A stretch of 64,000 nt of DNA, from NCBI GenBank assembly GCA_016845365.1, contig JAERST010000015.1:1-64000 (forward strand). Direction: 5' to 3'. This DNA is from Methanobacteriota archaeon (lineage in GTDB: Archaea > Thermoplasmatota > Poseidoniia > Poseidoniales > Thalassarchaeaceae). Each line of letters begins with the position of its first letter. Within the stretch, counting starts at the first letter, position 1. Below the pieces are notes generated by a model. It made no database searches. It had not been told where the DNA came from and saw nothing but the letters and a program-made list of their open reading frames with translations. Made by a program: the position numbers and the translations under genes. Below, piece by piece: positions 1 through 64,000 of the stretch.

Positions 1-3000
1 ATCAGACCATCCATCATTATCATCATCGTCATCGAGGAAATCGCACCAATCTAGACCATCTGTATTGATGGGATAATCGCTTGGATCTGATGCGTTTGAA
101 TTGCAACGATTCTCTTCATAATCAGAATAACCATCACCATCTGAATCTACACCCTCGTGACCGTGCAGGTGAAGAGACCAACCGCGCAGAATTCCGTCGG
201 CTAAATTGAGCGAACTATTGTCTCGAATCTTGATTGTCCATTTGCCAACATCTTCCTCCAAATCTTGATACTGGAAAAGAGCATTCTCACCCCAATTATG
301 GACCGTTGTAAATGTCCAATTGAGCGACCCATTCGCATGAGAAGGACGGTCAGGAGGATTGTAGAGTTTACTCAGAATGGATTCCGTTCCGAATGGAGAG
401 ATTAGACGAATCTCCAAATCACCTCGGCGTTGATGATCAATATCCAAGTGAACCTCGGCCGACTCCATGAAGAAGGCATGTTTGTGAGGTTGAACATCAG
501 TTTGGTCTAATTCGACGATTATTTCTGTCCAATTAGCATCATTTCCAGGAATCGTTTGAGAAAGGCCGTATTGACCCGCACTCATATTGCTCTCATCTGG
601 AAGTCCTGTCCAATTTAGCGCCTTGTAGACTGCATGACCAGCATCGACTACTCCGAATCCATAATCATGCGATACTTTCATTCCTGCTCCATTGAATGCC
701 CAAGACTCATTAGTTGGGTCATTCTTTTTCGCAGTGATTGCCAGTAGATGTTGCACATCTCTCCAAGTCAAATTGGAATTGGCTTCTAACATTAAAGCGA
801 CTACACCTGCGACTTGAGGTGCTGCGAATGACGTGCCACTCTCGCATGTGTAAAATTCACCTAATATTACCGTAATTGCCTTATGACAATTTACGGCTGA
901 ACGATCAATTCCACCATAAGCTACAACAAATATATTGCTTCCAAACTCTGAGTACGGAGTATCAGATCCATTGTTATCAATTGCTCCAACAGTAATTGAA
1001 TATCGACTTACCGCGATTTCATTATAATTTGCCGAATCACTTTTCTCAGCATTATTTCCAGCAGTTGTGACTATTATTGAACCTAGTGAATTTCTACCTC
1101 TGTATGAAATATTTTCCAGCATCGAGGTCGTATTAGAATAATCTCTGAATGAAAATGGACTGCGAGCGTTCAGATAAATATCGGTTGCATTCATTCGATC
1201 ACTGATGTATTGTGAGGTTAATTGATCACCCCATACACGAAATACATCATATATTGACCCAGGTGATACTCCAACAATACCCTGCGAATTGTTCGCTTCA
1301 GCCATCATTATTGACAGTACATTTGTACCATGAGTTGCGTCAGTATTCGAGGCCCAACCAGGAGGTATAGATAAGGTCACATTTTGATCGTTTTCAATGT
1401 AGTCCCATGTGTAATTGACTCCCCATAAATCTCGATGTCGAAAATCAAATCCAACATCTGAATATGCAATCTTAACACCAGCGCCGTCATAATAACCCCA
1501 AATTGATGTTAAATTCAGGTCTTCGCCCACTGTGCCGGAATTTTTCAGTCTAGAATGAGGAGCAGTCATAGCTGAACCATTATTCAGCAAGTACCACTGA
1601 GACGGGAATTGTGGATCCGAAAAATTTGAATCAAAATCTGAATCGAGCACAAAATTCCTTGCGACACCCTCCCAATAACTTTGTTTTGAAGCCACTAAAC
1701 TTGTAGGCAAGATTGACCTTACCAAGTCTGAGTTTAACAAATGGATTGCTAGAGGTTTAAAGAAATGTGGATTTTCAACGTTTAGAGTAAACTCAAATGG
1801 ATGTATGATATCAATCGAAGAATTTTGACTAATCGACATGTTCAGAAAAATATTATTTGAATCTAGTGTAGTACAGGTTGAAAAATATGAATTAAACAAA
1901 CTGGGCGGTACTGAACTTGTAAGATGCCACTCGCCTTTCAATGGTGTAAAATTCGTGTTTTGAAATAAAATTTCACTCTGCTGAATTAAGTTCCGTAGCC
2001 ATTCTGAGGAACCCCAATTAGAGTAGTAAGTCGAGAAATATTCAGGTTGCAATGTTAATGAGGACATCTCACTCAATTCTTCACAAAAATCATTCAGAGA
2101 TGCAGAATTATTCCCGGCGCACTCGAAAAAAAGATGTTCGCGATTATTTGGTTTTGAAAGATAATCTTTTGAATCGTAGCCACATCGTATCTCGACAATG
2201 TCAAGATAACCATCACCATCATCGTCTAAATCGAAGATATCGCATGTATAATCCATATCCAAGTCGACGAGCCCACAATCTCGCCGTTCCAAAGTACTTG
2301 ATTGATTATTGAGTATTTTCTCGATTTGCAAGAGGATGTTCCTATCGCTTTGATTAAGAGATAATGCAAGAAGTTGATTGTTCCATATATCAAGTGAGAA
2401 ATATCCAGTTGGAATGTTCCCTTCAACGCCAAGCGATATATTCCCAGACCTTAAAATATCTAAATCATCCCAGTGGTAACTGTATAATTCTGGTAAAACA
2501 TCATTCAGGAAGTAAATAGTGCTATTTTCCTTAATCGAATGATATTCCAAATACCACCTAGACTGATTGTGAGAATATTCACTAGGATGTGGGGGTATGC
2601 CTATTGTAGAGAATAAACCAAAAAATTCTGATATTTCAGAAATAAGTTGTTTTCCATCGCAGACAACTGAAATGTTCGAAGTTAGAGGGATTGAATTCGG
2701 ATTGATTAAAGAAGAACCACATTCTAATTCATAATAATTTTCGAATCCATCGCCATCCACATCACCATCTAGCGTATCACATGTTCCATCTTTGTCTACA
2801 TCCTGCGGAAAAACAGAAACATCGAGCCATGGAACTGGCTGAATTGTGTAAACGTCAGATATACAGAGGCGTTCATAATAGTCAGACCAACCGTCATTAT
2901 CAGAATCCATTAGATCGATCCCGAGTGAATTCAAATCAGTATAATTGAATTCTATTAAATCATCATTTGGCCATGGCCATTCACAGAGATAATCATCAAA

Positions 3001-3231
3001 GTTCACCACATCTGGCATTGAATAATTGTCTAGTGGATTAGAGCCACAGAGGACCTCAACTTCATCCGACCAACCATCTCCATCCGAATCAACATAATTC
3101 GCCTCGATTGGATTATCATCATCTTGAGGAGGATTTTCAACGATATTTTTCAGAAAATCAATTTGTTGATATGCTGGAAAGGCAGTAACTAGTAATAAAA
3201 CTGAAACTAATAAAAATGGTGTTGCTACCAT
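1..3231 (-). CDS. Secreted subtilisin-like protease with P-domain (C-terminus beyond window)
   Basis: An open minus-strand frame runs off the window edge, giving about 1077 residues. Counting from the ATG at 3231, it has a hydrophobic N-terminal segment, calcium-binding-type DSDGDGWSD repeats near residues 45-110, 160-175 and 265-280, and an S8 catalytic domain at about 575-840. The catalytic set is visible: Asp592 (AYSDVGFD), His634 (THGTNVLS), oxyanion Asn726 (TAGNN) and Ser801 (SGTSFAAP). A proprotein-convertase P-domain follows at about 890-1012, then more DxDGDG repeats. It is probably exported and cleaves extracellular protein. In-frame upstream TTG (3261) and GTG (3273) codons would add a basic HSKRKR stretch before the hydrophobic core, which suits a signal peptide better, so the start is uncertain. 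The gene is clearly more AT-rich than its neighbours. Confidence 0.85.
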   Translation of the reverse strand, partial: MVATPFLLVSVLLLVTAFPAYQQIDFLKNIVENPPQDDDNPIEANYVDSDGDGWSDEVEVLCGSNPLDNYSMPDVVNFDDYLCEWPWPNDDLIEFNYTDLNSLGIDLMDSDNDGWSDYYERLCISDVYTIQPVPWLDVSVFPQDVDKDGTCDTLDGDVDGDGFENYYELECGSSLINPNSIPLTSNISVVCDGKQLISEISEFFGLFSTIGIPPHPSEYSHNQSRWYLEYHSIKENSTIYFLNDVLPELYSYHWDDLDILRSGNISLGVEGNIPTGYFSLDIWNNQLLALSLNQSDRNILLQIEKILNNQSSTLERRDCGLVDLDMDYTCDIFDLDDDGDGYLDIVEIRCGYDSKDYLSKPNNREHLFFECAGNNSASLNDFCEELSEMSSLTLQPEYFSTYYSNWGSSEWLRNLIQQSEILFQNTNFTPLKGEWHLTSSVPPSLFNSYFSTCTTLDSNNIFLNMSISQNSSIDIIHPFEFTLNVENPHFFKPLAIHLLNSDLVRSILPTSLVASKQSYWEGVARNFVLDSDFDSNFSDPQFPSQWYLLNNGSAMTAPHSRLKNSGTVGEDLNLTSIWGYYDGAGVKIAYSDVGFDFRHRDLWGVNYTWDYIENDQNVTLSIPPGWASNTDATHGTNVLSIMMAEANNSQGIVGVSPGSIYDVFRVWGDQLTSQYISDRMNATDIYLNARSPFSFRDYSNTTSMLENISYRGRNSLGSIIVTTAGNNAEKSDSANYNEIAVSRYSITVGAIDNNGSDTPYSEFGSNIFVVAYGGIDRSAVNCHKAITVILGEFYTCESGTSFAAPQVAGVVALMLEANSNLTWRDVQHLLAITAKKNDPTNESWAFNGAGMKVSHDYGFGVVDAGHAVYKALNWTGLPDESNMSAGQYGLSQTIPGNDANWTEIIVELDQTDVQPHKHAFFMESAEVHLDIDHQRRGDLEIRLISPFGTESILSKLYNPPDRPSHANGSLNWTFTTVHNWGENALFQYQDLEEDVGKWTIKIRDNSSLNLADGILRGWSLHLHGHEGVDSDGDGYSDYEENRCNSNASDPSDYPINTDGLDWCDFLDDDDDNDGWSD

Positions 3232-3393
3232 TCGTTTACGTTTTGAGTGACCGGATTGCAACCTCTCTCGCACTCCTTAGTTTGGCAAATGAGATATTTG
3301 CAAAGTAGAAAAGAATTTTCCCGAATCGTAAAATGTATTCGGTAAATATGACTATCTTGGATTTTATTGGTCGGAATGACTGAAAGAGATGCA

Positions 3394-3408
3394 CGCCCGC
3401 AAAGCGGG
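3394..3408. other. Perfect hairpin just upstream of fabH start
   Basis: GCCCGC and GCGGGC form a perfect 6-bp stem around an AAA loop. The hairpin ends 7 bases before the fabH ATG at 3416, so it probably lies in the leader or promoter-proximal region. The function is not known. It is one of many short-loop hairpins in the spacers of this window. Confidence 0.6.
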
Positions 3409-3415
3409 CGAGAAC

Positions 3416-4396
3416 ATGACGTCAGTAGGCATCATTGGACTGGGCGCGTACGTGCCGCCGCATGAGATGAGCAATGAGGACTGGGCGGAGATCGTCGAGA
3501 CCAGCGATGAGTGGATAACCACGAAAACCGGCATGAAAAAGCGGCGAATCGCAGACGCTGACACGCACACATCAGACCTCGCGGTGGAGGCTTGCAAACG
3601 CGCACTGGACGACGCTGGACTCACCCCCGCGGACATCGACCTGCTGATTCTCGCTACCTCCTCACCGGACGTGCCACTCTCCTCGACTGCAGGCATTATC
3701 CAGCACAAATTAGGCTGCGTTGATTGCGGCGCATTCGACATCAATGCCGTCTGCGCCGGCTGGGTCCATGCATTAGATGTGGGCGCTCGCTACGTTGGCA
3801 CCCCCGGCTACGACAAGGTGCTGGTGGTCGGCTCGGAAATCTACTCTCGAATACTCAATTGGCAGGACCGAACGACGTGCGTTTTGTTTGGTGACGGAGC
3901 AGGTGCTGCGGTGCTTGGCGAAGTTGAGGACGGCAAGGGCGTTCTCGGTTCTTGGCTGATGAGTGATGGCGGCGGGGCTGGAGTAATCGAGATTCCCGCC
4001 GGTGGTGTTCGCGTGCCTATCCCGAGTGAGGGCTTCAGCGAGGGCATGCAATACTTCCACATGGATGGGCGCGCGGTCTGGGATTTCGCTATCGAGGCAT
4101 TTCCACAGGCTGTTCACGGTGCTTTGGCTCGGGTTGGCAAGACGCTCGATGAGGTCGATTTTGTGATTCCTCATCAAGCGAATATCAACATCATCAAGAC
4201 TGGAATGGAAAAGTTGGGATTGCCGATGTCGAAGACTTTCACAAATCTACACAAGTACGGCAATACTGCTGGTGCGAGTGTGCCGATTGCTATGCGCGAG
4301 GCATTCGATGAAGGCCTGATTTCCGAAGGCGATCTCGTAGTAACGGCTGCCTTCGGTGGCGGCCTAGCGTGGGGAGCGAACGTCATACAGTTCTAA
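3416..4396 (+). CDS. fabH: 3-oxoacyl-ACP synthase III (KAS III / FabH family)
   Basis: The 326-residue product has the usual length and full signature of the KAS III thiolase-fold family, which condenses a starter acyl-CoA with malonyl-ACP. The catalytic triad is visible: Cys113 (AVCAGW), His253 (PHQAN) and Asn283 (YGNTAGAS). The N-terminal SDEWITTKTGMKKR and the FGDGAGAAVLG motif are also typical. ATG 3416 is chosen because the reading frame from 3389 passes through a hairpin and adds residues not seen in the family. No acyl carrier protein or other fatty-acid gene is adjacent, so the substrate is open. The HMG-CoA synthase alternative fits less well than FabH. The last codons are repeated downstream (see the repeat at 4376). 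Confidence 0.88.
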   Translation: MTSVGIIGLGAYVPPHEMSNEDWAEIVETSDEWITTKTGMKKRRIADADTHTSDLAVEACKRALDDAGLTPADIDLLILATSSPDVPLSSTAGIIQHKLGCVDCGAFDINAVCAGWVHALDVGARYVGTPGYDKVLVVGSEIYSRILNWQDRTTCVLFGDGAGAAVLGEVEDGKGVLGSWLMSDGGGAGVIEIPAGGVRVPIPSEGFSEGMQYFHMDGRAVWDFAIEAFPQAVHGALARVGKTLDEVDFVIPHQANINIIKTGMEKLGLPMSKTFTNLHKYGNTAGASVPIAMREAFDEGLISEGDLVVTAAFGGGLAWGANVIQF

Positions 4397-4538
4397 CCGA
4401 CCAACGTCACCCTTCGTACAACCACAGAGGCTTCACCACGAAATTACTCAGTGTATGAGTGAACGCCGCGCTCGCGCGGCGAACGTCATACAATTCTGAC
4501 ATCGCCGCGCAAGCGCGGCGAACGTAATCCAATTTTAG
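4376..4538 (+). repeat. Three copies of the fabH 3' end including the stop codon
   Basis: The terminal fabH codons for ANVIQF plus stop occur at 4376-4396 (stop TAA), 4479-4499 (stop TGA) and 4518-4538 (stop TAG). All differences between copies in the six codons are synonymous. The second and third copies belong to a 39-base tandem unit. Each of these begins with a GC palindrome (4464-4481 and 4503-4520) and reads in the same frame. The second copy closes a 14-codon micro-frame that starts at ATG 4455. The third copy overlaps the reverse-strand stop codon of sodX. Confidence 0.8.
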
Positions 4539-4828
4539 TCGCGAAGAACGGCGAGAATTTTCTCCGCTTCGACCTCGCCGAAATTATGGCTATCTTCACT
4601 AGCGGTCGGATCAGGATTATCCCCAACGACAAAGATTCGCCCAGAATCAATCGACTGAATCCGCTTGATTATTCGCAGGTCGGACCTGAAAGGATGCTCG
4701 AGCAGGACGACCTGCCCAACTTCCAGTGAATTTGCCTCGACCCTCTCAAACCTCACAGTGCTACCCGCAGTGAGGGTCGGCCACATAGAGTCGCCTTTCA
4801 CGACGACATTCACGAAGCGCGAATCCAT
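4535..4828 (-). CDS. sodX: Nickel-type superoxide dismutase maturation protease (S26 family)
   Basis: A 97-residue S26 signal-peptidase-like protein. It has the nucleophile motif GDSMWPTL (Ser14) and a plausible general base Lys in the DLRIIKRI segment, followed by the GDNPDPTASEDS region that is conserved in the family. No clear N-terminal membrane anchor is seen, which agrees with the small soluble SodX type. It overlaps the end of sodN by 19 bases in another frame, so the two are translationally linked. The inferred role is removal of the SodN propeptide to expose the nickel-binding histidine. Confidence 0.85.
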   Translation of the reverse strand: MDSRFVNVVVKGDSMWPTLTAGSTVRFERVEANSLEVGQVVLLEHPFRSDLRIIKRIQSIDSGRIFVVGDNPDPTASEDSHNFGEVEAEKILAVLRD

Positions 4829-5265
4829 GGGACGTCACGGCCCTTGGCTGCCCAGAAGACATTGTGGATATTTTCGACCGCATCCATCAATTCCTGAGCG
4901 TGTTGCTCGGAGACCTCGACTTTGCAGGCGGAGCAGAGCTTTGCGGCTTGCCAGAACGTGTTGTGAAGGTCAGGGATAGATTCGAGGTGCTGCGGCTTGA
5001 AAAAGTCCGTCCAGAGAACCAAAAGTTCGTCCTTACACTTCTGTGCTTCCTCTTCCTTGATCGCTGCGTAACGACTCATCGTGTTGATGTAAGCCGCGGA
5101 GCCACAATCTGCGTCGCTCTCGCTTAGTGCTACCATTTTCTTGGTCATCGATTGAACGGCTTCCGCTGCAACTCGAGCGCTGGCTGGGTCATAGACTCCA
5201 CATGGTCCATCACAGTGGGCGCTCGCCTCTATTGTTGGAATGAATTGATTCTCGTTGTCTGTCAT
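4810..5265 (-). CDS. sodN: Nickel superoxide dismutase
   Basis: The product (151 residues) carries the nickel-hook motif HCDGPCGVYD, which is diagnostic of Ni-SOD. His17, Cys18 and Cys22 would become His1, Cys2 and Cys6 once a 16-residue leader is removed. The rest is helical and matches the usual four-helix subunit in length. The enzyme disproportionates superoxide in the cytoplasm. ATG 5265 is preferred over GTG 5274 because GGTGAG lies just ahead of it as a ribosome binding site. The next gene, sodX, is its maturation protease. Ni-SOD is best known from Streptomyces and marine cyanobacteria, so an archaeal copy suggests transfer. Confidence 0.93.
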   Translation of the reverse strand: MTDNENQFIPTIEASAHCDGPCGVYDPASARVAAEAVQSMTKKMVALSESDADCGSAAYINTMSRYAAIKEEEAQKCKDELLVLWTDFFKPQHLESIPDLHNTFWQAAKLCSACKVEVSEQHAQELMDAVENIHNVFWAAKGRDVPWIRAS

Positions 5266-5438
5266 TTCTCTCACCGGTGGGCACTCGCATTGGGTATCGG
5301 ATTATCAATGCGCCGAGGCATCAGGCACTGGCTCGGGTCTCCGGAGGATAACCAATAACGGGAAACCCACGTCGTTCGTCGTCAAACCGACGAGACTTCA
5401 CCGGCGGTTATTATTCAGCAGAATTGAGGGAGGCCGGC

Positions 5439-5471
5439 GAGCAGTAGTCCGCCGCGGGCAGACTACTGCTC
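5439..5471 (-). terminator. Inverted repeat overlapping the stop codon of the large surface protein
   Basis: GAGCAGTAGTC (5439-5449) and its exact complement at 5461-5471 form an 11-bp perfect stem with an 11-base GC-rich loop. One arm contains the TAG stop of the gene ending at 5463. It could end transcription or protect the 3' end of the mRNA. No U-tract follows, so the terminator label is tentative. Confidence 0.45.
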
Positions 5472-8400
5472 GAACGGCTCCCAACCGCCAGTCAGGACAT
5501 TGTGCTTGAGTAGGGTTCCATCTGGATTCTGCACCCAGACATCTCCTGCTTCGTCGCGCCAAACCTTCTGGCCGTGTTCATTGATTTGAGCATCGGCCGG
5601 CGCCTCGATACGAGGCTTGGGCGGAGGCGCCGTCTCGAGAAGTGAACCTAGGTCGAGCTCGCCAACTTCGCTGGCTGGCTCGGCTTCTGCCTCAGGCTCG
5701 AACTGGTCTGCTTCCTCTGACTCGAACGAATCGAGCACTTCCTCTTGGGCCTCAGCCTCGTGAGTTAGGTCGAATCCTACTGACTCGGCCGCTGGCTCGT
5801 CATCATCTTCCTCAGCGGCCGATTGTTGAGCCGTCTCCAGGTCATACATCGCTACTGGTGGCGTGAATTCCGGCTCTGCTTCCGCTTCGGGTTCAGGAGC
5901 CGGCTCATTATCCTCGAGCATATCATCGGCGGAGATTCGAACTTCCACACCGCCGATTTCGACAACTTCGTGCGTGCTATCATCTGCCTCTGGCTTCTCC
6001 TCGCGGCCCATTCCCATGCGCACGCTGAAGCCGATTACTCCGAGGATGACCAGGCCGATTAACAGGTGAATAACGGCCTGACCATAACTCTGGTAGAATT
6101 TGATCGTCGGGAACTTGTCGGAATTGTCTCCGACCCCGTCCCCGTCGGTATCGACCCACTCGGTCGGGTCCTTGGGGAATTTGTCGATGCTGTCGTTGTA
6201 GCCGTCATTATCGTAGTCAGCGACCAGTGGGTCGAGTCCCATCTGCTGCTCTTCAAGGTCAGGAATTCCGTCGCCGTCATCGTCGGTATCAGCGTTATTT
6301 CCGATTCCGTCGCCGTCCGTATCAAGCCACTCTGAGGGGTCGTACGGAAGCACGTCCTCGGTGTCGGGGTATCCGTCGTTATCGTCGTCGAGGTCTTCTT
6401 CGATATCGTGGCAACCGTCTTCGTCCCAATCGTTCGCCTTGGTGCTGGTCCAGTTCATTAGGCCGAAATCACACAGGTCGTAACCATCGTCGATACCGTC
6501 GCCGTCATCGTCTCTGTCGAGGAAGTCTGGGGTTCGGTCGCCGTCGGTATCGGTGTGACAATCGTTGACATCCTTGGTCGCTTCCACCATCGTCATCTGT
6601 CCGTTCGGGCATGGTAGGGCTTCGGTGGCTCCTTCGGTGTCGATATAGTGGTCGAGCGGGGCGGGGATTTGGTTGGTCGCCATGTCGGTGTTGACGTAAT
6701 ATCCGAGGTCTGCGGATTTGCACTCGGTCTGCCCGCGCAGGTTCTGATAAGTTCCCTCTTCGCATGGAATCTGGGCAGACGAGGCGGGGTCGGGTACGTG
6801 GTATCCGGGGTCTGCGTCCGAACAGGCTGAGGCGCTGACCGAGCCCGTGTCTGGGTTGTAGCTTCCTGCTTCACAAGCGATTTGTGCTATTGCAGCCATC
6901 GTGTCGACATAGTGTCCAGCGTCGGCTACGAGGCAATTTGACCAGCCGGTATTCGGTTGGTAATTGCCGTATTCGCATTGTTCTTGCGCGGCTGAGCCGG
7001 TATTAGCGACGAACCATCCGGCGCTGGCTTGGATACAGTCTGAGGCTGAGGTTGAGCCGCTCGCTGGATTGTAAGTTCCTGCAAGGCAGGCTTCCTGCGC
7101 TGATGCGAAGTGCGAATCGACGTAATGTCCGGGGTCTGCTATGTGGCACTCTGTGCCTCCACGCTCGCCTTGATACGAGCCCATCGAGCAGCCGATTTGT
7201 CCTGTTGCGCCTTCGCTTGGAACATGGTATCCGAAGTCAGCGTCGATGCAGTCGGATTGGCCCGGCGCTGGTTGGTAAGTTCCTTCCGGGCAGAGAAGTT
7301 GCTCGGCTGAACCTGCGTCGGCCACGTAATTTCCAGCTTCTGCGGCGACGCAGTCGTCTGGGTCGATAGAGCCGCTATTTGGATTGTAAGAGCCGGCCGC
7401 GCATGGAGTCTGCATGGTCGCGGCCGCCTCATCGACGTAGTGTCCTGGGTCGGCGGTTTGGCAGTCTGTTGCGCCTTGGGAGGCTTGCCAGGTTCCGATT
7501 GTGCAAGGGATTTGCGCGTCTGCTGCGATGTCCGGTACGTAATGGCCGGGTGCTGCTGCATCGCAAGCGATCTGTCCTTGGTTCGCTGAGTAGGTTCCTG
7601 CCGCGCACGCGTTCTGTGAGACCGAACCGGAAAGCGCGACATAATGACCAGTATCTGCTAGCATGCAATCGCTAGCTTCGTCGGCGCCGGTGTCTGGATT
7701 GTATGACCCTGCTGCGCATGGAATCTGAGCCGTCGCCGCTTGGGTGTCGACATAATGTCCGGCATCAGCCGTGAGGCATTCGGATTGTCCCATCAACGGC
7801 TGATAAGTGCCCGGCAGGCACGGGTCTTGGGTCGTGGCTGCCGTGCTATTGACGTAATAGCCGGCCGAGGCTGAATCACATTTGTCTTGGCCGGCTGCAG
7901 GTTGGTAAGTTCCGACCGCGCACTCGAGTTGCGCGGTCGCTGCAAGGCCCGGCACGTAATGTCCGGGGTCAGCGTTCAGGCATGACCACTGACCCGAGTA
8001 GGGCTGGTAAGTACCGACTAGACACTGAGATTGAGCCGTCTGTCCTTGTGTCGCGACGTAATAACCGGGGTCGGCATCGATACACGATGTCGCACCGGTA
8101 CTAGGCTGGTAAGTGCCAATATCACAGATTGTCATATTGGCCTGTCCAGGGGTTGGAACGTAGTATCCGGGACTGGCCGCGTAGCAGCCGGTTTGCGCCG
8201 CTGAAGGCTGGTAGGTTCCTGCGGCGCATGGTTGCTGGAAGGAAGAGCCGGTGACATTCACGTAGTATCCGGGTGAAGCTGCCGTTTGAGAGGCGGCACC
8301 GGAGGTTGGAACGTAATATCCAGTTGAAGCGATGATACAACTGGTCTGGCCTGTATTCGGCTGGTAATATCCGGGAGAACAGGCTGTTTGACCGGTCGCT

Positions 8401-10565
8401 CCAGTGCCGTAGACATAGTGGCCGGCGGAGGCTGCATTACACGAGGTTGAGCCGGCCTGATTCTGCCAAGTTCCGACGGCGCATTCGGTGGTCTCGATGC
8501 CGTGTTCGGCATCTACCATCGTCGCCGTCGAACCGACCTGCGCCATCGCGCCATCGGTCGAGCGCAGGTCGATGACAAGCGAGTAATTGCCCGGTCCGGT
8601 AGAGCCGGAACCGTAGATCACGCGAATGTAGTACATGCCGCTTTCATTGTCGACAATCGAGGTTGAAACCTCTTCCTGTGTCGCATTTGTAGCGGAGAAT
8701 GTCACAATCTCGAAAGTGGAGTTCAGCAAATCGATATCGAAATCCTGTCCTGCAGGCGATGTTAGATTTGCCGAGAACCACTGATTGCGGTCGAGATCGA
8801 ATGAGAAGACATCGGCGGTGTCGCCACCGCCATCGATAGTTCCGGAGTAATTTGCGCTCATCGCAGAGAAGGGTATCGCAGTATCGTTGGTCGTACCAGC
8901 ATCTCCGCCAGCCGTGCTGACGTATGTTCCCGCGGCGGCGGCTGTGCACGAGGCTTGTCCGAGTGCAGCATTGTAGTAGCCATTCGCGCAAGGGGTCTGA
9001 GCGGTTGCACCTGCCGAGCCAGCATAATGTCCAGCCGAGGCATCGAAGCAACTGGCTTGGGCAGTGTAAGGCTGGAAGGTGCCGGCCGCGCACTGAATCT
9101 GGACCAGCGTATTGCCTTGGGCCGAGTGGCCCGCGTCTGCATCGGCGCAGGTCAAGCGGCCGTATTTGCCCGCAGGACAGTCGGTCCAGCGAGCCGAATT
9201 GGTTGGATAGTCATCATCTGCATCGACGACACCATCGCCATCAGAATCTCCTGTCTGATGGGTGTCGAAGACATTGCGCGTGCCGTCGCCATCCATGTCT
9301 TGGTCGGTGTAGGCGACGTGAGCCCCATCGGCAAAAGTCAGCTCAAACGGACTCAATTTGATATCGCTTGTATTGTCAAATTCGCCCGACTGCGCGCCCC
9401 AACAGCGCAATGAATCGTCAGAGAGAAGCGCGCAAGTCGCATCCGCGCCGGTCGCTGCAGCGACAACTGTCAGACCGGCGCTCAAATTCACATGCACCGT
9501 AGAATCTCCTTCACCAGGGAAGGAATTCTCAGAGGAACAATCCGAGTTAATCGTCGAGGAACAATTGCCATCACCGAGTTGTCCATTGGTGTTAACTCCC
9601 CAGCATTGCATCGAACCATTCGCAGTCACTGCGCAGGTGTGCGAACCAACACCATCGAGCATGATAGCAATCACACCTGCACCAAGGTCGACGAGGTGGA
9701 CATTGCCAGTCGATGCACCATTATCTGAGAAAACAGTGTATTTGTTGCCCCAGCAACCAACCGAACCATTGTCGAAAATCGCACAACTCGAGCGCCCAGA
9801 AGTCACCAAAGAGACAGCGCGCATTCCAGTAGAATGGTTCGCCTCGATTGGCACATGAGAATCGTTAGTCGACCCATCACCCAATTGTCCGCGAATATTG
9901 TAGCCCCAGCACAGAACATCACCGGCATCGGTAATCGCACAGGTGTGATCCTCACCAGCGGACACTGCAACCGCGTCAACGCCTGAACCCAAATCGACCT
10001 GAACCGGCGAGACGCGGTTAGTCGTCGAATCATCACCAACCTGTCCATGGTGATTGCGACCCCAGCACCAAAGGCTGGCATCGACCAAAATGGCGCAGGT
10101 GTGGTCCTTGCCCTCATCGACGACAACAGGCTCGGGACTCAATGAAACATAACCAGCGCTCGAAGCTGTACTCCCGAGCCCCAACTGCCCGTAATTATTC
10201 GCCCCAGTACAATGCATCGAGTAATTCGCAAGAATCGAACATCGACCAGAACCTGAACTCGAAATCACAGAATTTTCAGTGTAAACCGGACTTCCCTCTG
10301 ACCACTCAACACTGGTGCCATTCGCTAGCACGACAATCGGTCCGTCGCTTGCGACATCGAGGACGGAATGAGAGAAGACCGAACCGGCCTCGCTACCACG
10401 CACATTCAGCGTCGGCCCGCTTGCGTGAGTGAACTCCGCTTCTTCATTCTCGCTGAGTACGAGCGTTGTCCCAACACTACCGACCAGGAGGCCGAGCAGG
10501 CTGACCCCTAGGAAGAGTGTGCAGATTCCGATAGCGACGGTTCTCTTGCTTTCCGCATCGAGCAT
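5463..10565 (-). CDS. Giant surface protein: RCC1-type repeats, cysteine-rich repeats, C-terminal anchor
   Basis: The product has 1700 residues. Its parts in order are: a hydrophobic signal-anchor (about 10-40); RCC1-like repeats at about 60-415, with recurring HTCAI...CWG and GQLGDG motifs; a DxDGDG calcium-type stretch (about 415-460); two or three cysteine-rich units; a pre-peptidase C-terminal (PPC)-like beta domain (about 560-670); about 17 more cysteine-rich units of roughly 34 residues (680-1325), resembling the ephrin-receptor-like GCC2/GCC3 class; a thrombospondin-3-like acidic stretch (1330-1490); one membrane helix (1490-1517); and an acidic cytoplasmic tail ending in a tryptophan-rich segment. 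ATG 10565 starts MLDAESKR just before the signal; the frame open from TTG 10640 adds a polar extension without support. The function is unknown, perhaps adhesion or cell-surface scaffolding. Confidence 0.85.
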   Translation of the reverse strand: MLDAESKRTVAIGICTLFLGVSLLGLLVGSVGTTLVLSENEEAEFTHASGPTLNVRGSEAGSVFSHSVLDVASDGPIVVLANGTSVEWSEGSPVYTENSVISSSGSGRCSILANYSMHCTGANNYGQLGLGSTASSAGYVSLSPEPVVVDEGKDHTCAILVDASLWCWGRNHHGQVGDDSTTNRVSPVQVDLGSGVDAVAVSAGEDHTCAITDAGDVLCWGYNIRGQLGDGSTNDSHVPIEANHSTGMRAVSLVTSGRSSCAIFDNGSVGCWGNKYTVFSDNGASTGNVHLVDLGAGVIAIMLDGVGSHTCAVTANGSMQCWGVNTNGQLGDGNCSSTINSDCSSENSFPGEGDSTVHVNLSAGLTVVAAATGADATCALLSDDSLRCWGAQSGEFDNTSDIKLSPFELTFADGAHVAYTDQDMDGDGTRNVFDTHQTGDSDGDGVVDADDDYPTNSARWTDCPAGKYGRLTCADADAGHSAQGNTLVQIQCAAGTFQPYTAQASCFDASAGHYAGSAGATAQTPCANGYYNAALGQASCTAAAAGTYVSTAGGDAGTTNDTAIPFSAMSANYSGTIDGGGDTADVFSFDLDRNQWFSANLTSPAGQDFDIDLLNSTFEIVTFSATNATQEEVSTSIVDNESGMYYIRVIYGSGSTGPGNYSLVIDLRSTDGAMAQVGSTATMVDAEHGIETTECAVGTWQNQAGSTSCNAASAGHYVYGTGATGQTACSPGYYQPNTGQTSCIIASTGYYVPTSGAASQTAASPGYYVNVTGSSFQQPCAAGTYQPSAAQTGCYAASPGYYVPTPGQANMTICDIGTYQPSTGATSCIDADPGYYVATQGQTAQSQCLVGTYQPYSGQWSCLNADPGHYVPGLAATAQLECAVGTYQPAAGQDKCDSASAGYYVNSTAATTQDPCLPGTYQPLMGQSECLTADAGHYVDTQAATAQIPCAAGSYNPDTGADEASDCMLADTGHYVALSGSVSQNACAAGTYSANQGQIACDAAAPGHYVPDIAADAQIPCTIGTWQASQGATDCQTADPGHYVDEAAATMQTPCAAGSYNPNSGSIDPDDCVAAEAGNYVADAGSAEQLLCPEGTYQPAPGQSDCIDADFGYHVPSEGATGQIGCSMGSYQGERGGTECHIADPGHYVDSHFASAQEACLAGTYNPASGSTSASDCIQASAGWFVANTGSAAQEQCEYGNYQPNTGWSNCLVADAGHYVDTMAAIAQIACEAGSYNPDTGSVSASACSDADPGYHVPDPASSAQIPCEEGTYQNLRGQTECKSADLGYYVNTDMATNQIPAPLDHYIDTEGATEALPCPNGQMTMVEATKDVNDCHTDTDGDRTPDFLDRDDDGDGIDDGYDLCDFGLMNWTSTKANDWDEDGCHDIEEDLDDDNDGYPDTEDVLPYDPSEWLDTDGDGIGNNADTDDDGDGIPDLEEQQMGLDPLVADYDNDGYNDSIDKFPKDPTEWVDTDGDGVGDNSDKFPTIKFYQSYGQAVIHLLIGLVILGVIGFSVRMGMGREEKPEADDSTHEVVEIGGVEVRISADDMLEDNEPAPEPEAEAEPEFTPPVAMYDLETAQQSAAEEDDDEPAAESVGFDLTHEAEAQEEVLDSFESEEADQFEPEAEAEPASEVGELDLGSLLETAPPPKPRIEAPADAQINEHGQKVWRDEAGDVWVQNPDGTLLKHNVLTGGWEPFEQ
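6600..8510 (-). repeat. Coding tandem repeats of about 100 bp (cysteine-rich units)
   Basis: Inside the surface protein gene, units of about 34 codons recur. They follow a pattern of Cys, Gly-Thr-Tyr-Gln-Pro, a second Cys, then Gly-Tyr-Tyr-Val and an Ala-rich end. At DNA level this gives imperfect repeats of about 102-114 bp from about 6600 to 8510. Three units contain an insertion of a few residues between the cysteines (SYNPDTG type). The repeats have diverged and are not a recent expansion. Confidence 0.7.
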
Positions 10566-10636
10566 GGGGTTGGCGTCCTTCGTGAGATTATCACTATTCC
10601 CTTGCCATGAACCCGCTGCATCACGCGTTCGGGACC

Positions 10637-12424
10637 TCAAGACTCTGTCCGCAATACTTCCATCGCCAGTCCGTAGGACTGAATTCCGGCGGATTTTAGC
10701 GCTTCTTCGACGTTTTCAAACGGTTCTTCGGGACTTCTCCGGGCCCTCTTCGCTCTCTCAGAGATGATGCGCCATGCCGCTTTGCTGCCGATTCCCGGGA
10801 TGGCTTCGAGTTGGGCCTGTGTCGCTTGATTGATCGAGAGGTTCGACTCGACTCCGCTGATGCTTCTCATGCCGTGACCTGTGACGATGATATCCGACTC
10901 GGTTTCAAGCGGGATTTGGTAGGGTGCTCCGATGAGGATTGGGTACGCTCCGATTTGGCGGCCGAAGGTGATTCCTGCGCGTCCGTGAATTTCGAGGTCT
11001 CGGTGTTCTGGGTTGAGCACTTGTTCGGGTCTGCGGATGCGGTCTTCGTGAGCTTCCCACCAGACATTTGTGAGGCGGGTTCCGAGTGGGAACATTTCCT
11101 CGAGGAGGGGTTTGTCGATTTCTTGGCGGACGCTTTGCTTGAAGGCTCTGAATGTGTCTTCGGGAATTGGTTGGAAGCCTTGGCCCTCAACTTGGCGGAT
11201 GTTGATTCTGCGGAGCCACAGGCCTTCTGCTCTGAGGCTGTCGAGAAGTTGGCGGTTCAGGTCGTAGGATTGTTCTGTTTCGCCGTTGAGGCCGGCGATG
11301 AAATTGAGGCCGGGGAGAAGTTTTGGTAGGCCTCTTTCGCCTCTTTGCCGGCCGTGCTGATTGATGTGGCGGATTGCCGTTTTGAGTTGGTCTGCGTCGC
11401 AGTTGAGCCAATTTTCTTCGTGGACTTTCGGGTCTGCTGATTCGAGGCCGAAAGAGAGGACTGCGCCGTCGGAGAGGGTTTGGACGAGCGTCTTTGTGAT
11501 CTCTGTTGCCGGTTCGAGGTTTTCTGCGACGATTGATGGGTTGCCATTGTCGACGTGGAGGATTCCCAGGCGTTCGTCTTCACGCAATCCATGGAGGACC
11601 TTGGCGATTGGTTCTGGGTTCGGAACTGGGTACTCGAGTTCGACCACTCCGTCGGCTTTGTAGGTGTAGATGTCGGTTGCACCGCCGATTCTGACGTGGT
11701 GGACTCCGTTGTCGAGGGCTGTGGTGATTTCTGCGATTACGTCTGCTTCATCTCGCCAGATTGGGACTCCCTTTTTTGGCTCGATACAGAACTTGCAGCC
11801 GCGCTTGAATCTGACACAGCCTTGGTAGAGTTCGACCTCGTAGGTTAGTGGGCCTGAGCGGCCGTCTTCGGTTAGGAGGTCGGGGTGCGCGGTGACGCAT
11901 TGGCCGGCTGCTCCGGCCTTTGCCCAATCGTCCCACTGCTCGGCTGTTCTCCTCTTGTGAGCCCACTTTCCGGTGGCGAGGAAATTGTCGAGAGTGGCGT
12001 CGGTGTCTTGCACCGCGCAGAAGAGGTTGGCGCGCAGTGGCATCCAGCCATCGTAGCGCCAATGTCTGATGGCCCAGCCTCCCGCGAGAACTGGTTGTTC
12101 GTGCGGGAGGATTGCGAGGAACTCGTCGAGTTCGCGGCGTGAGATCGGAGTTCCTCGAACGTATTTTCCAGGTACTACTGCACCAGCGAGAACTACTGCA
12201 CCTGCAAGGTCGGCGAGTTCTCGCTGTAAGGCGGCTCGGTCATCAGGGTCAGCTAACCGATGTTTGTGTTTGAGCCGCCATTGGTCGACGGTCATGTAGG
12301 TGTATGGAATCCCTCGGGCTTCCAACACTCCGCAGATGTAGCGGATGTGGAAGCCGAGGTAATTTGGCACGCCGAAGGCGGCCGGTTCATCCTCGTATCC
12401 GTCGAGGACAAGCCAGCCTTCCAT
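10637..12424 (-). CDS. Radical SAM protein with C-terminal helix-hairpin-helix (COG1031-like)
   Basis: The 595-residue product has an N-terminal Rossmann-like part and then a radical SAM core. Its cluster motif is CVRFKRGCKFC near residue 205, a CX6CX2C spacing rather than the usual CX3CX2C. The core continues with the GGATDIYTY and GLESADP segments, and the C-terminus has a helix-hairpin-helix (LEAIPGIGSKAAWRI, about 540-560). This layout matches an uncharacterised archaeal Fe-S oxidoreductase family. The HhH suggests contact with nucleic acid, so modification of RNA or DNA is possible but not shown. ATG 12424 is the natural start. The stop is about 70 bases before the start of the surface protein gene. 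Confidence 0.8.
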   Translation of the reverse strand: MEGWLVLDGYEDEPAAFGVPNYLGFHIRYICGVLEARGIPYTYMTVDQWRLKHKHRLADPDDRAALQRELADLAGAVVLAGAVVPGKYVRGTPISRRELDEFLAILPHEQPVLAGGWAIRHWRYDGWMPLRANLFCAVQDTDATLDNFLATGKWAHKRRTAEQWDDWAKAGAAGQCVTAHPDLLTEDGRSGPLTYEVELYQGCVRFKRGCKFCIEPKKGVPIWRDEADVIAEITTALDNGVHHVRIGGATDIYTYKADGVVELEYPVPNPEPIAKVLHGLREDERLGILHVDNGNPSIVAENLEPATEITKTLVQTLSDGAVLSFGLESADPKVHEENWLNCDADQLKTAIRHINQHGRQRGERGLPKLLPGLNFIAGLNGETEQSYDLNRQLLDSLRAEGLWLRRINIRQVEGQGFQPIPEDTFRAFKQSVRQEIDKPLLEEMFPLGTRLTNVWWEAHEDRIRRPEQVLNPEHRDLEIHGRAGITFGRQIGAYPILIGAPYQIPLETESDIIVTGHGMRSISGVESNLSINQATQAQLEAIPGIGSKAAWRIISERAKRARRSPEEPFENVEEALKSAGIQSYGLAMEVLRTES

Positions 12425-12435
12425 CAGATTCCTCC

Positions 12436-12492
12436 GAGCGGGCGAGCAGCCCGCTCACCTTCACGACTTCGCTCGCGAGAATCTCGCGAGCG
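12436..12492. terminator. Two adjacent GC-rich hairpins between Csl4 and radical SAM genes
   Basis: GAGCGGGC at 12436-12443 pairs with GCCCGCTC at 12449-12456 around a 5-base loop. CGCTCGCGAGA at 12470-12480 pairs with its exact complement at 12482-12492 with one base between the arms. They fill the 70-base spacer after the stop of the Csl4-RRM gene (12495) and may act as terminator, processing signal or repeat element. Confidence 0.5.
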
Positions 12493-12494
12493 CC

Positions 12495-13817
12495 TCAATT
12501 GCGGCGGCGCCTATCGCCGCCGCGACCTCGGCCGCGTCCACCATCTCGGCCACGGCCGCCACCACGGCCGCCACCTCGGCCACCGCCATCATTCGATTCT
12601 TGAACCGAAATTGTGCGGCCGTGAATGTCAGTTCCATCGACTGCCTTCATCGCCTTCTCACCGGCTTTGCGGCTGGCAAACTTGACGAAAGCAAAACCGC
12701 GAGATTGTCCAGTCTCCTTGTCCAAGGCGATGTGACACTCGGTGACCTCGCCGTGCTCAGCGAATAGCGCACGAAGCTCGTCTTCGGTCGCTTTGTAGGC
12801 GAGACGTGCAACGAATAGCTTGATTCCAGCAGTCTCGGATGCCTCGGCTCGAGCCTTGGTCAGAACCTCTCGCTCGGCCGCCAATTGTTCCTTGGTTGCC
12901 TTGCCTTCCTTGACCTTGTCCATGCAGTCTCGGCAGCGGATTGGCTTGCCTGGGGTTGGGGTGAATGGGACGGTTGTGTCGGTTCCACAGAGGGTGCACT
13001 TGCACTCGTGCTGAACACGCTCCCTGCCTCCTCCGCCTCCGCCTCGGCCACCCTTTCCAGTGATGGCTGCGCGCATGCGCATAGCCGCCGCGGGGGCTTC
13101 GTGACTCATTCCGCGGCGGTGGTCGGCCACAGGGGATAGGTAGGGTCGAGCACCCTCGTGGCCGAGATTCTTCTCAGCATCAGCCGACCATCGCTCGCCG
13201 CCACGGTTCAGGCTCTGAACATCCTCACCGAGGTCGTGTCCATGACCGAAGCCGTTCGAGAGGGCTCGGTAGCCGGAGTAATCGCAGCGTGGGCAATCGA
13301 CGTTGAAATCCTCCTTTGCGTCGGAGGTTTCGAGGTCAACTCCGCAGGCGGGGCAGATGGCGGCGAGGACTCCGAGCTCGGGCGAGCCGCGAGTGCTCGC
13401 CTTCATGTTCGGCTCGAGTTGTGTGATGCGTGCGCGAATTAGGTCGCGAGTTCGCATTGCATCGCCGGGAGATGGAAGGAATCTGTCGACGATTTCGGTG
13501 ACGAAAATGTCGGCGAATAGGTTCTCTGCAGCGAGGTCGCGGTGGCCGCCGTCCTTCTCGATGTGGAGAAGGCGAATCATTGCGACCTTCGGCATTAGCT
13601 TGGTAACCTCGGCGATGACGTCGTCGCCGATTTGAGGTGAATTTGTTGGAGGCCGACTCGTCTCGATTGAGATCGTATCGTCGGCTGCGACGACGGTGCC
13701 GCTGACCAGGGCGATTGCACCGGCCTCGGTCTCAGAGAGTCCAGCACCGAGGCTTGCGCCGGCCGGAATCTCGACTTGATTGCCGGGCGTGACAAAGTCA
13801 CCAGTAGCAGCACTCAT
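12495..13817 (-). CDS. csl4: Exosome subunit Csl4 fused to zinc ribbon, RRM and RG-rich tail
   Basis: The 440-residue product starts like archaeal Csl4: an N-terminal barrel (residues 5-50), an S1-like RNA-binding part (about 55-145) and a zinc ribbon with CPAC and CPRC (about 155-180). It then continues far beyond the usual length of about 180-200. A glycine-rich linker is followed by a second cysteine motif at about 273-299 (CTLC, then CRDC, with VPFTPTPGKP between). A canonical RRM follows at about 333-409, with RNP2-like KLFVARL and RNP1-like SRGFAFVKF. The protein ends in about 30 Gly/Arg-rich residues. Csl4 caps the archaeal exosome and helps choose RNA. The added RRM and RG tail probably widen RNA binding. 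The frame is unbroken, so the fusion is real in this sequence. Confidence 0.85.
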   Translation of the reverse strand: MSAATGDFVTPGNQVEIPAGASLGAGLSETEAGAIALVSGTVVAADDTISIETSRPPTNSPQIGDDVIAEVTKLMPKVAMIRLLHIEKDGGHRDLAAENLFADIFVTEIVDRFLPSPGDAMRTRDLIRARITQLEPNMKASTRGSPELGVLAAICPACGVDLETSDAKEDFNVDCPRCDYSGYRALSNGFGHGHDLGEDVQSLNRGGERWSADAEKNLGHEGARPYLSPVADHRRGMSHEAPAAAMRMRAAITGKGGRGGGGGGRERVQHECKCTLCGTDTTVPFTPTPGKPIRCRDCMDKVKEGKATKEQLAAEREVLTKARAEASETAGIKLFVARLAYKATEDELRALFAEHGEVTECHIALDKETGQSRGFAFVKFASRKAGEKAMKAVDGTDIHGRTISVQESNDGGGRGGGRGGGRGRDGGRGRGRGGDRRRRN

Positions 13818-13819
13818 CG

Positions 13820-13911
13820 AGGCCGGCGACCGGCCTGCCCCCTATGAACGGTCCGGCCGTGCGTAGCACGGCAGAATTCGCTCGTTACCAAACTCATCAA
13901 GCACGAGCGAA
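13820..13911. other. Cluster of three short hairpins upstream of csl4
   Basis: AGGCCGG/CCGGCCT (13820-13836, loop CGA) and CCGTGC/GCACGG (13857-13871, loop GTA) are perfect stems with three-base loops. TTCGCTCGT (13877-13885) pairs with ACGAGCGAA (13903-13911). They occupy the whole spacer between the METTL5-like gene and csl4. Terminator and leader roles are both possible. Confidence 0.5.
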
Positions 13912-13912
13912 C

Positions 13913-14527
13913 TCACTCGGGCGGAGTCAAGCGCCAGAATGCCGCCCGAGTCTTTCCTTGACGGCGAGCATGATGAGCATAAGCGGCCGGCAAGGCAAAA
14001 TCGGCCTCCCAATACCGCTCAACAGCCCATCCTGCCGCCTCAAAAATAGTCTCGATATGAGTCGCAGCGGCGCTGTGCATCAAATGGCAAACCGCCCCAC
14101 TGCGCAGCATCGCATCGAGAAATGGGCGGTCTGCCTTTGGAGTCTGCGAACCCCACGGCGGATTCGACAAAACCAGCCCCGAACCGGCGACATCCAACCC
14201 CTCATCAACAGCCCGACAAATCACCTCAACAACATCAGAAACTCCGGCCTTCTCAACCGCATCAAAAGCCACGGCACAGGCTTCCTCATCGCACTCGACA
14301 AGAACAACTTGACCAGCACCCAAAAGCGCGGCCCCGATTCCAAGAATTCCATTGCCCGCGCCAAGGTCGGCGACCACCACACCCTCGGGCAGGTCGCCGA
14401 AAGCGGCAATCTGAGCCAACCAAGCAGCAGCCAGATCGCCGCTCGTAGAATACTGCTCCAACCCAACATCCGAGCAGGGGTGCCCGGGAAGCGAGGAGAG
14501 AAGCATGGCGAGTCGGCGTTGGCGCAC
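13913..14527 (-). CDS. METTL5-like RNA adenine methyltransferase
   Basis: A 204-residue SAM-dependent methyltransferase. Motif I is ADLGAGNGILGIGA (about residues 53-66) and the catalytic motif IV is SNPPWG (about 120-125), a Phe-to-Trp variant of the usual NPPFG. The segment LEQYSTSGDLAA near residue 23 is characteristic of the archaeal COG2263/METTL5 family, whose eukaryotic member makes m6A in small-subunit rRNA. The GTG start at 14527 keeps the family's N-terminal pattern ahead of LLSSLPG; ATG 14506 would remove part of it. It follows asd by 20 bases. rRNA is the likely substrate by family. Confidence 0.82.
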   Translation of the reverse strand: MRQRRLAMLLSSLPGHPCSDVGLEQYSTSGDLAAAWLAQIAAFGDLPEGVVVADLGAGNGILGIGAALLGAGQVVLVECDEEACAVAFDAVEKAGVSDVVEVICRAVDEGLDVAGSGLVLSNPPWGSQTPKADRPFLDAMLRSGAVCHLMHSAAATHIETIFEAAGWAVERYWEADFALPAAYAHHARRQGKTRAAFWRLTPPE

Positions 14528-14547
14528 GGTCCGCGTAGGCGGTTGCT

Positions 14548-15663
14548 CTATTGGCGTGTGCGGTCAAACTCCCGCGCCAGAATCGTGTTGTTATCATGCA
14601 GCAATCCATCGGCCAGAAGTTGCTCGACGAGCAGCACAGAGTAGCCCGCAGCACCACGAATTGTGTTGTCTGCCATGGTCGAAAATCGCAGGCTTGTTCC
14701 TTCGACTGAGACTTCTCCGACCGCTACTGACATCGCAGCTTTGAGGTCGTGTCCGGGATGCTGAACACCCTCTCCTCCAACCCAACGGTGCTCCTCTGAA
14801 AGCGCTTCATCGACGAAAACAATCGGTCGTGACGGAGCCGATGGAAGGTCCAATTCTTGGCTCCGAGGCTTGAAATCGCGCCAGGCTCGAATCACTTGAT
14901 GGGCGCTGACTGGTTCGGCAAATTCCACGTGCAAACGCGCATAGTGGCCGTGGTCTCGCTTCACACGTTCGCACTGGGCTTCAATGCTGAATTCCGTCTC
15001 GAGGATTTTTGCTAATTCGGTTCGGACGGAGTCCGCCTCTCCTGGAATTTCGCTGGAGATTTCTTTGCCGGCGCGGCCTGCTGCGAGCAATTTGCGGCCG
15101 CCGCCGGAGAGGGCTTGTTCGGTTGAGATTGAGACTGAGGTGATCGGGGCAAGTTGAGTTAGCGGTGCGAGGGTTATTGCTAGGGGGGCGACGGTGCAAT
15201 TTGAGCAGGAGATGAGTCGGCCCTCGCCGTTTTCTGCTTGTTTTTCGAGCAGTGCGAGATGCTCGATATTGACTTCTGGGACGATTAGAGGGACATCGTC
15301 GTTGAGGCGGTGAATTTGAGCGTGAGAGACGACGATGAAGCCGGCCGCTGCGAGCGGTCTTTCGACTTGCTTGGCCGGCTCGTCAGGAAGGGCTGAAAAG
15401 ATTAGTTGAACCCCGAGTTCCTGGAAGCTTTCGATGAGGCTATCGAGGTTTTCGAGGCCACCGATTGTTAGGCCACTTTCGGGTGACCGCTCCTCATCGA
15501 GACTCCACAGACACTCATCGTGAGAGGTTCCTCTGGTCTCGTGCGAACCGATGACTGCGACCGGTTCCAACCACGGGTGGAATTGTAGACGCTGGAAGAG
15601 GCGTTGAGCAACCAATCCGGTCGCTCCGAGGATGGCGCAGCGCACCCTCCCATAGGCATCCAT
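14548..15663 (-). CDS. asd: Aspartate-semialdehyde dehydrogenase
   Basis: The 371-residue product has a Rossmann GATGLVAQR motif at the N-terminus and the active-site cysteine in CSNCTVAPLA (about residue 155). It also has a long archaeal/fungal-type C-terminal half with RDHGHYARLHVEF, which holds the catalytic histidine region. It makes aspartate semialdehyde from aspartyl phosphate for lysine, threonine and methionine synthesis. ATG 15663 (MDAYGRVRC) is preferred; a TTG at 15681 would add six residues that do not belong to the family. No other gene of this pathway is adjacent. Confidence 0.9.
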   Translation of the reverse strand: MDAYGRVRCAILGATGLVAQRLFQRLQFHPWLEPVAVIGSHETRGTSHDECLWSLDEERSPESGLTIGGLENLDSLIESFQELGVQLIFSALPDEPAKQVERPLAAAGFIVVSHAQIHRLNDDVPLIVPEVNIEHLALLEKQAENGEGRLISCSNCTVAPLAITLAPLTQLAPITSVSISTEQALSGGGRKLLAAGRAGKEISSEIPGEADSVRTELAKILETEFSIEAQCERVKRDHGHYARLHVEFAEPVSAHQVIRAWRDFKPRSQELDLPSAPSRPIVFVDEALSEEHRWVGGEGVQHPGHDLKAAMSVAVGEVSVEGTSLRFSTMADNTIRGAAGYSVLLVEQLLADGLLHDNNTILAREFDRTRQ

Positions 15664-15695
15664 ATCCGGTGGTATCGACAATCTATTCCTAAACA

Positions 15696-15756
15696 GAACG
15701 GTCCGGACCGCTCCGCAGAATCGAACATCACGTAGCGAAAAATGTCCGAACCGTTC
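15696..15756. other. Inverted repeat in spacer upstream of asd
   Basis: GAACGGTCCGGAC (15696-15708) pairs with GTCCGAACCGTTC (15744-15756) with one mismatch. A further small inverted pair (GTCCAGA/TCTGGAC) and a CGCGCGCG pair follow up to about 15816. The 219-base spacer between asd and the DUF2130 gene otherwise holds only the DUF2130 promoter. No transposase or recognisable gene is seen. Confidence 0.45.
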
Positions 15757-15845
15757 CTCGCGCGCGGGTGTCCAGACTCATCACGCGCGCGTAGCAGATG
15801 AAGGGGCATCTGGACTCACGACGCTTGCGAAGCATATTGGGAAGA

Positions 15846-15853
15846 TTAAATAC
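15846..15853 (+). promoter_or_regulatory. TATA box of the DUF2130 gene
   Basis: TTAAATAC lies about 30-37 bases upstream of the ATG at 15883. This is the right distance for an archaeal TATA box with a very short leader or leaderless transcript. No ribosome binding site precedes this ATG, which agrees with leaderless transcription. Confidence 0.5.
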
Positions 15854-15882
15854 TCTCAATTCTATTACTGCTTACGATTGGA

Positions 15883-17199
15883 ATGAAGAACATCACCTGC
15901 CCTCATTGTGAACAGATATTCGAGATTGATGCCGCTGGATATGCGGACATAGTAAAACAAGTGCGCGGAGCTGAGTTCGAGAGCGACTTGCACGACAGGC
16001 TGCAGGAAGCAGAAAAAAGGCATCAGATGGAAATCGAGATAGCGAAGAAGGCTGAATCCGAGAAAAATGCGAAAGAGTCCTTGGCGCAAGAGAAGAGGAT
16101 AACAGAACTAGAGGCAGAGAAGAAGGCACACTCTACCGAAATTGAACTCGCTAAGCGTGAAGTGATCGAGCAGAAAGACAAAGAAGCCTCAGACAAAGAT
16201 AAGCAAATTCAGAGATTGAAGGGGGAGTTGGAGGCTGAAAAGATGAGTAAGAAACTGGCAATCCAAGAGGCAACAGCACCTTTGGAAAAGGAGAAAATTG
16301 AGCTGCAAGGTAAGATAGACTCCGCCAACACGGAGCGCAAACTTCTACAGAAATCCTTGAATGAAAAGCATCAGACTGAACTCCAAACAAAGGATGCAAT
16401 CATCCGTGCCAAGGATGAGGAGATCGAACTGAGGAAGGATATGAAGTTGAAACTCTCAACGAAAATGGTAGGGGAAACTCTTGAGCAGCACTGTGAGAAC
16501 CAATTCAATTCCCTAAGAGCGACGGCATTTCCAAATGCGTATTTCGAAAAAGATAACGACATCATTGATGGAAGTAAGGGAGACTACGTCTTCAGAGAGT
16601 CTGATGACGACGAAGTTGAGTTCGTCTCGATAATGTTTGAGATGAAAAATGAGGCCGATGCTACAAAGACCAAGAAGAAGAACGAGGACTTTCTGAAAGA
16701 ACTCGATAAGGACAGAAGGGCAAAGGGTTGCGAGTACGCAGTTCTAGTCTCACTTCTGGAAATTGATAACGAGCTCTATAACAACGGAATAGTAGATATG
16801 TCTCACAAGTATCCAAAAATGTACGTTGTCAGACCTCAGTTTTTCATTCCAATAATCACAGTTCTGAGGAACGCCTCAAAGAATACGTTGAGCGCTAGGA
16901 AGGAGCTCGCAGTGTTCAAAGAACAGCATATGGACATTGAGAATTTTGAGAGCGAACTTCTCGACTTCCAAAGTAAATTTTCAAGAAATTATGACCTTGC
17001 TTCCCGCCAGTTCACTGAGGCAATTAAGAGAATTGATAACTCGATTGAACAATTGAACAAGGTGAAGGAAAATCTGCTGAAGTCAGGTAACAACTACAGG
17101 TTAGCAAACGATAAGGCTCAAGACTTGTCAATCAAGAAATTGACTAGGAATAATCCAACAATGAAGGCAAAGTTTGACGAATTAAAATTGGATGACTGA
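15883..17199 (+). CDS. DUF2130 protein: coiled coil plus PD-(D/E)XK-like domain
   Basis: The 438-residue product begins with a CPHC pair, followed by a long charged coiled coil (about 45-200). A globular domain starts at [12 protein letters not shown]-like sequence near 205 and contains KGDYVFRE and [10 protein letters not shown], as in the DUF2130 family, which is thought to be related to restriction-type and RmuC nucleases. The C-terminal third is helical again. The family is mostly bacterial. The gene is AT-rich with many AAA/AAG codons, unlike its neighbours, and sits beside another nuclease-like gene; both suggest a transferred block. A role in DNA processing or defence is inferred only. 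Confidence 0.82.
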
Positions 17200-17206
17200 T
17201 GAGAAA

Positions 17207-17238
17207 CACAAGTAATTATTCTCACAAGTAATTACTCT
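17207..17238 (-). repeat. 16-bp tandem repeat containing the stop codon of the nuclease-like gene
   Basis: Two adjacent 16-base copies (17207-17222 and 17223-17238) differ at one position. The second copy holds the last Glu codon and the TAA stop of the minus-strand gene ending at 17232. In the first copy the same place reads GAA TAA, again Glu and stop. The arrangement parallels the repeated 3' ends of fabH and two other genes. Confidence 0.7.
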
Positions 17239-17654
17239 TGATTGATATGAAGTTCAGAAATTCTCACTTCAAGCCACTCGATTCGGTTTGATTCGACAGC
17301 ATCTCTGATACGGCGTTGATTCTTGTTGAGTCTCGACTTTCCCGATTTCACCTCGACGAATTTGATCTCGATATCTCCCTCGCCATCCAATCCTTTGAAT
17401 CCGACAAAGTCAATCGGCGAACCTAGAAATCGCAATTCTTTGACACTGTTGACACAATCCATTGACCATGGCGCTATCAGTTCAGAAATATCACCCTTAA
17501 TCGTAGATCTCTGCCTATCAGCGGTTTCTTTCCTTGCGTCCTTTATTTCTACCTCACGGCTTAATTTCACGATGATTAATTTCCATACTAAGTAGATGTT
17601 CAAGACACTTAGTAAGATTATCAGAAATATGTATTCTAGTTCTGAAATCTGCAC
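17232..17654 (-). CDS. Membrane-anchored endonuclease related to archaeal Holliday junction resolvase
   Basis: This 140-residue protein has one N-terminal membrane helix (about 7-28), a short charged linker and a PD-(D/E)XK-type core. GSPIDFVGFKG supplies the metal-binding Asp, KFVEVKSGKS the E-x-K pair, and NKNQRR is also conserved in the family (PF10107 type, by recognition). It is convergent with the DUF2130 gene and shares its AT-rich composition. The substrate is unknown. A membrane anchor on a nuclease suggests action on incoming or surface-associated DNA, but this is only a guess. Confidence 0.75.
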   Translation of the reverse strand: MQISELEYIFLIILLSVLNIYLVWKLIIVKLSREVEIKDARKETADRQRSTIKGDISELIAPWSMDCVNSVKELRFLGSPIDFVGFKGLDGEGDIEIKFVEVKSGKSRLNKNQRRIRDAVESNRIEWLEVRISELHINQE

Positions 17655-17746
17655 ATATTTTGTTCTAAAACGAGGTCTCTAAAGTTATCTCACTTTGTAC
17701 AATCTAAGGCCGGAGAACTCAAGGGAAAAATCAATCTGGGAATACC

Positions 17747-18328
17747 ATGATCGACTGGGATTCGCATCAGTTCCACCCAGTCGTCCACCTCCCCGATGAG
17801 TACGAGGTTCGTGACTTCACGACAGGCGAGTATTCTCCCTCGGAGTACGAGTACGATATCGGGCGATACGATGAACTACGCCCTGGCGTCTACAATACCG
17901 ACCTCTTCCAAGGGTCACGCTTCCTTCACATTGGCATCGATATCGGCGCACCCGTCGGAACACCTTGCATGGCATTCGCAGATGGCGAGGTCTCGCACTT
18001 TGGCTACAATCCAGCCGACGGAGATTATGGCTACGTCGTCATCACAAAGCACATCCTCGACGGCATACCGATTTGGGCGCTCTATGGTCATCTCGACGCA
18101 GCCTCAGTCGAAGGAAAGTCGAGCGGTCAGAAGGTAAGCGCAGGCGAGGTCATCTGTTGGATGGGTGACCGGCACGAGAATGGAGGTTGGGAACCCCACC
18201 TTCACTTCCAACTCTGTTACGAAGAGCCCGAAACTCACGATATGCCCGGTGTTGTCGACCCAGCTGATAGGGAACAAGCGCTGGCGATTTATCCTGACCC
18301 GCGCTTGGTCCTCGGACCCATTTACTGA
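17747..18328 (+). CDS. M23-family metallopeptidase
   Basis: The product (193 residues) has the two zinc-binding signatures of LytM/M23 peptidases: HIGIDIG (about residues 62-68) and HLHFQL (about 146-151), with a YGHL segment between. No signal peptide is visible, so it may act inside the cell or be exported another way. Family members usually cut glycine-rich or peptidoglycan peptides, but archaea of this kind lack murein, so the target is unknown. Its end overlaps the convergent sugar isomerase gene by 7 bases. Confidence 0.82.
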   Translation: MIDWDSHQFHPVVHLPDEYEVRDFTTGEYSPSEYEYDIGRYDELRPGVYNTDLFQGSRFLHIGIDIGAPVGTPCMAFADGEVSHFGYNPADGDYGYVVITKHILDGIPIWALYGHLDAASVEGKSSGQKVSAGEVICWMGDRHENGGWEPHLHFQLCYEEPETHDMPGVVDPADREQALAIYPDPRLVLGPIY

Positions 18329-19362
18329 ACCGTAGATAGGTGAGCCTTCAGGTCGACGATTGCTGGCATTTCAGATGGGTCGATCCCGTTTAGAACGGCG
18401 AGTGCGATGCTAACCCAATCGGTGATGTGGGCAGCGAGGAGCAGACTTTCGAGAAGGCTCTCTCCATCGCACTCGAGCAACCAAGAATCGCCAGCGTCGA
18501 CATTCTCCATCATCCACTCAAGACGCGCGCGCACGCGAGGATGCGTCCAAGGGCTCGCCAAGAAAAGCAATCCCTGTTCGCCCGCATCTCGCCCCCAAGC
18601 GACGATCTCATTGTGATTCATCTCCGGCAAGGCGGTAGGTCGGGCGAAGCGGTCGGCATTCTCGTTCAATTGGTTAGCAAAACGCACACCGGCAGCGTGC
18701 AACTCAGAGGTGCCCACGATGCCGATATCACGCTCTGACATCCCTGCAGCCAGCGCCGCGACCCTGCCATCACCTGTCTCCAAATCAGCGGATTGTGAAG
18801 CGGCGCGCAAGCGAGAAATCATTCCGGCAAGCTCATCCTCGCTTGGTTTAGCAAGAATCCCAAGCGCCCAACAAGCAGCTAATTGAGTTCCCAAAAGGTG
18901 TCCAAAGGCCGAGCGCGGCATCTGCCCGCCCGGGACATTCAGACACAGAGCATCATCACTCTCGGAGAGCAATTCCTCTAACTCGCCCCCAGAGCAAATG
19001 CCGACAACCACGCCGCCCGCTTCGAGGGCGGCGCGAACACCATCCAACGTCTCCTCGGTATTACCCGAGTAAGAAGTAGCCAGAACCAACCAATCAGGAC
19101 CCCACCACGAGGGCAAACCGTAGTCCCGCCAGACAACGAAAGGAAGCCCACCAGATTGGTCGGCGAGGGTCGACAAAAACATCCCTCCCGCGCCGGAACC
19201 ACCCATACCGAGACACAGAACTCCGCTCCAATCCATATCTGCCTCGACCTCAACAGCAGCGCTGAGCGCAGCCTCGAGGTCGTCGACAAAACGGCGTGTG
19301 AAACCGGCCATGTCACCAACGTCGTGAGTGGCGAGCAGTGTAGCGAAATCCGGCTCAGACAT
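18322..19362 (-). CDS. Bifunctional phosphoglucose/phosphomannose isomerase
   Basis: The 346-residue product has a double SIS-domain layout. CLGMGGSGAGG (about 49-59) and ATSYSGNTEET (about 95-105) bind the sugar phosphate. The later segment LPEMNHNEIVAW, with its catalytic Glu/His pair, is typical of the archaeal bifunctional PGI/PMI family. It interconverts fructose-6-phosphate with glucose-6-phosphate and mannose-6-phosphate in the cytoplasm, feeding glycan synthesis or gluconeogenesis. ATG 19362 lies 2 bases after the NMD3 stop codon, so it is probably cotranscribed with nmd3. Confidence 0.9.
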   Translation of the reverse strand: MSEPDFATLLATHDVGDMAGFTRRFVDDLEAALSAAVEVEADMDWSGVLCLGMGGSGAGGMFLSTLADQSGGLPFVVWRDYGLPSWWGPDWLVLATSYSGNTEETLDGVRAALEAGGVVVGICSGGELEELLSESDDALCLNVPGGQMPRSAFGHLLGTQLAACWALGILAKPSEDELAGMISRLRAASQSADLETGDGRVAALAAGMSERDIGIVGTSELHAAGVRFANQLNENADRFARPTALPEMNHNEIVAWGRDAGEQGLLFLASPWTHPRVRARLEWMMENVDAGDSWLLECDGESLLESLLLAAHITDWVSIALAVLNGIDPSEMPAIVDLKAHLSTVQ

Positions 19363-19364
19363 GG

Positions 19365-20417
19365 TCAGTCAACCCCAGCGTGCCCCGGCACAGCCAACCA
19401 CGAGTCGTCTATGAAAGCGATGCGCAAATCTCGGCTCGAACCGTCATCATCGTAGGGCAGAGCGACGGTCACCACGCGGTAATCTGTCGGGTCCATGATC
19501 TCGGCTCCTGAGCTGTCGCGATTGAGTACATCCACGACTTTTTGCTCCTCGAATCGGCATGCAACAGATGTCTTCTCCATGTCGCGCCAAGTCGCTCCGG
19601 TTCGCTCATTTCTGTCGAGTCTTCGTAGCGTTGGTCCGTCTTTTTGCCAGGCTGAGACAAGCCAATTTTCGCGCTTCCAGCGGACGATATCTCCGAGTGA
19701 ATATGCCGGTTTTCGGTAGCTGAGAGTGAGTCTTGTGACCTCTGCCCCATCCCTGATTCCAACCAAAGTCGAAGTCTCCTTGGTCGTTCCCCCAAAGCGC
19801 TTGACCAACCTCCGGGCCCACGTCCTTGCGAGTGCTTTTGACCCGAACTGGAGGTCCCATCCTCCGGTGACGGGTCCTTCCTTGGTGACGAAGAACATCG
19901 GGTCGGATTCGAGTTCATCGAGGAGTTCATCGAGGGTTCCTCTGAGGTCCTTGAGCTCCTCGTCTGAGAGGCGGCGGCCTGCGCTGCGAAGCTGCATTGT
20001 CGCTTCGAAATAGGCGCCTGCTTTGCGAGTGCAGGCCGGGCAGACCGCGTTGCTGGTCTGCAAGAGAACCTCGTGTTGGTTGGCGAAATCGTGGCCCTCG
20101 AGTTGACCCTCGACGGTCACGTGGAGACGAGCGGTACGCTCGTCGATCGATTGGTAGGCCATGTCTACGGCGACGGCGTTGGCGCCGTCGGCGACTCCGA
20201 GGTGCTCGCGAAGGCGCAATTCGCCGAGCTCCTCGTCTTCGATGCGGACCCAGCGCTTCTCGACCTCGTGCATTCCGCACTTGGCACAGCGGTGCTGTTG
20301 GATGCGGTCGGGAACCTCAGAGAAGGTGGTGCGGGCCCGCAAACAAGCTTCGCACAGCCTATCGGAAGTCAGCGGTGGCGGTGCGCCGCAAGCGATGCAG
20401 AAGGCTGCGCTTTCCAT
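19365..20417 (-). CDS. nmd3: NMD3-family ribosome-associated protein
   Basis: The 350-residue product has the N-terminal run of CxxC zinc motifs typical of NMD3: CIAC near residue 7, CEAC near 22, CAKC near 43 and CPAC near 125. An RNA-binding-type domain follows, with a C-terminal half resembling the eIF5A/OB part of the family. Eukaryotic NMD3 is the 60S export adaptor; archaeal members are thought to act in large-subunit maturation. ATG 20417 follows GGGGGAGCACC, a possible ribosome binding site. A longer frame from 20483 runs through the leader hairpin and is not supported. Confidence 0.85.
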   Translation of the reverse strand: MESAAFCIACGAPPPLTSDRLCEACLRARTTFSEVPDRIQQHRCAKCGMHEVEKRWVRIEDEELGELRLREHLGVADGANAVAVDMAYQSIDERTARLHVTVEGQLEGHDFANQHEVLLQTSNAVCPACTRKAGAYFEATMQLRSAGRRLSDEELKDLRGTLDELLDELESDPMFFVTKEGPVTGGWDLQFGSKALARTWARRLVKRFGGTTKETSTLVGIRDGAEVTRLTLSYRKPAYSLGDIVRWKRENWLVSAWQKDGPTLRRLDRNERTGATWRDMEKTSVACRFEEQKVVDVLNRDSSGAEIMDPTDYRVVTVALPYDDDGSSRDLRIAFIDDSWLAVPGHAGVD

Positions 20418-20418
20418 G

Positions 20419-20483
20419 GTGCTCCCCCGACTTCCGGCAGACCTGCCCCGTTTGAAGGGTTGGTGAGCAGGTCGGGGGAGCAT
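20419..20483 (-). promoter_or_regulatory. Long leader stem enclosing the nmd3 ribosome binding site
   Basis: GTGCTCCCCCGAC (20419-20431), directly upstream of the nmd3 ATG, pairs with GTCGGGGGAGCAT (20471-20483), 12 of 13 bases matching. An inner CCTGC/GCAGG pair extends the fold. In mRNA the GGGGGAGC before the start would be base-paired, so the structure could limit nmd3 translation. This is inferred from complementarity only. Confidence 0.4.
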
Positions 20484-20504
20484 TCGGCCCCCCTTGGGGC
20501 CGAA
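20483..20504 (-). terminator. Hairpin after the ccm operon
   Basis: TTCGGCCCC (20483-20491) and GGGGCCGAA (20496-20504) form a perfect 9-bp stem with a 4-base loop. It lies 56 bases after the ccmD-like stop and upstream of nmd3, a fitting place for a terminator. Confidence 0.45.
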
Positions 20505-20559
20505 ATATGGGCAGTTAGCGGCAAATCACGAGGGTGAGAGAGTCAGGTGGGCCTCGTGT

Positions 20560-20724
20560 TCATTCCTCGGAATCATTCGAAGCGGAGGGATTGTCGACCG
20601 CGTCGGAAAGCGCTTCGAGTTCAGCCTCGAGAGAGGTGATATCGGCGAGCAAATCGCGGCTAAACCAAATCACCAGTCCGAACATAATCGAGTAGGCGAT
20701 GTAAGCCTCAATCATGCCGCTCAT
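20560..20724 (-). CDS. ccmD: Small membrane protein in CcmD position
   Basis: A 54-residue frame starts at ATG 20724 inside the ccmC stop codon (ATGA overlap). It encodes MSGMIEAYIAYSIMFGLVIW, a single membrane helix, followed by a charged helical tail (about 22-54). Size, topology and position directly after ccmC fit CcmD, the small subunit of the CcmABC haem-release complex. CcmD proteins are poorly conserved, so the name rests mostly on context. Confidence 0.65.
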   Translation of the reverse strand: MSGMIEAYIAYSIMFGLVIWFSRDLLADITSLEAELEALSDAVDNPSASNDSEE

Positions 20725-21431
20725 GACATCGCCTCCTCGTCCAATTCCGCCTTGCGTTCCGCAACAGCAGCAGCAAGGCGGTACCTCTGATTAGACAGCA
20801 TCAGCAAACCGGCGAAGAGTACGCACATAATCGCAAAGCTCAGCAGAAGCAATGTGCGAATTTCGGGGTCCATCCCGCTCCCCTCGGATTCAACGACCAA
20901 AACTCCAGGGTGCCGATCTTGATACCAAGTCGTCGCCAAAGCCGTAATCGGAACCAGAGCGAATCCGAACAAACCGACTGCAGACAGTGTGTCACGCGTC
21001 TCAGCAGTGTCCGGCTGGGCACGACGCGAGAGTACCAGAAAGAACGCGACCGCGGTGAGCAGAGCGAATGTGTTCAACCGCAGGTCGCCCCAATCCCATG
21101 GAGTCCCCCACTCGGCCGAGCCCCAAATCGGCCCCGAAGTAATCACTCCAAGGCCAAAAACCAGCCCCAAATCCGAAGCACTCTGGAACAAAAACCAAGC
21201 GGCCTCGCTCCGCTTCAAGTACCACATCAGCGAGCCGTAGAAGAGAACGGTGAAGGAAAGGAACGAGCACCATGCGAAGGGGACGTGGAGGTAGAGAATC
21301 CGGTAGGCGTCGGGCGCATTCCAAGCCTCAGAACTGACCGAGGGCGCGTAAGTCAAGCCCAAAACCGCAGCAAAAACCATCCCCGCCAAACCAGCGATAG
21401 TCAAGCCATATCCGATACCACGAAAAGCCAT
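20721..21431 (-). CDS. ccmC: Haem exporter / cytochrome c assembly protein CcmC
   Basis: The 236-residue integral membrane protein has six predicted helices. The haem-handling tryptophan-rich motif GSAEWGTPWDWGDLRLN lies in an external loop at about 102-118, and conserved His occurs in LYLHVPFAW. CcmC moves haem to the outer face for attachment to apocytochrome c (system I). The ATG follows the ccmAB stop by 9 bases with GAGG upstream, and its own stop overlaps the ccmD-like start. CcmE, CcmF and CcmH are not in the window. Confidence 0.9.
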   Translation of the reverse strand: MAFRGIGYGLTIAGLAGMVFAAVLGLTYAPSVSSEAWNAPDAYRILYLHVPFAWCSFLSFTVLFYGSLMWYLKRSEAAWFLFQSASDLGLVFGLGVITSGPIWGSAEWGTPWDWGDLRLNTFALLTAVAFFLVLSRRAQPDTAETRDTLSAVGLFGFALVPITALATTWYQDRHPGVLVVESEGSGMDPEIRTLLLLSFAIMCVLFAGLLMLSNQRYRLAAAVAERKAELDEEAMS

Positions 21432-21440
21432 GAAAACACC

Positions 21441-22850
21441 TCAATCCTCGGGAATTACCACCGCGAAGGCCCAAATCAAAACGATCGATAACCAAGCGAT
21501 TCCGATGTCTGCGATGGTCGAACCGAGCGCCAATTCTGAACTTCCGTTTCCGGCGATGACGGATGAGAGGGCGCTCGACAATTGTAAGAAAGGCCAGATG
21601 AGAATCAATTGCAGAAGGATTCCAGCAGCAGCAGAAGGACGACTCAAGTCGCCAACCAACAGATGCAGTGCGGTGGCTGCTGCACTCATATCGATAATCG
21701 TGAACGCGATCATGACGAGCCAGAGAATGTCCAATGATGACAAAGCAATGTCGACTTCACCGATGAGGATGAACCAAGAAAGCGCGAAGAGAGGTAATGG
21801 CAGAATCAACGATGAGCCGAGGACGGAAAACCAGACGCGCGAGTGGGCACCAATCATCGCGCGCCACCAATCGCCGGCGCGTTCTTCGGCAAGTCGCTTG
21901 AGCAGCGCCGGTGCTACGATGGCGCTGATGAAGGCAGGAGTGAGAATCAGCGCCGCGAGGAGGTCGTAATTCTCGCTCGTACGCGGGATATCGGTTGAGA
22001 GGGTGTAGGCGAGCAGTAAAGCGACTAAGGCCGGAACTCCTCGATTGATTGTGTCGATTGGATTGCGCTTTTCAAGACGCAATGCCCAGCCGAGGAATTC
22101 GTTGAATTCGGCTGGGCCGCTCGGCTCAGGAATGCTGGAAGAGCCCGAACTAGCATCGGTCGATTCGCTGGTCACGATCCCTGCTTCTGAGACCGTCACG
22201 ATTCGATAGCAAGCGGCAATCATCTCGGGGTCGTGGGTGGCGACGAGAATTCCGTGACCGCGAGCCGCGAGCGAGCCTAACCAGCCAACCAATAGCTCGC
22301 GAGAAGTCTCGTCGAGGCCCTCGGAGGGCTCGTCGAGAAGGACAACAGTCGGCTCTTGAGAGAGTGCCGCTGGAGCAAGAGCCGACAAAACAGCAACTCG
22401 GCGGCGCAAGCCGCCGGATAGTTTTGCGACGCGGTCATCGGCACGATGAGCCAATCCCCAAGCATCGAGCATCGAAGCAATCGCCGCCTCATCGGCCGCG
22501 CGTCCAGCGACTCTACAGGCTCCACGGACGCGCTCAGCGACGGTCTCATCTCCACACATCCCGTCGCTCTGCAAAGCCAATCCGAAGCCGCGAATATCTC
22601 CTCGTTGCCCATCCGAATCACGAACAGTAACCGGAACACCACCATCGTGGCGTTCGACCTTACCCCCCGCCATAGAGTGCAATCCGGCAAGCGTCTCCAG
22701 CAGGGTCGTCTTACCCGAACCATTGACTCCAACTAAGCCCACGACTTCGCCCTCGTTCAAGGCGAAGTCGACACCGCGGAGCACCTTTCGTGCGCCGCGG
22801 TCCACCACCAGCCCTTCGGCGGATAGTAGCACTCGCGCGCTCATGGGCAT
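21441..22850 (-). CDS. ccmAB: CcmA-CcmB fusion: ABC ATPase joined to haem-export permease
   Basis: The 469-residue product starts with an ABC ATPase: Walker A GVNGSGKTT (about 42-50), signature LSGGLRRR (about 145-152), Walker B VVLLDEPSEGLD, and switch His in ATHDPEM. After a Ser-rich linker (about 225-245) come six hydrophobic helices (about 270-465), with the LAEERAGDWWRAMI loop resembling the CcmB ER-x-x-G motif. The gene order (this gene, ccmC, ccmD-like) identifies it as CcmA plus CcmB in one chain. Normally these are separate genes. The complex powers release of holo-CcmE. ATG 22850 or 22844 could start it. Confidence 0.85.
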   Translation of the reverse strand: MPMSARVLLSAEGLVVDRGARKVLRGVDFALNEGEVVGLVGVNGSGKTTLLETLAGLHSMAGGKVERHDGGVPVTVRDSDGQRGDIRGFGLALQSDGMCGDETVAERVRGACRVAGRAADEAAIASMLDAWGLAHRADDRVAKLSGGLRRRVAVLSALAPAALSQEPTVVLLDEPSEGLDETSRELLVGWLGSLAARGHGILVATHDPEMIAACYRIVTVSEAGIVTSESTDASSGSSSIPEPSGPAEFNEFLGWALRLEKRNPIDTINRGVPALVALLLAYTLSTDIPRTSENYDLLAALILTPAFISAIVAPALLKRLAEERAGDWWRAMIGAHSRVWFSVLGSSLILPLPLFALSWFILIGEVDIALSSLDILWLVMIAFTIIDMSAAATALHLLVGDLSRPSAAAGILLQLILIWPFLQLSSALSSVIAGNGSSELALGSTIADIGIAWLSIVLIWAFAVVIPED

Positions 22851-22941
22851 TCCAGCCGCCGCGTGCGTTTGAGTGGTTCCATCACGCGCCCATCGAAGTG
22901 CCTATGGATTACGAGGGTCCGCATGAGGGTGAGGAAAGGGC

Positions 22942-23979
22942 GTGAGTCAGCATGTCTTCGAGGTGTTTTGGTCGGATTTGACCGGGACAGATTTCGTCTT
23001 CCTCGGAGTGTTTTTTCTCGTTGCAATCGGGCCTTATCTCAGCGCTTGGTCGCAGAATGGAAGCTATGCTCTGGCGACCGTTTTGTCACTGCTTTTGGTG
23101 ACTTTTTTGCAAATGGCAATCGATGTCATCGATGTCGAATTCACCCCGATTACCTTCCTCTCGATTATCCCCGTTCTTGCGGATGAACCTACTCAGATTC
23201 ACCGATTTGTTACCGCCGGATGGTTGCACGCCAACTGGATTCACGTGCTCGGGAACATCCTGGTCATTGCCCTCGCGGGCGTTCCGCTGGAGCAGAGATT
23301 GGGTGGCCGCAGGTGGTTGGTTGTGTATTTTATCGGGCTGTTCGGAGGAAATATTTCGTGGGTTTTGACGCATCCTGACTCGATCAGCCCGGCTCTGGGT
23401 GCAAGCGGTGCTGCATTCGGCCTACTGGGAGCCTACATGGCTTGTTGGCCGAATGATAGAATCGAGTTTCCTTTGCTGTTTTTCATACGAGCATGGCCGG
23501 TGTGGGGAATCGCTGCTTTCCGGCTCGGGCTCGAGGTTTGGAATATGTATCAAATCGAAGCGGGTCAATCGGCGACGAATGTCGCTCACATGGCGCATGT
23601 GGGCGGCTTCATGTTGGCCTGGGCGCTTGCTCGACCAATCGCTCGTGGCGCGCCCTCAAATTTGGATGATTCAACGGATATTTCCATCGCCGGCTCGGCC
23701 GCCTCAAAGGCGGCCCGAGATGCGGCGAAGGCACGGATGGGTAGCCTCGAATCTGACCCGTGGACAGAGGCTGGCAAACCGCTTGACGGCGAGGCTGCCC
23801 GCATCCTCAATCGACTGCGTGATGAAGGCGATGAACTGGAGACCCGGAGAGCCTGGTTGGAGGAGTTGTCCGAGCAGGTGATTTGCCCAGTTTGCGATGG
23901 GGAGGTTCACGCCATTGTGCAGGGAGAAAATTGCAGTCTGCGCTGTGCACTCTCAAACAAACATCTCAAATGGCCGTGA
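22942..23979 (+). CDS. Rhomboid intramembrane serine protease with C-terminal zinc ribbon
   Basis: The 345-residue product has an N-terminal membrane part and then the rhomboid core: HANWIHVLGN (about 92-101), the catalytic Ser in GASGAAFG (about 155) and His in AHVGGF (about 217). A cytoplasmic segment follows and ends in a small zinc-ribbon-like CPVC...CSLRC module (about 315-335). Rhomboids cut single-pass membrane proteins within or near the membrane helix. The GTG start has a purine-rich GAGGAAAGG upstream. The next gene encodes a single-pass membrane subtilase, a possible substrate by context. Confidence 0.85.
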   Translation: MSQHVFEVFWSDLTGTDFVFLGVFFLVAIGPYLSAWSQNGSYALATVLSLLLVTFLQMAIDVIDVEFTPITFLSIIPVLADEPTQIHRFVTAGWLHANWIHVLGNILVIALAGVPLEQRLGGRRWLVVYFIGLFGGNISWVLTHPDSISPALGASGAAFGLLGAYMACWPNDRIEFPLLFFIRAWPVWGIAAFRLGLEVWNMYQIEAGQSATNVAHMAHVGGFMLAWALARPIARGAPSNLDDSTDISIAGSAASKAARDAAKARMGSLESDPWTEAGKPLDGEAARILNRLRDEGDELETRRAWLEELSEQVICPVCDGEVHAIVQGENCSLRCALSNKHLKWP

Positions 23980-24065
23980 CCCGAGGAATCGGACGCTCCA
24001 ACAAGTGCCGATGACGAAGCCTCAGCGGCACCCCGACGGGTTCGTCTTATACCCCGACCGAGGTT

Positions 24066-24083
24066 GGCTCTGCTTGCAGAGCC
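24066..24083 (+). other. Perfect hairpin ending at the subtilase start codon
   Basis: GGCTCTGC and GCAGAGCC form an 8-bp perfect stem with a TT loop. The stem ends at the base directly before the ATG at 24084. In the mRNA it would occupy the place of a ribosome binding site, so it may regulate initiation, or the real start may lie a little downstream. Confidence 0.5.
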
Positions 24084-27000
24084 ATGTCTGGAACTCGTGT
24101 CAGCCTGATGCCGCTCGTCCTGACGGCGATGATTCTCGTCCTCGATTTCAGTGTCGCCGCTTCGGCGATAGCGGCTTCAGAAGATGTCAATTCCTATGGA
24201 ATCGGTGAGGGAAATGAGGGCGCTGATGACAGAGTTTCAGAGCGCCCAACGCACTGGCCTCCAGCCCTGATGTGCGGTGAGGTCCAGTGCGACCCAATCG
24301 ACCGTTCAGCCACCGGCCAACCATTCGATGCCGGCTCACCGGTCGAGGATGAGAATTGGTGGTTTGGCTATTGGTACGACTTCGATTCGGATGGGATGGA
24401 CGACCGACTCCAGCGAATAATCGCCGGTCAACGGGAGTCGGTCTCGCCAACCGCAATCATCGGCCCCGACGGCCGAGATACCGTTGCAATCGTCGTCGAT
24501 TATGCTTGGCACCCCGGGCCAAGCGATGTTGAAGCCCTCCTCGAAGTCCTCGAGAACCACGGCTGGGAGGCGAAGGGCTCGTGGTTCTTCCAGATGGATA
24601 TTCTCGACTCCATCGTTCTCGACCACGTTCCAGTCAGCGCTCTCATCGAAATCTGGCAACTCGATGGAGTCGTAATGGTCGAGGAGCAGAACGTAATCGT
24701 CCCGCTCCTCGACAGCGCACCTCGCGGCTCAAAGGTCCGCGATTCAGAAAGATACGATGAGACGATGCGCGATTTCGGCTACGATGGCTCGGGCATCGTC
24801 ATAGCAATCCTCGACACCGGAGTCGACAACGAACACTTCTCTCTCGACGATTTCTCGGACAATAATAACGACAATGAGAACGACCCCGATGACCTCGCCG
24901 ACCCGAAGTGGATCGCCGGTTGTGATGCGACCTCGCTCAATCAAAACGATTGCAATAACGAGGGGACTCACGACCCTGACGATGGTGACGGACACGGCAC
25001 TCACGTCGCTGGAATCGCACTCGGAACCGGCGACTCGCGCCGCAATCATCAGGGATACGCACCCGGCGCGTACCTTGTCGATGTCAAGGTGATGACCGAT
25101 ACTGGCGGCACTAATTCAGCGGCCACTCTCAAGGGAATCAATTGGGTTGCGGCAAATGTCGACACCGATTGGGGCAATAACGACTCCAGCGAAGGAATCC
25201 AAGTCATGTCGATGTCCTTCGGCAGCCTAGGCGACCCGAATGGCGACGACCCGGGCGACAACGGAACAGCCGCTGACGCCAGAGCGGTAAACCAAGCGGC
25301 AGAAGCGGGCGTGGTCCCGGTAGCAGCAATCGGCAATGACGGCCGCCGCCGAGTAACCTCAGTCGGAGCGGCCGACGCCTCGATTACCGTCGGAGCAATC
25401 GACGATAAGGACTCAATCGATCGAGGCGACGACTCAATCGCCTCCTACTCAAATTCCGGCCCACGCGAAGACGATGGAGACGGTGATGACCAAGACGAAC
25501 TCAAACCCGACGTGGTGGCGCCGGGAAGCGATATGATGTCAGCCGCACACGCTGCATCCTCAAGCCAATTACCGGGCACTCCCAAACCTCTCGCCGAAGA
25601 TAGTTATACCGAGATGAGTGGAACGAGTATGGCCTGTCCTGCGGTGGCGGGAATGGTCGCCGTCATGCTGCAAATTGCCGAAGAAGAAGGCATGACTCTA
25701 GACCCCGACGATGTCAAAGAACTCCTGCGAGAAAACTCAGAACCCAAGGGCGAAGCCTCCGACCCCGATGCTTCCGACACGTGGAATGAGAAGTACGGCT
25801 TCGGCATCATCGACGGCAATCGAATCATCTCAGCAATGATTGGCGATGGCGGCGGCAACACCGGAGGCAACGGAACCGAACCACCACCACCCGGCGACGG
25901 AGAATGGTTAGTCATCGAACGACCAGTAGAAGATTCCTGGCTTATCGAAGGCGAGACGTACACCGTCCGAGGCCACATCGACGAAGACGCCGAGACAAAT
26001 GGCAGCGTCGAGGAAGTCCAAGTCAAAATCACTTACACGCACAGGCCTGAAGGCTCTCCGACCCAGGAAGAAGTCCTCGTCGATTGGCACCGAGCCCAAG
26101 GCACCTCAAATTGGTCGACCGATTTCAACATCCCAGATTTCGAAGAGGATGAAATCAACGCGCTACAAATCAAGATTTCAGTGCAAGCGCGCAACGAGTG
26201 GGACCAATGGAGCGATACGCAGCGGCAGAACCACGATATCGGCAGGATTGGACTGACGCTCACAAGCCCGAGCGGACAGACTTCGGTAGCTGGAGATGTC
26301 CGTTTCGAGGGCGAATACGAGACCGTCAACGGCGGCACCCTACAATGGCGCGTAGGCAAGGATGACTGGGTCGATGAGACAACCTACGCTGGCTCCGGCG
26401 GCACCACCGGTTCGTACAGCTTCAATTGGGATTCAACCGAACATCCTGATGGATCTCACCGCGTTTCTTTGCGATTCATCAGCGGGGGCGGGGTGCGTTC
26501 CGAAGAGGTTCGCATCACGCTGGAAATCGACAATGACCCACCCGCCCCCGACCTCATGTTCCGCAGCGGATTGACCGTGTCTGAGTGGGGCATTCCGCTG
26601 TCGGAAACTTACGTCAATTCATTTGTCGACGTCAGCGCTGAAATTCGTAATGATGGCGACCAAGCTGCAGCTGACGTCGTGGTTTATCTGCTCGAGGAAG
26701 GCACTAGAAAATACGAGCTGACTATCCCATCAATCGATGCGGGAGACATTATCGAAATCACACTCTATTGGAATCCTCTCGACGTCGGAACTCGCGAGGT
26801 TACAATCGCCCTTGACCCGGGCGATTCAATCGATGAGATCGATGAAACGAATAATGACCAGAGCATCGATTTCGAGGTCGTTCAGCGACCCGCTGGAGTC
26901 GACCTTGCTTTCGCTACGGGCGCGATAACAATGACTCCAACAATTCCGCGCCCGGGCGAATTATTCCAGATTAATGCCCGCGTCGACAATCTCGGCGCAA

Positions 27001-28916
27001 GCACCGCAGAGACCGTCGACGCCCAACTCCTACTGCAAACAGAACGCGGCTGGGAGTTGACTTCCTCAACAACAATCCCAAGCATCCCGGGCGCCGGCTC
27101 CCAAAGCGTCAGCTTCGCACTCAGCGCCGGCGACCCCGGGCCGTTCACTTTCAGAATCACCCTGACCGGCCCGATCCTCTCAGATATCGATTGGACCAAT
27201 AACCAAGTCGAATGGACCGCCCTAGTCGATAAGAGCACAGTCGCGGGCGGCAGAGGAATGAACTTCCAATCCGGCGAGACGCCGGTTGAAGTCATCGAGT
27301 TAGACGGTTCAGGAATCGTCGTCGCAGCAAAAGACGGCGGTCTCTCGCTCTATCGACTCAACTCAAACCGAGGCATGACAGCCTGCACAAATATGCTCGA
27401 AGTGACTTGGTCGGGCGACTTCGCTGCAGCTACCACGCCCGACGGAATCGCCCACGTCATCTGGACTCGGCGATTCCTCGACACAAGTGGCTATCTGCAA
27501 CAGACAGTCTCGTACTCAACCATAGATTCTGCCTGCCAAATGACTCCGATTCAAGACCTGATGGACCCCATTCTGCTTTCAGACGGAAAGTATTGGGGAA
27601 TCGACCTCGATGTAAAGGGGACCGAACTGCTCGTCGGCGGCTACCATCGAGACTTACTTACTGGCGGTTCTTACCAAGATTTGACCAGCATTTTCCTACT
27701 CGAAGCCGACGCTCCGACCAGTTCGAACGATTGGCGCTTGACACCCAATGCTATCGCTGACATAGACGTGGTTGCGGGGCAGACGGACCCTGTGCAAGTG
27801 GAGTTTGGCAAGGATGATGGGCACGTTCTCTATCAGTCGATGCGCAACGATACGACAGGCGTTGACAGGCTCGGACTCTGGTACGCACACGGCGATATCC
27901 GACACTCCTCATGGGCCTACAAAAAGGCGGTCGGCGACCATGCTTCGCTGGCTGAAATGAAGGTGCAAACGGTTGCTGGCGAGGACCGACTGATGGTCGC
28001 TTGGAGAGAAGGGTCGGGCCTCGGTACTCAATTCATCGCAAGGATTGTTGATGATTCCTTCGAGACGATTGAGAATAATTCAGTCGAGATGAATGCGCGC
28101 GGTCTCTCTCAGATCGTATTCCTTGAGACCGCGAGAGGCGTTCAAGTTCTGCACGATATTGTCGGGCCTGGTGGACCTCAGATTCAATACGGAATGATGA
28201 ACGCTGAATTGGGTTGGATGGCTTTCTCGAACAAGATTACCGATGGTTGGTTGCATACTGTCAGCCGAACTCCCGGTGGGGCTGAGGCGGTGATTGTTCA
28301 CACCTCGAGCCAAGGCTGGGTGATTCGCTCGCTCATCGACGATTCTAGGCCCGAGCGCGAGCCGGTCGACATCCTCGAGCAATTGCGCTACACACTTGGT
28401 CTCGACAAGGGCAGTTTCAACATTCTACTTGGCGGAGTCGCGATTGCGGTTCTGCTTCTGTGCACGATTGTTCTGGCAGTGATGTCGGGGCGCGCAATTC
28501 GCTGGATGGGCGGTCGACGGCGAAGGCACGCGGATGGTGTTGTGATGCTCGAAGAAGATGTCGTGGATGTAATCGATGAGGAAGACCTCGCCGTCGAGGC
28601 TGTCGATACTTCATCGATTGTTGAGCTGGTCGAGGATGATACCGAGAGCGGGACTTCGAGGCGCGAGCGGCGGCAGCGCAGAGCCGCTGAAGCGGAGATG
28701 GCCGAGATGCCACCTGCTCCTGGGATGATGCCCTTGCCGCCAGCCGATGGCGTTGTGGCTCAGCCTATGCCAGCTGTCGGAGATGCGCCCGGGCTTACTG
28801 GCTTGCCGCCGATTAACCGGCCTGTGATTTGTCCTGATTGTGCGAGTCGCTTCGAGGTCGCCTTCGACCTGAAGATGACTCGCTGTCCGATTTGCGCCCT
28901 GCGCATCGATCTGTGA
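24084..28916 (+). CDS. Membrane-anchored subtilisin-like protease with CARDB-type domains and zinc-ribbon tail
   Basis: The 1610-residue product has a signal peptide (1-32), a pro-region (to about 220) and an S8 catalytic domain: Asp244 (LDTGVD), His304 (GHGTHVAG), Asn418 (IGNDG) and Ser515 (SGTSMACP). Beta-rich domains follow, including Ig-like segments at about 610-830 and CARDB-like repeats at about 830-1040. A propeller-like region covers about 1050-1430. One membrane helix (about 1445-1468) is followed by a basic then acidic cytoplasmic tail and a terminal zinc ribbon, CPDC...CPIC (about 1584-1606). It probably degrades protein at the cell surface. The cytosolic zinc ribbon is unusual for a secreted protease. 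Confidence 0.88.
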   Translation: MSGTRVSLMPLVLTAMILVLDFSVAASAIAASEDVNSYGIGEGNEGADDRVSERPTHWPPALMCGEVQCDPIDRSATGQPFDAGSPVEDENWWFGYWYDFDSDGMDDRLQRIIAGQRESVSPTAIIGPDGRDTVAIVVDYAWHPGPSDVEALLEVLENHGWEAKGSWFFQMDILDSIVLDHVPVSALIEIWQLDGVVMVEEQNVIVPLLDSAPRGSKVRDSERYDETMRDFGYDGSGIVIAILDTGVDNEHFSLDDFSDNNNDNENDPDDLADPKWIAGCDATSLNQNDCNNEGTHDPDDGDGHGTHVAGIALGTGDSRRNHQGYAPGAYLVDVKVMTDTGGTNSAATLKGINWVAANVDTDWGNNDSSEGIQVMSMSFGSLGDPNGDDPGDNGTAADARAVNQAAEAGVVPVAAIGNDGRRRVTSVGAADASITVGAIDDKDSIDRGDDSIASYSNSGPREDDGDGDDQDELKPDVVAPGSDMMSAAHAASSSQLPGTPKPLAEDSYTEMSGTSMACPAVAGMVAVMLQIAEEEGMTLDPDDVKELLRENSEPKGEASDPDASDTWNEKYGFGIIDGNRIISAMIGDGGGNTGGNGTEPPPPGDGEWLVIERPVEDSWLIEGETYTVRGHIDEDAETNGSVEEVQVKITYTHRPEGSPTQEEVLVDWHRAQGTSNWSTDFNIPDFEEDEINALQIKISVQARNEWDQWSDTQRQNHDIGRIGLTLTSPSGQTSVAGDVRFEGEYETVNGGTLQWRVGKDDWVDETTYAGSGGTTGSYSFNWDSTEHPDGSHRVSLRFISGGGVRSEEVRITLEIDNDPPAPDLMFRSGLTVSEWGIPLSETYVNSFVDVSAEIRNDGDQAAADVVVYLLEEGTRKYELTIPSIDAGDIIEITLYWNPLDVGTREVTIALDPGDSIDEIDETNNDQSIDFEVVQRPAGVDLAFATGAITMTPTIPRPGELFQINARVDNLGASTAETVDAQLLLQTERGWELTSSTTIPSIPGAGSQSVSFALSAGDPGPFTFRITLTGPILSDIDWTNNQVEWTALVDKSTVAGGRGMNFQSGETPVEVIELDGSGIVVAAKDGGLSLYRLNSNRGMTACTNMLEVTWSGDFAAATTPDGIAHVIWTRRFLDTSGYLQQTVSYSTIDSACQMTPIQDLMDPILLSDGKYWGIDLDVKGTELLVGGYHRDLLTGGSYQDLTSIFLLEADAPTSSNDWRLTPNAIADIDVVAGQTDPVQVEFGKDDGHVLYQSMRNDTTGVDRLGLWYAHGDIRHSSWAYKKAVGDHASLAEMKVQTVAGEDRLMVAWREGSGLGTQFIARIVDDSFETIENNSVEMNARGLSQIVFLETARGVQVLHDIVGPGGPQIQYGMMNAELGWMAFSNKITDGWLHTVSRTPGGAEAVIVHTSSQGWVIRSLIDDSRPEREPVDILEQLRYTLGLDKGSFNILLGGVAIAVLLLCTIVLAVMSGRAIRWMGGRRRRHADGVVMLEEDVVDVIDEEDLAVEAVDTSSIVELVEDDTESGTSRRERRQRRAAEAEMAEMPPAPGMMPLPPADGVVAQPMPAVGDAPGLTGLPPINRPVICPDCASRFEVAFDLKMTRCPICALRIDL

Positions 28917-28926
28917 GGTCGTTGGT

Positions 28927-29577
28927 TTGCGCAGGGTGCATCTTGCATCTGCTTCTGAGCGGCGATTGGCTTGGCTTAGCGAGCGGTTGAGCGATGTTGA
29001 GTTGAGCGCGGCTGCTCTGGTTTTTGATGAGCCGAAGCCGCGCTGGGGAGCACCTGTCGAGGAACAGGTTGCGTTTACTTGCTCAGCCAAGGCCGCTGCT
29101 GCTGCTCGGGAGGGGGTTGTCGCCGCTATGGCAGGGGCGCAGCCAGCCGATGTGGTAATCGTGGCAGACACTATCGTCGCTGACCCTGATGACCCATTGA
29201 TGCCGATGGGGAAGCCTGAGGATGAGCAGCACGCGATGGCGATGCTCTTGCGACTATCTGGCAATCGCCACAGGGTTTGGTCCTCGACCGCACTCGTCTA
29301 TCCACCCGGTGCTTCGGGGGAACACGAATTGCATGGGGGCTGGAGTGCAGATATGTGGACTGAGTCGGCGGTCGTCGAGTTCGATGAGTTGAGCCAAGAC
29401 CGCTTGTTGGAATTGGTTAGCAGCGGCTCGTGGAAAGGTAAGGCTGGAGCCTACGATATGGGCGGAGCCGCTGGTGCCGATACTCGGCTAATCGATGGGG
29501 AAGAGGTCACAGTTCTGGGGCTTGCTCCGGCTGCGATTGCGGCCTTAGAAACGGCCATTGGACTCACCGAGGGATGA
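28927..29577 (+). CDS. maf: Maf-family nucleoside triphosphate pyrophosphatase
   Basis: The 216-residue product opens with the Maf signature LASASERRLAWL and contains the conserved ADTIV (about 78-82), GKP, GxxHRVWSSTAL and KAGAYDMGG (about 177-185) segments. The family hydrolyses non-canonical nucleoside triphosphates. The start is a TTG at 28927, supported by GAGGT just upstream and by the family N-terminus. The gene follows the subtilase stop by 10 bases and may be cotranscribed. It is convergent with the DtxR gene. Confidence 0.85.
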   Translation: MRRVHLASASERRLAWLSERLSDVELSAAALVFDEPKPRWGAPVEEQVAFTCSAKAAAAAREGVVAAMAGAQPADVVIVADTIVADPDDPLMPMGKPEDEQHAMAMLLRLSGNRHRVWSSTALVYPPGASGEHELHGGWSADMWTESAVVEFDELSQDRLLELVSSGSWKGKAGAYDMGGAAGADTRLIDGEEVTVLGLAPAAIAALETAIGLTEG

Positions 29578-29586
29578 GGGCGCCGT

Positions 29587-30051
29587 TCATTGTTCGCGGG
29601 CTGACCACCAATCGGGGTCGGCTTCTGCCTTTTCGACCAAGGCTCGCAGGGCATCGAGGGTCGATTCGTGTAGATGGTGCTCGATTCCCTCGGTGTCGGT
29701 ATGAGCGGTCTCCTCGTCGACACCGAGAATTTGCAAGAATCTGACAATCAATCCGTGGCGCTCGCGTAGCGCGACGGCAGCGGCGCGACCCTCATCGGTG
29801 AGCACCGCGCCGCGATAGCGCTCGTAAGCCACGAGGCCTTCCTCGTCGAGGCGTTTGAGCATCTTGGTTACGGACGGTCGAGCGACAGACAGAGATTCAG
29901 CGATGCGTGCAGGTTTAGCACGCCCCTCGACGAGTTCCAACTCGTGCAAAACTTCGAGATAATCCTCGACGCGAACCGAGTGTCGCGCCGAGCGCCGAAG
30001 CCCATCAGCCTCGTGGGCAGAACGCAGTGCGTCGAGCCTATCTTCCGCCAA
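29587..30051 (-). CDS. DtxR/MntR-family metal-dependent transcription regulator
   Basis: The 154-residue product has an N-terminal winged helix (about 25-90) with VEDYLEVLHEL and a recognition segment near SVARPSVTKMLKRL. A metal-binding and dimerisation part follows with HGLIVRFL and the His/Glu-rich DTEGIEHHLHES (about 117-128). This is the layout of Fe/Mn-sensing DtxR family repressors. The start is a TTG at 30051, with GGAGGT 7 bases ahead, just after the stop of the NifU-like gene. Sharing an operon with an Fe-S scaffold and facing the suf genes, it is a good candidate regulator of iron or Fe-S supply. Confidence 0.85.
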   Translation of the reverse strand: MAEDRLDALRSAHEADGLRRSARHSVRVEDYLEVLHELELVEGRAKPARIAESLSVARPSVTKMLKRLDEEGLVAYERYRGAVLTDEGRAAAVALRERHGLIVRFLQILGVDEETAHTDTEGIEHHLHESTLDALRALVEKAEADPDWWSAREQ

Positions 30052-30053
30052 TT

Positions 30054-30554
30054 TCAGACCTCCACAAAAGTGACGCCGCCATGCTTGAGTACGAATTCTC
30101 GTTGCAATTCATTGAACCATTCGAGCATCGAGGCGGCGAAGCGCACAGCGACGACCTCCTCATCCAGAAGTAAGTCGTCTTGGATTCCCTTCAGAGTACC
30201 CGGAGCCGCCCCGCAAGAGACACAGGCTCCGTCGAGGTCGATGACCAAAGAAAGGGCATCAGCCCCAGAGTGTAATTTCTCGACCTCGGATTGGGCCAGC
30301 AGAAGCCCTCCACCATGCCCATCCAACGCCGCCCGAACAGGGCCAAGCCTTGCCATCAGCGCTGGGATGAGATCCTCGTGCTCGCTCTCCACCAATTTGA
30401 GCAACGAGAGCGAGCGAAGACGATCCAGCTCTGCTGGATCGTGCGCCTCAGCAATCCTTCTTTCAGACTCGGCGGTCATCATCGCCTCGACCTGTAGCCG
30501 ATACGACTCGGCGAGATCATCACCCTCGGACACGATGAGCCGGTGAAGCCCCAA
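30054..30554 (-). CDS. NifU-like Fe-S scaffold protein
   Basis: The product (166 residues) has a helical N-terminal half that I do not recognise and a C-terminal NifU-type domain at about 75-145. Its visible signatures are HGGGLLLAQ, LDGACVSCGAAPGTLKGI (the CxxC cluster ligands) and an acidic helix. NifU domains hold and pass on assembled Fe-S clusters. The position, in one operon with a DtxR regulator and divergent from sufCBD, supports this role. The start is uncertain: TTG 30554 gives the longest product, while GTG 30533 would remove seven residues. Neither has a clear ribosome binding site. Confidence 0.72.
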   Translation of the reverse strand: MGLHRLIVSEGDDLAESYRLQVEAMMTAESERRIAEAHDPAELDRLRSLSLLKLVESEHEDLIPALMARLGPVRAALDGHGGGLLLAQSEVEKLHSGADALSLVIDLDGACVSCGAAPGTLKGIQDDLLLDEEVVAVRFAASMLEWFNELQREFVLKHGGVTFVEV

Positions 30555-30562
30555 CTACTTCT

Positions 30563-30653
30563 CATTGACCATGGCATAGGTAGCCATTGACCGTGGCACA
30601 GGCAGCGTGGGAGAGAGAAAACTGGCATTTCCCGATGACCGTCTATGACGGTC
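30563..30653. promoter_or_regulatory. Divergent control region: 22-bp tandem repeat and a palindrome
   Basis: Between the NifU/DtxR operon and sufC two 22-base copies lie head to tail (30563-30584 and 30585-30606), matching at 19 positions and starting CATTGACC. At 30637-30653 GACCGTC and GACGGTC form a perfect palindrome around TAT. These are plausible operators for the neighbouring DtxR protein, but they do not match the classical DtxR box, so the link is inferred from position. Confidence 0.45.
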
Positions 30654-30696
30654 GCATTCAAAAGGGGGCATCAGACGGCAAAACCGAGGCTAACTC

Positions 30697-31467
30697 ATGG
30701 CATCTGACACCCCGGTCCTCGGTATCCGCGATTTGCACGCTGGAATCGACGACACCCCAATCCTTCGCGGCATTGACCTTGAGATTCCGGCTGGGGAAAT
30801 TCACGCCATCATGGGAAGAAACGGCAGCGGAAAAACCACCACTGCGAATATCATCATGGGTCACCCTGACTTCGAGGTCAGCGAGGGGAGCGTCGAACTC
30901 AACGGCGAGGACCTCCTCGACATGGAACCGTGGGAGAGGGCCCGAGCCGGTGTCTTCCTCTCCTTCCAATACCCACAGGCCGTTCCCGGGCTTCAAGTCG
31001 GTAATTTCTTGCGCAAGTCTGTCGCCGCGATCCGCGGCGAGGATGCGGCGAAGGGTACCGAGTTCCGCAAGCGACTCAAGGAGGCGATGGAGGAACTCGA
31101 CATCGACCGTTCATTCCTCGGTCGCTACGTCAACGATGGGTTCAGCGGAGGCGAGAAGAAGCGCTTCGAAATCCTCCAATTGATGCTTCTTCGACCGAAG
31201 CTAGCAATTCTGGACGAGACGGATTCGGGACTCGATATCGATGGAATCCGAACCGTCTCGAAGGGAATCAACGCGGCGGTCCGCGGAACCGATTCCGGCG
31301 CGTTGATTATCACTCACTACTCAAGAATCCTAGAACACGTCCAGCCCGACAAGGTGCACGTCCTAATCAAAGGACGAATCGTCAAGTCGGGCGGGCCAGA
31401 GCTCGCCCTCGAATTGGAAGAGCGCGGCTATGATTGGCTCGAGGAAGAGGCCGAGACCACAGCGTGA
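30697..31467 (+). CDS. sufC: Fe-S cluster assembly ATPase SufC
   Basis: The 256-residue ABC ATPase matches SufC throughout: Walker A GRNGSGKTT, Q-loop SFQYPQAVPGL, signature FSGGEKKR, and Walker B LAILDETDSGLD with the DETDSGLD ending that is specific to SufC. It powers the SufBCD scaffold in the cytoplasm. It is the first gene of sufC-sufB-sufD, a common order in archaea, and is read away from the NifU/DtxR operon. Confidence 0.96.
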   Translation: MASDTPVLGIRDLHAGIDDTPILRGIDLEIPAGEIHAIMGRNGSGKTTTANIIMGHPDFEVSEGSVELNGEDLLDMEPWERARAGVFLSFQYPQAVPGLQVGNFLRKSVAAIRGEDAAKGTEFRKRLKEAMEELDIDRSFLGRYVNDGFSGGEKKRFEILQLMLLRPKLAILDETDSGLDIDGIRTVSKGINAAVRGTDSGALIITHYSRILEHVQPDKVHVLIKGRIVKSGGPELALELEERGYDWLEEEAETTA

Positions 31468-31512
31468 GAGGTTCAAGGCAGGCGAGTGAAAGGAAAAATC
31501 GGAGGCGAGAAA

Positions 31513-32922
31513 ATGGCAGCAAAGGAAGCACGTGACGCAGTCGGCGAATACAAGGCCGGCTGGCACGATCCTGAAAACGCGACCATCCGCTTCGATTTCG
31601 GGCTCTCCGAGCAAGTCGTTCGCGACATTTCTGCGCTCAAGAACGAGCCCGAGTGGATGACCGATATCCGCGTCAAGGCCTTCCACCACTTCGAGAGCCG
31701 ACCGATGCCGACTTGGGGCAATATGTCGATGCTCGAAGACATCGATTTCGACAAAGTCTGCTACTATCTTCGCTCATCCGACGCTACCGAGAAAGATTGG
31801 GAGGATGTTCCAGAAGACATCCGCAATACATTCGACAAACTTGGAATTCCCGAGGCTGAGCAAAAGTGGCTCTCGGGAGTCACCGCGCAGTACGAATCCG
31901 AAGCGGTTTACCACTCGATTCGTGAAGACCTCGAGCAACAAGGAGTCATCTTCTTGGATATGGATTCGGGACTGCGCGAATACCCTGAAATCGTCAAGGA
32001 ATGGTTCTGTTCAGTTGTCCCTTACCAAGACAATAAGTTCAGCGCCCTGAACACCGCAGTTTGGTCGGGCGGCTCTTTCATCTACGTCCCGAAGGGCGTC
32101 CACGTCGAGATGCCCGTTCAGGCATATTTCCGCATCAATGCGAAGAATATGGGGCAGTTTGAGCGCACGCTGATTATCGCAGATGAGGGTAGCAGTATCC
32201 ACTACGTCGAAGGCTGCACCGCTCCGACCTACTCCACCGATTCACTCCACTCCGCGGTCGTCGAACTCATCGCCCTCCCCGGCGCCCACATTCGCTATAG
32301 CACGGTGCAGAATTGGAGCGCGAATGTCTACAATTTGGTGACAAAGCGCGGCATCGCCCACGAGAACGCTAAGATCGAGTGGGTCGATGGGAATATCGGC
32401 AGCAAGCTGACGATGAAATATCCGGCTGTCATTCTCAAGGGAGAAGGCAGCCACGCTGAAGTGATTTCAGTTGCTTACTCCGGCAAGGGTCAGCACCAAG
32501 ATGCCGGAGCGAAAATACACCACTTGGCAAGCAACACGACTTCGAAGATTCTCTCGAAGTCGATTTCCAAGGACGGAGGACGCGGCTCGTATCGTGGACT
32601 TGTTTCGGTCTCGCCGAAAGCAGAAAATTGCAAACTCAACGTCGTCTGTGACGCGCTGATTCTCGACGATGGTTCGCGCTCAGACACCTATCCTACCATG
32701 GAGGTGGCCAACCCGTCGGCGCGTTGTGAGCACGAGGCGAGTGTGTCGAAGGTGAGCGATGAGCAGCTGTTCTATCTGATGAGCCGAGGCCACTCCGAAG
32801 AAGAGGCTCTAGCACTAATCGTCAACGGATTCTTCGAGCCTTTCACCCGCGAATTACCGATGGAATACGCTGTCGAACTCAACAAACTCATGGCCCTCGA
32901 AATGGAAGGCAGCATCGGTTGA
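31513..32922 (+). CDS. sufB: Fe-S cluster assembly scaffold SufB
   Basis: The 469-residue product matches SufB. It has an N-terminal [19 protein letters not shown] segment, the central beta-helix with [14 protein letters not shown], then YVEGCTAP with the conserved Cys, and the C-terminal [17 protein letters not shown] segment that holds a conserved His. With SufC and SufD it forms the scaffold on which Fe-S clusters are built. ATG 31513 is set by a strong GGAGG 7 bases upstream. The longer frame from GTG 31486 contains this binding site. Confidence 0.96.
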
Positions 32923-32936
32923 ACCGGGTGAAAATC

Positions 32937-34040
32937 ATGGATGCTGCGAGCTTGTACAAGTCTCTTGGGGAGCCTGACAGGGCGGACCATTTGTGGCGCT
33001 ACACGCCCTGGAAGAGGGTGCATCCCAGCGGCGATTTGGGGGAGATTCCGAACGCCGTTGCTCCAAAATTGACGCTTTCTTGCCTCGATGAAGATGTGGC
33101 TTTGCTGGGTATTTCCATCGAGGAAGGGATTGTTGGCGCGGAGGTTTTGCCTGAATCGGATGAGGTGACTTCGAGTTTCATCCGCGCCGCCGCTGGCGAC
33201 TCGGTTTACACGCTACGCGTGGAGAATAATTTCGTCGCCAGCGCACCAATTGTGCTCGACATCGATACCGGCGATTCACCCTGTGCTCTGCATCTCGCTC
33301 TCGATGTCGGTCGACATTGTGAATTCGAATTGATTACACAAGTTAGTGGCGCTGCGCCGTGGACAGGATTCCTGCGCAGCGGTCGAATCGGTGACGGTTC
33401 AATTCTCAACGATGTTGTCATTGGCCACACCGATTCGGGAACCTTGCTTCGCGTCGATAGCATCGCAATCGGCCGCGACGCGCAGGTTCGAGTCGGAACG
33501 GTCAGCTCTGGAAGCGACCGAACCAAGGCTGACCTTCGCTACAAAATGGGAGAGACCGGCGGACATCTGAACGTACTCGGTTCTATACTGTCCGCCGACA
33601 AAATGCATCTCGACCATCACGTCGAGATTCACCATGATGCCCCCGAGACCTTCAGCCGACTCGATTGGCACTCGGCCTGTGGGGGCAACTCGCGCACGGT
33701 CGGAACCGGAATGCTCCGGGTCGCCAAGGGCGCGAGGGGAGCCGACGCGGGCCAACTTTTCCACAACCTACTACTCTCCGAGAAGGCCGAGGCCGACTCG
33801 ATTCCAGAGCTAGAAGTAAGCGAGCACGATGTTGTCGGCTGCGGCCACGGAACTGCGAATGGCCCGGTCGATGAGGACCAGATGTTCTACTTGGAGTCGC
33901 GAGGCTTCGATACCGAGGAGGCTCGCGACGCACTAATCGCTGCCTTCCTCAATTCAACCCTCGTCGAGATGGGCAGTGATACTCTGCACCACTGGTTGGC
34001 CGAGCATCTGCAAGACGAATTAGCCGACCTCAGTTCCTGA
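32937..34040 (+). CDS. sufD: Fe-S cluster assembly protein SufD
   Basis: A 367-residue SufB/SufD-family protein with HLWRYTPWKRV at the N-terminus, a beta-helix core and the C-terminal signature DAGQLFHNLLLSEKAEAD followed by VGCGHGTANGPVDEDQMFYL. It is shorter and more diverged than SufB, as usual for SufD. ATG 32937 lies 14 bases after the sufB stop. It is the third subunit of the scaffold and is probably cotranscribed with the small cysteine-rich gene at 34077. Confidence 0.93.
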   Translation: MDAASLYKSLGEPDRADHLWRYTPWKRVHPSGDLGEIPNAVAPKLTLSCLDEDVALLGISIEEGIVGAEVLPESDEVTSSFIRAAAGDSVYTLRVENNFVASAPIVLDIDTGDSPCALHLALDVGRHCEFELITQVSGAAPWTGFLRSGRIGDGSILNDVVIGHTDSGTLLRVDSIAIGRDAQVRVGTVSSGSDRTKADLRYKMGETGGHLNVLGSILSADKMHLDHHVEIHHDAPETFSRLDWHSACGGNSRTVGTGMLRVAKGARGADAGQLFHNLLLSEKAEADSIPELEVSEHDVVGCGHGTANGPVDEDQMFYLESRGFDTEEARDALIAAFLNSTLVEMGSDTLHHWLAEHLQDELADLSS

Positions 34041-34076
34041 GCAAGCCATTTGGGCTGAGCGAGGCCGAAGGGCTTC

Positions 34077-34217
34077 GTGGACCACGATCATTGCGCCGCG
34101 ATTCTGTGCGAATGCGGATTCCGCGGCGCAGCAATCCCGATGCGTCAACACATGGAATGTCCACGCTGCCGGCGTGTAGTCGAAGCCTGTTGCGAGGGAG
34201 TTCCCGATTACTCCTGA
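34077..34217 (+). CDS. 46-residue cysteine-rich (zinc-ribbon-like) protein after sufD
   Basis: A frame with a GTG start encodes 46 residues containing CECGFRG, then RQHMECPRC and a further Cys pair near the end. The spacing CxC, then about 15 residues, then CxxC with His nearby resembles a small metal-binding ribbon. It starts 36 bases after sufD on the same strand and before a convergent gene. It is not a known Suf component to my knowledge. A metal-binding helper of the Suf system or a chance frame are the alternatives. The density of cysteines (7 of 46) argues for a real gene. Confidence 0.6.
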   Translation: MDHDHCAAILCECGFRGAAIPMRQHMECPRCRRVVEACCEGVPDYS

Positions 34218-34253
34218 ACTGGCGACCCCGGTCAGTGGCGAAGCGGCCAGAAC

Positions 34254-35024
34254 TCAGCCGGAGCGGTCACGATAACTCGAGAGAAGCGCCGTGAGTAAGA
34301 CGCCCGCACCGATTCCGAAAGCGAGTCCTTGGTCAGCCATGGTAGAGCCGGCCAAATCGCGGAAGGTGAAGCCCATCACCGTGCACATCGGCACGACAAA
34401 AATCGCGAATCGACCAGCACGCTGAGCCGGTGTCGGCGCAATCCCCATCGGGCGCAGCGTAATCGAGCCCGCCTTCACCAAGACCTGCCAATCGACCGCC
34501 TCCGCCCCGATGCGAAGGCGTTGCAAAACCGCAGGTCGGATTCCAGGGTCGGCCGAGTTCTCATGCAAAATCTCGCCTCGGCCGGTAACGATACGAACCC
34601 GTTGTAGACTCGACCGAATTGCCAATAATTTCTCGGTCGCCCCAGCAGCAGATGCAGCGTCAAGTCCGTGCATATCGAAGGTCAGAACTCCTCGCTCCCG
34701 ACGAATCCTCTCGCCAACATCCCAAGCCCCGTCGCTCGCATCGGACAGATAGGACATCTCGGCACGAAGAGCCTCCACCTCCGCAGCGCGAACCGCATCG
34801 CGCGCATCGCCCTTCTCAGCATGGTCACGCACGCGCGCGAGAGCAAACATCAGCACAACCGCACCGATGGCCGCACCCAAAACCGCCCCGGTGCGCAAGG
34901 CCGGCTCAATTCCATCCTCAGCCATTCCGCCGGCAAAGAAAGCCATCATCGAACCCATGACGAAGACCATGACGCCGATGACCGCCGAGATTGCGAAGGC
35001 ATCCCGCACCCCGACCTCGACCAT
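34254..35024 (-). CDS. Membrane protein with an internal Smr-like domain
   Basis: The 256-residue product has two N-terminal membrane helices (about 10-32 and 43-63), a charged segment and a soluble part at about 110-190. That part resembles an Smr domain: FDMHGLDAASAA at its start and VRIVTGRGE in the middle, parallel to the DLHG and TGKG motifs. Two more hydrophobic segments close it (about 200-248). Smr domains are nucleases or nucleic-acid binders in MutS2 and PPR proteins, and a membrane-embedded version is unusual. ATG 35024 starts just before the first helix; the long extension upstream to 35348 overlaps the divergent gene and is not real. Confidence 0.65.
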   Translation of the reverse strand: MVEVGVRDAFAISAVIGVMVFVMGSMMAFFAGGMAEDGIEPALRTGAVLGAAIGAVVLMFALARVRDHAEKGDARDAVRAAEVEALRAEMSYLSDASDGAWDVGERIRRERGVLTFDMHGLDAASAAGATEKLLAIRSSLQRVRIVTGRGEILHENSADPGIRPAVLQRLRIGAEAVDWQVLVKAGSITLRPMGIAPTPAQRAGRFAIFVVPMCTVMGFTFRDLAGSTMADQGLAFGIGAGVLLTALLSSYRDRSG

Positions 35025-35041
35025 GTGCCGCGGATAGGTTG

Positions 35042-35839
35042 ATGCCGATAGAACCCACCGACCCAATTGTGGCGGATTCTGAGACTCGACTTCTGAAGAA
35101 CGGCCGAGCGGAGCGTATTCGCGAATCCAAGGTCGGCCGCAACCTCGCTGCAATCGCAGGAGTCTACCTAATCCTCGTCTTCCTCGTGCCCCTCGCACTA
35201 CCGACCGACAGTATCCCCGAACTCTCCGGACGGGCCAACCGAATGGACTACGCAACCGATGATGGGATGTGGTCGTGGGGCAATGGCGACCACGGCGAGG
35301 ATGCTGATATCGGTCACGACCAATCGGCCCACGGAGGCTCATTTGCATGGGCCGACCTCAACCCAATCGCTGCAACCGTTTACGCCATCGGCGACCTGAA
35401 TTGCCACCAAAAATACCAGCGCTCTTGGGAAATCAACGGCAACCAAATGGCGGTTTGCACCCGCGATATCGGGATTCTATTCGGCTTCGTTGCAGGCTGC
35501 TTGCTTTGGCAACGACGAGGTTACAATCGCTGGACTGTCCGCGATACTTTCCTCTCAATTTTCACCGACAATTCGATTGAACAATTCTACTTCGACGACC
35601 GCCGAATGCTGGTTATGATGGGAATTCTCGCAATCGGCCTCGGACCGATGGCGGTCGATGGATTCACCCAATTGCTGACTTCCTATGAATCGACGAACCT
35701 CGTGCGAATCCTCACCGGCACTCCCGCAGGGTTCGTCGGAGGCTGGTTATTCTCGGCAATGTTCTCGGCTCGCGCACACGAATTTGACGGAGCCGAGTCG
35801 GTCAAACTTCCAGCCGATGCCAAGCTGAGAATGGTCTGA
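35042..35839 (+). CDS. DUF2085-family membrane protein
   Basis: The 265-residue product has an N-terminal polar part, one membrane helix (about 40-60), an external His/Asp-rich stretch (GDHGEDADIGHDQSAHGG) and a block GDLNCHQKYQRSW...AVCTRDIGILFGF. This Cys-His-Gln and Cys-x-Arg-Asp arrangement is typical of DUF2085. Two or three more helices follow. The function of the family is not known. The start at 35042 is 17 bases from the start of the divergent Smr-like gene, so the two share a tiny promoter region. Confidence 0.72.
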   Translation: MPIEPTDPIVADSETRLLKNGRAERIRESKVGRNLAAIAGVYLILVFLVPLALPTDSIPELSGRANRMDYATDDGMWSWGNGDHGEDADIGHDQSAHGGSFAWADLNPIAATVYAIGDLNCHQKYQRSWEINGNQMAVCTRDIGILFGFVAGCLLWQRRGYNRWTVRDTFLSIFTDNSIEQFYFDDRRMLVMMGILAIGLGPMAVDGFTQLLTSYESTNLVRILTGTPAGFVGGWLFSAMFSARAHEFDGAESVKLPADAKLRMV

Positions 35840-35865
35840 GGCGGAAATTCGCCCGCAACCCGACC

Positions 35866-35886
35866 GGCCAGAGCAGATTACTGGCC
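35866..35886 (-). terminator. Short hairpin over the thymidylate kinase stop codon
   Basis: GGCCAG (35866-35871) pairs with CTGGCC (35881-35886) around a 9-base loop that contains the TAA stop of the kinase gene. It resembles the longer stop-codon hairpin at 5439-5471. It could protect the 3' end or end transcription. Confidence 0.35.
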
Positions 35887-37218
35887 CTGCCACCAAGAGA
35901 CGAGCCCGCTCGCACCAGCAGGAGCAGCGGCCTCAGACTTACCATTACCTAAGATCGCCAGCCGTTCAATCGTATCACGAACCGCCCGCGGATACTCACC
36001 CGAGCGAACGATTTGCCCCATGGCAAAGCGAGGGTGAGTCGTAGGATTAGCAGCAAGCCATCGAGACAACGCACGCCGAAGCGGCCAAAGCACCAAAACC
36101 AGCGTACCGAAAGCGTGTGATTCGTCGCGAAGTTGGTTGCGAGCAGCATCGCGACCCAGCAGAGATTTGTGCTGATTAACCCACTTTGAGCGGTCGGCCA
36201 TGAATCGCAAAACCTTGTGCGAATGCGAGTCAGAAACCGCCCGAACAGGACCCTGCGCCGCCCGCAGCTCATTCACATCAGCAGAGGGCAACAATGCAAG
36301 AGTCCCACAAATCGAACTGACCGAGCGCGCCAACACCGACTTCGGCACATCGATGCGCTCGTCCTCAGCCACACGCGCAAGCGCCGCAGAATGATCGTCC
36401 TGAGCCTCTCGCAAAACCCTCCAAGGCGCCTTGCCATCCAACCAATCAGCCCGAGTCCGAGCCGGTTCAACACCCAAGCCATCGAGCACAGTCTGACCCT
36501 TCGTCGACTTGATCAATCGCTTCAGCATAAATCGCTCAACCGACTCGGTATCGACATTCAATGGCTCAGGCCGCGAATGCACAAATTTACGAATATGCAG
36601 AGTCAATTTGCGCCTAAACTCGCGCTCAGTAGTCTCATTCGCCACAGGCCCAATAATCGCCCCCATATCGAACGGAGTAGGCATTTCAACCTCCCCCGAA
36701 AGCAGAGAAGCATAACCCGCGCGAATCTGCCTTTGCAGCTCACTCGTCTCGAAATATTCAGCCTTATCAGACATCATTCGCAGCGTACCAGACTGAATCC
36801 GCTTCATCGCAACATCAGGATCACAATCGACCCAGATGCACAAATCTGGAACGAGCGCAGCAGAATTGACCTGAGCCACGCGCTCGACCCCCAAATCACC
36901 AACAATCCCCTGATACACCAAAGAAGAATGCACATTTCTCTCACTCACGACGATTCGCCCCTCCTCGAGTCGGGGCAAAATCCAGCCGTGAGAATGGTCG
37001 ACTCGGTCAGCGGCGAACAACCCGGCCTCCGCCTCCGGAGTGTGCGTCTGTTGCCGCACCGAGTCGATAGCGAGCCGCCCCAACGGATGGTCCCGCCGCG
37101 GCTCGCCAGTAACCTCTACCGAGGTAAAACAAAACTCGCGTTCCAGCACTTCGGCGACGACCTTTGTGGCCAAGCCTTTGCCGGAGCCGTCCCCCCCTTC
37201 GATGGTGATGAGGTACAC
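35878..37218 (-). CDS. tmk: Thymidylate kinase with a long C-terminal extension
   Basis: The first 200 residues are a dTMP kinase: P-loop IEGGDGSGKG, then GEPRRDHPLGR, the DRVDHS segment in place of the usual DR(x)xH/S, and SERNVHSSLVYQG. It phosphorylates dTMP to dTDP. The product is 446 residues, about twice the normal length. The extra part (about 205-446) is helical and charged, includes RRALSRWLAANPTTHPRF, and matches nothing I recognise. GTG 37218 is chosen because GGAGG lies 7 bases ahead and it begins 1 base after the upstream stop; a TTG at 37239 is the alternative. Confidence 0.8.
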   Translation of the reverse strand: MYLITIEGGDGSGKGLATKVVAEVLEREFCFTSVEVTGEPRRDHPLGRLAIDSVRQQTHTPEAEAGLFAADRVDHSHGWILPRLEEGRIVVSERNVHSSLVYQGIVGDLGVERVAQVNSAALVPDLCIWVDCDPDVAMKRIQSGTLRMMSDKAEYFETSELQRQIRAGYASLLSGEVEMPTPFDMGAIIGPVANETTEREFRRKLTLHIRKFVHSRPEPLNVDTESVERFMLKRLIKSTKGQTVLDGLGVEPARTRADWLDGKAPWRVLREAQDDHSAALARVAEDERIDVPKSVLARSVSSICGTLALLPSADVNELRAAQGPVRAVSDSHSHKVLRFMADRSKWVNQHKSLLGRDAARNQLRDESHAFGTLVLVLWPLRRALSRWLAANPTTHPRFAMGQIVRSGEYPRAVRDTIERLAILGNGKSEAAAPAGASGLVSWWQGQ

Positions 37219-37219
37219 G

Positions 37220-37963
37220 TCAAGCCTCCACGAAGCCAAATTGCCCGCGGGTCAGATAGACAAGTCCCATTCCCATCAAAATGAATAGCGGACCGATGAA
37301 CATCAAACCCTGACTCCAAAGCCCCAAATACGCCAAAAACTGCGTTCGGAAGTGGCTTTTTCCGTTGTAAGCCTCTGTTCCTCCAACCATTCCAGCGAGT
37401 CCTGCTAGAAGCGTCAGCGCACCGATTATTGTAGTGATTAGTACCGATTCTGCAAGATGACTCTCACCGCGCATATCGGTTTCGTGCTCACCCTCACCCT
37501 CGCTCAAGGTCACGGTAATCTGGGCATGGTCTCCCGGGATGAGCAAGATACGTTCTGTGATGTGGTTTGGGTGGTCGACGACGAGAGTTGCTGAACGTCT
37601 GTGAACGTCGTCGATCGAGAATCGGCCGCCCGAGTCGGTTACGTCACGGCCGATCTCGAGAAAATCCTCGTCGTACAAAATCACCGTCACGCCTTCCATC
37701 GCGTCTCCGCCGGTGGAATTGTCGACGAGGGCAGAGTAGACTGCTCCGTGAACATCGGCCAGCCCGCCCGAATCGTCGGCAGCGCCAGTGCCGGTTAGCA
37801 CATCGCCGATGTCGGCTGTAATGTGCAGGGAGCCGGTGAGGACTCCGAGGGTGCTTCCGAGAATTATCAGGATCGCACCGGCTACACGCGTTGCGGGGTC
37901 GATGGAGAGGTCTTCGAGCCACCATTCGAGGCGAGTTCGCTTTGATTCATCGTCTCCCGACAT
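37220..37963 (-). CDS. Membrane protein with carboxypeptidase-regulatory-like domain
   Basis: The 247-residue product has one helix near residues 27-50, then an external domain at about 70-150: VHGAVYSALVDNST, VTVILYDEDFLEIGRDVTDSGGRFSIDDV. This is the pattern of carboxypeptidase-regulatory-like beta domains. Two helices follow (about 170-195 and 215-240). It may bind sugars or protein at the outer face, but no function is known. Its stop lies 1 base before the thymidylate kinase start, so the two are translationally coupled although they look unrelated. Confidence 0.65.
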   Translation of the reverse strand: MSGDDESKRTRLEWWLEDLSIDPATRVAGAILIILGSTLGVLTGSLHITADIGDVLTGTGAADDSGGLADVHGAVYSALVDNSTGGDAMEGVTVILYDEDFLEIGRDVTDSGGRFSIDDVHRRSATLVVDHPNHITERILLIPGDHAQITVTLSEGEGEHETDMRGESHLAESVLITTIIGALTLLAGLAGMVGGTEAYNGKSHFRTQFLAYLGLWSQGLMFIGPLFILMGMGLVYLTRGQFGFVEA

Positions 37964-37976
37964 GCTGCCCGCCCCC

Positions 37977-38990
37977 CTACTCTTCCTCGCTGGTGGGTGG
38001 CGGCTTCTCAGTTTGACGCTTCGAGCGCCAGTAAAGAATCACAGCCAAAAGTGGTAGAATGATATGCGCATTATCGAATAGAATTACGAAGATGAAAATC
38101 TCAATCACTTCAAGCAATGGGAATCCGCCGCAACCGAGGCCGTTACAATCCGCAATGAGATATTCTTCACAGTTTGGAAAATAAACATCGAATTCGATTG
38201 CAACCTCGTAATAATTCGACCAATTCTTGCCGGTAACCCACCAACTGTGCGATTCCTGGTCCCAAACTATGCCATTCAGAACCCCCGATTCCTCGGTCTC
38301 GTATTGTTCGCGGATGGCTGAGAAATCCACCTTCTGGCAGACCTTTCCCGTTTCCGTATGAATTTGGTAAATGCTGTCGTCGTACCAGCGATTAGCATAG
38401 ACTGTATTGCCTTTGCAATGCAACTCATTCCAGCGGTCTAATACTAGGCCGTGTACTCTGACTTCGACTTCCTCCTCTTCGAAAGATGAAAGATTTTCTG
38501 AGAACAGTTTGAGGGTCGTCCCACCGTCGGACATCCAAAGGTTGTTGTTCCTATCGCTGCACAAGCCCCAGCCCTCGCCAGGGTAGCTGAAATTGCCGAT
38601 GGGTTCGAGGGTCTCAAGCTCGTAGATGAAGCCGGTATTCTCACGCCAAGTGAGTTGGATTACCGAGCCATTCCAAATGGTCAGACCCTCGCCAAAATAC
38701 TCGTCGGGAAGGTCTCGTTGCAACTCGACCTCGCCGGTTGTCATGTTGACGATTCTGACGCTGGATTCGCCGTACAGTCCGGTGCTTTCGTAGAATTTGC
38801 CGTTGTGGATTTCGAGGCCTTGGGTGAAGGCCGTTGTATCGTGTGGAACCGTTCTGATAACCCAGGGGTAGATCACTTTCACTTCCCAACCACTTTCACT
38901 CTCTTCTGCTCCCTCTCCCCCTGCGTTGCTTAAGGCCGGTGAGAGTGCCGTGACAAGTAGGGTTGCGAGGATGATGAGCGGGATTCTCAC
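37977..38990 (-). CDS. Exported, membrane-anchored glutaminyl-peptide cyclotransferase
   Basis: The product (337 residues) has an N-terminal signal (RIPLIILATLLVTALSPALS). A five-bladed propeller of the plant/bacterial glutamine cyclotransferase family follows: PHDTTAFTQGLEIHNGKFYE, FGEGLTIW, LTWRENTGFIYE, GEGWGLCSD, TVYANRWYDDSIYQI. A membrane helix near 295-315 and a short basic tail close it. The enzyme forms N-terminal pyroglutamate on secreted proteins. GTG 38990 is preferred over ATG 39053: a TATA-like element at 39056-39063 would put the transcript start downstream of that ATG, and the GTG begins directly at the signal peptide. Confidence 0.82.
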   Translation of the reverse strand: MRIPLIILATLLVTALSPALSNAGGEGAEESESGWEVKVIYPWVIRTVPHDTTAFTQGLEIHNGKFYESTGLYGESSVRIVNMTTGEVELQRDLPDEYFGEGLTIWNGSVIQLTWRENTGFIYELETLEPIGNFSYPGEGWGLCSDRNNNLWMSDGGTTLKLFSENLSSFEEEEVEVRVHGLVLDRWNELHCKGNTVYANRWYDDSIYQIHTETGKVCQKVDFSAIREQYETEESGVLNGIVWDQESHSWWVTGKNWSNYYEVAIEFDVYFPNCEEYLIADCNGLGCGGFPLLEVIEIFIFVILFDNAHIILPLLAVILYWRSKRQTEKPPPTSEEE

Positions 38991-39015
38991 CGGTTGTCTT
39001 GGAGTGGTTGGGAGT

Positions 39016-39063
39016 CGGCCCTTCGGGCCGGATGCGTCCGAACGATGCTCCATCGATATTATA
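39016..39063 (-). promoter_or_regulatory. TATA box and leader hairpin of the cyclotransferase gene
   Basis: On the minus strand CTATAATATC (39055-39064) resembles an archaeal TATA box. About 26 bases on would place transcription start near 39034. The leader then contains a perfect 6-bp hairpin CGGCCC/GGGCCG with a TTC loop (39016-39030) before GTG 38990. The same AT-rich element read on the plus strand could serve the gene at 39113. Confidence 0.4.
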
Positions 39064-39112
39064 GCAGGTTGGAGTAGGGCTTGAACCTGTCTTATTGCTG
39101 AGGTGAGGGTGA

Positions 39113-42100
39113 GTGAGGACTTCTAGCACTTCAAGTCGTTCAACAACTTCGTTGTTGTTGGTTTGGCTGATGCTCGCCTCGGTCATGTTACCATTGGCGA
39201 GCGCGAACGGGAGCTCCTCGAGTTCTACGAGTGCGGTCACACCGGGCGACCTGACTGATTTCGATCCGGCTGCGGACGGTCATGCCTACCTCTACAACGA
39301 TCCTGACCGTCCGGTTTACTCGGCCTTTGGATACCTGAAGAAGCAGTGGGTTGAGGACGGTTACCCGAACCTTGTGCTACCATTTTCGGCTTCATATCAG
39401 AACTCGCGCTCAGTCGCTAAGTCCTGCGAGAATGCTTGGGAGGTGGATGATACGGACACCTTCACCACCTCGAGTGGATTGGTCTCAGCGACTGTCGAGA
39501 AAATATCGACCAATTCTGCGATTTTCGTCGAGGACGGAGTTGTCATCTCTGCAACGACCCTGAACGATATCGCCTCGACATGGGAATCGACGATTTACCC
39601 AACGGACACCACCTACTTCGGTGACCCCCCAGATATCGACAATAATTGTCAGATTGAGATTCTGCTTTTCCAAATCGATGGAGCCGGTGGAGTTGGTGGG
39701 TACTTCGACCCCAATGTTGCTAGTTCGCGAGAGATTCTATTCGTAGACTCTGGAGACATGAGCTGGCGCAATACGATTCTTGCTCACGAATTCGAGCACC
39801 TATTGCACAATGCTCGCGACCCTTACGAATACCTCTGGATTGACGAGGGTGCTGCAGATATGGCTGCCTACCTTTGCTTCGGGGTTACCGATTCGCTGTC
39901 TCAGCACGCGAATGAATGGTCGCAAAATGCCAATATGAGCGTGCGCTGGTGGAATCAGCGAATCGCAGATTACGGTGGTGGATTCATGTTCTTGATGTAT
40001 CTCTCTGACAAACTCGGCGGCGGTGCCGCGATCTCTCGCCTCGTCGCCGACACCGCCACCGGCGGCATCGGGGTTGAGAACCTCGCTCGCAACCCCGAAC
40101 CTGGCGCGACCGCGATTGGCGAGACGATGTCTGACATCTTCGCAAATTTCACCGCCGCGGTCTCATTAGACAGCGCTCAGGGCGCATTCGGATTCTCAAA
40201 TATCGCAATGACCGCTGGCTGCGTTACAGGCTTCATCTGTCGCGCACAGATGAGCGGATATCGCGATGAATGGCAGAATGATTGGACCAGCCCTACGCAA
40301 GAATTGGAAGGCTGGGGAATGCGCGCCTACAAGTTCGCAGGAGGCACAGGCGCGCCTCTCAACATCATGGTTCAACCAACTCAATTCGGCGTTGCTGGCA
40401 CGGTGTTGGCAAAGGATTCCGCCACCGGAACATGGTCGATGGATCGATTACGAATCGACTCAGCCACGGGTGCTGGAACGGGATTAGTCCACGGATTCGG
40501 CAATACCACTGACGAAGTATGGGTAATTGCTTGGTACGAATCCCAAGTCACGGATTGCGATTACAATTTCGCAAGTTGTGGAATCACCACCGGCTCATAC
40601 CCTACGACCGATATTGTGGTTCAAGCGGGAATCATCACCGATCCCGCCGAGGTGGAAATAATGGGAATCACGCCTTTCGACCGAGACGGAGACAATCTCG
40701 ATGATAGCGTCGAAATTGAACTCGAAGTGACCTCGAATGCCTTCTTTGAGATTATCGAGGTCACCTTCGAAGCCTTCGTCAACAATACTCTCACCGACTC
40801 CCTCACATTCGCCTTGACAGCAGGAAACAGCATTCCAACTGAGGAGTCGATTTGGTTCACTCCACCAGAAACTGGAGACTGGACCTTCGGTGTCGACATC
40901 CGCGACATCACAGGCGCAGTGGTCGACACGGCATTCACACTTCCATTCAGCCTCGGAAATATGGAGCCGGTCGCGACCGGCTCAACCTCCACCGCCATCA
41001 CTCAGACATGGCTACCCGTGAGCATGTTCGGCGGTGGGTTCGATGTTTGGGGATTCGGCCAACTGAATGGAAGCTACAGCCACAATGAAACGCCGATAGC
41101 ATACAATTGGGACCTCGGCGACAATACATCCTCCGGCCTCAAGAATCCGGTTCACGTCTACACAGAGGCCGGCAATTACACCATCACCCTCACCGTCCGT
41201 GATGTGGGCGGATTCTACTCAGAAAGTCAATCTTGGACGCTGGTGGTCGCCGACACCAGCGAACCAATTCCAGAGATTCGTGTTGATGGAGTCACCATCA
41301 CGGACGAAGTAGTCTTACTGACAAATCAACGAGTTCTATTCTCTGCCCGTAGCACCGTGGATAATGTTCCTCACGAGCAAATGGAATTCACTTGGAATTG
41401 GGGTGATGGCAGCGACGAGGGTGGTCAAGGAATGGTCGAGGCTAGCCACGCCTATGTCGATGGCAGCGCTGATGGAATCGTTTACACTCTGACGCTAACA
41501 ATTCACGATGGCACTTTCGTCGTCGAACACCAAATCTACGTGCGCGTCCTCAACAGAGTCCCTCGCCAGATCTTCGCCGAAGAACTCCAAACCTTCACTC
41601 TCACTCCTCTCGATATGCCGAATGTTTTCACCGACGATGACGGTCACATCGTCGAATACCTCTGGACATTTGACGAGGGAGTCAATATCTCTGGCCGCGG
41701 AATGACCCTCACATCCGATTTCTCCACAAGCAGTTCGGTAGCTCAGAACCCAAGTGTAGGGTGGAAGACTCCCGGACTCAAATCAGTGACCATCGAAGTC
41801 ACCGACGATGATGGGAATATCTCGAGTGTGGTTTTGACCGTCCGCGTTCTAAATCAGCGACCAGTCGCTGTATTCGATAGACCAGCGGACGGCACCGTCG
41901 AGACTGAATATTTCTTCGAAAGCATGTCCTTCGACCCCGACGGTGACACATCACTATTGCAGACTCGTTGGAATATCACAGGAATGGATAACGAAATTGA
42001 GAACGTCTCGGGGATTCACCACACTTTCACCGAGCCGGGACTTTACACAGTCTCTTTGACCGTCGTCGACGAGCGCGGAGCAGAATCTGCGACGAAGTCC

Positions 42101-43219
42101 TACCAAATTCGCATCGCCAATCCTCTGCCCGTGCCGATGATCGAATTCTTCCAGCCGAGTTTGAATGGAAGCGCACTAAACTCAATTCCTGACGATGGGG
42201 CAGCGGTCGATTGGTGGGTTCCATTCGCCTCTGACGGCGGAGCATTCCTCGCACCAAATTCCCCAATCAAACTCGACGGCTCGGCAAGTTACGATGCGGA
42301 CCCACGATTCGTCGGCCGTCATGCAACCGACCAAAACGACCCTGAATGGAACGGAATCACGCGCTGGATTTGGGACTTCGGCGATGCAACACCGCAAGTC
42401 GAAGGCCCGATGGTTTGGCACTCTTGGGAGCGCCCAGGAACCTATGTTGTCACTCTAACGGTAGTTGACGGATTCGAGGGTGGAGACACCAATACGACCT
42501 CGATGCTGGTACACATTTCTCGAGCTCCTGAGATTAATCCAATCGACCCAATAGACTCGGATTATGTTACTCAAGGCGACCTCGTCCTTCTGAACCACAG
42601 TGCTACCGATGCCGACCTCGCAGAGGGACTCGAGGCTTGGCTCGATTTCGATGCCTTTGACGACAGCGATGGTGACGGCATCGCCAATAACGACCGAGAC
42701 ATCAGTCTAACCGGTCAGCTCTCGGTCGACTGGGACCTCAATGCACTCATCGATGCAGACCAAGATGGCGACCCACGCAACGATTTCCTGTGGGGCAACA
42801 TGACTTGGTACCAAACAGGTGAGATTCGCATCGTCCTGCAGGTCTGCGACGGCGTCGGAGTTTGTACAACCGAGGATTACATCGTCACCGTCCTCTCAGC
42901 AGAGGAAGACCGACGCCAGAAATCTTGGGACGAATTGACTTGGAGAGATTTCATTCCGAACAAGGAAAGCGCAGGATTACTCGCCCTCGTGGCAATGGTT
43001 CTCATCTTGGGTTGGCTAGTAATGCGCCAGAAAGATGAGGAAGAACTCGATGCCGAGGAAATGCTTGAGACCTATGATGTGCAGGAAGTCGAAGCAGAAG
43101 GCGGTCTTCCCGGCATGGATCAACACACTCCACCACCTCAACCGAAGTATCTGACGGTGGACGAGCGAAGGAACAAGGAGTCCGGATACGTCCGCCCCAT
43201 CAGGACTCGGAGGCGCTGA
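39113..43219 (+). CDS. Secreted M30-like metalloprotease with PKD repeats and membrane anchor
   Basis: The 1368-residue product has a signal peptide (about 1-32) and a zinc protease domain with H225-EFEH and a downstream WIDEGAADMAAYL glutamate, the pattern of hyicolysin-type (M30) peptidases. PKD-like beta domains follow, with recurring WDLGDNTS, WNWGDGSD and WDFGDATP motifs (about 640-730, 730-815, 820-920, 920-1005 and 1010-1130), then a DxDGDG segment. A C-terminal membrane helix (about 1287-1306) and an acidic-to-basic cytoplasmic tail close it. It probably degrades protein at the cell surface. The start is GTG 39113, with GGTGAGGG upstream. Confidence 0.85.
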   Translation: MRTSSTSSRSTTSLLLVWLMLASVMLPLASANGSSSSSTSAVTPGDLTDFDPAADGHAYLYNDPDRPVYSAFGYLKKQWVEDGYPNLVLPFSASYQNSRSVAKSCENAWEVDDTDTFTTSSGLVSATVEKISTNSAIFVEDGVVISATTLNDIASTWESTIYPTDTTYFGDPPDIDNNCQIEILLFQIDGAGGVGGYFDPNVASSREILFVDSGDMSWRNTILAHEFEHLLHNARDPYEYLWIDEGAADMAAYLCFGVTDSLSQHANEWSQNANMSVRWWNQRIADYGGGFMFLMYLSDKLGGGAAISRLVADTATGGIGVENLARNPEPGATAIGETMSDIFANFTAAVSLDSAQGAFGFSNIAMTAGCVTGFICRAQMSGYRDEWQNDWTSPTQELEGWGMRAYKFAGGTGAPLNIMVQPTQFGVAGTVLAKDSATGTWSMDRLRIDSATGAGTGLVHGFGNTTDEVWVIAWYESQVTDCDYNFASCGITTGSYPTTDIVVQAGIITDPAEVEIMGITPFDRDGDNLDDSVEIELEVTSNAFFEIIEVTFEAFVNNTLTDSLTFALTAGNSIPTEESIWFTPPETGDWTFGVDIRDITGAVVDTAFTLPFSLGNMEPVATGSTSTAITQTWLPVSMFGGGFDVWGFGQLNGSYSHNETPIAYNWDLGDNTSSGLKNPVHVYTEAGNYTITLTVRDVGGFYSESQSWTLVVADTSEPIPEIRVDGVTITDEVVLLTNQRVLFSARSTVDNVPHEQMEFTWNWGDGSDEGGQGMVEASHAYVDGSADGIVYTLTLTIHDGTFVVEHQIYVRVLNRVPRQIFAEELQTFTLTPLDMPNVFTDDDGHIVEYLWTFDEGVNISGRGMTLTSDFSTSSSVAQNPSVGWKTPGLKSVTIEVTDDDGNISSVVLTVRVLNQRPVAVFDRPADGTVETEYFFESMSFDPDGDTSLLQTRWNITGMDNEIENVSGIHHTFTEPGLYTVSLTVVDERGAESATKSYQIRIANPLPVPMIEFFQPSLNGSALNSIPDDGAAVDWWVPFASDGGAFLAPNSPIKLDGSASYDADPRFVGRHATDQNDPEWNGITRWIWDFGDATPQVEGPMVWHSWERPGTYVVTLTVVDGFEGGDTNTTSMLVHISRAPEINPIDPIDSDYVTQGDLVLLNHSATDADLAEGLEAWLDFDAFDDSDGDGIANNDRDISLTGQLSVDWDLNALIDADQDGDPRNDFLWGNMTWYQTGEIRIVLQVCDGVGVCTTEDYIVTVLSAEEDRRQKSWDELTWRDFIPNKESAGLLALVAMVLILGWLVMRQKDEEELDAEEMLETYDVQEVEAEGGLPGMDQHTPPPQPKYLTVDERRNKESGYVRPIRTRRR

Positions 43220-43221
43220 GG

Positions 43222-44097
43222 GTGCATCAGACCACAAAACGGCTCGCTGCAAGCGTATTCAGCATCGGCTTATTGTTGCCGATGCTGGCGATTTTGATTT
43301 CGACTGCTACCCCAGTAATCGCCGCCTCAAACGACTGTTCAGTTGCCCCGGGGGTTGGACTTGGCCAATTTACCGGCGAAGTAATTGGAGTCGAAGAGGA
43401 TGAGTGGTGGGATTGGTCAGGAGGGGAATCGGACTCACTCCACTCGCTAAAATCAGACATCTATGTCGAGATCGAATTAGACGAGGATTATGCCCAAGCC
43501 CTCAGGATGGAATTAGTCCCAGGCTATTCCTACACATTCTGCGTCGAATTTCACGCCGACCCGGAAGACCCACCGACGAATAGCCCGATCGGCGATGTGT
43601 ACCTTCTGAGTGAATCAAATTGGAATTCATACCAACGCGAATACGAGGCTCAGAAGAATGGCTGGGGAATGACTGAGGAAGATTTCAACTGGATGCCAGT
43701 AGAGTGGCGAGACATGATTATCTTCATTCCGTTCCGAGACACTCATGCTTACGAGAATAAGCGCAGTACCACATTTTCCACGGCTCTTGACAATGATAAT
43801 CGTGGATTTGTATCTTGGTTCAGCGAACCGGGTGATGCGCAATATTACCTAGTTCTGGACAATTGGAATAATACTCGACAAAACGATGCATTACCTGTCG
43901 ATGGCGACATGATTGTGCAGGTTTGGGTCGACGTCGAGGAGAGGTTGACACTTCCAAAATTCACCGCTTACATAATCGTCGGACTACTTCCGATAAGTTG
44001 CATAATCGTACCACTGATTCTGCACTCGAGATACCACGCCAGTGGGCTTGAAGAACAACCCGACGAACCTCAAATTGTCCCGCTATTGGAACAGTAA
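43222..44097 (+). CDS. Exported single-pass membrane protein of unknown function
   Basis: A 291-residue product with a signal peptide (about 1-35, ending near VIAAS), an acidic, aromatic-rich external domain (36-245) and a C-terminal membrane helix (about 248-270) with a short tail. I recognise no family. The external part holds only two cysteines (SNDCS and YTFCVEF), probably one disulfide. It starts at GTG 43222, 2 bases after the stop of the M30-like protease, so it is almost certainly cotranscribed. A partner, inhibitor or anchor of that protease is possible but not shown. Confidence 0.75.
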   Translation: MHQTTKRLAASVFSIGLLLPMLAILISTATPVIAASNDCSVAPGVGLGQFTGEVIGVEEDEWWDWSGGESDSLHSLKSDIYVEIELDEDYAQALRMELVPGYSYTFCVEFHADPEDPPTNSPIGDVYLLSESNWNSYQREYEAQKNGWGMTEEDFNWMPVEWRDMIIFIPFRDTHAYENKRSTTFSTALDNDNRGFVSWFSEPGDAQYYLVLDNWNNTRQNDALPVDGDMIVQVWVDVEERLTLPKFTAYIIVGLLPISCIIVPLILHSRYHASGLEEQPDEPQIVPLLEQ

Positions 44098-44129
44098 ATT
44101 ACCGCGGCTCGAAAAGTAAGCCCGCTGTT

Positions 44130-44939
44130 TCAGTCGTACTGCAACATTTCCCAAGCGATGAAGAGATCAGAGGCGTTGATTCTGCCTTGGGATGAGAGAT
44201 GCGAACCGGTTTCCATCGTTGAATAGACGAGGTCTTGGTGGAGAAGAGGCCCGTGGATTCGAGTCCAATCTCCGCCTGCTCCCAAGCCCATGATCGCCGT
44301 CTTGAGTTCTGACTCCTTGAGATTCCAAGCGGCTTCGAACAATTTGAGCCCAGAGTTTCGACCCGATGTCTTGTAGCAGACCTTGAGAATCTCGCCGCTG
44401 GATGCCATGTCCTCGATGTCCGAGACGATTTCGGATGCACTACCAGGCTCATCATCAGCGTGCGATGAAGCGATGACACGAGTTTTCCCCTCTGCCATCG
44501 ACATCAATTCAGCACGAGTCTTGGATTCGATATCGGTTTCCAAATCGACCCAACTAACGCCGCTCTCGATCGCTGCTCGCAAAACCTCGATTCGCTGCTC
44601 CTCACTTCCGGGAAAGTGGCCGCCTTGGCGTTCAGGGCGGCAGGTGAGGACGACAGGAAGGTCGATTCCACCCTTGAATGCGTCCAGAGAGGCTTCCAAA
44701 TCGACCGAATCGAATGGTTGGGCGATGAATTCGGGTGGTGTGTAAACTGGCCTCCTGCGGCGTCCATCGCCCTCTGACGGGTCGATTTCGACAGGCTCGG
44801 GTGGTTTTTCGCGAACCCAGAGCCTGTCGAGGCGAACCTCGCACAAATCAGCACCAACGGCGGTCGCACGAGCCGCGTCGGCCAGCATCTCCTCTACCGT
44901 GCACCCAGACAGTGACACACAGATGGTAGGTCGACGCAT
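44130..44939 (-). CDS. aroD: Type I 3-dehydroquinate dehydratase
   Basis: The product (269 residues) has the type I DHQase signatures: CVSLSGCTVEEM at the start, CEVRLDRL (about 36-43), the catalytic His in IASSHADDEPG (about 168) and the Schiff-base Lys in EILKVCYKTSG (about 196). It dehydrates 3-dehydroquinate in the shikimate pathway. ATG 44939 fits the family; the open frame upstream to 45074 runs through the promoter and hairpins. Family enzymes are usually about 220-250 residues; the extra length is a charged insertion (about 45-70). aroA lies 6 kb away on the other strand. Confidence 0.9.
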   Translation of the reverse strand: MRRPTICVSLSGCTVEEMLADAARATAVGADLCEVRLDRLWVREKPPEPVEIDPSEGDGRRRRPVYTPPEFIAQPFDSVDLEASLDAFKGGIDLPVVLTCRPERQGGHFPGSEEQRIEVLRAAIESGVSWVDLETDIESKTRAELMSMAEGKTRVIASSHADDEPGSASEIVSDIEDMASSGEILKVCYKTSGRNSGLKLFEAAWNLKESELKTAIMGLGAGGDWTRIHGPLLHQDLVYSTMETGSHLSSQGRINASDLFIAWEMLQYD

Positions 44940-44963
44940 CGAGTCGCGCGACCGTCGAGGTCT

Positions 44964-44971
44964 GTTTAATC
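44964..44971 (-). promoter_or_regulatory. TATA box of aroD
   Basis: On the minus strand GATTAAAC is centred about 28 bases upstream of the aroD ATG at 44939. This spacing implies a leaderless transcript or one with a very short leader, which is common in archaea. Confidence 0.45.
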
Positions 44972-44987
44972 GTATTGTGAGTCTAAA

Positions 44988-45004
44988 CCCCTCCTTTGGA
45001 GGGG
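44988..45004. other. Hairpin in the aroD-gyrB divergent region
   Basis: CCCCTCC and GGAGGGG form a perfect 7-bp stem with a TTT loop. It lies 17 bases upstream of the aroD TATA element. The rest of the 229-base region holds C-rich tracts (about 45056-45097) and the larger hairpin at 45122. Confidence 0.5.
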
Positions 45005-45087
45005 TGAGTGAGGTGGAAATAGGGGTCCGAAAGGGCCTGATTACTTTCACTTTCAGCCCCTTTGACCCCCCCATTCAGTAGTATTGA

Positions 45088-47121
<2,034 letters not shown>

Positions 47122-47127
47122 GGTGAG

Positions 47128-49836
47128 ATGATGAGCGAAGATTTGCAGCGAAGATTCGTCTCTGAGGAGATGAAAGAGAGTTACATCAACTACGCGATGA
47201 GCGTCATTATTGGCCGCGCATTGCCCGACGTTCGCGACGGTTTGAAGCCGGTCCATCGGCGAATCCTTTGGGGTATGCACCAGGCAGGTCACACCCACGA
47301 AAAGAGCTACAGCAAGTCTGCTCGCTCCGTCGGTGAAGTGATGGGTAAGTACCACCCTCACGGCGACCAAGCGCTCTACGACACGATGGTTAGGATGGCT
47401 CAGGATTTCTCTCTGCGCTATCCTCTCATCGATGGCCAGGGCAACTTTGGCTCCATCGATGGCGATCCGCCGGCAGCTATGCGTTACACAGAGAGCCGGC
47501 TGGATCGACTCTCCTCACACATGTTGGATGATATCAACAAGGATACCATCGACATGGTGGCTAATTTCGATGATAGTGAACATGAGCCGACGGTTCTTCC
47601 GTCGCGCCTACCCAATTTGTTGCTAAATGGCAGCGACGGAATCGCCGTCGGAATGGCGACCAAGATTCCACCACACAACCTCAATGAGGTCGCCGCAGCG
47701 GTCCGATTCCACACCGAGAAGGTGATTGAAGAGGACCGCAAGAGGTCGCTTGACAAGCCTCCGAAAATCGACGCTCTGGAATATATGGAGCACCTGAAGG
47801 GACCTGATTTCCCGACAGGTGCGACAATTTACGGCATCGATGGGATCCTCGATATGTACCGCACCGGCCAAGGACGATTCCACATTCGCTCCGATGCCGA
47901 AGTCCGCGACGATTCATCTGGCAAGCGAATCATCATCACATCGATTCCCTACCAAGTCCGCAAGGCGGGAATGTTGCAGGGAATCGCCGACCTCGTCTCG
48001 AAGGAAACAGTCAAGGGAATTCGCGACATTCGAGACGAGTCGAGCAAAGAAGGAATCCGGGTCGTTATTGAGATCAAGAATAATGCCGACCCGCACGCAA
48101 TTCTCAACCAATTGTATCAGTCAAGCCGGCTGCAAGAATCCTACTCAGCGAACATGATGGGAATCCTCAACGGCAAGCCGGTCCAACTCGACCTCTCGAC
48201 GATTCTCCACACCTACATGCGCCACCGCGAGACTGTTATCGAGCGCCGAACACAATTCGAGCTCGACAAAGCGGAGGCTCGCGCGCACATTCTCGAAGGA
48301 CTAATGCGCGCTCAATCCCGCATGGCAGAAATCATCGAAGTAGGGCGCAATTCAGACTCGCGCGACCAATTCGAAGGCTACCTGCGCGGCGAAGAAAAGT
48401 ACCCGAAAATCAAGCGCTTCGACTTCTCGCAGAAGCAAGCCAAGGCAATCGCCGAGCGCCGACTCTACCAATTGACGAAGTTGAATGTCAAAGAGGTCGA
48501 GGATGAACTCAACAAACTCAAGGAGGCCATCAAGGAATTCACAGCCATCCTCGACAGCCGAAAGCGTCGCCTCGAAATCCTCCTCGAAGAACTCGAACAG
48601 GTCGTCGAGAAGCACGGCGACGAGCGCCGAACTCACATCGACCCAACCCCGCTTTCGATGGACCGCGAGGACCTTGTGGCCGAGCGGGCACTGGTAATTT
48701 CACTCACCCAAGACAATTACATCCGTCACCTGCCAGTCGAAGCCTTCCGCCTACAGAATCGCGGCGGCAAGGGGCTGAAAGGAGTCGCAACCAAGGACGA
48801 GGACGCTCCGGCAGCAATCGTCACCTGCTTCTCGAAGGATAGATTGCTGATCTTCACCGACCAAGGACGCGTCTACGGCTTGCGTGCTTGGGAAACTCCA
48901 CTCGCGAGCCGCTACGGTCGCGGAACGCACATCAGAAATCTGCTACAAGGAATCCGCGACGATGAGAAGGTCGTATCGATTCTCCCATTGGACCGCGAGT
49001 TAATCGAGAATCCAGAAGGACACTACCTCATCTTCGCCACAGGCCAAGGCCGCATCAAGCGCAGCCGACTCGCGGAATATGTCAAGATTAACCGCAATGG
49101 AAAGTACGCGCTGAAATTCGCTTCCGAGAACGATGCTCTAGTCCAAGTTCGGCCAGCAACCGATGCTGACCACGTGGTGCTAGTATCGTCAGGCGGCTAC
49201 GCTTGCCGCTTCCTTCCAGCGGATGTCAAGACGCGAACCGACCCGAATACTGGCGAGGTTCAGACCACTCATACGGTTCGCGTACAAGGACGAGTCAGTC
49301 AGGGAGTCAGCGGAATGAAACTCGGAGCCGGAGACAGCGTCATCGGCATGATCGTTACAGACGACGCAAACACCAGCGTTCTGACAATTTCGAAGTATGG
49401 AATGGCCAAGCGCAGCCGACTAGGGTCTGGACAAATGATTCCAGTACTCGATGAAACAGGCTCGCAGTCACTCGATGACGGAGGCGAGCCGGTAACAGAA
49501 CGAGACGGCTACCGCAAGACAAACCGAGGAACAAAGGGAGTCCGAACAATGTCACTCTCAGACGAGGACAGCATCGTCGGAGTTCGACAAATTCCAGACC
49601 TTGACGACCAATTATTCATGCTAACCGCCAGCGGAATGATGATTCGAATGCCCGCGACACAAACCAAGGAAACCTTGGGTAAAGTCACCAAGGGCACCCG
49701 AATCATGGAGTTGCGCGACTCAGACAAGAAGTCCCACGTCGATGAAATCATCTTCGTCGCGCGACTACCAGCAGAGCTCCTCGACGGAGAGGATGACCTC
49801 GACGCAGAGGAAGTCCCGAGCGACGAAGAAGAGTGA
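47128..49836 (+). CDS. gyrA: DNA gyrase subunit A
   Basis: The 902-residue product has [20 protein letters not shown], the [10 protein letters not shown] region and the active-site Tyr in AMRYTE (about residue 124). A coiled region (about 430-510) and a six-bladed C-terminal DNA-wrapping domain follow. The GyrA-box is present as [10 protein letters not shown] at about 547, marking gyrase rather than topoisomerase IV. The acidic tail is typical. The start may be ATG 47128 or the adjacent ATG 47131, which sits better behind GAGGTGA. It pairs with gyrB in one operon. Confidence 0.96.
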
Positions 49837-49882
49837 ACCGAACCGCTCGCCTTAAGCGGAAAACTCGGGTCGCCCGAACACT

Positions 49883-49969
49883 GCGGCAGTCGCATAGCCT
49901 GGCCATTGCGCTGGATTGCTAATCCAGTGGTGTTTCACCTCGGGAGTTCGAATCTCCCCTGCCGCGCCA
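49883..49969 (+). tRNA. tRNA-Ser (anticodon GCT), CCA encoded
   Basis: The acceptor stem pairs GCGGCAG with CTGCCGC, with G as discriminator and CCA encoded (49967-49969). The anticodon stem CTGGA/TCCAG encloses the loop TTGCTAA, anticodon GCT, which reads AGC/AGU serine codons. A long variable arm (class II) and the T-arm GGGAG-TTCGAAT-CTCCC are visible. It lies 46 bases after gyrA on the same strand. No intron is seen. Confidence 0.93.
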
Positions 49970-50016
49970 CCTTCAACCTCAACAGCATTCATGCTTGATG
50001 TGGCCTCTCAGCGAGC

Positions 50017-50862
50017 GTGGATGCTCTCGCTGTACTGACCACGGCTCTGAGCGCGCTCGCTGTTCTCGCATTCATTCTCCTCCTCGCGGTTTGGCTTCGA
50101 GTTCACAAATTACGACCATCAAACGACCGTTCTTGGGTCAATGATAACCAACATAACGCAACCATCGAATTCGACGGCGACACTGTCAGAATCCGCAATG
50201 TACGCGACTTCAATTGGCGCACAACCAAGGATTTCGACGAGAGATGGGTCGACGAAGAGTACGACCTCAACGAGGTCGAATCCATCTGGCTCACCTTGGA
50301 ATATTTCGACCCGAGGCACCGCCAGATGGCCCACACGATTCTATCCTGGGGCTTTGCAGACGGGCGAAGATTGGCCTGTTCAATCGAGGTGCGAAGGGAG
50401 AAGGGGGAGCGTTACCACCCAGTGCGAGGGCTGTTCCGGGAGTACGAACTGATCTACGTCTGGGCCACCGAGCGCGATGTCATCGGAGTCCGCACGCGCT
50501 GCCGAAAACACTCGATTACGCACCTATTCAAAGCGGTGGTTTTGGGTGAAGGCAACGAGCGCCGGATGCTTGAATCTTACCTGCGACGAACCAATGATTT
50601 GGTCGCTTCACCCGAGTGGTACAACACTCTGACCAATACCTGCACCACCAATATCGTCCACCACGTCAACGAGGTCTACCCCGGTCGGGTACCGCGGGCG
50701 GTTGCGATTTTGATGCCTGGATTGAGTCCGAAGTTGCTTGAGCGTGCCAATCTGATTGAGATGAGCGGCACGCTCGAGGAGACTCTTGCTGCGAGTGTCA
50801 TCGATGCGAAGGCCGATGCTTGGGATGGCGAGGCCGATTTTGGCGATGCAATTCGGGCTTGA
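50017..50862 (+). CDS. DUF4105-like membrane-anchored protein
   Basis: A 281-residue product with one N-terminal membrane helix (about 8-28) followed by a soluble domain. NATIEFDGDTVRIRNVRDFNW at about 48-68 resembles the F-x-G-D-x-V-x-I-x-NVR-x-F motif of DUF4105. HTILSWGF and the NTCTTNIVHHVNEVYPG stretch (about 210-227), with Cys/His typical of the family, follow. The function of DUF4105 is not established. The start is GTG 50017, shortly after the tRNA gene. The last codons and the stop are repeated downstream. Confidence 0.7.
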   Translation: MDALAVLTTALSALAVLAFILLLAVWLRVHKLRPSNDRSWVNDNQHNATIEFDGDTVRIRNVRDFNWRTTKDFDERWVDEEYDLNEVESIWLTLEYFDPRHRQMAHTILSWGFADGRRLACSIEVRREKGERYHPVRGLFREYELIYVWATERDVIGVRTRCRKHSITHLFKAVVLGEGNERRMLESYLRRTNDLVASPEWYNTLTNTCTTNIVHHVNEVYPGRVPRAVAILMPGLSPKLLERANLIEMSGTLEETLAASVIDAKADAWDGEADFGDAIRA

Positions 50863-50923
50863 GTGGGCGCTGCTCGGGTTTGAGTGGGGCTCTGGTTCGG
50901 GCTTGAGTGAGGCTCGGCTCTGG
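50853..50923 (+). repeat. Tandem copies of the DUF4105 gene 3' end
   Basis: Three units begin at 50853, 50874 and 50897 with TCGGGCTTGAGTG, TCGGGTTTGAGTG and TCGGGCTTGAGTG. The first contains the last codons (Arg-Ala) and the TGA stop at 50860-50862. The others repeat Arg-Val-stop and Arg-Ala-stop in register with the unit. The spacing is 21-23 bases. They fill much of the 119-base spacer before aroA. Confidence 0.65.
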
Positions 50924-50981
50924 CATCGGTCGGCTCGTGGGCTCGTCAATGGGTTGAATTGGCCGGCCTCGATGAGCGGGC

Positions 50982-52169
50982 GTGCTCAACATTCCAGCGA
51001 TGGCTTTGGCCGGCTCTCGCGATTGGGCTTCGCCGCCCTCGAAGAGCCACTTGATTCGTTGGTTGGCTCTCGCTGGGCAGGGGCGCAGTGAGTGCCTATT
51101 GCGCTTCGAGGGCGAGGCTGGGGCTGATGCTGAATCGATGGCTCGATGCTTGGAAGCAATGGGAGTCCGAGTCCATCGGGGTTCCGATGGTTGGTTGGTC
51201 GAGCCGCCTGCCGAAGGCTTGGCGGCTCCCTCGGATGTGCTCGATTGTGGCAATTCGGGCACGTCGGCTCGTGTGCTGACCGCGATGGCTGCGACGATGG
51301 GTGAGGCGGTCAGATTGGATGGTGATGAATCGCTTCGCGCGCGCAGTAGTGAGCTTGCTCGCGTGCTGCGCGAATTAGGAGTCAAAGTGAGCGGCGATGC
51401 TCTGCCGACAACGGTCAATGGTTCGATGCGAGGTGGGGCAAATGTCGACTTATCCACTTCGAGCCAGCCCCTCAGTGCCTTGATTTTGGCCTCACCGGGA
51501 CTGCCCGAAGCAGTAGAGATTCACCTTGAAGGCGAGGGGGTCAGTCGTGGCTACACAGGCATGACATTCGATGTCGCCAGAAGGTGCGGATGCCCTATCG
51601 AGATGGGCTCACCACTCATCCTCCAACCTTGGCAGGTACAAGCTCCTGAGGAGGTTGACATTCCTCCAGAACTCAGCTTATTCCCAATGGCCATCCTTCT
51701 CGAAATCCTCCACGAAGACTTGCAATTACGCACCTCGCTTCCCGCATATGACCCGCTGATGTTAATGGCGATCGATGCAATCGACCGAGCCGCTGGCGGC
51801 GAGGTCGACCTACGAGATGCAAGCGACCTCGTGACTCCTGCCGCCGTTTGGATGGCGCTGAGCGGCGGCGGCACGATTAGCGGAATCCCACACGCGCGCG
51901 GCAAGGAATCTGACCGCATCGCGCGCACCATCGAGTTGCTCGCAGCCTTCGGAATGCTCGCCGAGGAGACAGAAGACGGACTCACAATCCCTGGCGAGCA
52001 ATCACTTCAACGCCCAGATTCACCGGTCGAGACCCATCTCGACCACCGGTTAGCGATGACAGCAATGATTCTCGCCAGCAAGGTCGGCGCAGACATCGTC
52101 GGCGCCGAGATCTGTGATGTGACCCATCCCGGATTCATCGAGCAATTGCTCGGTCTGGCTCAACCATGA
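50982..52169 (+). CDS. aroA: 3-phosphoshikimate 1-carboxyvinyltransferase (EPSP synthase)
   Basis: The 395-residue product is slightly short for the family but complete in motifs: PPSKSHLIRWLAL (substrate Lys), DCGNSGTSARVL, the SSQPLSALILASP segment, GKESDRIARTI and HLDHRLAMT. It transfers enolpyruvate to shikimate-3-phosphate. The frame is closed by a TGA just upstream, so GTG 50982 is the first possible start; ATG 51000 is an alternative. The gene converges with mutL, and the two coding regions overlap by 10 bases at their 3' ends. Confidence 0.93.
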   Translation: MLNIPAMALAGSRDWASPPSKSHLIRWLALAGQGRSECLLRFEGEAGADAESMARCLEAMGVRVHRGSDGWLVEPPAEGLAAPSDVLDCGNSGTSARVLTAMAATMGEAVRLDGDESLRARSSELARVLRELGVKVSGDALPTTVNGSMRGGANVDLSTSSQPLSALILASPGLPEAVEIHLEGEGVSRGYTGMTFDVARRCGCPIEMGSPLILQPWQVQAPEEVDIPPELSLFPMAILLEILHEDLQLRTSLPAYDPLMLMAIDAIDRAAGGEVDLRDASDLVTPAAVWMALSGGGTISGIPHARGKESDRIARTIELLAAFGMLAEETEDGLTIPGEQSLQRPDSPVETHLDHRLAMTAMILASKVGADIVGAEICDVTHPGFIEQLLGLAQP

Positions 52170-54136
52170 CGGCCGAAGTGCCGGTCGAGATGGTCCATCG
52201 TCAACCGCAATACCGTCGGCCGACCGTGGACGCAGGCCCACGGATTTGGCACAGTGCGCATGTCCTGAAGCAATCTGCGCATCTGTGCCAGATTCAATTT
52301 CTCATTTGCTTTCACCGCCCCGCGACATGAGCGCATGAAGGCGACATGGTCGCGCAGGGCGGTGACCGCGTCGAACTCGCTAACCCCATCAGGAGCACTC
52401 GCGAGTTCGATCAATAAATCCTGCAAAAAGTCGTCCAATCCATCCCTCCCGACGAGGACCTCCGGCACGCTCGTGACAGCGAGTCCCTCGTCGACCACAT
52501 CGAATTCAATCCCCAGTTCCGAGAGTTTCGGCTGGCCCGCTACCGCTGCAGCCTTCTGCCGCGCACCGAGGGAAATCGTTACCGGAGAGAGAAGTTTTTG
52601 GCCTTGCCAATCGACCATTTGTTCGCGGAGTCGTTGGTATCGAATGCGTTCGTGGAGGGCGTGCTGGTCAACGATGAACAACTCCTCACCCCCCTCTGCC
52701 AAAATGTAAGAATCGGCCAACTGCGCCAATGGCACCATCTCTGGAAGGTCCGCTAATGCCTCCGCCTCCGGCACCGGTTCGTCGAGTGGTGAAGTCGATT
52801 TGCCCACCGCATGGCGGTGGAGTTCTCGCTCCTCGGATGAGAGTGAAGGGGCGACCGGCTCAGCCTCCAATCCGGGGAGCGTGTCCTGCTCTGTCGTCAG
52901 TTCGGATTCGGGTCTGGCTTGGGTTCGCTTTGTCGGCTCAACTGCGCCTCGTGCGCTGGAGAATCTGGTCTGAACCGTCGGGCTTTCGCTTGCTGCGCTG
53001 GCCCACTCTGGGAGTTTTGCCGCCGGTCGCGCTGCTGATTTCTTCGGCTCGGCTGATTCGGCTCGCTCGGCGATGCCTTCGAGGACCGTTGCCTCGCTCG
53101 CTTCTGGTCGGGTTGCGACGTGCGAGAGTGTGTGTTTGATCGAGCGCTCAAGCCGTTCGAGGACGCGCCAAGAATTCTTCAGACGAACCTCGCGCTTTGT
53201 CGGGTGGACATTGACATCGACCTCGTCTGGGGGCAACGTCAGGGTGAGGACTCCCATCGGATGTCGGCCGACCATCAAGCGGGTGTGGTAGCCTCTTCTG
53301 ACCGCTTGCAGGAATGGGCCGGGCGCTACCGGTCGCCCATTGACGAGAATGTGAATGTCGTCGGGTCGGCTGCGGGTTAGGCCGGGCGGCGATATCCATC
53401 CTGTCCATCGCTCATCGCCGGGTGCGTCGGCGTCAGCGGCCGAGGCTGAGAGAGGGATGAGTTCGGCCGAGGTTGCACCGAATAAGTCGTAGAGACGGTC
53501 TTCTGCTGATTCAGCTGGAGGGCAATCGAGGACTTTGCGTCCGTCGACTTCGACGAGAACTCCTGCACTGGGTTCTGCTAATGCTAATTGTACGCCGACA
53601 TCGACGATTGCTGCTGTTTCCGTTGAGGGTCGGCGTTGGAAGGAGAGTCGGGCGGGGACCTTTGCGAAGAGGTTCAGTACATCGATTCTGGTTCCCGGAG
53701 CGATGCCTGCTGCCTCAACTTCAGCGACGATTCCATTGTCGACTCGTATCTGTGCGCCCTCGCCTTCTCCAATTCGGCTGGCTACCGTCAACTCGCTGAC
53801 CGCACCTATCGAGGCGAGGGCTTCTCCACGGAATCCCTTGGTCTCGATTTGATTGAGGTCATCGGGCCCGCTGAGTTTGCTCGTCGCGTGGCGGGTGATT
53901 GCCAGCGGGAGTTCGCCTGCTGGGATTCCATGACCATCGTCGATTACCGTGATGCGGTCGAAGCCGCCGCGTTCAATCTCGATTCGGACGCGGCTGGCGC
54001 CGGCATCGAATGAATTCTCGACGAGTTCCTTGACGACCTGTGCCGGTCGTTCGACGACCTCACCGGCTGCGATCTTGCCAATCGTCAACTCGTCGAGTTG
54101 CTTGATGGCTACTCGCTCCGGCTTCTCCAATGCCAT
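52160..54136 (-). CDS. mutL: DNA mismatch repair protein MutL
   Basis: The 658-residue product has the MutL GHKL ATPase: KIAAGEVVERPAQVVKELVENS, DAGASR, DDGHGI, ATSK and GFRGEALASI. A variable linker (about 340-460) and a C-terminal dimerisation domain follow. The endonuclease-type motif reads DQHALHERIRYQ, so the last conserved Glu of DQHA(x)2E(x)4E is Gln. SCRGAVKA and CVHGRP stand in for the zinc-site motifs. ATG 54136 is set by GGAGG 7 bases upstream, 2 bases after the mutS stop codon. It works with MutS in mismatch repair. Confidence 0.95.
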   Translation of the reverse strand: MALEKPERVAIKQLDELTIGKIAAGEVVERPAQVVKELVENSFDAGASRVRIEIERGGFDRITVIDDGHGIPAGELPLAITRHATSKLSGPDDLNQIETKGFRGEALASIGAVSELTVASRIGEGEGAQIRVDNGIVAEVEAAGIAPGTRIDVLNLFAKVPARLSFQRRPSTETAAIVDVGVQLALAEPSAGVLVEVDGRKVLDCPPAESAEDRLYDLFGATSAELIPLSASAADADAPGDERWTGWISPPGLTRSRPDDIHILVNGRPVAPGPFLQAVRRGYHTRLMVGRHPMGVLTLTLPPDEVDVNVHPTKREVRLKNSWRVLERLERSIKHTLSHVATRPEASEATVLEGIAERAESAEPKKSAARPAAKLPEWASAASESPTVQTRFSSARGAVEPTKRTQARPESELTTEQDTLPGLEAEPVAPSLSSEERELHRHAVGKSTSPLDEPVPEAEALADLPEMVPLAQLADSYILAEGGEELFIVDQHALHERIRYQRLREQMVDWQGQKLLSPVTISLGARQKAAAVAGQPKLSELGIEFDVVDEGLAVTSVPEVLVGRDGLDDFLQDLLIELASAPDGVSEFDAVTALRDHVAFMRSCRGAVKANEKLNLAQMRRLLQDMRTVPNPWACVHGRPTVLRLTMDHLDRHFGRHG

Positions 54137-54138
54137 TC

Positions 54139-56835
54139 TCACTCCTCCACTGTCTTGGATTCGGTTGCGTTTTCGAGTGCGTTGCGCATGGCATAGAGTG
54201 CTTCGAGGGCTTCCCTCGGGCTGAGTGAATCCGGATCAAGAGCTTCCAGTCTCTCCGCGATTTCACGCAGTACAGGGTCTTCTTGGACAATGATTTCCTT
54301 TGCCGGCTCATTCACGGAAATCGGTTCACTGCGAGCCGATGGCGCTCCACCAGATGGGAGCATCCAGCCGTAGAGACTCGACTGTCCAGCCTCGCGTGAT
54401 TCGGGTGTTCCATCGACACCTGCGCGCGCGCCTTCGGCTTGACCCTCGAGGAATATCAGCAGGTCGCGCGCGCGCTCGACGACTCCGCTTGGAAGACCTG
54501 CAAGCGCTGCCACCTGAACTCCATAGGAGTCGTCGCACGGTCCATCGGCAACCGTGTGGAGGAAGCGAATCTCACCATTGACATCGGCGACTTGAACGTG
54601 GATATTTGCGAGCCCATCAATCTCCTCATCTAACCCCACCAATTGGTGATAATGCGTCGCGAATAGGGTTCTCGCACCAACTCGCGACGCGATATCCTCA
54701 GTCACCGACCAAGCGATTGCCAGCCCGTCAAAGGTCGAAGTCCCGCGCCCGACCTCGTCGAGCAGAACGAGGCTTCGCGGAGTTGCTCGGCGCAGAATAT
54801 GCGCCACCTCAATCATCTCCATCATGAATGTCGAACGACCGCGTCGAAGGTCATCGTGAGCCCCTACTCTCGTGAAGACGCGGTCGACAATTCCAATCCT
54901 CGCCTTCTCAGCAGGGACGAATGACCCCGCCTGAGCGAGGATTGTGATCAGAGCGGTCTGCCTCAGATAGGTCGACTTTCCACCCATGTTAGGGCCAGTC
55001 AACAGCAGGAATCGGCGGCGTTTGTCGAAGCGGATTCCATTCGGCACGAAGCGCCCATCATCCTCCAAAACCGGATGCCTGCCGCCGACGATATCCATCG
55101 TTGAATCGTGACGAATCTCCGGTCGATTCCACGAGCGCTTCCGAGCATGATGAGCGAAGGCAGCCAACACGTCCGCGCTCGCAACCTTCCGGCCAAGCGA
55201 ACTCAAAGTGGTTGAATGTGAAGCGACCTCGCGCCGCAACTCAAGGAATAACTCGTGTTCGAGGGCTTTGGCTCGGTCGTCAGCGGTCAAAATGACCTCT
55301 TCCCATTCCTTCAACTGCTCCGTAGTATAGCGTTCTGCATTGGTCATCGTCTGCCTGCGCCGATACTCTTCGGGGACCTTGTCGAGGTGTGATTTTGTCA
55401 CTTCGATGAAGAATCCAAACTGTCGATTATGCTTCACTTTCAGGCTCGGAATGTCAAGCCTCTCCCTCTCCTGAGATTCAAAGGACTTCAGCCAATCCGT
55501 GCCCTCCCCCGCCTTCTCACGCAGGTCATCCAACTGCGCGTTGACACCGCTCTGGAAAATGCCGCCATCGCGTATTGTTAGCGGCGGCTCGGCAACGACC
55601 CGCGAGGCAATATGATGCATCAGCGGGTCGAGGTCCGACAAGCCCTCGGCGCATTGGTGGAGAAGTTCTGCATCACCCTCCGATAGCAAGCCCTGCAATC
55701 GAGGCATGCGCTCGAGGCAATCTGCAACGGCAACCAAATCACGCGCATTGGCTCGACCATAAGCCAAGCGCGTGGCAAGCCGCTCAAGGTCGCGCATCGA
55801 CTTGAGCGTCTCACGAATTGTATCCAAACGCCGCGGAGCGCGAACAAGACTAGCAACAGCAGCCTGCCGCGCAGCAATCCGCTCAGAATCTGTCAAGGGT
55901 CGCAGAATCCATTCCTTCAGCTGTCTGCGACCCATCCAAGTCCGTGTACAATCGATGGCTTGGAGCAGCGACCCCTCCTTCTCACCAGCCAATGTATGAG
56001 TCAATTCGAGGTTGCGAAGGGTCGTCTGGTCAAGCACCAAATGGCCATCATCAGCATCGAAATGCACCTCGCGCAGAGGAAGAACATCAACGAGGTGCAA
56101 CCTCGCCAAATAACCAGCAGTAAGCCCGCAGGCCTCCATTGCCAGAGGCCTGCGATCGAGGTCCACCGAACCCAAATCAACCAATTCAAGGTGGTCCCGA
56201 ACAACCTGCAAATGTTGCTCAGACCTTCCATCATGAACGCTCAGAGTGACCCTATCGAGAGCCCCGAGCAAACCGCGCATCTCCTCACTCTCAGCATCGC
56301 GCCGACCGAGAACAAGCTCGCTCGGCGCCCACCGCTGCAATTCATCCCGCACGCGCTCATATCGACCCGCACCCGCGTGCTCCTGCAACCAAGCGCGTCC
56401 AGTCGAAGAATCGAGGATGGCGACTCCAAGCCCATCCCCGCGAGCCACAACCCCAGCCAATAGGCTCGAGCCATCCTCGCCAATCAGATCCTCCTCGTAC
56501 AGTGAGCCCGGAGTGTAGACGCGAGTGACAACCCGCTCGAGAATTTTCGACCCCGGCCTCAGCTCCTCCTCCTGCTCGCACAAAGTGACCTTGTGCCCCG
56601 CCCGAAGCATTCCCTGGAGGTAGGACTCGACAGAGTGCCACGGCACCCCCGCCATCGGAACCGGTTGGTCGGAGTTTTTGTCACGACTAGTCAGCGTTAT
56701 TCCCAGCACCTCGGAAGCGAGAACTGCGTCATCGTGGAACATCTCGTAGAAATCCCCCATGCGAAAGAAGAGCACGGTATCGGGGTGCTGCGCCTTGATC
56801 TCAGCAAATTGGTCGAGCATCGAACGCTTCGCCAT
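54139..56835 (-). CDS. mutS: DNA mismatch repair protein MutS
   Basis: The product (898 residues) has the mismatch-recognition motif FFRMGDFYEMF, with the stacking Phe and Glu of MutS1. A connector, levers and clamp follow, then the ATPase with TGPNMGGKSTYLRQ, the DDLRRGRSTFMMEM segment, and VLLDEVGRGTSTFDG with ATHYH. ATG 56835 is supported by GGAGGTGA upstream; ATG 56850 would place that site inside the gene. It sits 5' of mutL in the same operon. A MutS1-MutL pair is uncommon in archaea and probably came from bacteria long ago, as composition does not differ from neighbours. Confidence 0.96.
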   Translation of the reverse strand: MAKRSMLDQFAEIKAQHPDTVLFFRMGDFYEMFHDDAVLASEVLGITLTSRDKNSDQPVPMAGVPWHSVESYLQGMLRAGHKVTLCEQEEELRPGSKILERVVTRVYTPGSLYEEDLIGEDGSSLLAGVVARGDGLGVAILDSSTGRAWLQEHAGAGRYERVRDELQRWAPSELVLGRRDAESEEMRGLLGALDRVTLSVHDGRSEQHLQVVRDHLELVDLGSVDLDRRPLAMEACGLTAGYLARLHLVDVLPLREVHFDADDGHLVLDQTTLRNLELTHTLAGEKEGSLLQAIDCTRTWMGRRQLKEWILRPLTDSERIAARQAAVASLVRAPRRLDTIRETLKSMRDLERLATRLAYGRANARDLVAVADCLERMPRLQGLLSEGDAELLHQCAEGLSDLDPLMHHIASRVVAEPPLTIRDGGIFQSGVNAQLDDLREKAGEGTDWLKSFESQERERLDIPSLKVKHNRQFGFFIEVTKSHLDKVPEEYRRRQTMTNAERYTTEQLKEWEEVILTADDRAKALEHELFLELRREVASHSTTLSSLGRKVASADVLAAFAHHARKRSWNRPEIRHDSTMDIVGGRHPVLEDDGRFVPNGIRFDKRRRFLLLTGPNMGGKSTYLRQTALITILAQAGSFVPAEKARIGIVDRVFTRVGAHDDLRRGRSTFMMEMIEVAHILRRATPRSLVLLDEVGRGTSTFDGLAIAWSVTEDIASRVGARTLFATHYHQLVGLDEEIDGLANIHVQVADVNGEIRFLHTVADGPCDDSYGVQVAALAGLPSGVVERARDLLIFLEGQAEGARAGVDGTPESREAGQSSLYGWMLPSGGAPSARSEPISVNEPAKEIIVQEDPVLREIAERLEALDPDSLSPREALEALYAMRNALENATESKTVEE

Positions 56836-56908
56836 CACACTCACCTCCATCGCTTACGCTGCGCGTGGGCCATACCTGTGCGCTGAGGGTGCATAAGCAA
56901 TCCTGTTC

Positions 56909-56929
56909 TACCATCCTTTAGGGATGGTA
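56909..56929. terminator. Hairpin between TM2 gene and mutS
   Basis: TACCATCC (56909-56916) pairs with GGATGGTA (56922-56929) around a 5-base loop, in an AT-rich spacer of 165 bases. It may end the TM2 transcript. Nothing else recognisable is in the spacer apart from A/T-rich tracts. Confidence 0.35.
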
Positions 56930-57000
56930 TAGTTGGATCTTTGAATTTAGCTTACGCTAATTGTTAATCGAGAAAACAAGTGATGTTTCTAAAAGAATTT

Positions 57001-57219
57001 TCACTGCTTGGTGACGACATTTCCGTCCGAATCTACGAACTTCTCTGTAGCGACCATGATTATGTCATATAATGCCCAAATTCCACAACCGCCTACGGTG
57101 AGAAGCTTTAGTACACCAGTCCCTATCTTTCCGGCATAGAAATGGTCTGCACCAAGTCCACCGAGTAGAATACTCAAAATCAATAATACTGTCCAGTCTT
57201 TATCGGAAGTTCCTTCCAT
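57001..57219 (-). CDS. TM2-domain protein
   Basis: The 72-residue product carries two membrane helices joined by GLGADHFYAGKIGTG, the signature of the TM2 domain, and a short C-terminal tail. TM2 proteins are widespread in bacteria and eukaryotes with no firm function. It lies in a small AT-rich island together with the DUF2752 gene, divergent from it by 89 bases. Confidence 0.82.
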   Translation of the reverse strand: MEGTSDKDWTVLLILSILLGGLGADHFYAGKIGTGVLKLLTVGGCGIWALYDIIMVATEKFVDSDGNVVTKQ

Positions 57220-57308
57220 AAACTTGGAGATTCAGTTCTACGTTTAAATTGAACTCCGGCATGAGGTCAACATAGAATTGGGAGTCTGCAAGGAAGGGTG
57301 TTAGAATA

Positions 57309-57710
57309 ATGGTAAAATTAGCCGGATTATCCATTTCAAAGGAGAGCTTCGAAGGCGCAATTGCTTCAGGGGCATTACTAACCTCTGCTATACTCCCACA
57401 TGGTGAAGTGGATAGTCTGAATCTTTGTCCATGGTTTCATCTCACAGGACATCAATGCCCATTCTGTGGTATGACTAGAGGATTTGTTGCGATGACACAT
57501 TTCGACTTTCAAGCGGCTATCGATTTCAACTTGGGTACCCCACTAATCTACCTCGCTTTTGTCTTCATCGCACTGCGTTCGATCATTCCAAGAATTATCG
57601 ATGTAAAGGAAATTGAAGTCCCAAAACCAGCTTACAATTTGTGGCTGATTTCTTCGATTGTTGTATTCGGAGTAATGGCTTGGGAACGTGTTCTAAGTCA
57701 TCTGATGTAA
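57309..57710 (+). CDS. DUF2752-family membrane protein
   Basis: A 133-residue product with CPWFHLTGHQCPFCGMTRG (about 40-58), which is characteristic of DUF2752, followed by HFDFQAAIDFNLG and two or three membrane helices. The function is unknown. DUF2752 and TM2 genes often occur side by side in bacteria, as here. Both are AT-rich relative to the flanking mutS and transporter genes, which suggests joint acquisition. Confidence 0.8.
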   Translation: MVKLAGLSISKESFEGAIASGALLTSAILPHGEVDSLNLCPWFHLTGHQCPFCGMTRGFVAMTHFDFQAAIDFNLGTPLIYLAFVFIALRSIIPRIIDVKEIEVPKPAYNLWLISSIVVFGVMAWERVLSHLM

Positions 57711-57763
57711 TCCTAGGACAGTATTTGACCTAGACTCACACAGGGTTGCAAGAGGTGCTTCAG

Positions 57764-58705
57764 ATGAGTGATGGAAAGCAATTGGGCATGCATGGCCTAA
57801 TGCTGCTCGTCGCACTAATCTGGGGACTTTCTTGGGCGGTCGGAAGGATACTCGCTCTGGGCCTTCCGCCCCTGACCGGAGCATGGCTGCGCTACGTCGT
57901 TACCATGCTCCTGTTCTATCTCTGGTTCGCCGCCCGCGCAGCGCGCGGCGAGTCGGTCCGATGGTTGCCATCGGACCGCCAATCTTGGAAGACTCTGTCA
58001 CTAATCGGACTCACCGGAGTCCTCGGTTACCAGATATTCTTCATGCACGGGATGAGACTCACCGCAGCCGGCGATGCATCCCTAATCATCACTTTCAACC
58101 CGATTTTCACGGTGCTGCTCGCAGCACCGCTGCTCGGCCAGCCAATCTCTCGCAAAATGTTCGCTGGCCTCGCCTGTGGATTCGTCGGAGTCGCCGTAGT
58201 AACTGGTTGGAGCCCGAATACAGACATCCCATTCGACGAGCGAATCCTCGGCGACTTCCTGATACTTTTAGCGTCGTTGAACTGGGCGCTGACGACTAAC
58301 AATACGAGGCGTATGATGGAGCGAAGAAGTGGGGAGGCGGAAGCGACAACCCTCGAAATCGTCGTTTGGTATTCGCTGCTTGGAACCCTGATGTTGACTC
58401 CACTTGCGGTTTGGGAAACTTGGCAATATGGGATGCCAGAACCCACGCTCACCGACTGGTACGCCATCATTTACCTCGGCGCTCTCTCCTCGGTCCTCGC
58501 CTACTATTGGTTCGCTCAAGGAATCGAAAAATTGGGGGCGACAGCCGCCGCCTCCTATGTTTTCTTGGTGCCGGTTTTCGGGGTGCTGGGCGGCGTCTGG
58601 TTACTCGACGAGAAGGTCGGGTGGACCTTGCTCGTCGGCTTTGTTATGATAGTTAGTGGAGTTCGGATTGTTCAGGCTGAGAGCGAGCGGTTGCGGACTG
58701 GTTGA
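57764..58705 (+). CDS. EamA/DMT-superfamily transporter
   Basis: The product (313 residues) has ten hydrophobic segments arranged as two EamA repeats, each with a conserved ALIWGLSWA- or LASLNWALTT-like start and a Gly/Pro-rich later helix. The family exports or exchanges amino acids, nucleotide sugars or other metabolites; the substrate cannot be told here. ATG 57764 has GAGGTG 7 bases ahead; a TTG frame from 57746 includes that site and is rejected. The 3' end is repeated downstream. Confidence 0.85.
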   Translation: MSDGKQLGMHGLMLLVALIWGLSWAVGRILALGLPPLTGAWLRYVVTMLLFYLWFAARAARGESVRWLPSDRQSWKTLSLIGLTGVLGYQIFFMHGMRLTAAGDASLIITFNPIFTVLLAAPLLGQPISRKMFAGLACGFVGVAVVTGWSPNTDIPFDERILGDFLILLASLNWALTTNNTRRMMERRSGEAEATTLEIVVWYSLLGTLMLTPLAVWETWQYGMPEPTLTDWYAIIYLGALSSVLAYYWFAQGIEKLGATAAASYVFLVPVFGVLGGVWLLDEKVGWTLLVGFVMIVSGVRIVQAESERLRTG

Positions 58706-58751
58706 TGCTCCGGATGCGGACCGGTTGATGCTCAGGTTGCGGACCGGTTGA
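58692..58751 (+). repeat. 23-bp tandem repeat of the transporter gene 3' end
   Basis: Units at 58692-58714 and 58715-58737 and a partial third at 58738-58751 share TGCGGACYGGTTGA. In each, CGG ACY GGT TGA encodes Arg-Thr-Gly-stop; the Thr codon is ACT in the gene and ACC in both copies. The first unit holds the real stop (58703-58705). The 23-base period shifts the frame between copies. Confidence 0.75.
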
Positions 58752-58800
58752 GAGTTAACCGCAAGCTCCGCTCCCGAGTCATCGCTTGTCGCGGGAGCCA

Positions 58801-58832
58801 GCCCCGTAGGGGCTTCACTCAGCATTATATAC
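58801..58832 (+). promoter_or_regulatory. Promoter of rpl10e with preceding hairpin
   Basis: TTATATAC (58825-58832) is a good archaeal TATA box, about 35-42 bases upstream of the rpl10e ATG at 58867. Transcription would start near 58855, giving a leader of about 12 bases that includes the GAGGT binding site. GCCCC/GGGGC with a GTA loop (58801-58813) just upstream may end transcription of the previous gene. Confidence 0.6.
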
Positions 58833-58866
58833 GGCAGGCAGGTCGGCCGTGTCCGAGGTAGTCGAG

Positions 58867-59412
58867 ATGGCACGCAAGCCAGCCAAGATGTATCGCCAGG
58901 TCAAGGGCCAGGCCTACACCCGCCGAGAGTATACTGGTGGAGTTCCAAATAACCGAATTCTACGATTCCACATGGGCAACCGAAAGGCTGCCGAGGCGGG
59001 CGAATTTGAGGTCGTCGTCGAACTCCGCGTCAACAATGCGGTTCAGATTCGTCACACCGCTCTCGAAGCTGCTCGCATGGTCTCAAACTCCACGATCCGA
59101 GAGGCTGCTGGTGACCAAGGCTACGCACTCCGCGTCCACAAGTACCCTCACAACATTCTGCGTGAGAATAAGCAGGCGACTGGAGCCGGTGCCGACCGTG
59201 TCTCGCAGGGAATGCGCCTTTCGTTCGGTAAGAACGTCGGCACCGCCGCTCGCGTCAAGAAGAACGATGTCATCGTCTCCATTCACACCTCGGCTGAGTT
59301 CTACCTCGCCGCTCGCGATGCACTGCGCAAGGCTGGCATGAAGTTCCCAAGCCCGACCACAATTCGTGTGGTCAAGGGTCATGAGGCACTCAAGGCAAAG
59401 GGCCTGATTTGA
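58867..59412 (+). CDS. rpl10e: Large-subunit ribosomal protein L10e (uL16 family)
   Basis: The 181-residue product has the archaeal L10e pattern: MARKPAKMYRQVKGQAYTRR, GGVPNNRI, FHMGNR, and a middle HKYPHNILRENK with the conserved loop near the tRNA-binding side of the 50S subunit. ATG 58867 is preferred, with GAGGT 7 bases ahead; the frame from GTG 58849 would add six residues that the family lacks. It is followed after 12 bases by hpt, and the two probably share the promoter at 58825. Confidence 0.95.
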   Translation: MARKPAKMYRQVKGQAYTRREYTGGVPNNRILRFHMGNRKAAEAGEFEVVVELRVNNAVQIRHTALEAARMVSNSTIREAAGDQGYALRVHKYPHNILRENKQATGAGADRVSQGMRLSFGKNVGTAARVKKNDVIVSIHTSAEFYLAARDALRKAGMKFPSPTTIRVVKGHEALKAKGLI

Positions 59413-59424
59413 GAGTGGTCGGGC

Positions 59425-60003
59425 ATGGCACCCGGCGATCCACTTACAATTCTGCAAGCTTCGTTGCGTGGAGCGCCGATTATTTGGAAGGGTGATTACC
59501 CTTACTTCATTCACCCGATTTCTGATGGGATTCCGCGCATGGATCCCGATGTATTGCGCGCGACTCGCGACCTAATCGTCTCTAGCGTCGACTGGTCGCA
59601 AGTCGACCTCATCGTCACCGTCGAAGCGATGGGATTACCGCTGCTGGCGGCGGTCGGTGACGCAACTGGAAAGCCAACCGTTGTGATTCGCAAACGCTCG
59701 TACGGGATGGAAGGTGAAACCCGCGTCGATGTAGCCACAGGTTACTCGCAGTCCACCGTTTACATCAACGATATCAAGCCCGGCGAGCGCATTGTAATCG
59801 TCGATGATGTGATCTCTACTGGAGGAACTCTCGAACCACTGCTTCAGAAACTCGAGGACATGGGCGTGATTCTACAAGACATCGTCATCGCCATCGAGAA
59901 GGGAGATGGGCGCGAGCGGCTCAACAGAGAGAAGCCACACTGGCCAATTCGCTCGCTCGCGCGTATAGATATCATCGACGGCAAGGTCGAGATCGTCGAG
60001 TGA
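59425..60003 (+). CDS. hpt: Archaeal hypoxanthine/guanine-type phosphoribosyltransferase
   Basis: The 192-residue product matches the archaeal Hpt/Apt-like PRTase group: GDYPYFIHPISDGIPRMDPDVL near the N-terminus, VTVEAMGLPL, KRSYGMEGET and the PRPP loop IVIVDDVISTGGT (about 121-133). It salvages a purine base with PRPP. Which base (hypoxanthine, guanine or adenine) cannot be fixed from sequence alone. It is in one operon with rpl10e. Confidence 0.88.
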   Translation: MAPGDPLTILQASLRGAPIIWKGDYPYFIHPISDGIPRMDPDVLRATRDLIVSSVDWSQVDLIVTVEAMGLPLLAAVGDATGKPTVVIRKRSYGMEGETRVDVATGYSQSTVYINDIKPGERIVIVDDVISTGGTLEPLLQKLEDMGVILQDIVIAIEKGDGRERLNREKPHWPIRSLARIDIIDGKVEIVE

Positions 60004-60027
60004 GCCGTAGCCCAGATTCAGCAGGGT

Positions 60028-60846
60028 TCACTCGCCCAATTCCGAGGAACGGTCTCGAGCAGCGAGAATCGCATCGATAACGAGTCTGACATATTCATTG
60101 TCCGAGAGGTGTGAAATCGCCGCCTCGGTCGTCCCGCCTTTCGATGTGACGCGCTCGCGCAGCGTCGCGGGGTCGGCGTCCGAGAGGTTGGCCAGAATCG
60201 CTGCGCCGAGAACCGTCTGCAGGACGAGGCGCTCGGCTATCTCACGAGACATGCCCATCTCGATGCCGCTCTCTATCATCGCCTCCATCGTGTGGAAGAT
60301 GTAGGCTGGGCCGGTGCCTGACAGAGCCGTCACTGGATCCATCAGATCCTCTGAAGCCTCGAGCGATTCGCCAACCGAATCGAGCACAACGGCGACTCGC
60401 TCGACATCAGCGTCTGTGGCTGTGGAGCCGCGACAGTAGACGCTGATTCCCTCACCCACCAGAGCAGGCAGGTTCGGCATCACTCGAACCACAGAAACCG
60501 CTTCACCTAGCGCTTCCTCAATCGAGGCGGTCGTGACACCTGCAGCGATGCTCATCACAGTCTGACCTGGCCTGACTAGAGGCGAAAGGGAGGTCAGTAA
60601 ATCTTCGAATGCCTGAGGCTTGGCAGCGAGGATGAGCAGATCGGCGGATTTGACTAACTCGCTCACACCACCCGCCGGTCTGACCCCGAGGTCAGCAACA
60701 ATCGAATCGACTTTCTGCTGGTCGAGATCGAAAATCATCACGGACTCGGAATCGAAGATGCTGCGAGATATCATTCCGCGCGCGAGGGCTGCACCCATAT
60801 TGCCCACCCCGAGTATCCCGACACGGAACTCCTGAACCTCCTCCAT
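60028..60846 (-). CDS. proC: Pyrroline-5-carboxylate reductase
   Basis: The 272-residue product has the Rossmann motif VGILGVGNMGAALARG, the LAAKPQAF segment, RVMPNLPALVGEG and the C-terminal signature SGTGPAYIFHTMEAM followed by the long helix ending SKGGTTEAAI. This is typical ProC, which makes proline from pyrroline-5-carboxylate using NAD(P)H. ATG 60846 is used; TTG 60861 would add five residues. No other proline gene is nearby. Confidence 0.93.
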   Translation of the reverse strand: MEEVQEFRVGILGVGNMGAALARGMISRSIFDSESVMIFDLDQQKVDSIVADLGVRPAGGVSELVKSADLLILAAKPQAFEDLLTSLSPLVRPGQTVMSIAAGVTTASIEEALGEAVSVVRVMPNLPALVGEGISVYCRGSTATDADVERVAVVLDSVGESLEASEDLMDPVTALSGTGPAYIFHTMEAMIESGIEMGMSREIAERLVLQTVLGAAILANLSDADPATLRERVTSKGGTTEAAISHLSDNEYVRLVIDAILAARDRSSELGE

Positions 60847-60969
60847 GGCGCGGTCGGTCAACGCGTCCTATTTCACACCCTCGCGCTGAATCGAATATCG
60901 TCTGCCCCAGAACAGCAAGGAGGGATTCTCGCAGAGAATTGATAATGACAAGGACAGGAACCCGGATTG

Positions 60970-62028
60970 ATGCCCTCGGATTCACCACCCCAGGTCGAGA
61001 AGATGGAGTTCGGAGTGCACACCTTCGGCGATGCCACAATCGGCGATTCAGGACAGCGCCTGCACGATGCCGAAGTCATACGGAACGTGCTGGATGAAGC
61101 CGTCCTCGCTGACCGACTCGGCATCGATTGCTTCGGCGTCGGCGAGCATCACAGACCCGATTTTATCATCTCGGCCCCCGAGACCATGCTCGCCGGCATC
61201 GCAGCCAAAACTGAGAAAGTGCGTCTCAACACCGCGGTCACAGTCCTCAGCACCGACGACCCGGTGCGCGTGTACGAGAGGTTCGCGACCGTAGACGCGA
61301 TCTCCAACGGTCGCGCGGAACCAATCCTCGGTAGGGGATCATTCACCGAATCCTATCCTCTGTTCGGCTTCGACCTAGGCGATTATGACGACCTCTTCGA
61401 GGAGCGCCTACAGATCTTCGCCCAACTCAGGGACGGCGGACCCGTGACCTGGCAGGGCAGGACTAGAGCACCACTCTCCGACCAGCAAGTCTACCCCAGA
61501 CTCGCACGCGCTCGGATGAAATCCTGGGTCGGAGTCGGAGGAAGCCTCGACTCGGTGATCAGAGCCGCCCGCTACGATTTCCCGCTCATGCTGGCCATCA
61601 TTGGCGGCTCACCATCGAGGTTCAGCACCTTCGTCGACCTCTACCATCAGACCAGAAGCCAGTTCGATTTGCCTGCAGGCGAGGTCGCCATACATTGCCC
61701 AGGCTTCATCGCTGACTCTGACGAGGAGGCGAGGAAGACCGTCTGGCCGCACCATCAGGCGATGTTCGCAAGGATAGGTCGCGAACGTGGTTGGCCAGCG
61801 ATGCGGTATGACCAGTTTGAGCACGGCAGCAGCCCCGATGGAGCGCTCTTCGTTGGCTCCCCAGAAACCGTAGCACGCAAGATAGTCGCAGTAACTGACG
61901 AACTCGGAGTGCATCGATTCGACATGAAGTACAGCAACGGCACCTTACCTCACGAGGACTGCATGGAATCCCTGCGATTATTCGCGACAGAGGTCATTCC
62001 TCGGGTGAGGGAACTGCGCGAGGAATGA
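60970..62028 (+). CDS. Luciferase-like (LLM) flavin-dependent oxidoreductase
   Basis: A 352-residue TIM-barrel protein of the bacterial luciferase-like family: GVGEHHRPDF (about 54-63), the APETMLAGIAAKTEKVRL segment, RAEPILGRGSF (about 116-126) and the FVGSPETVARKI C-terminal motif. Members use FMN or F420; this one lacks features that would let me choose the substrate. Codon choice (more AGG and strongly C-ended codons) looks slightly different from the neighbours, which hints at transfer from bacteria. The start is ATG 60970, and its stop overlaps the dph2 start (ATGATG). Confidence 0.82.
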   Translation: MPSDSPPQVEKMEFGVHTFGDATIGDSGQRLHDAEVIRNVLDEAVLADRLGIDCFGVGEHHRPDFIISAPETMLAGIAAKTEKVRLNTAVTVLSTDDPVRVYERFATVDAISNGRAEPILGRGSFTESYPLFGFDLGDYDDLFEERLQIFAQLRDGGPVTWQGRTRAPLSDQQVYPRLARARMKSWVGVGGSLDSVIRAARYDFPLMLAIIGGSPSRFSTFVDLYHQTRSQFDLPAGEVAIHCPGFIADSDEEARKTVWPHHQAMFARIGRERGWPAMRYDQFEHGSSPDGALFVGSPETVARKIVAVTDELGVHRFDMKYSNGTLPHEDCMESLRLFATEVIPRVRELREE

Positions 62029-63182
62029 TGCAACCGCTCAAATACCGAACCTCGGACGGCGAATCGGTTACCATGGACATGGACCGCCACGATTTCGAGC
62101 TCGACGACCTAGTCGAGCGCATCAAGGAGAACGACCACAGGCTCGTTGCTCTGCAGGTTCCCGAGGGCCTGAAAATGCAGGCCCTCGAAATGATGGATTC
62201 AATCGAAGAAGATTCCGAAGCGAAGGTTGTTTTGGCGGCTGACCCATGTTATGGGGCGTGTGATTTGGTGCATGACAAGATGCGCATGATGGGGGTCGAA
62301 TTGGTCGCTCACATGGGGCACAGTGCAATGAATATCGACTCGGGAATGCCAACTCATTTCATCCCCGTTACCTACGATGGAGACCCCGAAATTGACCCGG
62401 TAGTTCCTATCCTCGCGCGCCACAAGGAGATTGCAGCAGCTCGGCTCGCTGAGGCTTCGACTCCGTTTGACCTCAGCGAGGACGAAGCGCGCGAGCGCTT
62501 CGTCGACGCGGTGGGCCGCGTCGCACCTCTTTCAGGCACAAAGTTGGGACTTGTCGGTTCGATTCAGCACTTGCATCTACTCGAGGAATACAAGGAGCGA
62601 TTGGAGAAGGCTGGGTTCGAGGTCGAGATTCCCGTCGGCGGGGCTCGGCTGACTTTCCCCGGACAGGTGCTGGGATGCAATTACTCGGGCGATGACCCGT
62701 CGATTGGACACTATCTTTTCCTCGGCTCTGGGGACTTCCATCCGATTGGACTGGTGATGCACACCGGCAAGCCGCTGGCGCTGCTCGACCCTTACAATGG
62801 GGAGGCGAGCGAGATGTCGTTTGAGCGGATTGAGCGGATTCTGCGCCAGCGGATGGGACTGATTTTTTCTGTTGATGATGCGAATTCCTTTGGGATTTTG
62901 ATTGGCGAGAAGCCTGGACAAATGCGGCGTAATCTTGCGATTCGCATGAAGCGGCTTCTCGAACAGCACGGAAAGAAGGGATACTTACTCGCACTCGACC
63001 ACGTCGGACCTGACCTCATCGATTTCTATCCGGTCGACGCTTTCGTCAATACCGCGTGCCCTCGCATCGCGATTGATGACGCGGTGAAATATGCCAAGCC
63101 ACTCATCACGCCGTTCGAACTCGAGGTAGCCCTCGGGGTCAAGCAGTGGGAGAACGGCTACCAATTCGATGAGATCCCTTAG
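62025..63182 (+). CDS. dph2: 2-(3-amino-3-carboxypropyl)histidine synthase (Dph2)
   Basis: The 385-residue product matches archaeal Dph2, the radical enzyme that starts diphthamide synthesis on elongation factor 2. Three Cys that hold its 4Fe-4S cluster are visible: DPCYGACD (about 73-80), GCNYS (about 222) and NTACPRIA (about 342). LVALQVPEGLKMQA and AHMGHSAM are also typical. The start overlaps the stop of the luciferase-like gene. Diphthamide exists in archaea and eukaryotes only, which supports the archaeal assignment. Confidence 0.93.
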   Translation: MMQPLKYRTSDGESVTMDMDRHDFELDDLVERIKENDHRLVALQVPEGLKMQALEMMDSIEEDSEAKVVLAADPCYGACDLVHDKMRMMGVELVAHMGHSAMNIDSGMPTHFIPVTYDGDPEIDPVVPILARHKEIAAARLAEASTPFDLSEDEARERFVDAVGRVAPLSGTKLGLVGSIQHLHLLEEYKERLEKAGFEVEIPVGGARLTFPGQVLGCNYSGDDPSIGHYLFLGSGDFHPIGLVMHTGKPLALLDPYNGEASEMSFERIERILRQRMGLIFSVDDANSFGILIGEKPGQMRRNLAIRMKRLLEQHGKKGYLLALDHVGPDLIDFYPVDAFVNTACPRIAIDDAVKYAKPLITPFELEVALGVKQWENGYQFDEIP

Positions 63183-63468
63183 GCTTGCTCGCCGCGCAGA
63201 GCGCGGCTGCGCGAGCCATCGGTCTCGCTTCGCGAGCCCGTCAATATCGATTGAATGTGGGTTTCGGGCCCTCTTCCCTAGGTATGATTCGTCTGCATCA
63301 TCATCTACTGTCATCCCAAGCCAGTACCTCATGTCAGTTGGAGGTCTCCCCCTACTGGCATGGAACAAGATTTTTCTCGAATTTCTCGCGCGCGCGCGTC
63401 ACAGACGCGTGTATACGCGCGCGCTGCAGCAAATATCTCTAAGAACGGTGAGAGCACGACTCCGTTGA
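63183..63468. other. Spacer before orc1/cdc6: hairpins, origin-box-like site and alternating CG tract
   Basis: The 286-base spacer holds GCCGCGC/GCGCGGC (63191-63207, loop AGA) and CTCGC/GCGAG (63224-63236, loop TTC) after dph2. At 63347-63366 the minus strand reads GTTCCATGCCAGTAGGGGGA, resembling archaeal origin recognition boxes (TTCCA plus a G-tract). Further on are (CG)6 at 63387-63398 and a perfect purine-pyrimidine alternation at 63405-63424. Position next to orc1/cdc6 makes a replication origin possible, but it is unproved. Confidence 0.35.
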
Positions 63469-64000
63469 ATGGCAGGATACCTCGACCGCATCGGAGCAGG
63501 CAAAGTTCTGCTCGACAAGGGACCCCTGTCGTACGACTGGATTCCGCCTGCGCTCGTCGGTCGCGACGACGAACTCACCGATATGGCGGCGATCTTCTCT
63601 GCTATCGAAGACCACGATACCAGTTGCCGAGCCGTGGTAGTGGGTCAAGTCGGCTCGGGCAAGACCGTCCTCACCCAACGATTCGCCGAAGACATTCAGC
63701 GCCACCTCGACGGTCGGCGCAGAGTCGTCATCACACACGTCAATTGCCGCAACCACCCAACCGGCTCGCAAGTTCTGCAACAAATCGCCCTGAGCCTCGA
63801 CGCCCGGCACCCCGAGAGAGGATTCAGTTCGGGCGAAATCATCCAATCGATTCGTCGTAATCTCCACACTCACGAGAGCCATTTGCTGCTCATCCTCGAC
63901 GAGGTCGATGTATTGGTCAACCGCGACTCATCCGACATCATCTACAAGTTGCTGCGAATCGATGAGGGGCAGGAAGTCCAAGGCTCGATTTCCCTAATTC
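63469..64000 (+). CDS. orc1: Orc1/Cdc6 replication initiator (partial, runs off window)
   Basis: The first 177 residues show LVGRDDELTDMAAI, Walker A VVVGQVGSGKTVL (about 56-68), NCRNHPTGSQVLQQI and Walker B LLLILDEVDVLVNRDSS (about 138-154). This is the AAA+ core of archaeal Orc1/Cdc6, which binds origins and loads MCM. Sensor 2 and the winged helix lie beyond the window. ATG 63469 starts MAGYLDRI. Archaeal origins are often next to this gene. Confidence 0.93.
   Translation, partial: MAGYLDRIGAGKVLLDKGPLSYDWIPPALVGRDDELTDMAAIFSAIEDHDTSCRAVVVGQVGSGKTVLTQRFAEDIQRHLDGRRRVVITHVNCRNHPTGSQVLQQIALSLDARHPERGFSSGEIIQSIRRNLHTHESHLLLILDEVDVLVNRDSSDIIYKLLRIDEGQEVQGSISLI

Follow-up and report, generated by a model that had tools for sequence, protein, structure and literature searches.

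What are two AT-rich genes for putative nucleases doing between asd and an M23 peptidase gene in a marine archaeon, and how did they come to lie there? They are found in the window (the whole stretch of DNA analysed, 64,000 nucleotides), whose genome assembly comprises 26 contigs and 1.73 Mb and is 84% complete. The original prediction saw in them an AT-rich island acquired as a module for DNA processing or defence. The features concerned are the following:

14548–15681, minus strand: asd, left border of the slot (NF006416 over cut-off, TIGR00978 second)
15682–17746, no strand: asd-M23 slot, 2065 bp in the window; its occupant in relatives is rmuC, the pair or a nuclease-like gene of a third kind
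15883–17199, plus strand: DUF2130 gene, 438 aa (PF09903, E 2.1e-83, 280 bits against a cut-off of 26.7, profile positions 2–255 of 255)
16480–16830, plus strand: putative nuclease domain within the DUF2130 gene (protein residues ~200–316)
17207–17238, no strand: 16-bp repeat in two tandem copies (94%), where the 3' ends of the two genes meet
17232–17654, minus strand: COG4741/PF10107 (Endonuc_Holl) gene, 140 aa (PF10107, E 1e-25, 90.9 bits against a cut-off of 23.8)
17568–17633, minus strand: part of the COG4741 gene for a predicted transmembrane helix (residues ~8–29; Kyte-Doolittle, stretches of 19 residues)
17747–18328, plus strand: M23 peptidase gene, right border of the slot and source of the flank tree (PF01551, E 2.3e-18)

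The island itself was confirmed as an AT-rich stretch in which a DUF2130 gene converges, at a distance of 32 bp, on the gene of a small, putative membrane-anchored nuclease, with a GC content of 0.415 over 15846–17700 against a window median of 0.564. Sliding windows of the island's length are equally low or lower in GC in 19 of 622 cases, and all those within 0.02 of the island's value start at 1–2001 or 15801–16201. Most of the window is indeed GC-richer, but its left edge, with a subtilase gene, is as AT-rich as the island, whose composition is thus not unique. The stretch 1–3273 (GC 0.37–0.43) encodes this subtilase, with a P-domain and TSP3 repeats. Both genes exceed asd and M23 in AT content at each of the five pair loci read. 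The 16-bp repeat announced between the genes is real, but it is absent from the 11–15 bp intergenic stretches of four other pairs and is therefore no conserved part of the arrangement. The inverted repeats claimed for the left side came down to one 12-nt palindrome (15696–15713) and a distant 14-nt arm (15579–15592), which look like chance matches. No repeats resembling attachment sites flank the island and the 16-bp repeat is not conserved, so that a role of the repeats as attachment sites was rejected. PADLOC 2.0.0, a release that may not include Shield, gave no defence-system match on the window, and a known defence system in its terms was rejected accordingly.

The DUF2130 protein is predicted to consist of an N-terminal CxxC knuckle, a helix of about 200 residues, a PD-(D/E)XK-like domain and C-terminal helices. 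It is 54–65% identical to the aligned bacterial and archaeal relatives, and C6, P7, C9, D234, E253 and K255 are invariant in 32 aligned sequences. We take the CxxC at the tip of the coiled coil to be reminiscent of the Rad50 zinc hook. In the AF2 model (mean pLDDT 73.8) a helix runs from residue 17 to 215, followed by a mixed sheet domain and the C-terminal helices. The strands of this domain (219–223, 235–240, 246–253 and, after a helix at 267–281, 285–290) follow the order of the PD-(D/E)XK core. The top VIA-align row for the model, McrC (6hz4, Z 7.7 over 189–330), lies within the background range of the tool; further rows include Can2 and restriction enzymes (Z 5–7.7) among other folds, all below Z 8. 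The best Foldseek match was BstEII (E 6.6e-3), and a structure search of BFVD returned no match with E of 0.001 or less. Sequence searches for solved structures with DUF2130, COG4741 and RmuC gave best E values of 0.61, 0.36 and 0.042, respectively, from matches that appear to be due to chance or to coiled coils. The hhalign probability for DUF2130 against RmuC was 31% with a shallow alignment and 7% with more sequences (0.1% in reversed-column controls).

We take PF10107, titled "Endonuclease related to archaeal Holliday junction resolvase", to be the same family as COG4741. The description of the latter in PMC1189080, a 2005 superfamily analysis, fits; its prediction was that a membrane helix precedes a nuclease domain on the cytosolic side, or else that the enzyme is secreted. 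The helix and the motif by which that analysis characterises the family are both present. An N-terminal hydrophobic helix reaching 2.5 or more on the Kyte-Doolittle scale occurs in all six COG4741 sequences (maximum 2.5 at residues 11–29 in the window protein), and the motif E-(V/I)D-E(V/I)K is invariant, with E58, I81-D82, E101 and K103 conserved in all six. A single-sequence AF2 model (mean pLDDT 52.7), poor beyond the helix, was left out of the interpretation. Both proteins had been expected to be PD-(D/E)XK-like. By family, the COG4741 protein is clearly a predicted PD-(D/E)XK nuclease, whereas DUF2130 is a tentative member, with support from the invariant residues and the predicted fold.

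How the pair came to this place becomes apparent from a survey of 148 genomes of Ca. Thalassarchaeaceae (marine group II archaea). DUF2130 is found in 14 of them (13 over cut-off), PF10107 in seven (six over cut-off) and RmuC (PF02646) in 101. The euryarchaeon Methanosarcina acetivorans, included as a control in the PF10107 search, has the COG4741 family as well. The window's genome has no RmuC, and neither of the two proteins matched PF02646, even with E values of up to 1 allowed. In the window's genus, RmuC occurs in 12 of 18 genomes, every time in the asd-M23 neighbourhood where the pair would be; 11 of these genes lie directly before M23 and one, in G029, is separated from it by two genes. 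All 12 were aligned, and the five scanned against Pfam are PF02646 proteins (E < 1e-79). Over the whole family, 100 of 108 RmuC matches lie within 300 bp of M23 and/or within 600 bp of asd. The survey is based on match coordinates, with two weak, far M23 rows (G135, G034) left out, and gave 66 asd-M23 interval rows on single contigs. Among these, G053 and G098 are counted twice each because their asd matches are split; two contigs each come from G058, G065 and G070. The 50 intervals shorter than 2.1 kb hold RmuC in 46 cases and the pair in four, and none is empty. Among the 16 rows longer than 3.8 kb, six hold RmuC, one the pair (G081), one a third family (G093) and eight none of these, all eight from genus g4. 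In this genus (L134, L135, L136, L299), RmuC lies on another contig in three genomes. The window's asd was matched in 81 of the 148 genomes and in eight of 11 genera, and the neighbouring M23 in 132.

The empty site that had been expected between asd and M23 in relatives was thus not found; rmuC lies there instead, and insertion into an empty site was rejected for this reason. Recurrence of the pair among archaea was borne out: both genes can be read in G000 (the window's genome), G036, G070, G073 and G081, and the loci of G096 and L143 end at contig ends. These five fully readable loci, from three genera, retain both genes, with DUF2130 proteins 48–83% identical to that of the window. L143 (CALDGA010000265.1) is titled Flavobacteriales, has a Thalassarchaeaceae asd neighbourhood with a DUF2130 gene adjoining asd, and looks misbinned. 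Insertion of a mobile element was rejected, because the site is occupied in relatives, no integrase was found among the slot genes and no flanking repeats were seen. Of the view that the island is an acquired module, the recurrent, patchy occurrence and the AT-richness relative to the neighbours hold, but not the mode of arrival, since rmuC appears to have been replaced in place.

Elsewhere the partners keep other company. At 80 other DUF2130 loci, neither COG4741 nor RmuC was a neighbour in the flanks examined (up to 6 kb, many loci ending at contig ends), and the pair was therefore not recovered in bacteria. The largest recurrent cluster of bacterial DUF2130 neighbours comprises seven of the 80 loci (e.g., L166:4118-5998), in which an ATPase-like ORF directly precedes DUF2130, possibly as an operon; we take the start of this ORF to resemble SMC/OLD-type ATPases. 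In the viral contigs searched, neither a DUF2130 nor a PF10107 gene was found. A second, divergent DUF2130 clade (A3) exists in the same archaeal family (L083, L084, L085, L086), with neighbours that are alike between some genomes, and L087 (G049:C12, 149–1164) carries a DUF2130 fragment beside another ORF, the start of which looks to us like a serine recombinase.

The exchange of slot contents is visible between close relatives. G036, with the pair, and G027, with RmuC, share about 91% identity on both sides and nothing in between; pair and RmuC also stand against each other in G070b/G072 (flanks 87.4%) and G072/G073 (86.9%). One RmuC may also give way to another: G025 and G035 are about 91–92% identical over 7.3 kb on each side and carry RmuCs of different deep types. 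Clustering of 91 slot RmuC proteins (at least 320 aa, 60% distance cut) gave six types, the smallest with 7 and the largest with 27 members, plus two singletons, the RmuCs of G077, G140 and G141 being missed by the typing profile and outside these counts. Identity between types is 15–40%, and the types are scattered over several genera; a simple motif pattern was found in one of 29 RmuCs of types 1–3. For 45 pairs of loci, flank DNA identity reaches 85% or more on both sides, and in 22 of them the occupants differ in type, pairs with less than 600 bp of aligned flank or less than 150 bp on either side being excluded. By flank identity, the proportion is 0/5 at 95% or more, 8/19 at 90–95% and 14/21 at 85–90%.

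The change is also local. Flank homology mostly ends within ~100 bp of the occupant's ends, and flank ORFs are less than half covered in nine of 106 cases, eight of them being the gene that adjoins the slot. If the slot has a border other than asd, the gene beside it frequently cannot be aligned either. As a control, the 68.5-kb contig of G025 was compared with G035: homology is missing for two of 50 ORFs, the slot being one of the two. Between G045 and G048 (48 kb), the slot is a non-homologous gap on both sides among the listed matches, although the ORF count (0/31) missed it owing to an overlapping ORF call; a 1.2-kb stretch is present in G048 only. On a DNA tree of M23 from 90 loci, which was built by a quick method and has a number of long branches, the occupant type changes 37 times, against a possible minimum of seven and a shuffled mean of 56.1. 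The pair alone changes four times, all forced by starred branches, as gains or losses. These data are best read as a slot refilled repeatedly with unrelated putative nuclease families, in which the pair replaced rmuC in place.

A third family takes part in this traffic and is nearly unannotated. The slot protein of G093 has 500 aa, long predicted-helical stretches, as judged by eye, and a weak, sub-threshold PDDEXK_15 match (E 0.0029). Its genes are the following:

L297:188-1687 (G093:C228): third-family gene, in the rmuC slot
L132:717-2111 (G134:C38): third-family gene, directly adjoining M23
L130:6987-8377 (G118:C5): third-family gene, a broken copy, directly adjoining M23

Two contigs of one genome, G118:C5 with the third family and G118:C12 with RmuC, have flanks ~85% identical around the exchanged part. 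Where identified, slot occupants are thus always nuclease-like by prediction, and the families have no reliable sequence relation to each other.

The relation between COG4741 and RmuC extends beyond the slot. In a class-wide sample of 292 Poseidoniia genomes, PF10107, counted over cut-off, occurs in 17 and RmuC in 210. RmuC is found in one of the 17 PF10107 genomes against 209 of the 275 others (Fisher p 6e-9, uncorrected for relatedness), counts to which genome incompleteness adds false absences. The sole exception, G070, has its RmuC on a 3.9-kb contig with asd and M23 copies of its own and is therefore likely a strain mixture. Three sub-threshold PF10107 matches (G064, G218, G241), which were not counted, all come from RmuC-positive genomes. 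In two other families, RmuC occurs in none of 11 PF10107 genomes (Fisher p 1e-7, for an inferred total of 168 genomes). PF10107 lies there in six different gene contexts, none shared by nine RmuC loci read in these families, so that the exclusion cannot be explained by a common site; the gene that adjoins PF10107 in G228 does recur 3.7 kb from RmuC in G207. DUF2130 behaves differently, as RmuC is present at the base rate (18 of 25) in genomes that have DUF2130 without PF10107. RmuC is thus excluded by PF10107, not by DUF2130, which would make COG4741 the functional substitute and DUF2130 a partner or a passenger. The two are associated over the class (DUF2130 in 8 of 17 PF10107 genomes against 27 of 275 others, p 2e-4, partly from linkage); outside Thalassarchaeaceae, DUF2130 is found in three of 11 PF10107 genomes (p 0.14). 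Neither RmuC nor PF10107 is present in 66 of the 292 genomes, and the absence of RmuC is thus either tolerated or filled by something else.

What, then, would the pair do? We regard it as reasonably probable that it has taken over the place of rmuC at a fixed slot, where COG4741 would assume RmuC's job, with DUF2130 as its partner, in defence against incoming DNA. RmuC itself has been described with a membrane helix, coiled coils and a PD-(D/E)XK domain related to McrC (PMC1189080, as cited). The window proteins share the slot and, by prediction, this plan with the RmuC family (PF02646/COG1322), and RmuC is missing from all but one of the genomes with COG4741; they differ from it in having no PF02646 match, and neither DUF2130 nor COG4741 has reliable homology to it. 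A strong N-terminal hydrophobic segment is found in 82 of 91 slot RmuCs and in all six COG4741 proteins. The RmuC plan of membrane helix, coiled coil and nuclease domain may thus be split over two proteins. COG4741, a membrane helix with a minimal PD-(D/E)XK domain, would perform the role of RmuC, and DUF2130 would be its soluble partner, a coiled coil of about 30 nm with the invariant CxxC at one end and the nuclease-like domain at the other. When viral or plasmid DNA comes in at the membrane, the coiled-coil protein would hold it for cleavage by the tethered nuclease. The cassettes could be swapped by recombination between the conserved flanks and DNA of related archaea, and it is through such recombination that unrelated nucleases would keep replacing each other.

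The defence role is suggested by the turnover, by analogy with the RmuC-based Shield. According to PMC10270631, the RmuC-domain protein ShdA of Shield is located at the membrane, degrades DNA in vitro, protects against phages and lowers transformation. Like the pair, Shield of Pseudomonas has a putative or known membrane-bound PD-(D/E)XK-type nuclease and a patchy, strain-level distribution (PMC10270631). Unlike it, the pair is archaeal and has no PF02646 match and thus no RmuC-domain ShdA protein, and Shield has accessory genes of its own. A review of defence domains lists RmuC for Shield and for a DISARM accessory (PMC10952713). Where COG4741 occurs in sister families, no DUF2130 lies within 1.5 kb (11 loci), in contrast to the pairing at the rmuC slot of the window; likewise, DUF2130 (PF09903/COG4487) matches its family over the full length and elsewhere had no COG4741 or RmuC neighbour in the flanks examined. 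Repeated exchange of deep types in place is compatible with an arms race. More tentatively, at least three unrelated families (RmuC, COG4741 with DUF2130, and the third, coiled-coil PD-(D/E)XK-like one) may interchangeably fill a dedicated membrane-nuclease function in Poseidoniia. In Thalassarchaeaceae this function would reside at the one slot, with its occupants swapped in an arms race with viruses, and the pair would be a new two-gene counterpart of RmuC immunity.

The main rival is maintenance, in which RmuC, COG4741 and DUF2130 would look after the genome, for example by removing branched or inverted-repeat DNA, and would be replaced neutrally by equivalents. The broad presence of RmuC (101/148 and 210/292 genomes) looks like that of a housekeeping gene, every slot has a single occupant and was never seen empty outside genus g4, PADLOC has no match, and E. 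coli RmuC has been linked to keeping inversions between short inverted repeats in check (PMC1189080). Neutral swaps, however, do not predict a slot that changes far more than its neighbours (the 2/50 and 9/106 ORFs above), nor the persistence of six deep RmuC types, and we consider this explanation rather unlikely. About equally doubtful is that COG4741 alone replaces RmuC and that DUF2130 came along in the same cassette by chance, as a hitchhiker or as a defence gene with no relation to it. The two other families, with RmuC missing from all 11 PF10107 genomes and DUF2130 in just three, speak for it, as does the failure of DUF2130 without PF10107 to exclude RmuC; the retention of both genes at five pair loci in three genera, and the class-wide association of the families, partly due to linkage, speak for partnership.

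Two further explanations appear improbable. A membrane nuclease might process DNA taken up from seawater for nutrition or transformation, a role proposed for COG4741 along with others (PMC1189080, as cited), yet no uptake genes were seen in the neighbourhood as far as it was scanned, and the turnover would stay unexplained; this we judge very unlikely. Slightly more remote still is selfish exchange, in which the occupant nuclease would cut the other allele and drive its own copying into the slot, like homing endonucleases. Such a process would account for precise replacement at a single site, time after time, with breakpoints close to the ends of the genes, and for occupants that are all nuclease-like where identified. 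Unrelated families would, however, each need the same target place, PF10107 sits elsewhere in other families, and non-specific DNA cleavage is reported for those RmuC domains of ShdA that were studied (PMC10270631).

Replacement of rmuC by the pair, with COG4741 as the substitute, therefore remains the reading that we favour. The families are known, and as far as searched the slot arrangement and the exclusion are new: in the open-licence literature searched, no listed title or abstract opening describes rmuC turnover, COG4741-RmuC exclusion or this pair. Widespread as RmuC is, little is understood of what it does in nature, and hardly any work in that literature deals with DUF2130 or COG4741. 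The swaps at the slot and the exclusion turn the role of RmuC into a complementation question and make DUF2130 and COG4741 candidates for the same job. The feature in the window is one state of an ever-changing nuclease slot, not an island in an empty site. Its repeated refilling makes this slot a candidate for a rapidly changing site that acts against viruses or protects the genome, and it may offer a simple place to seek immunity genes in uncultured marine archaea.
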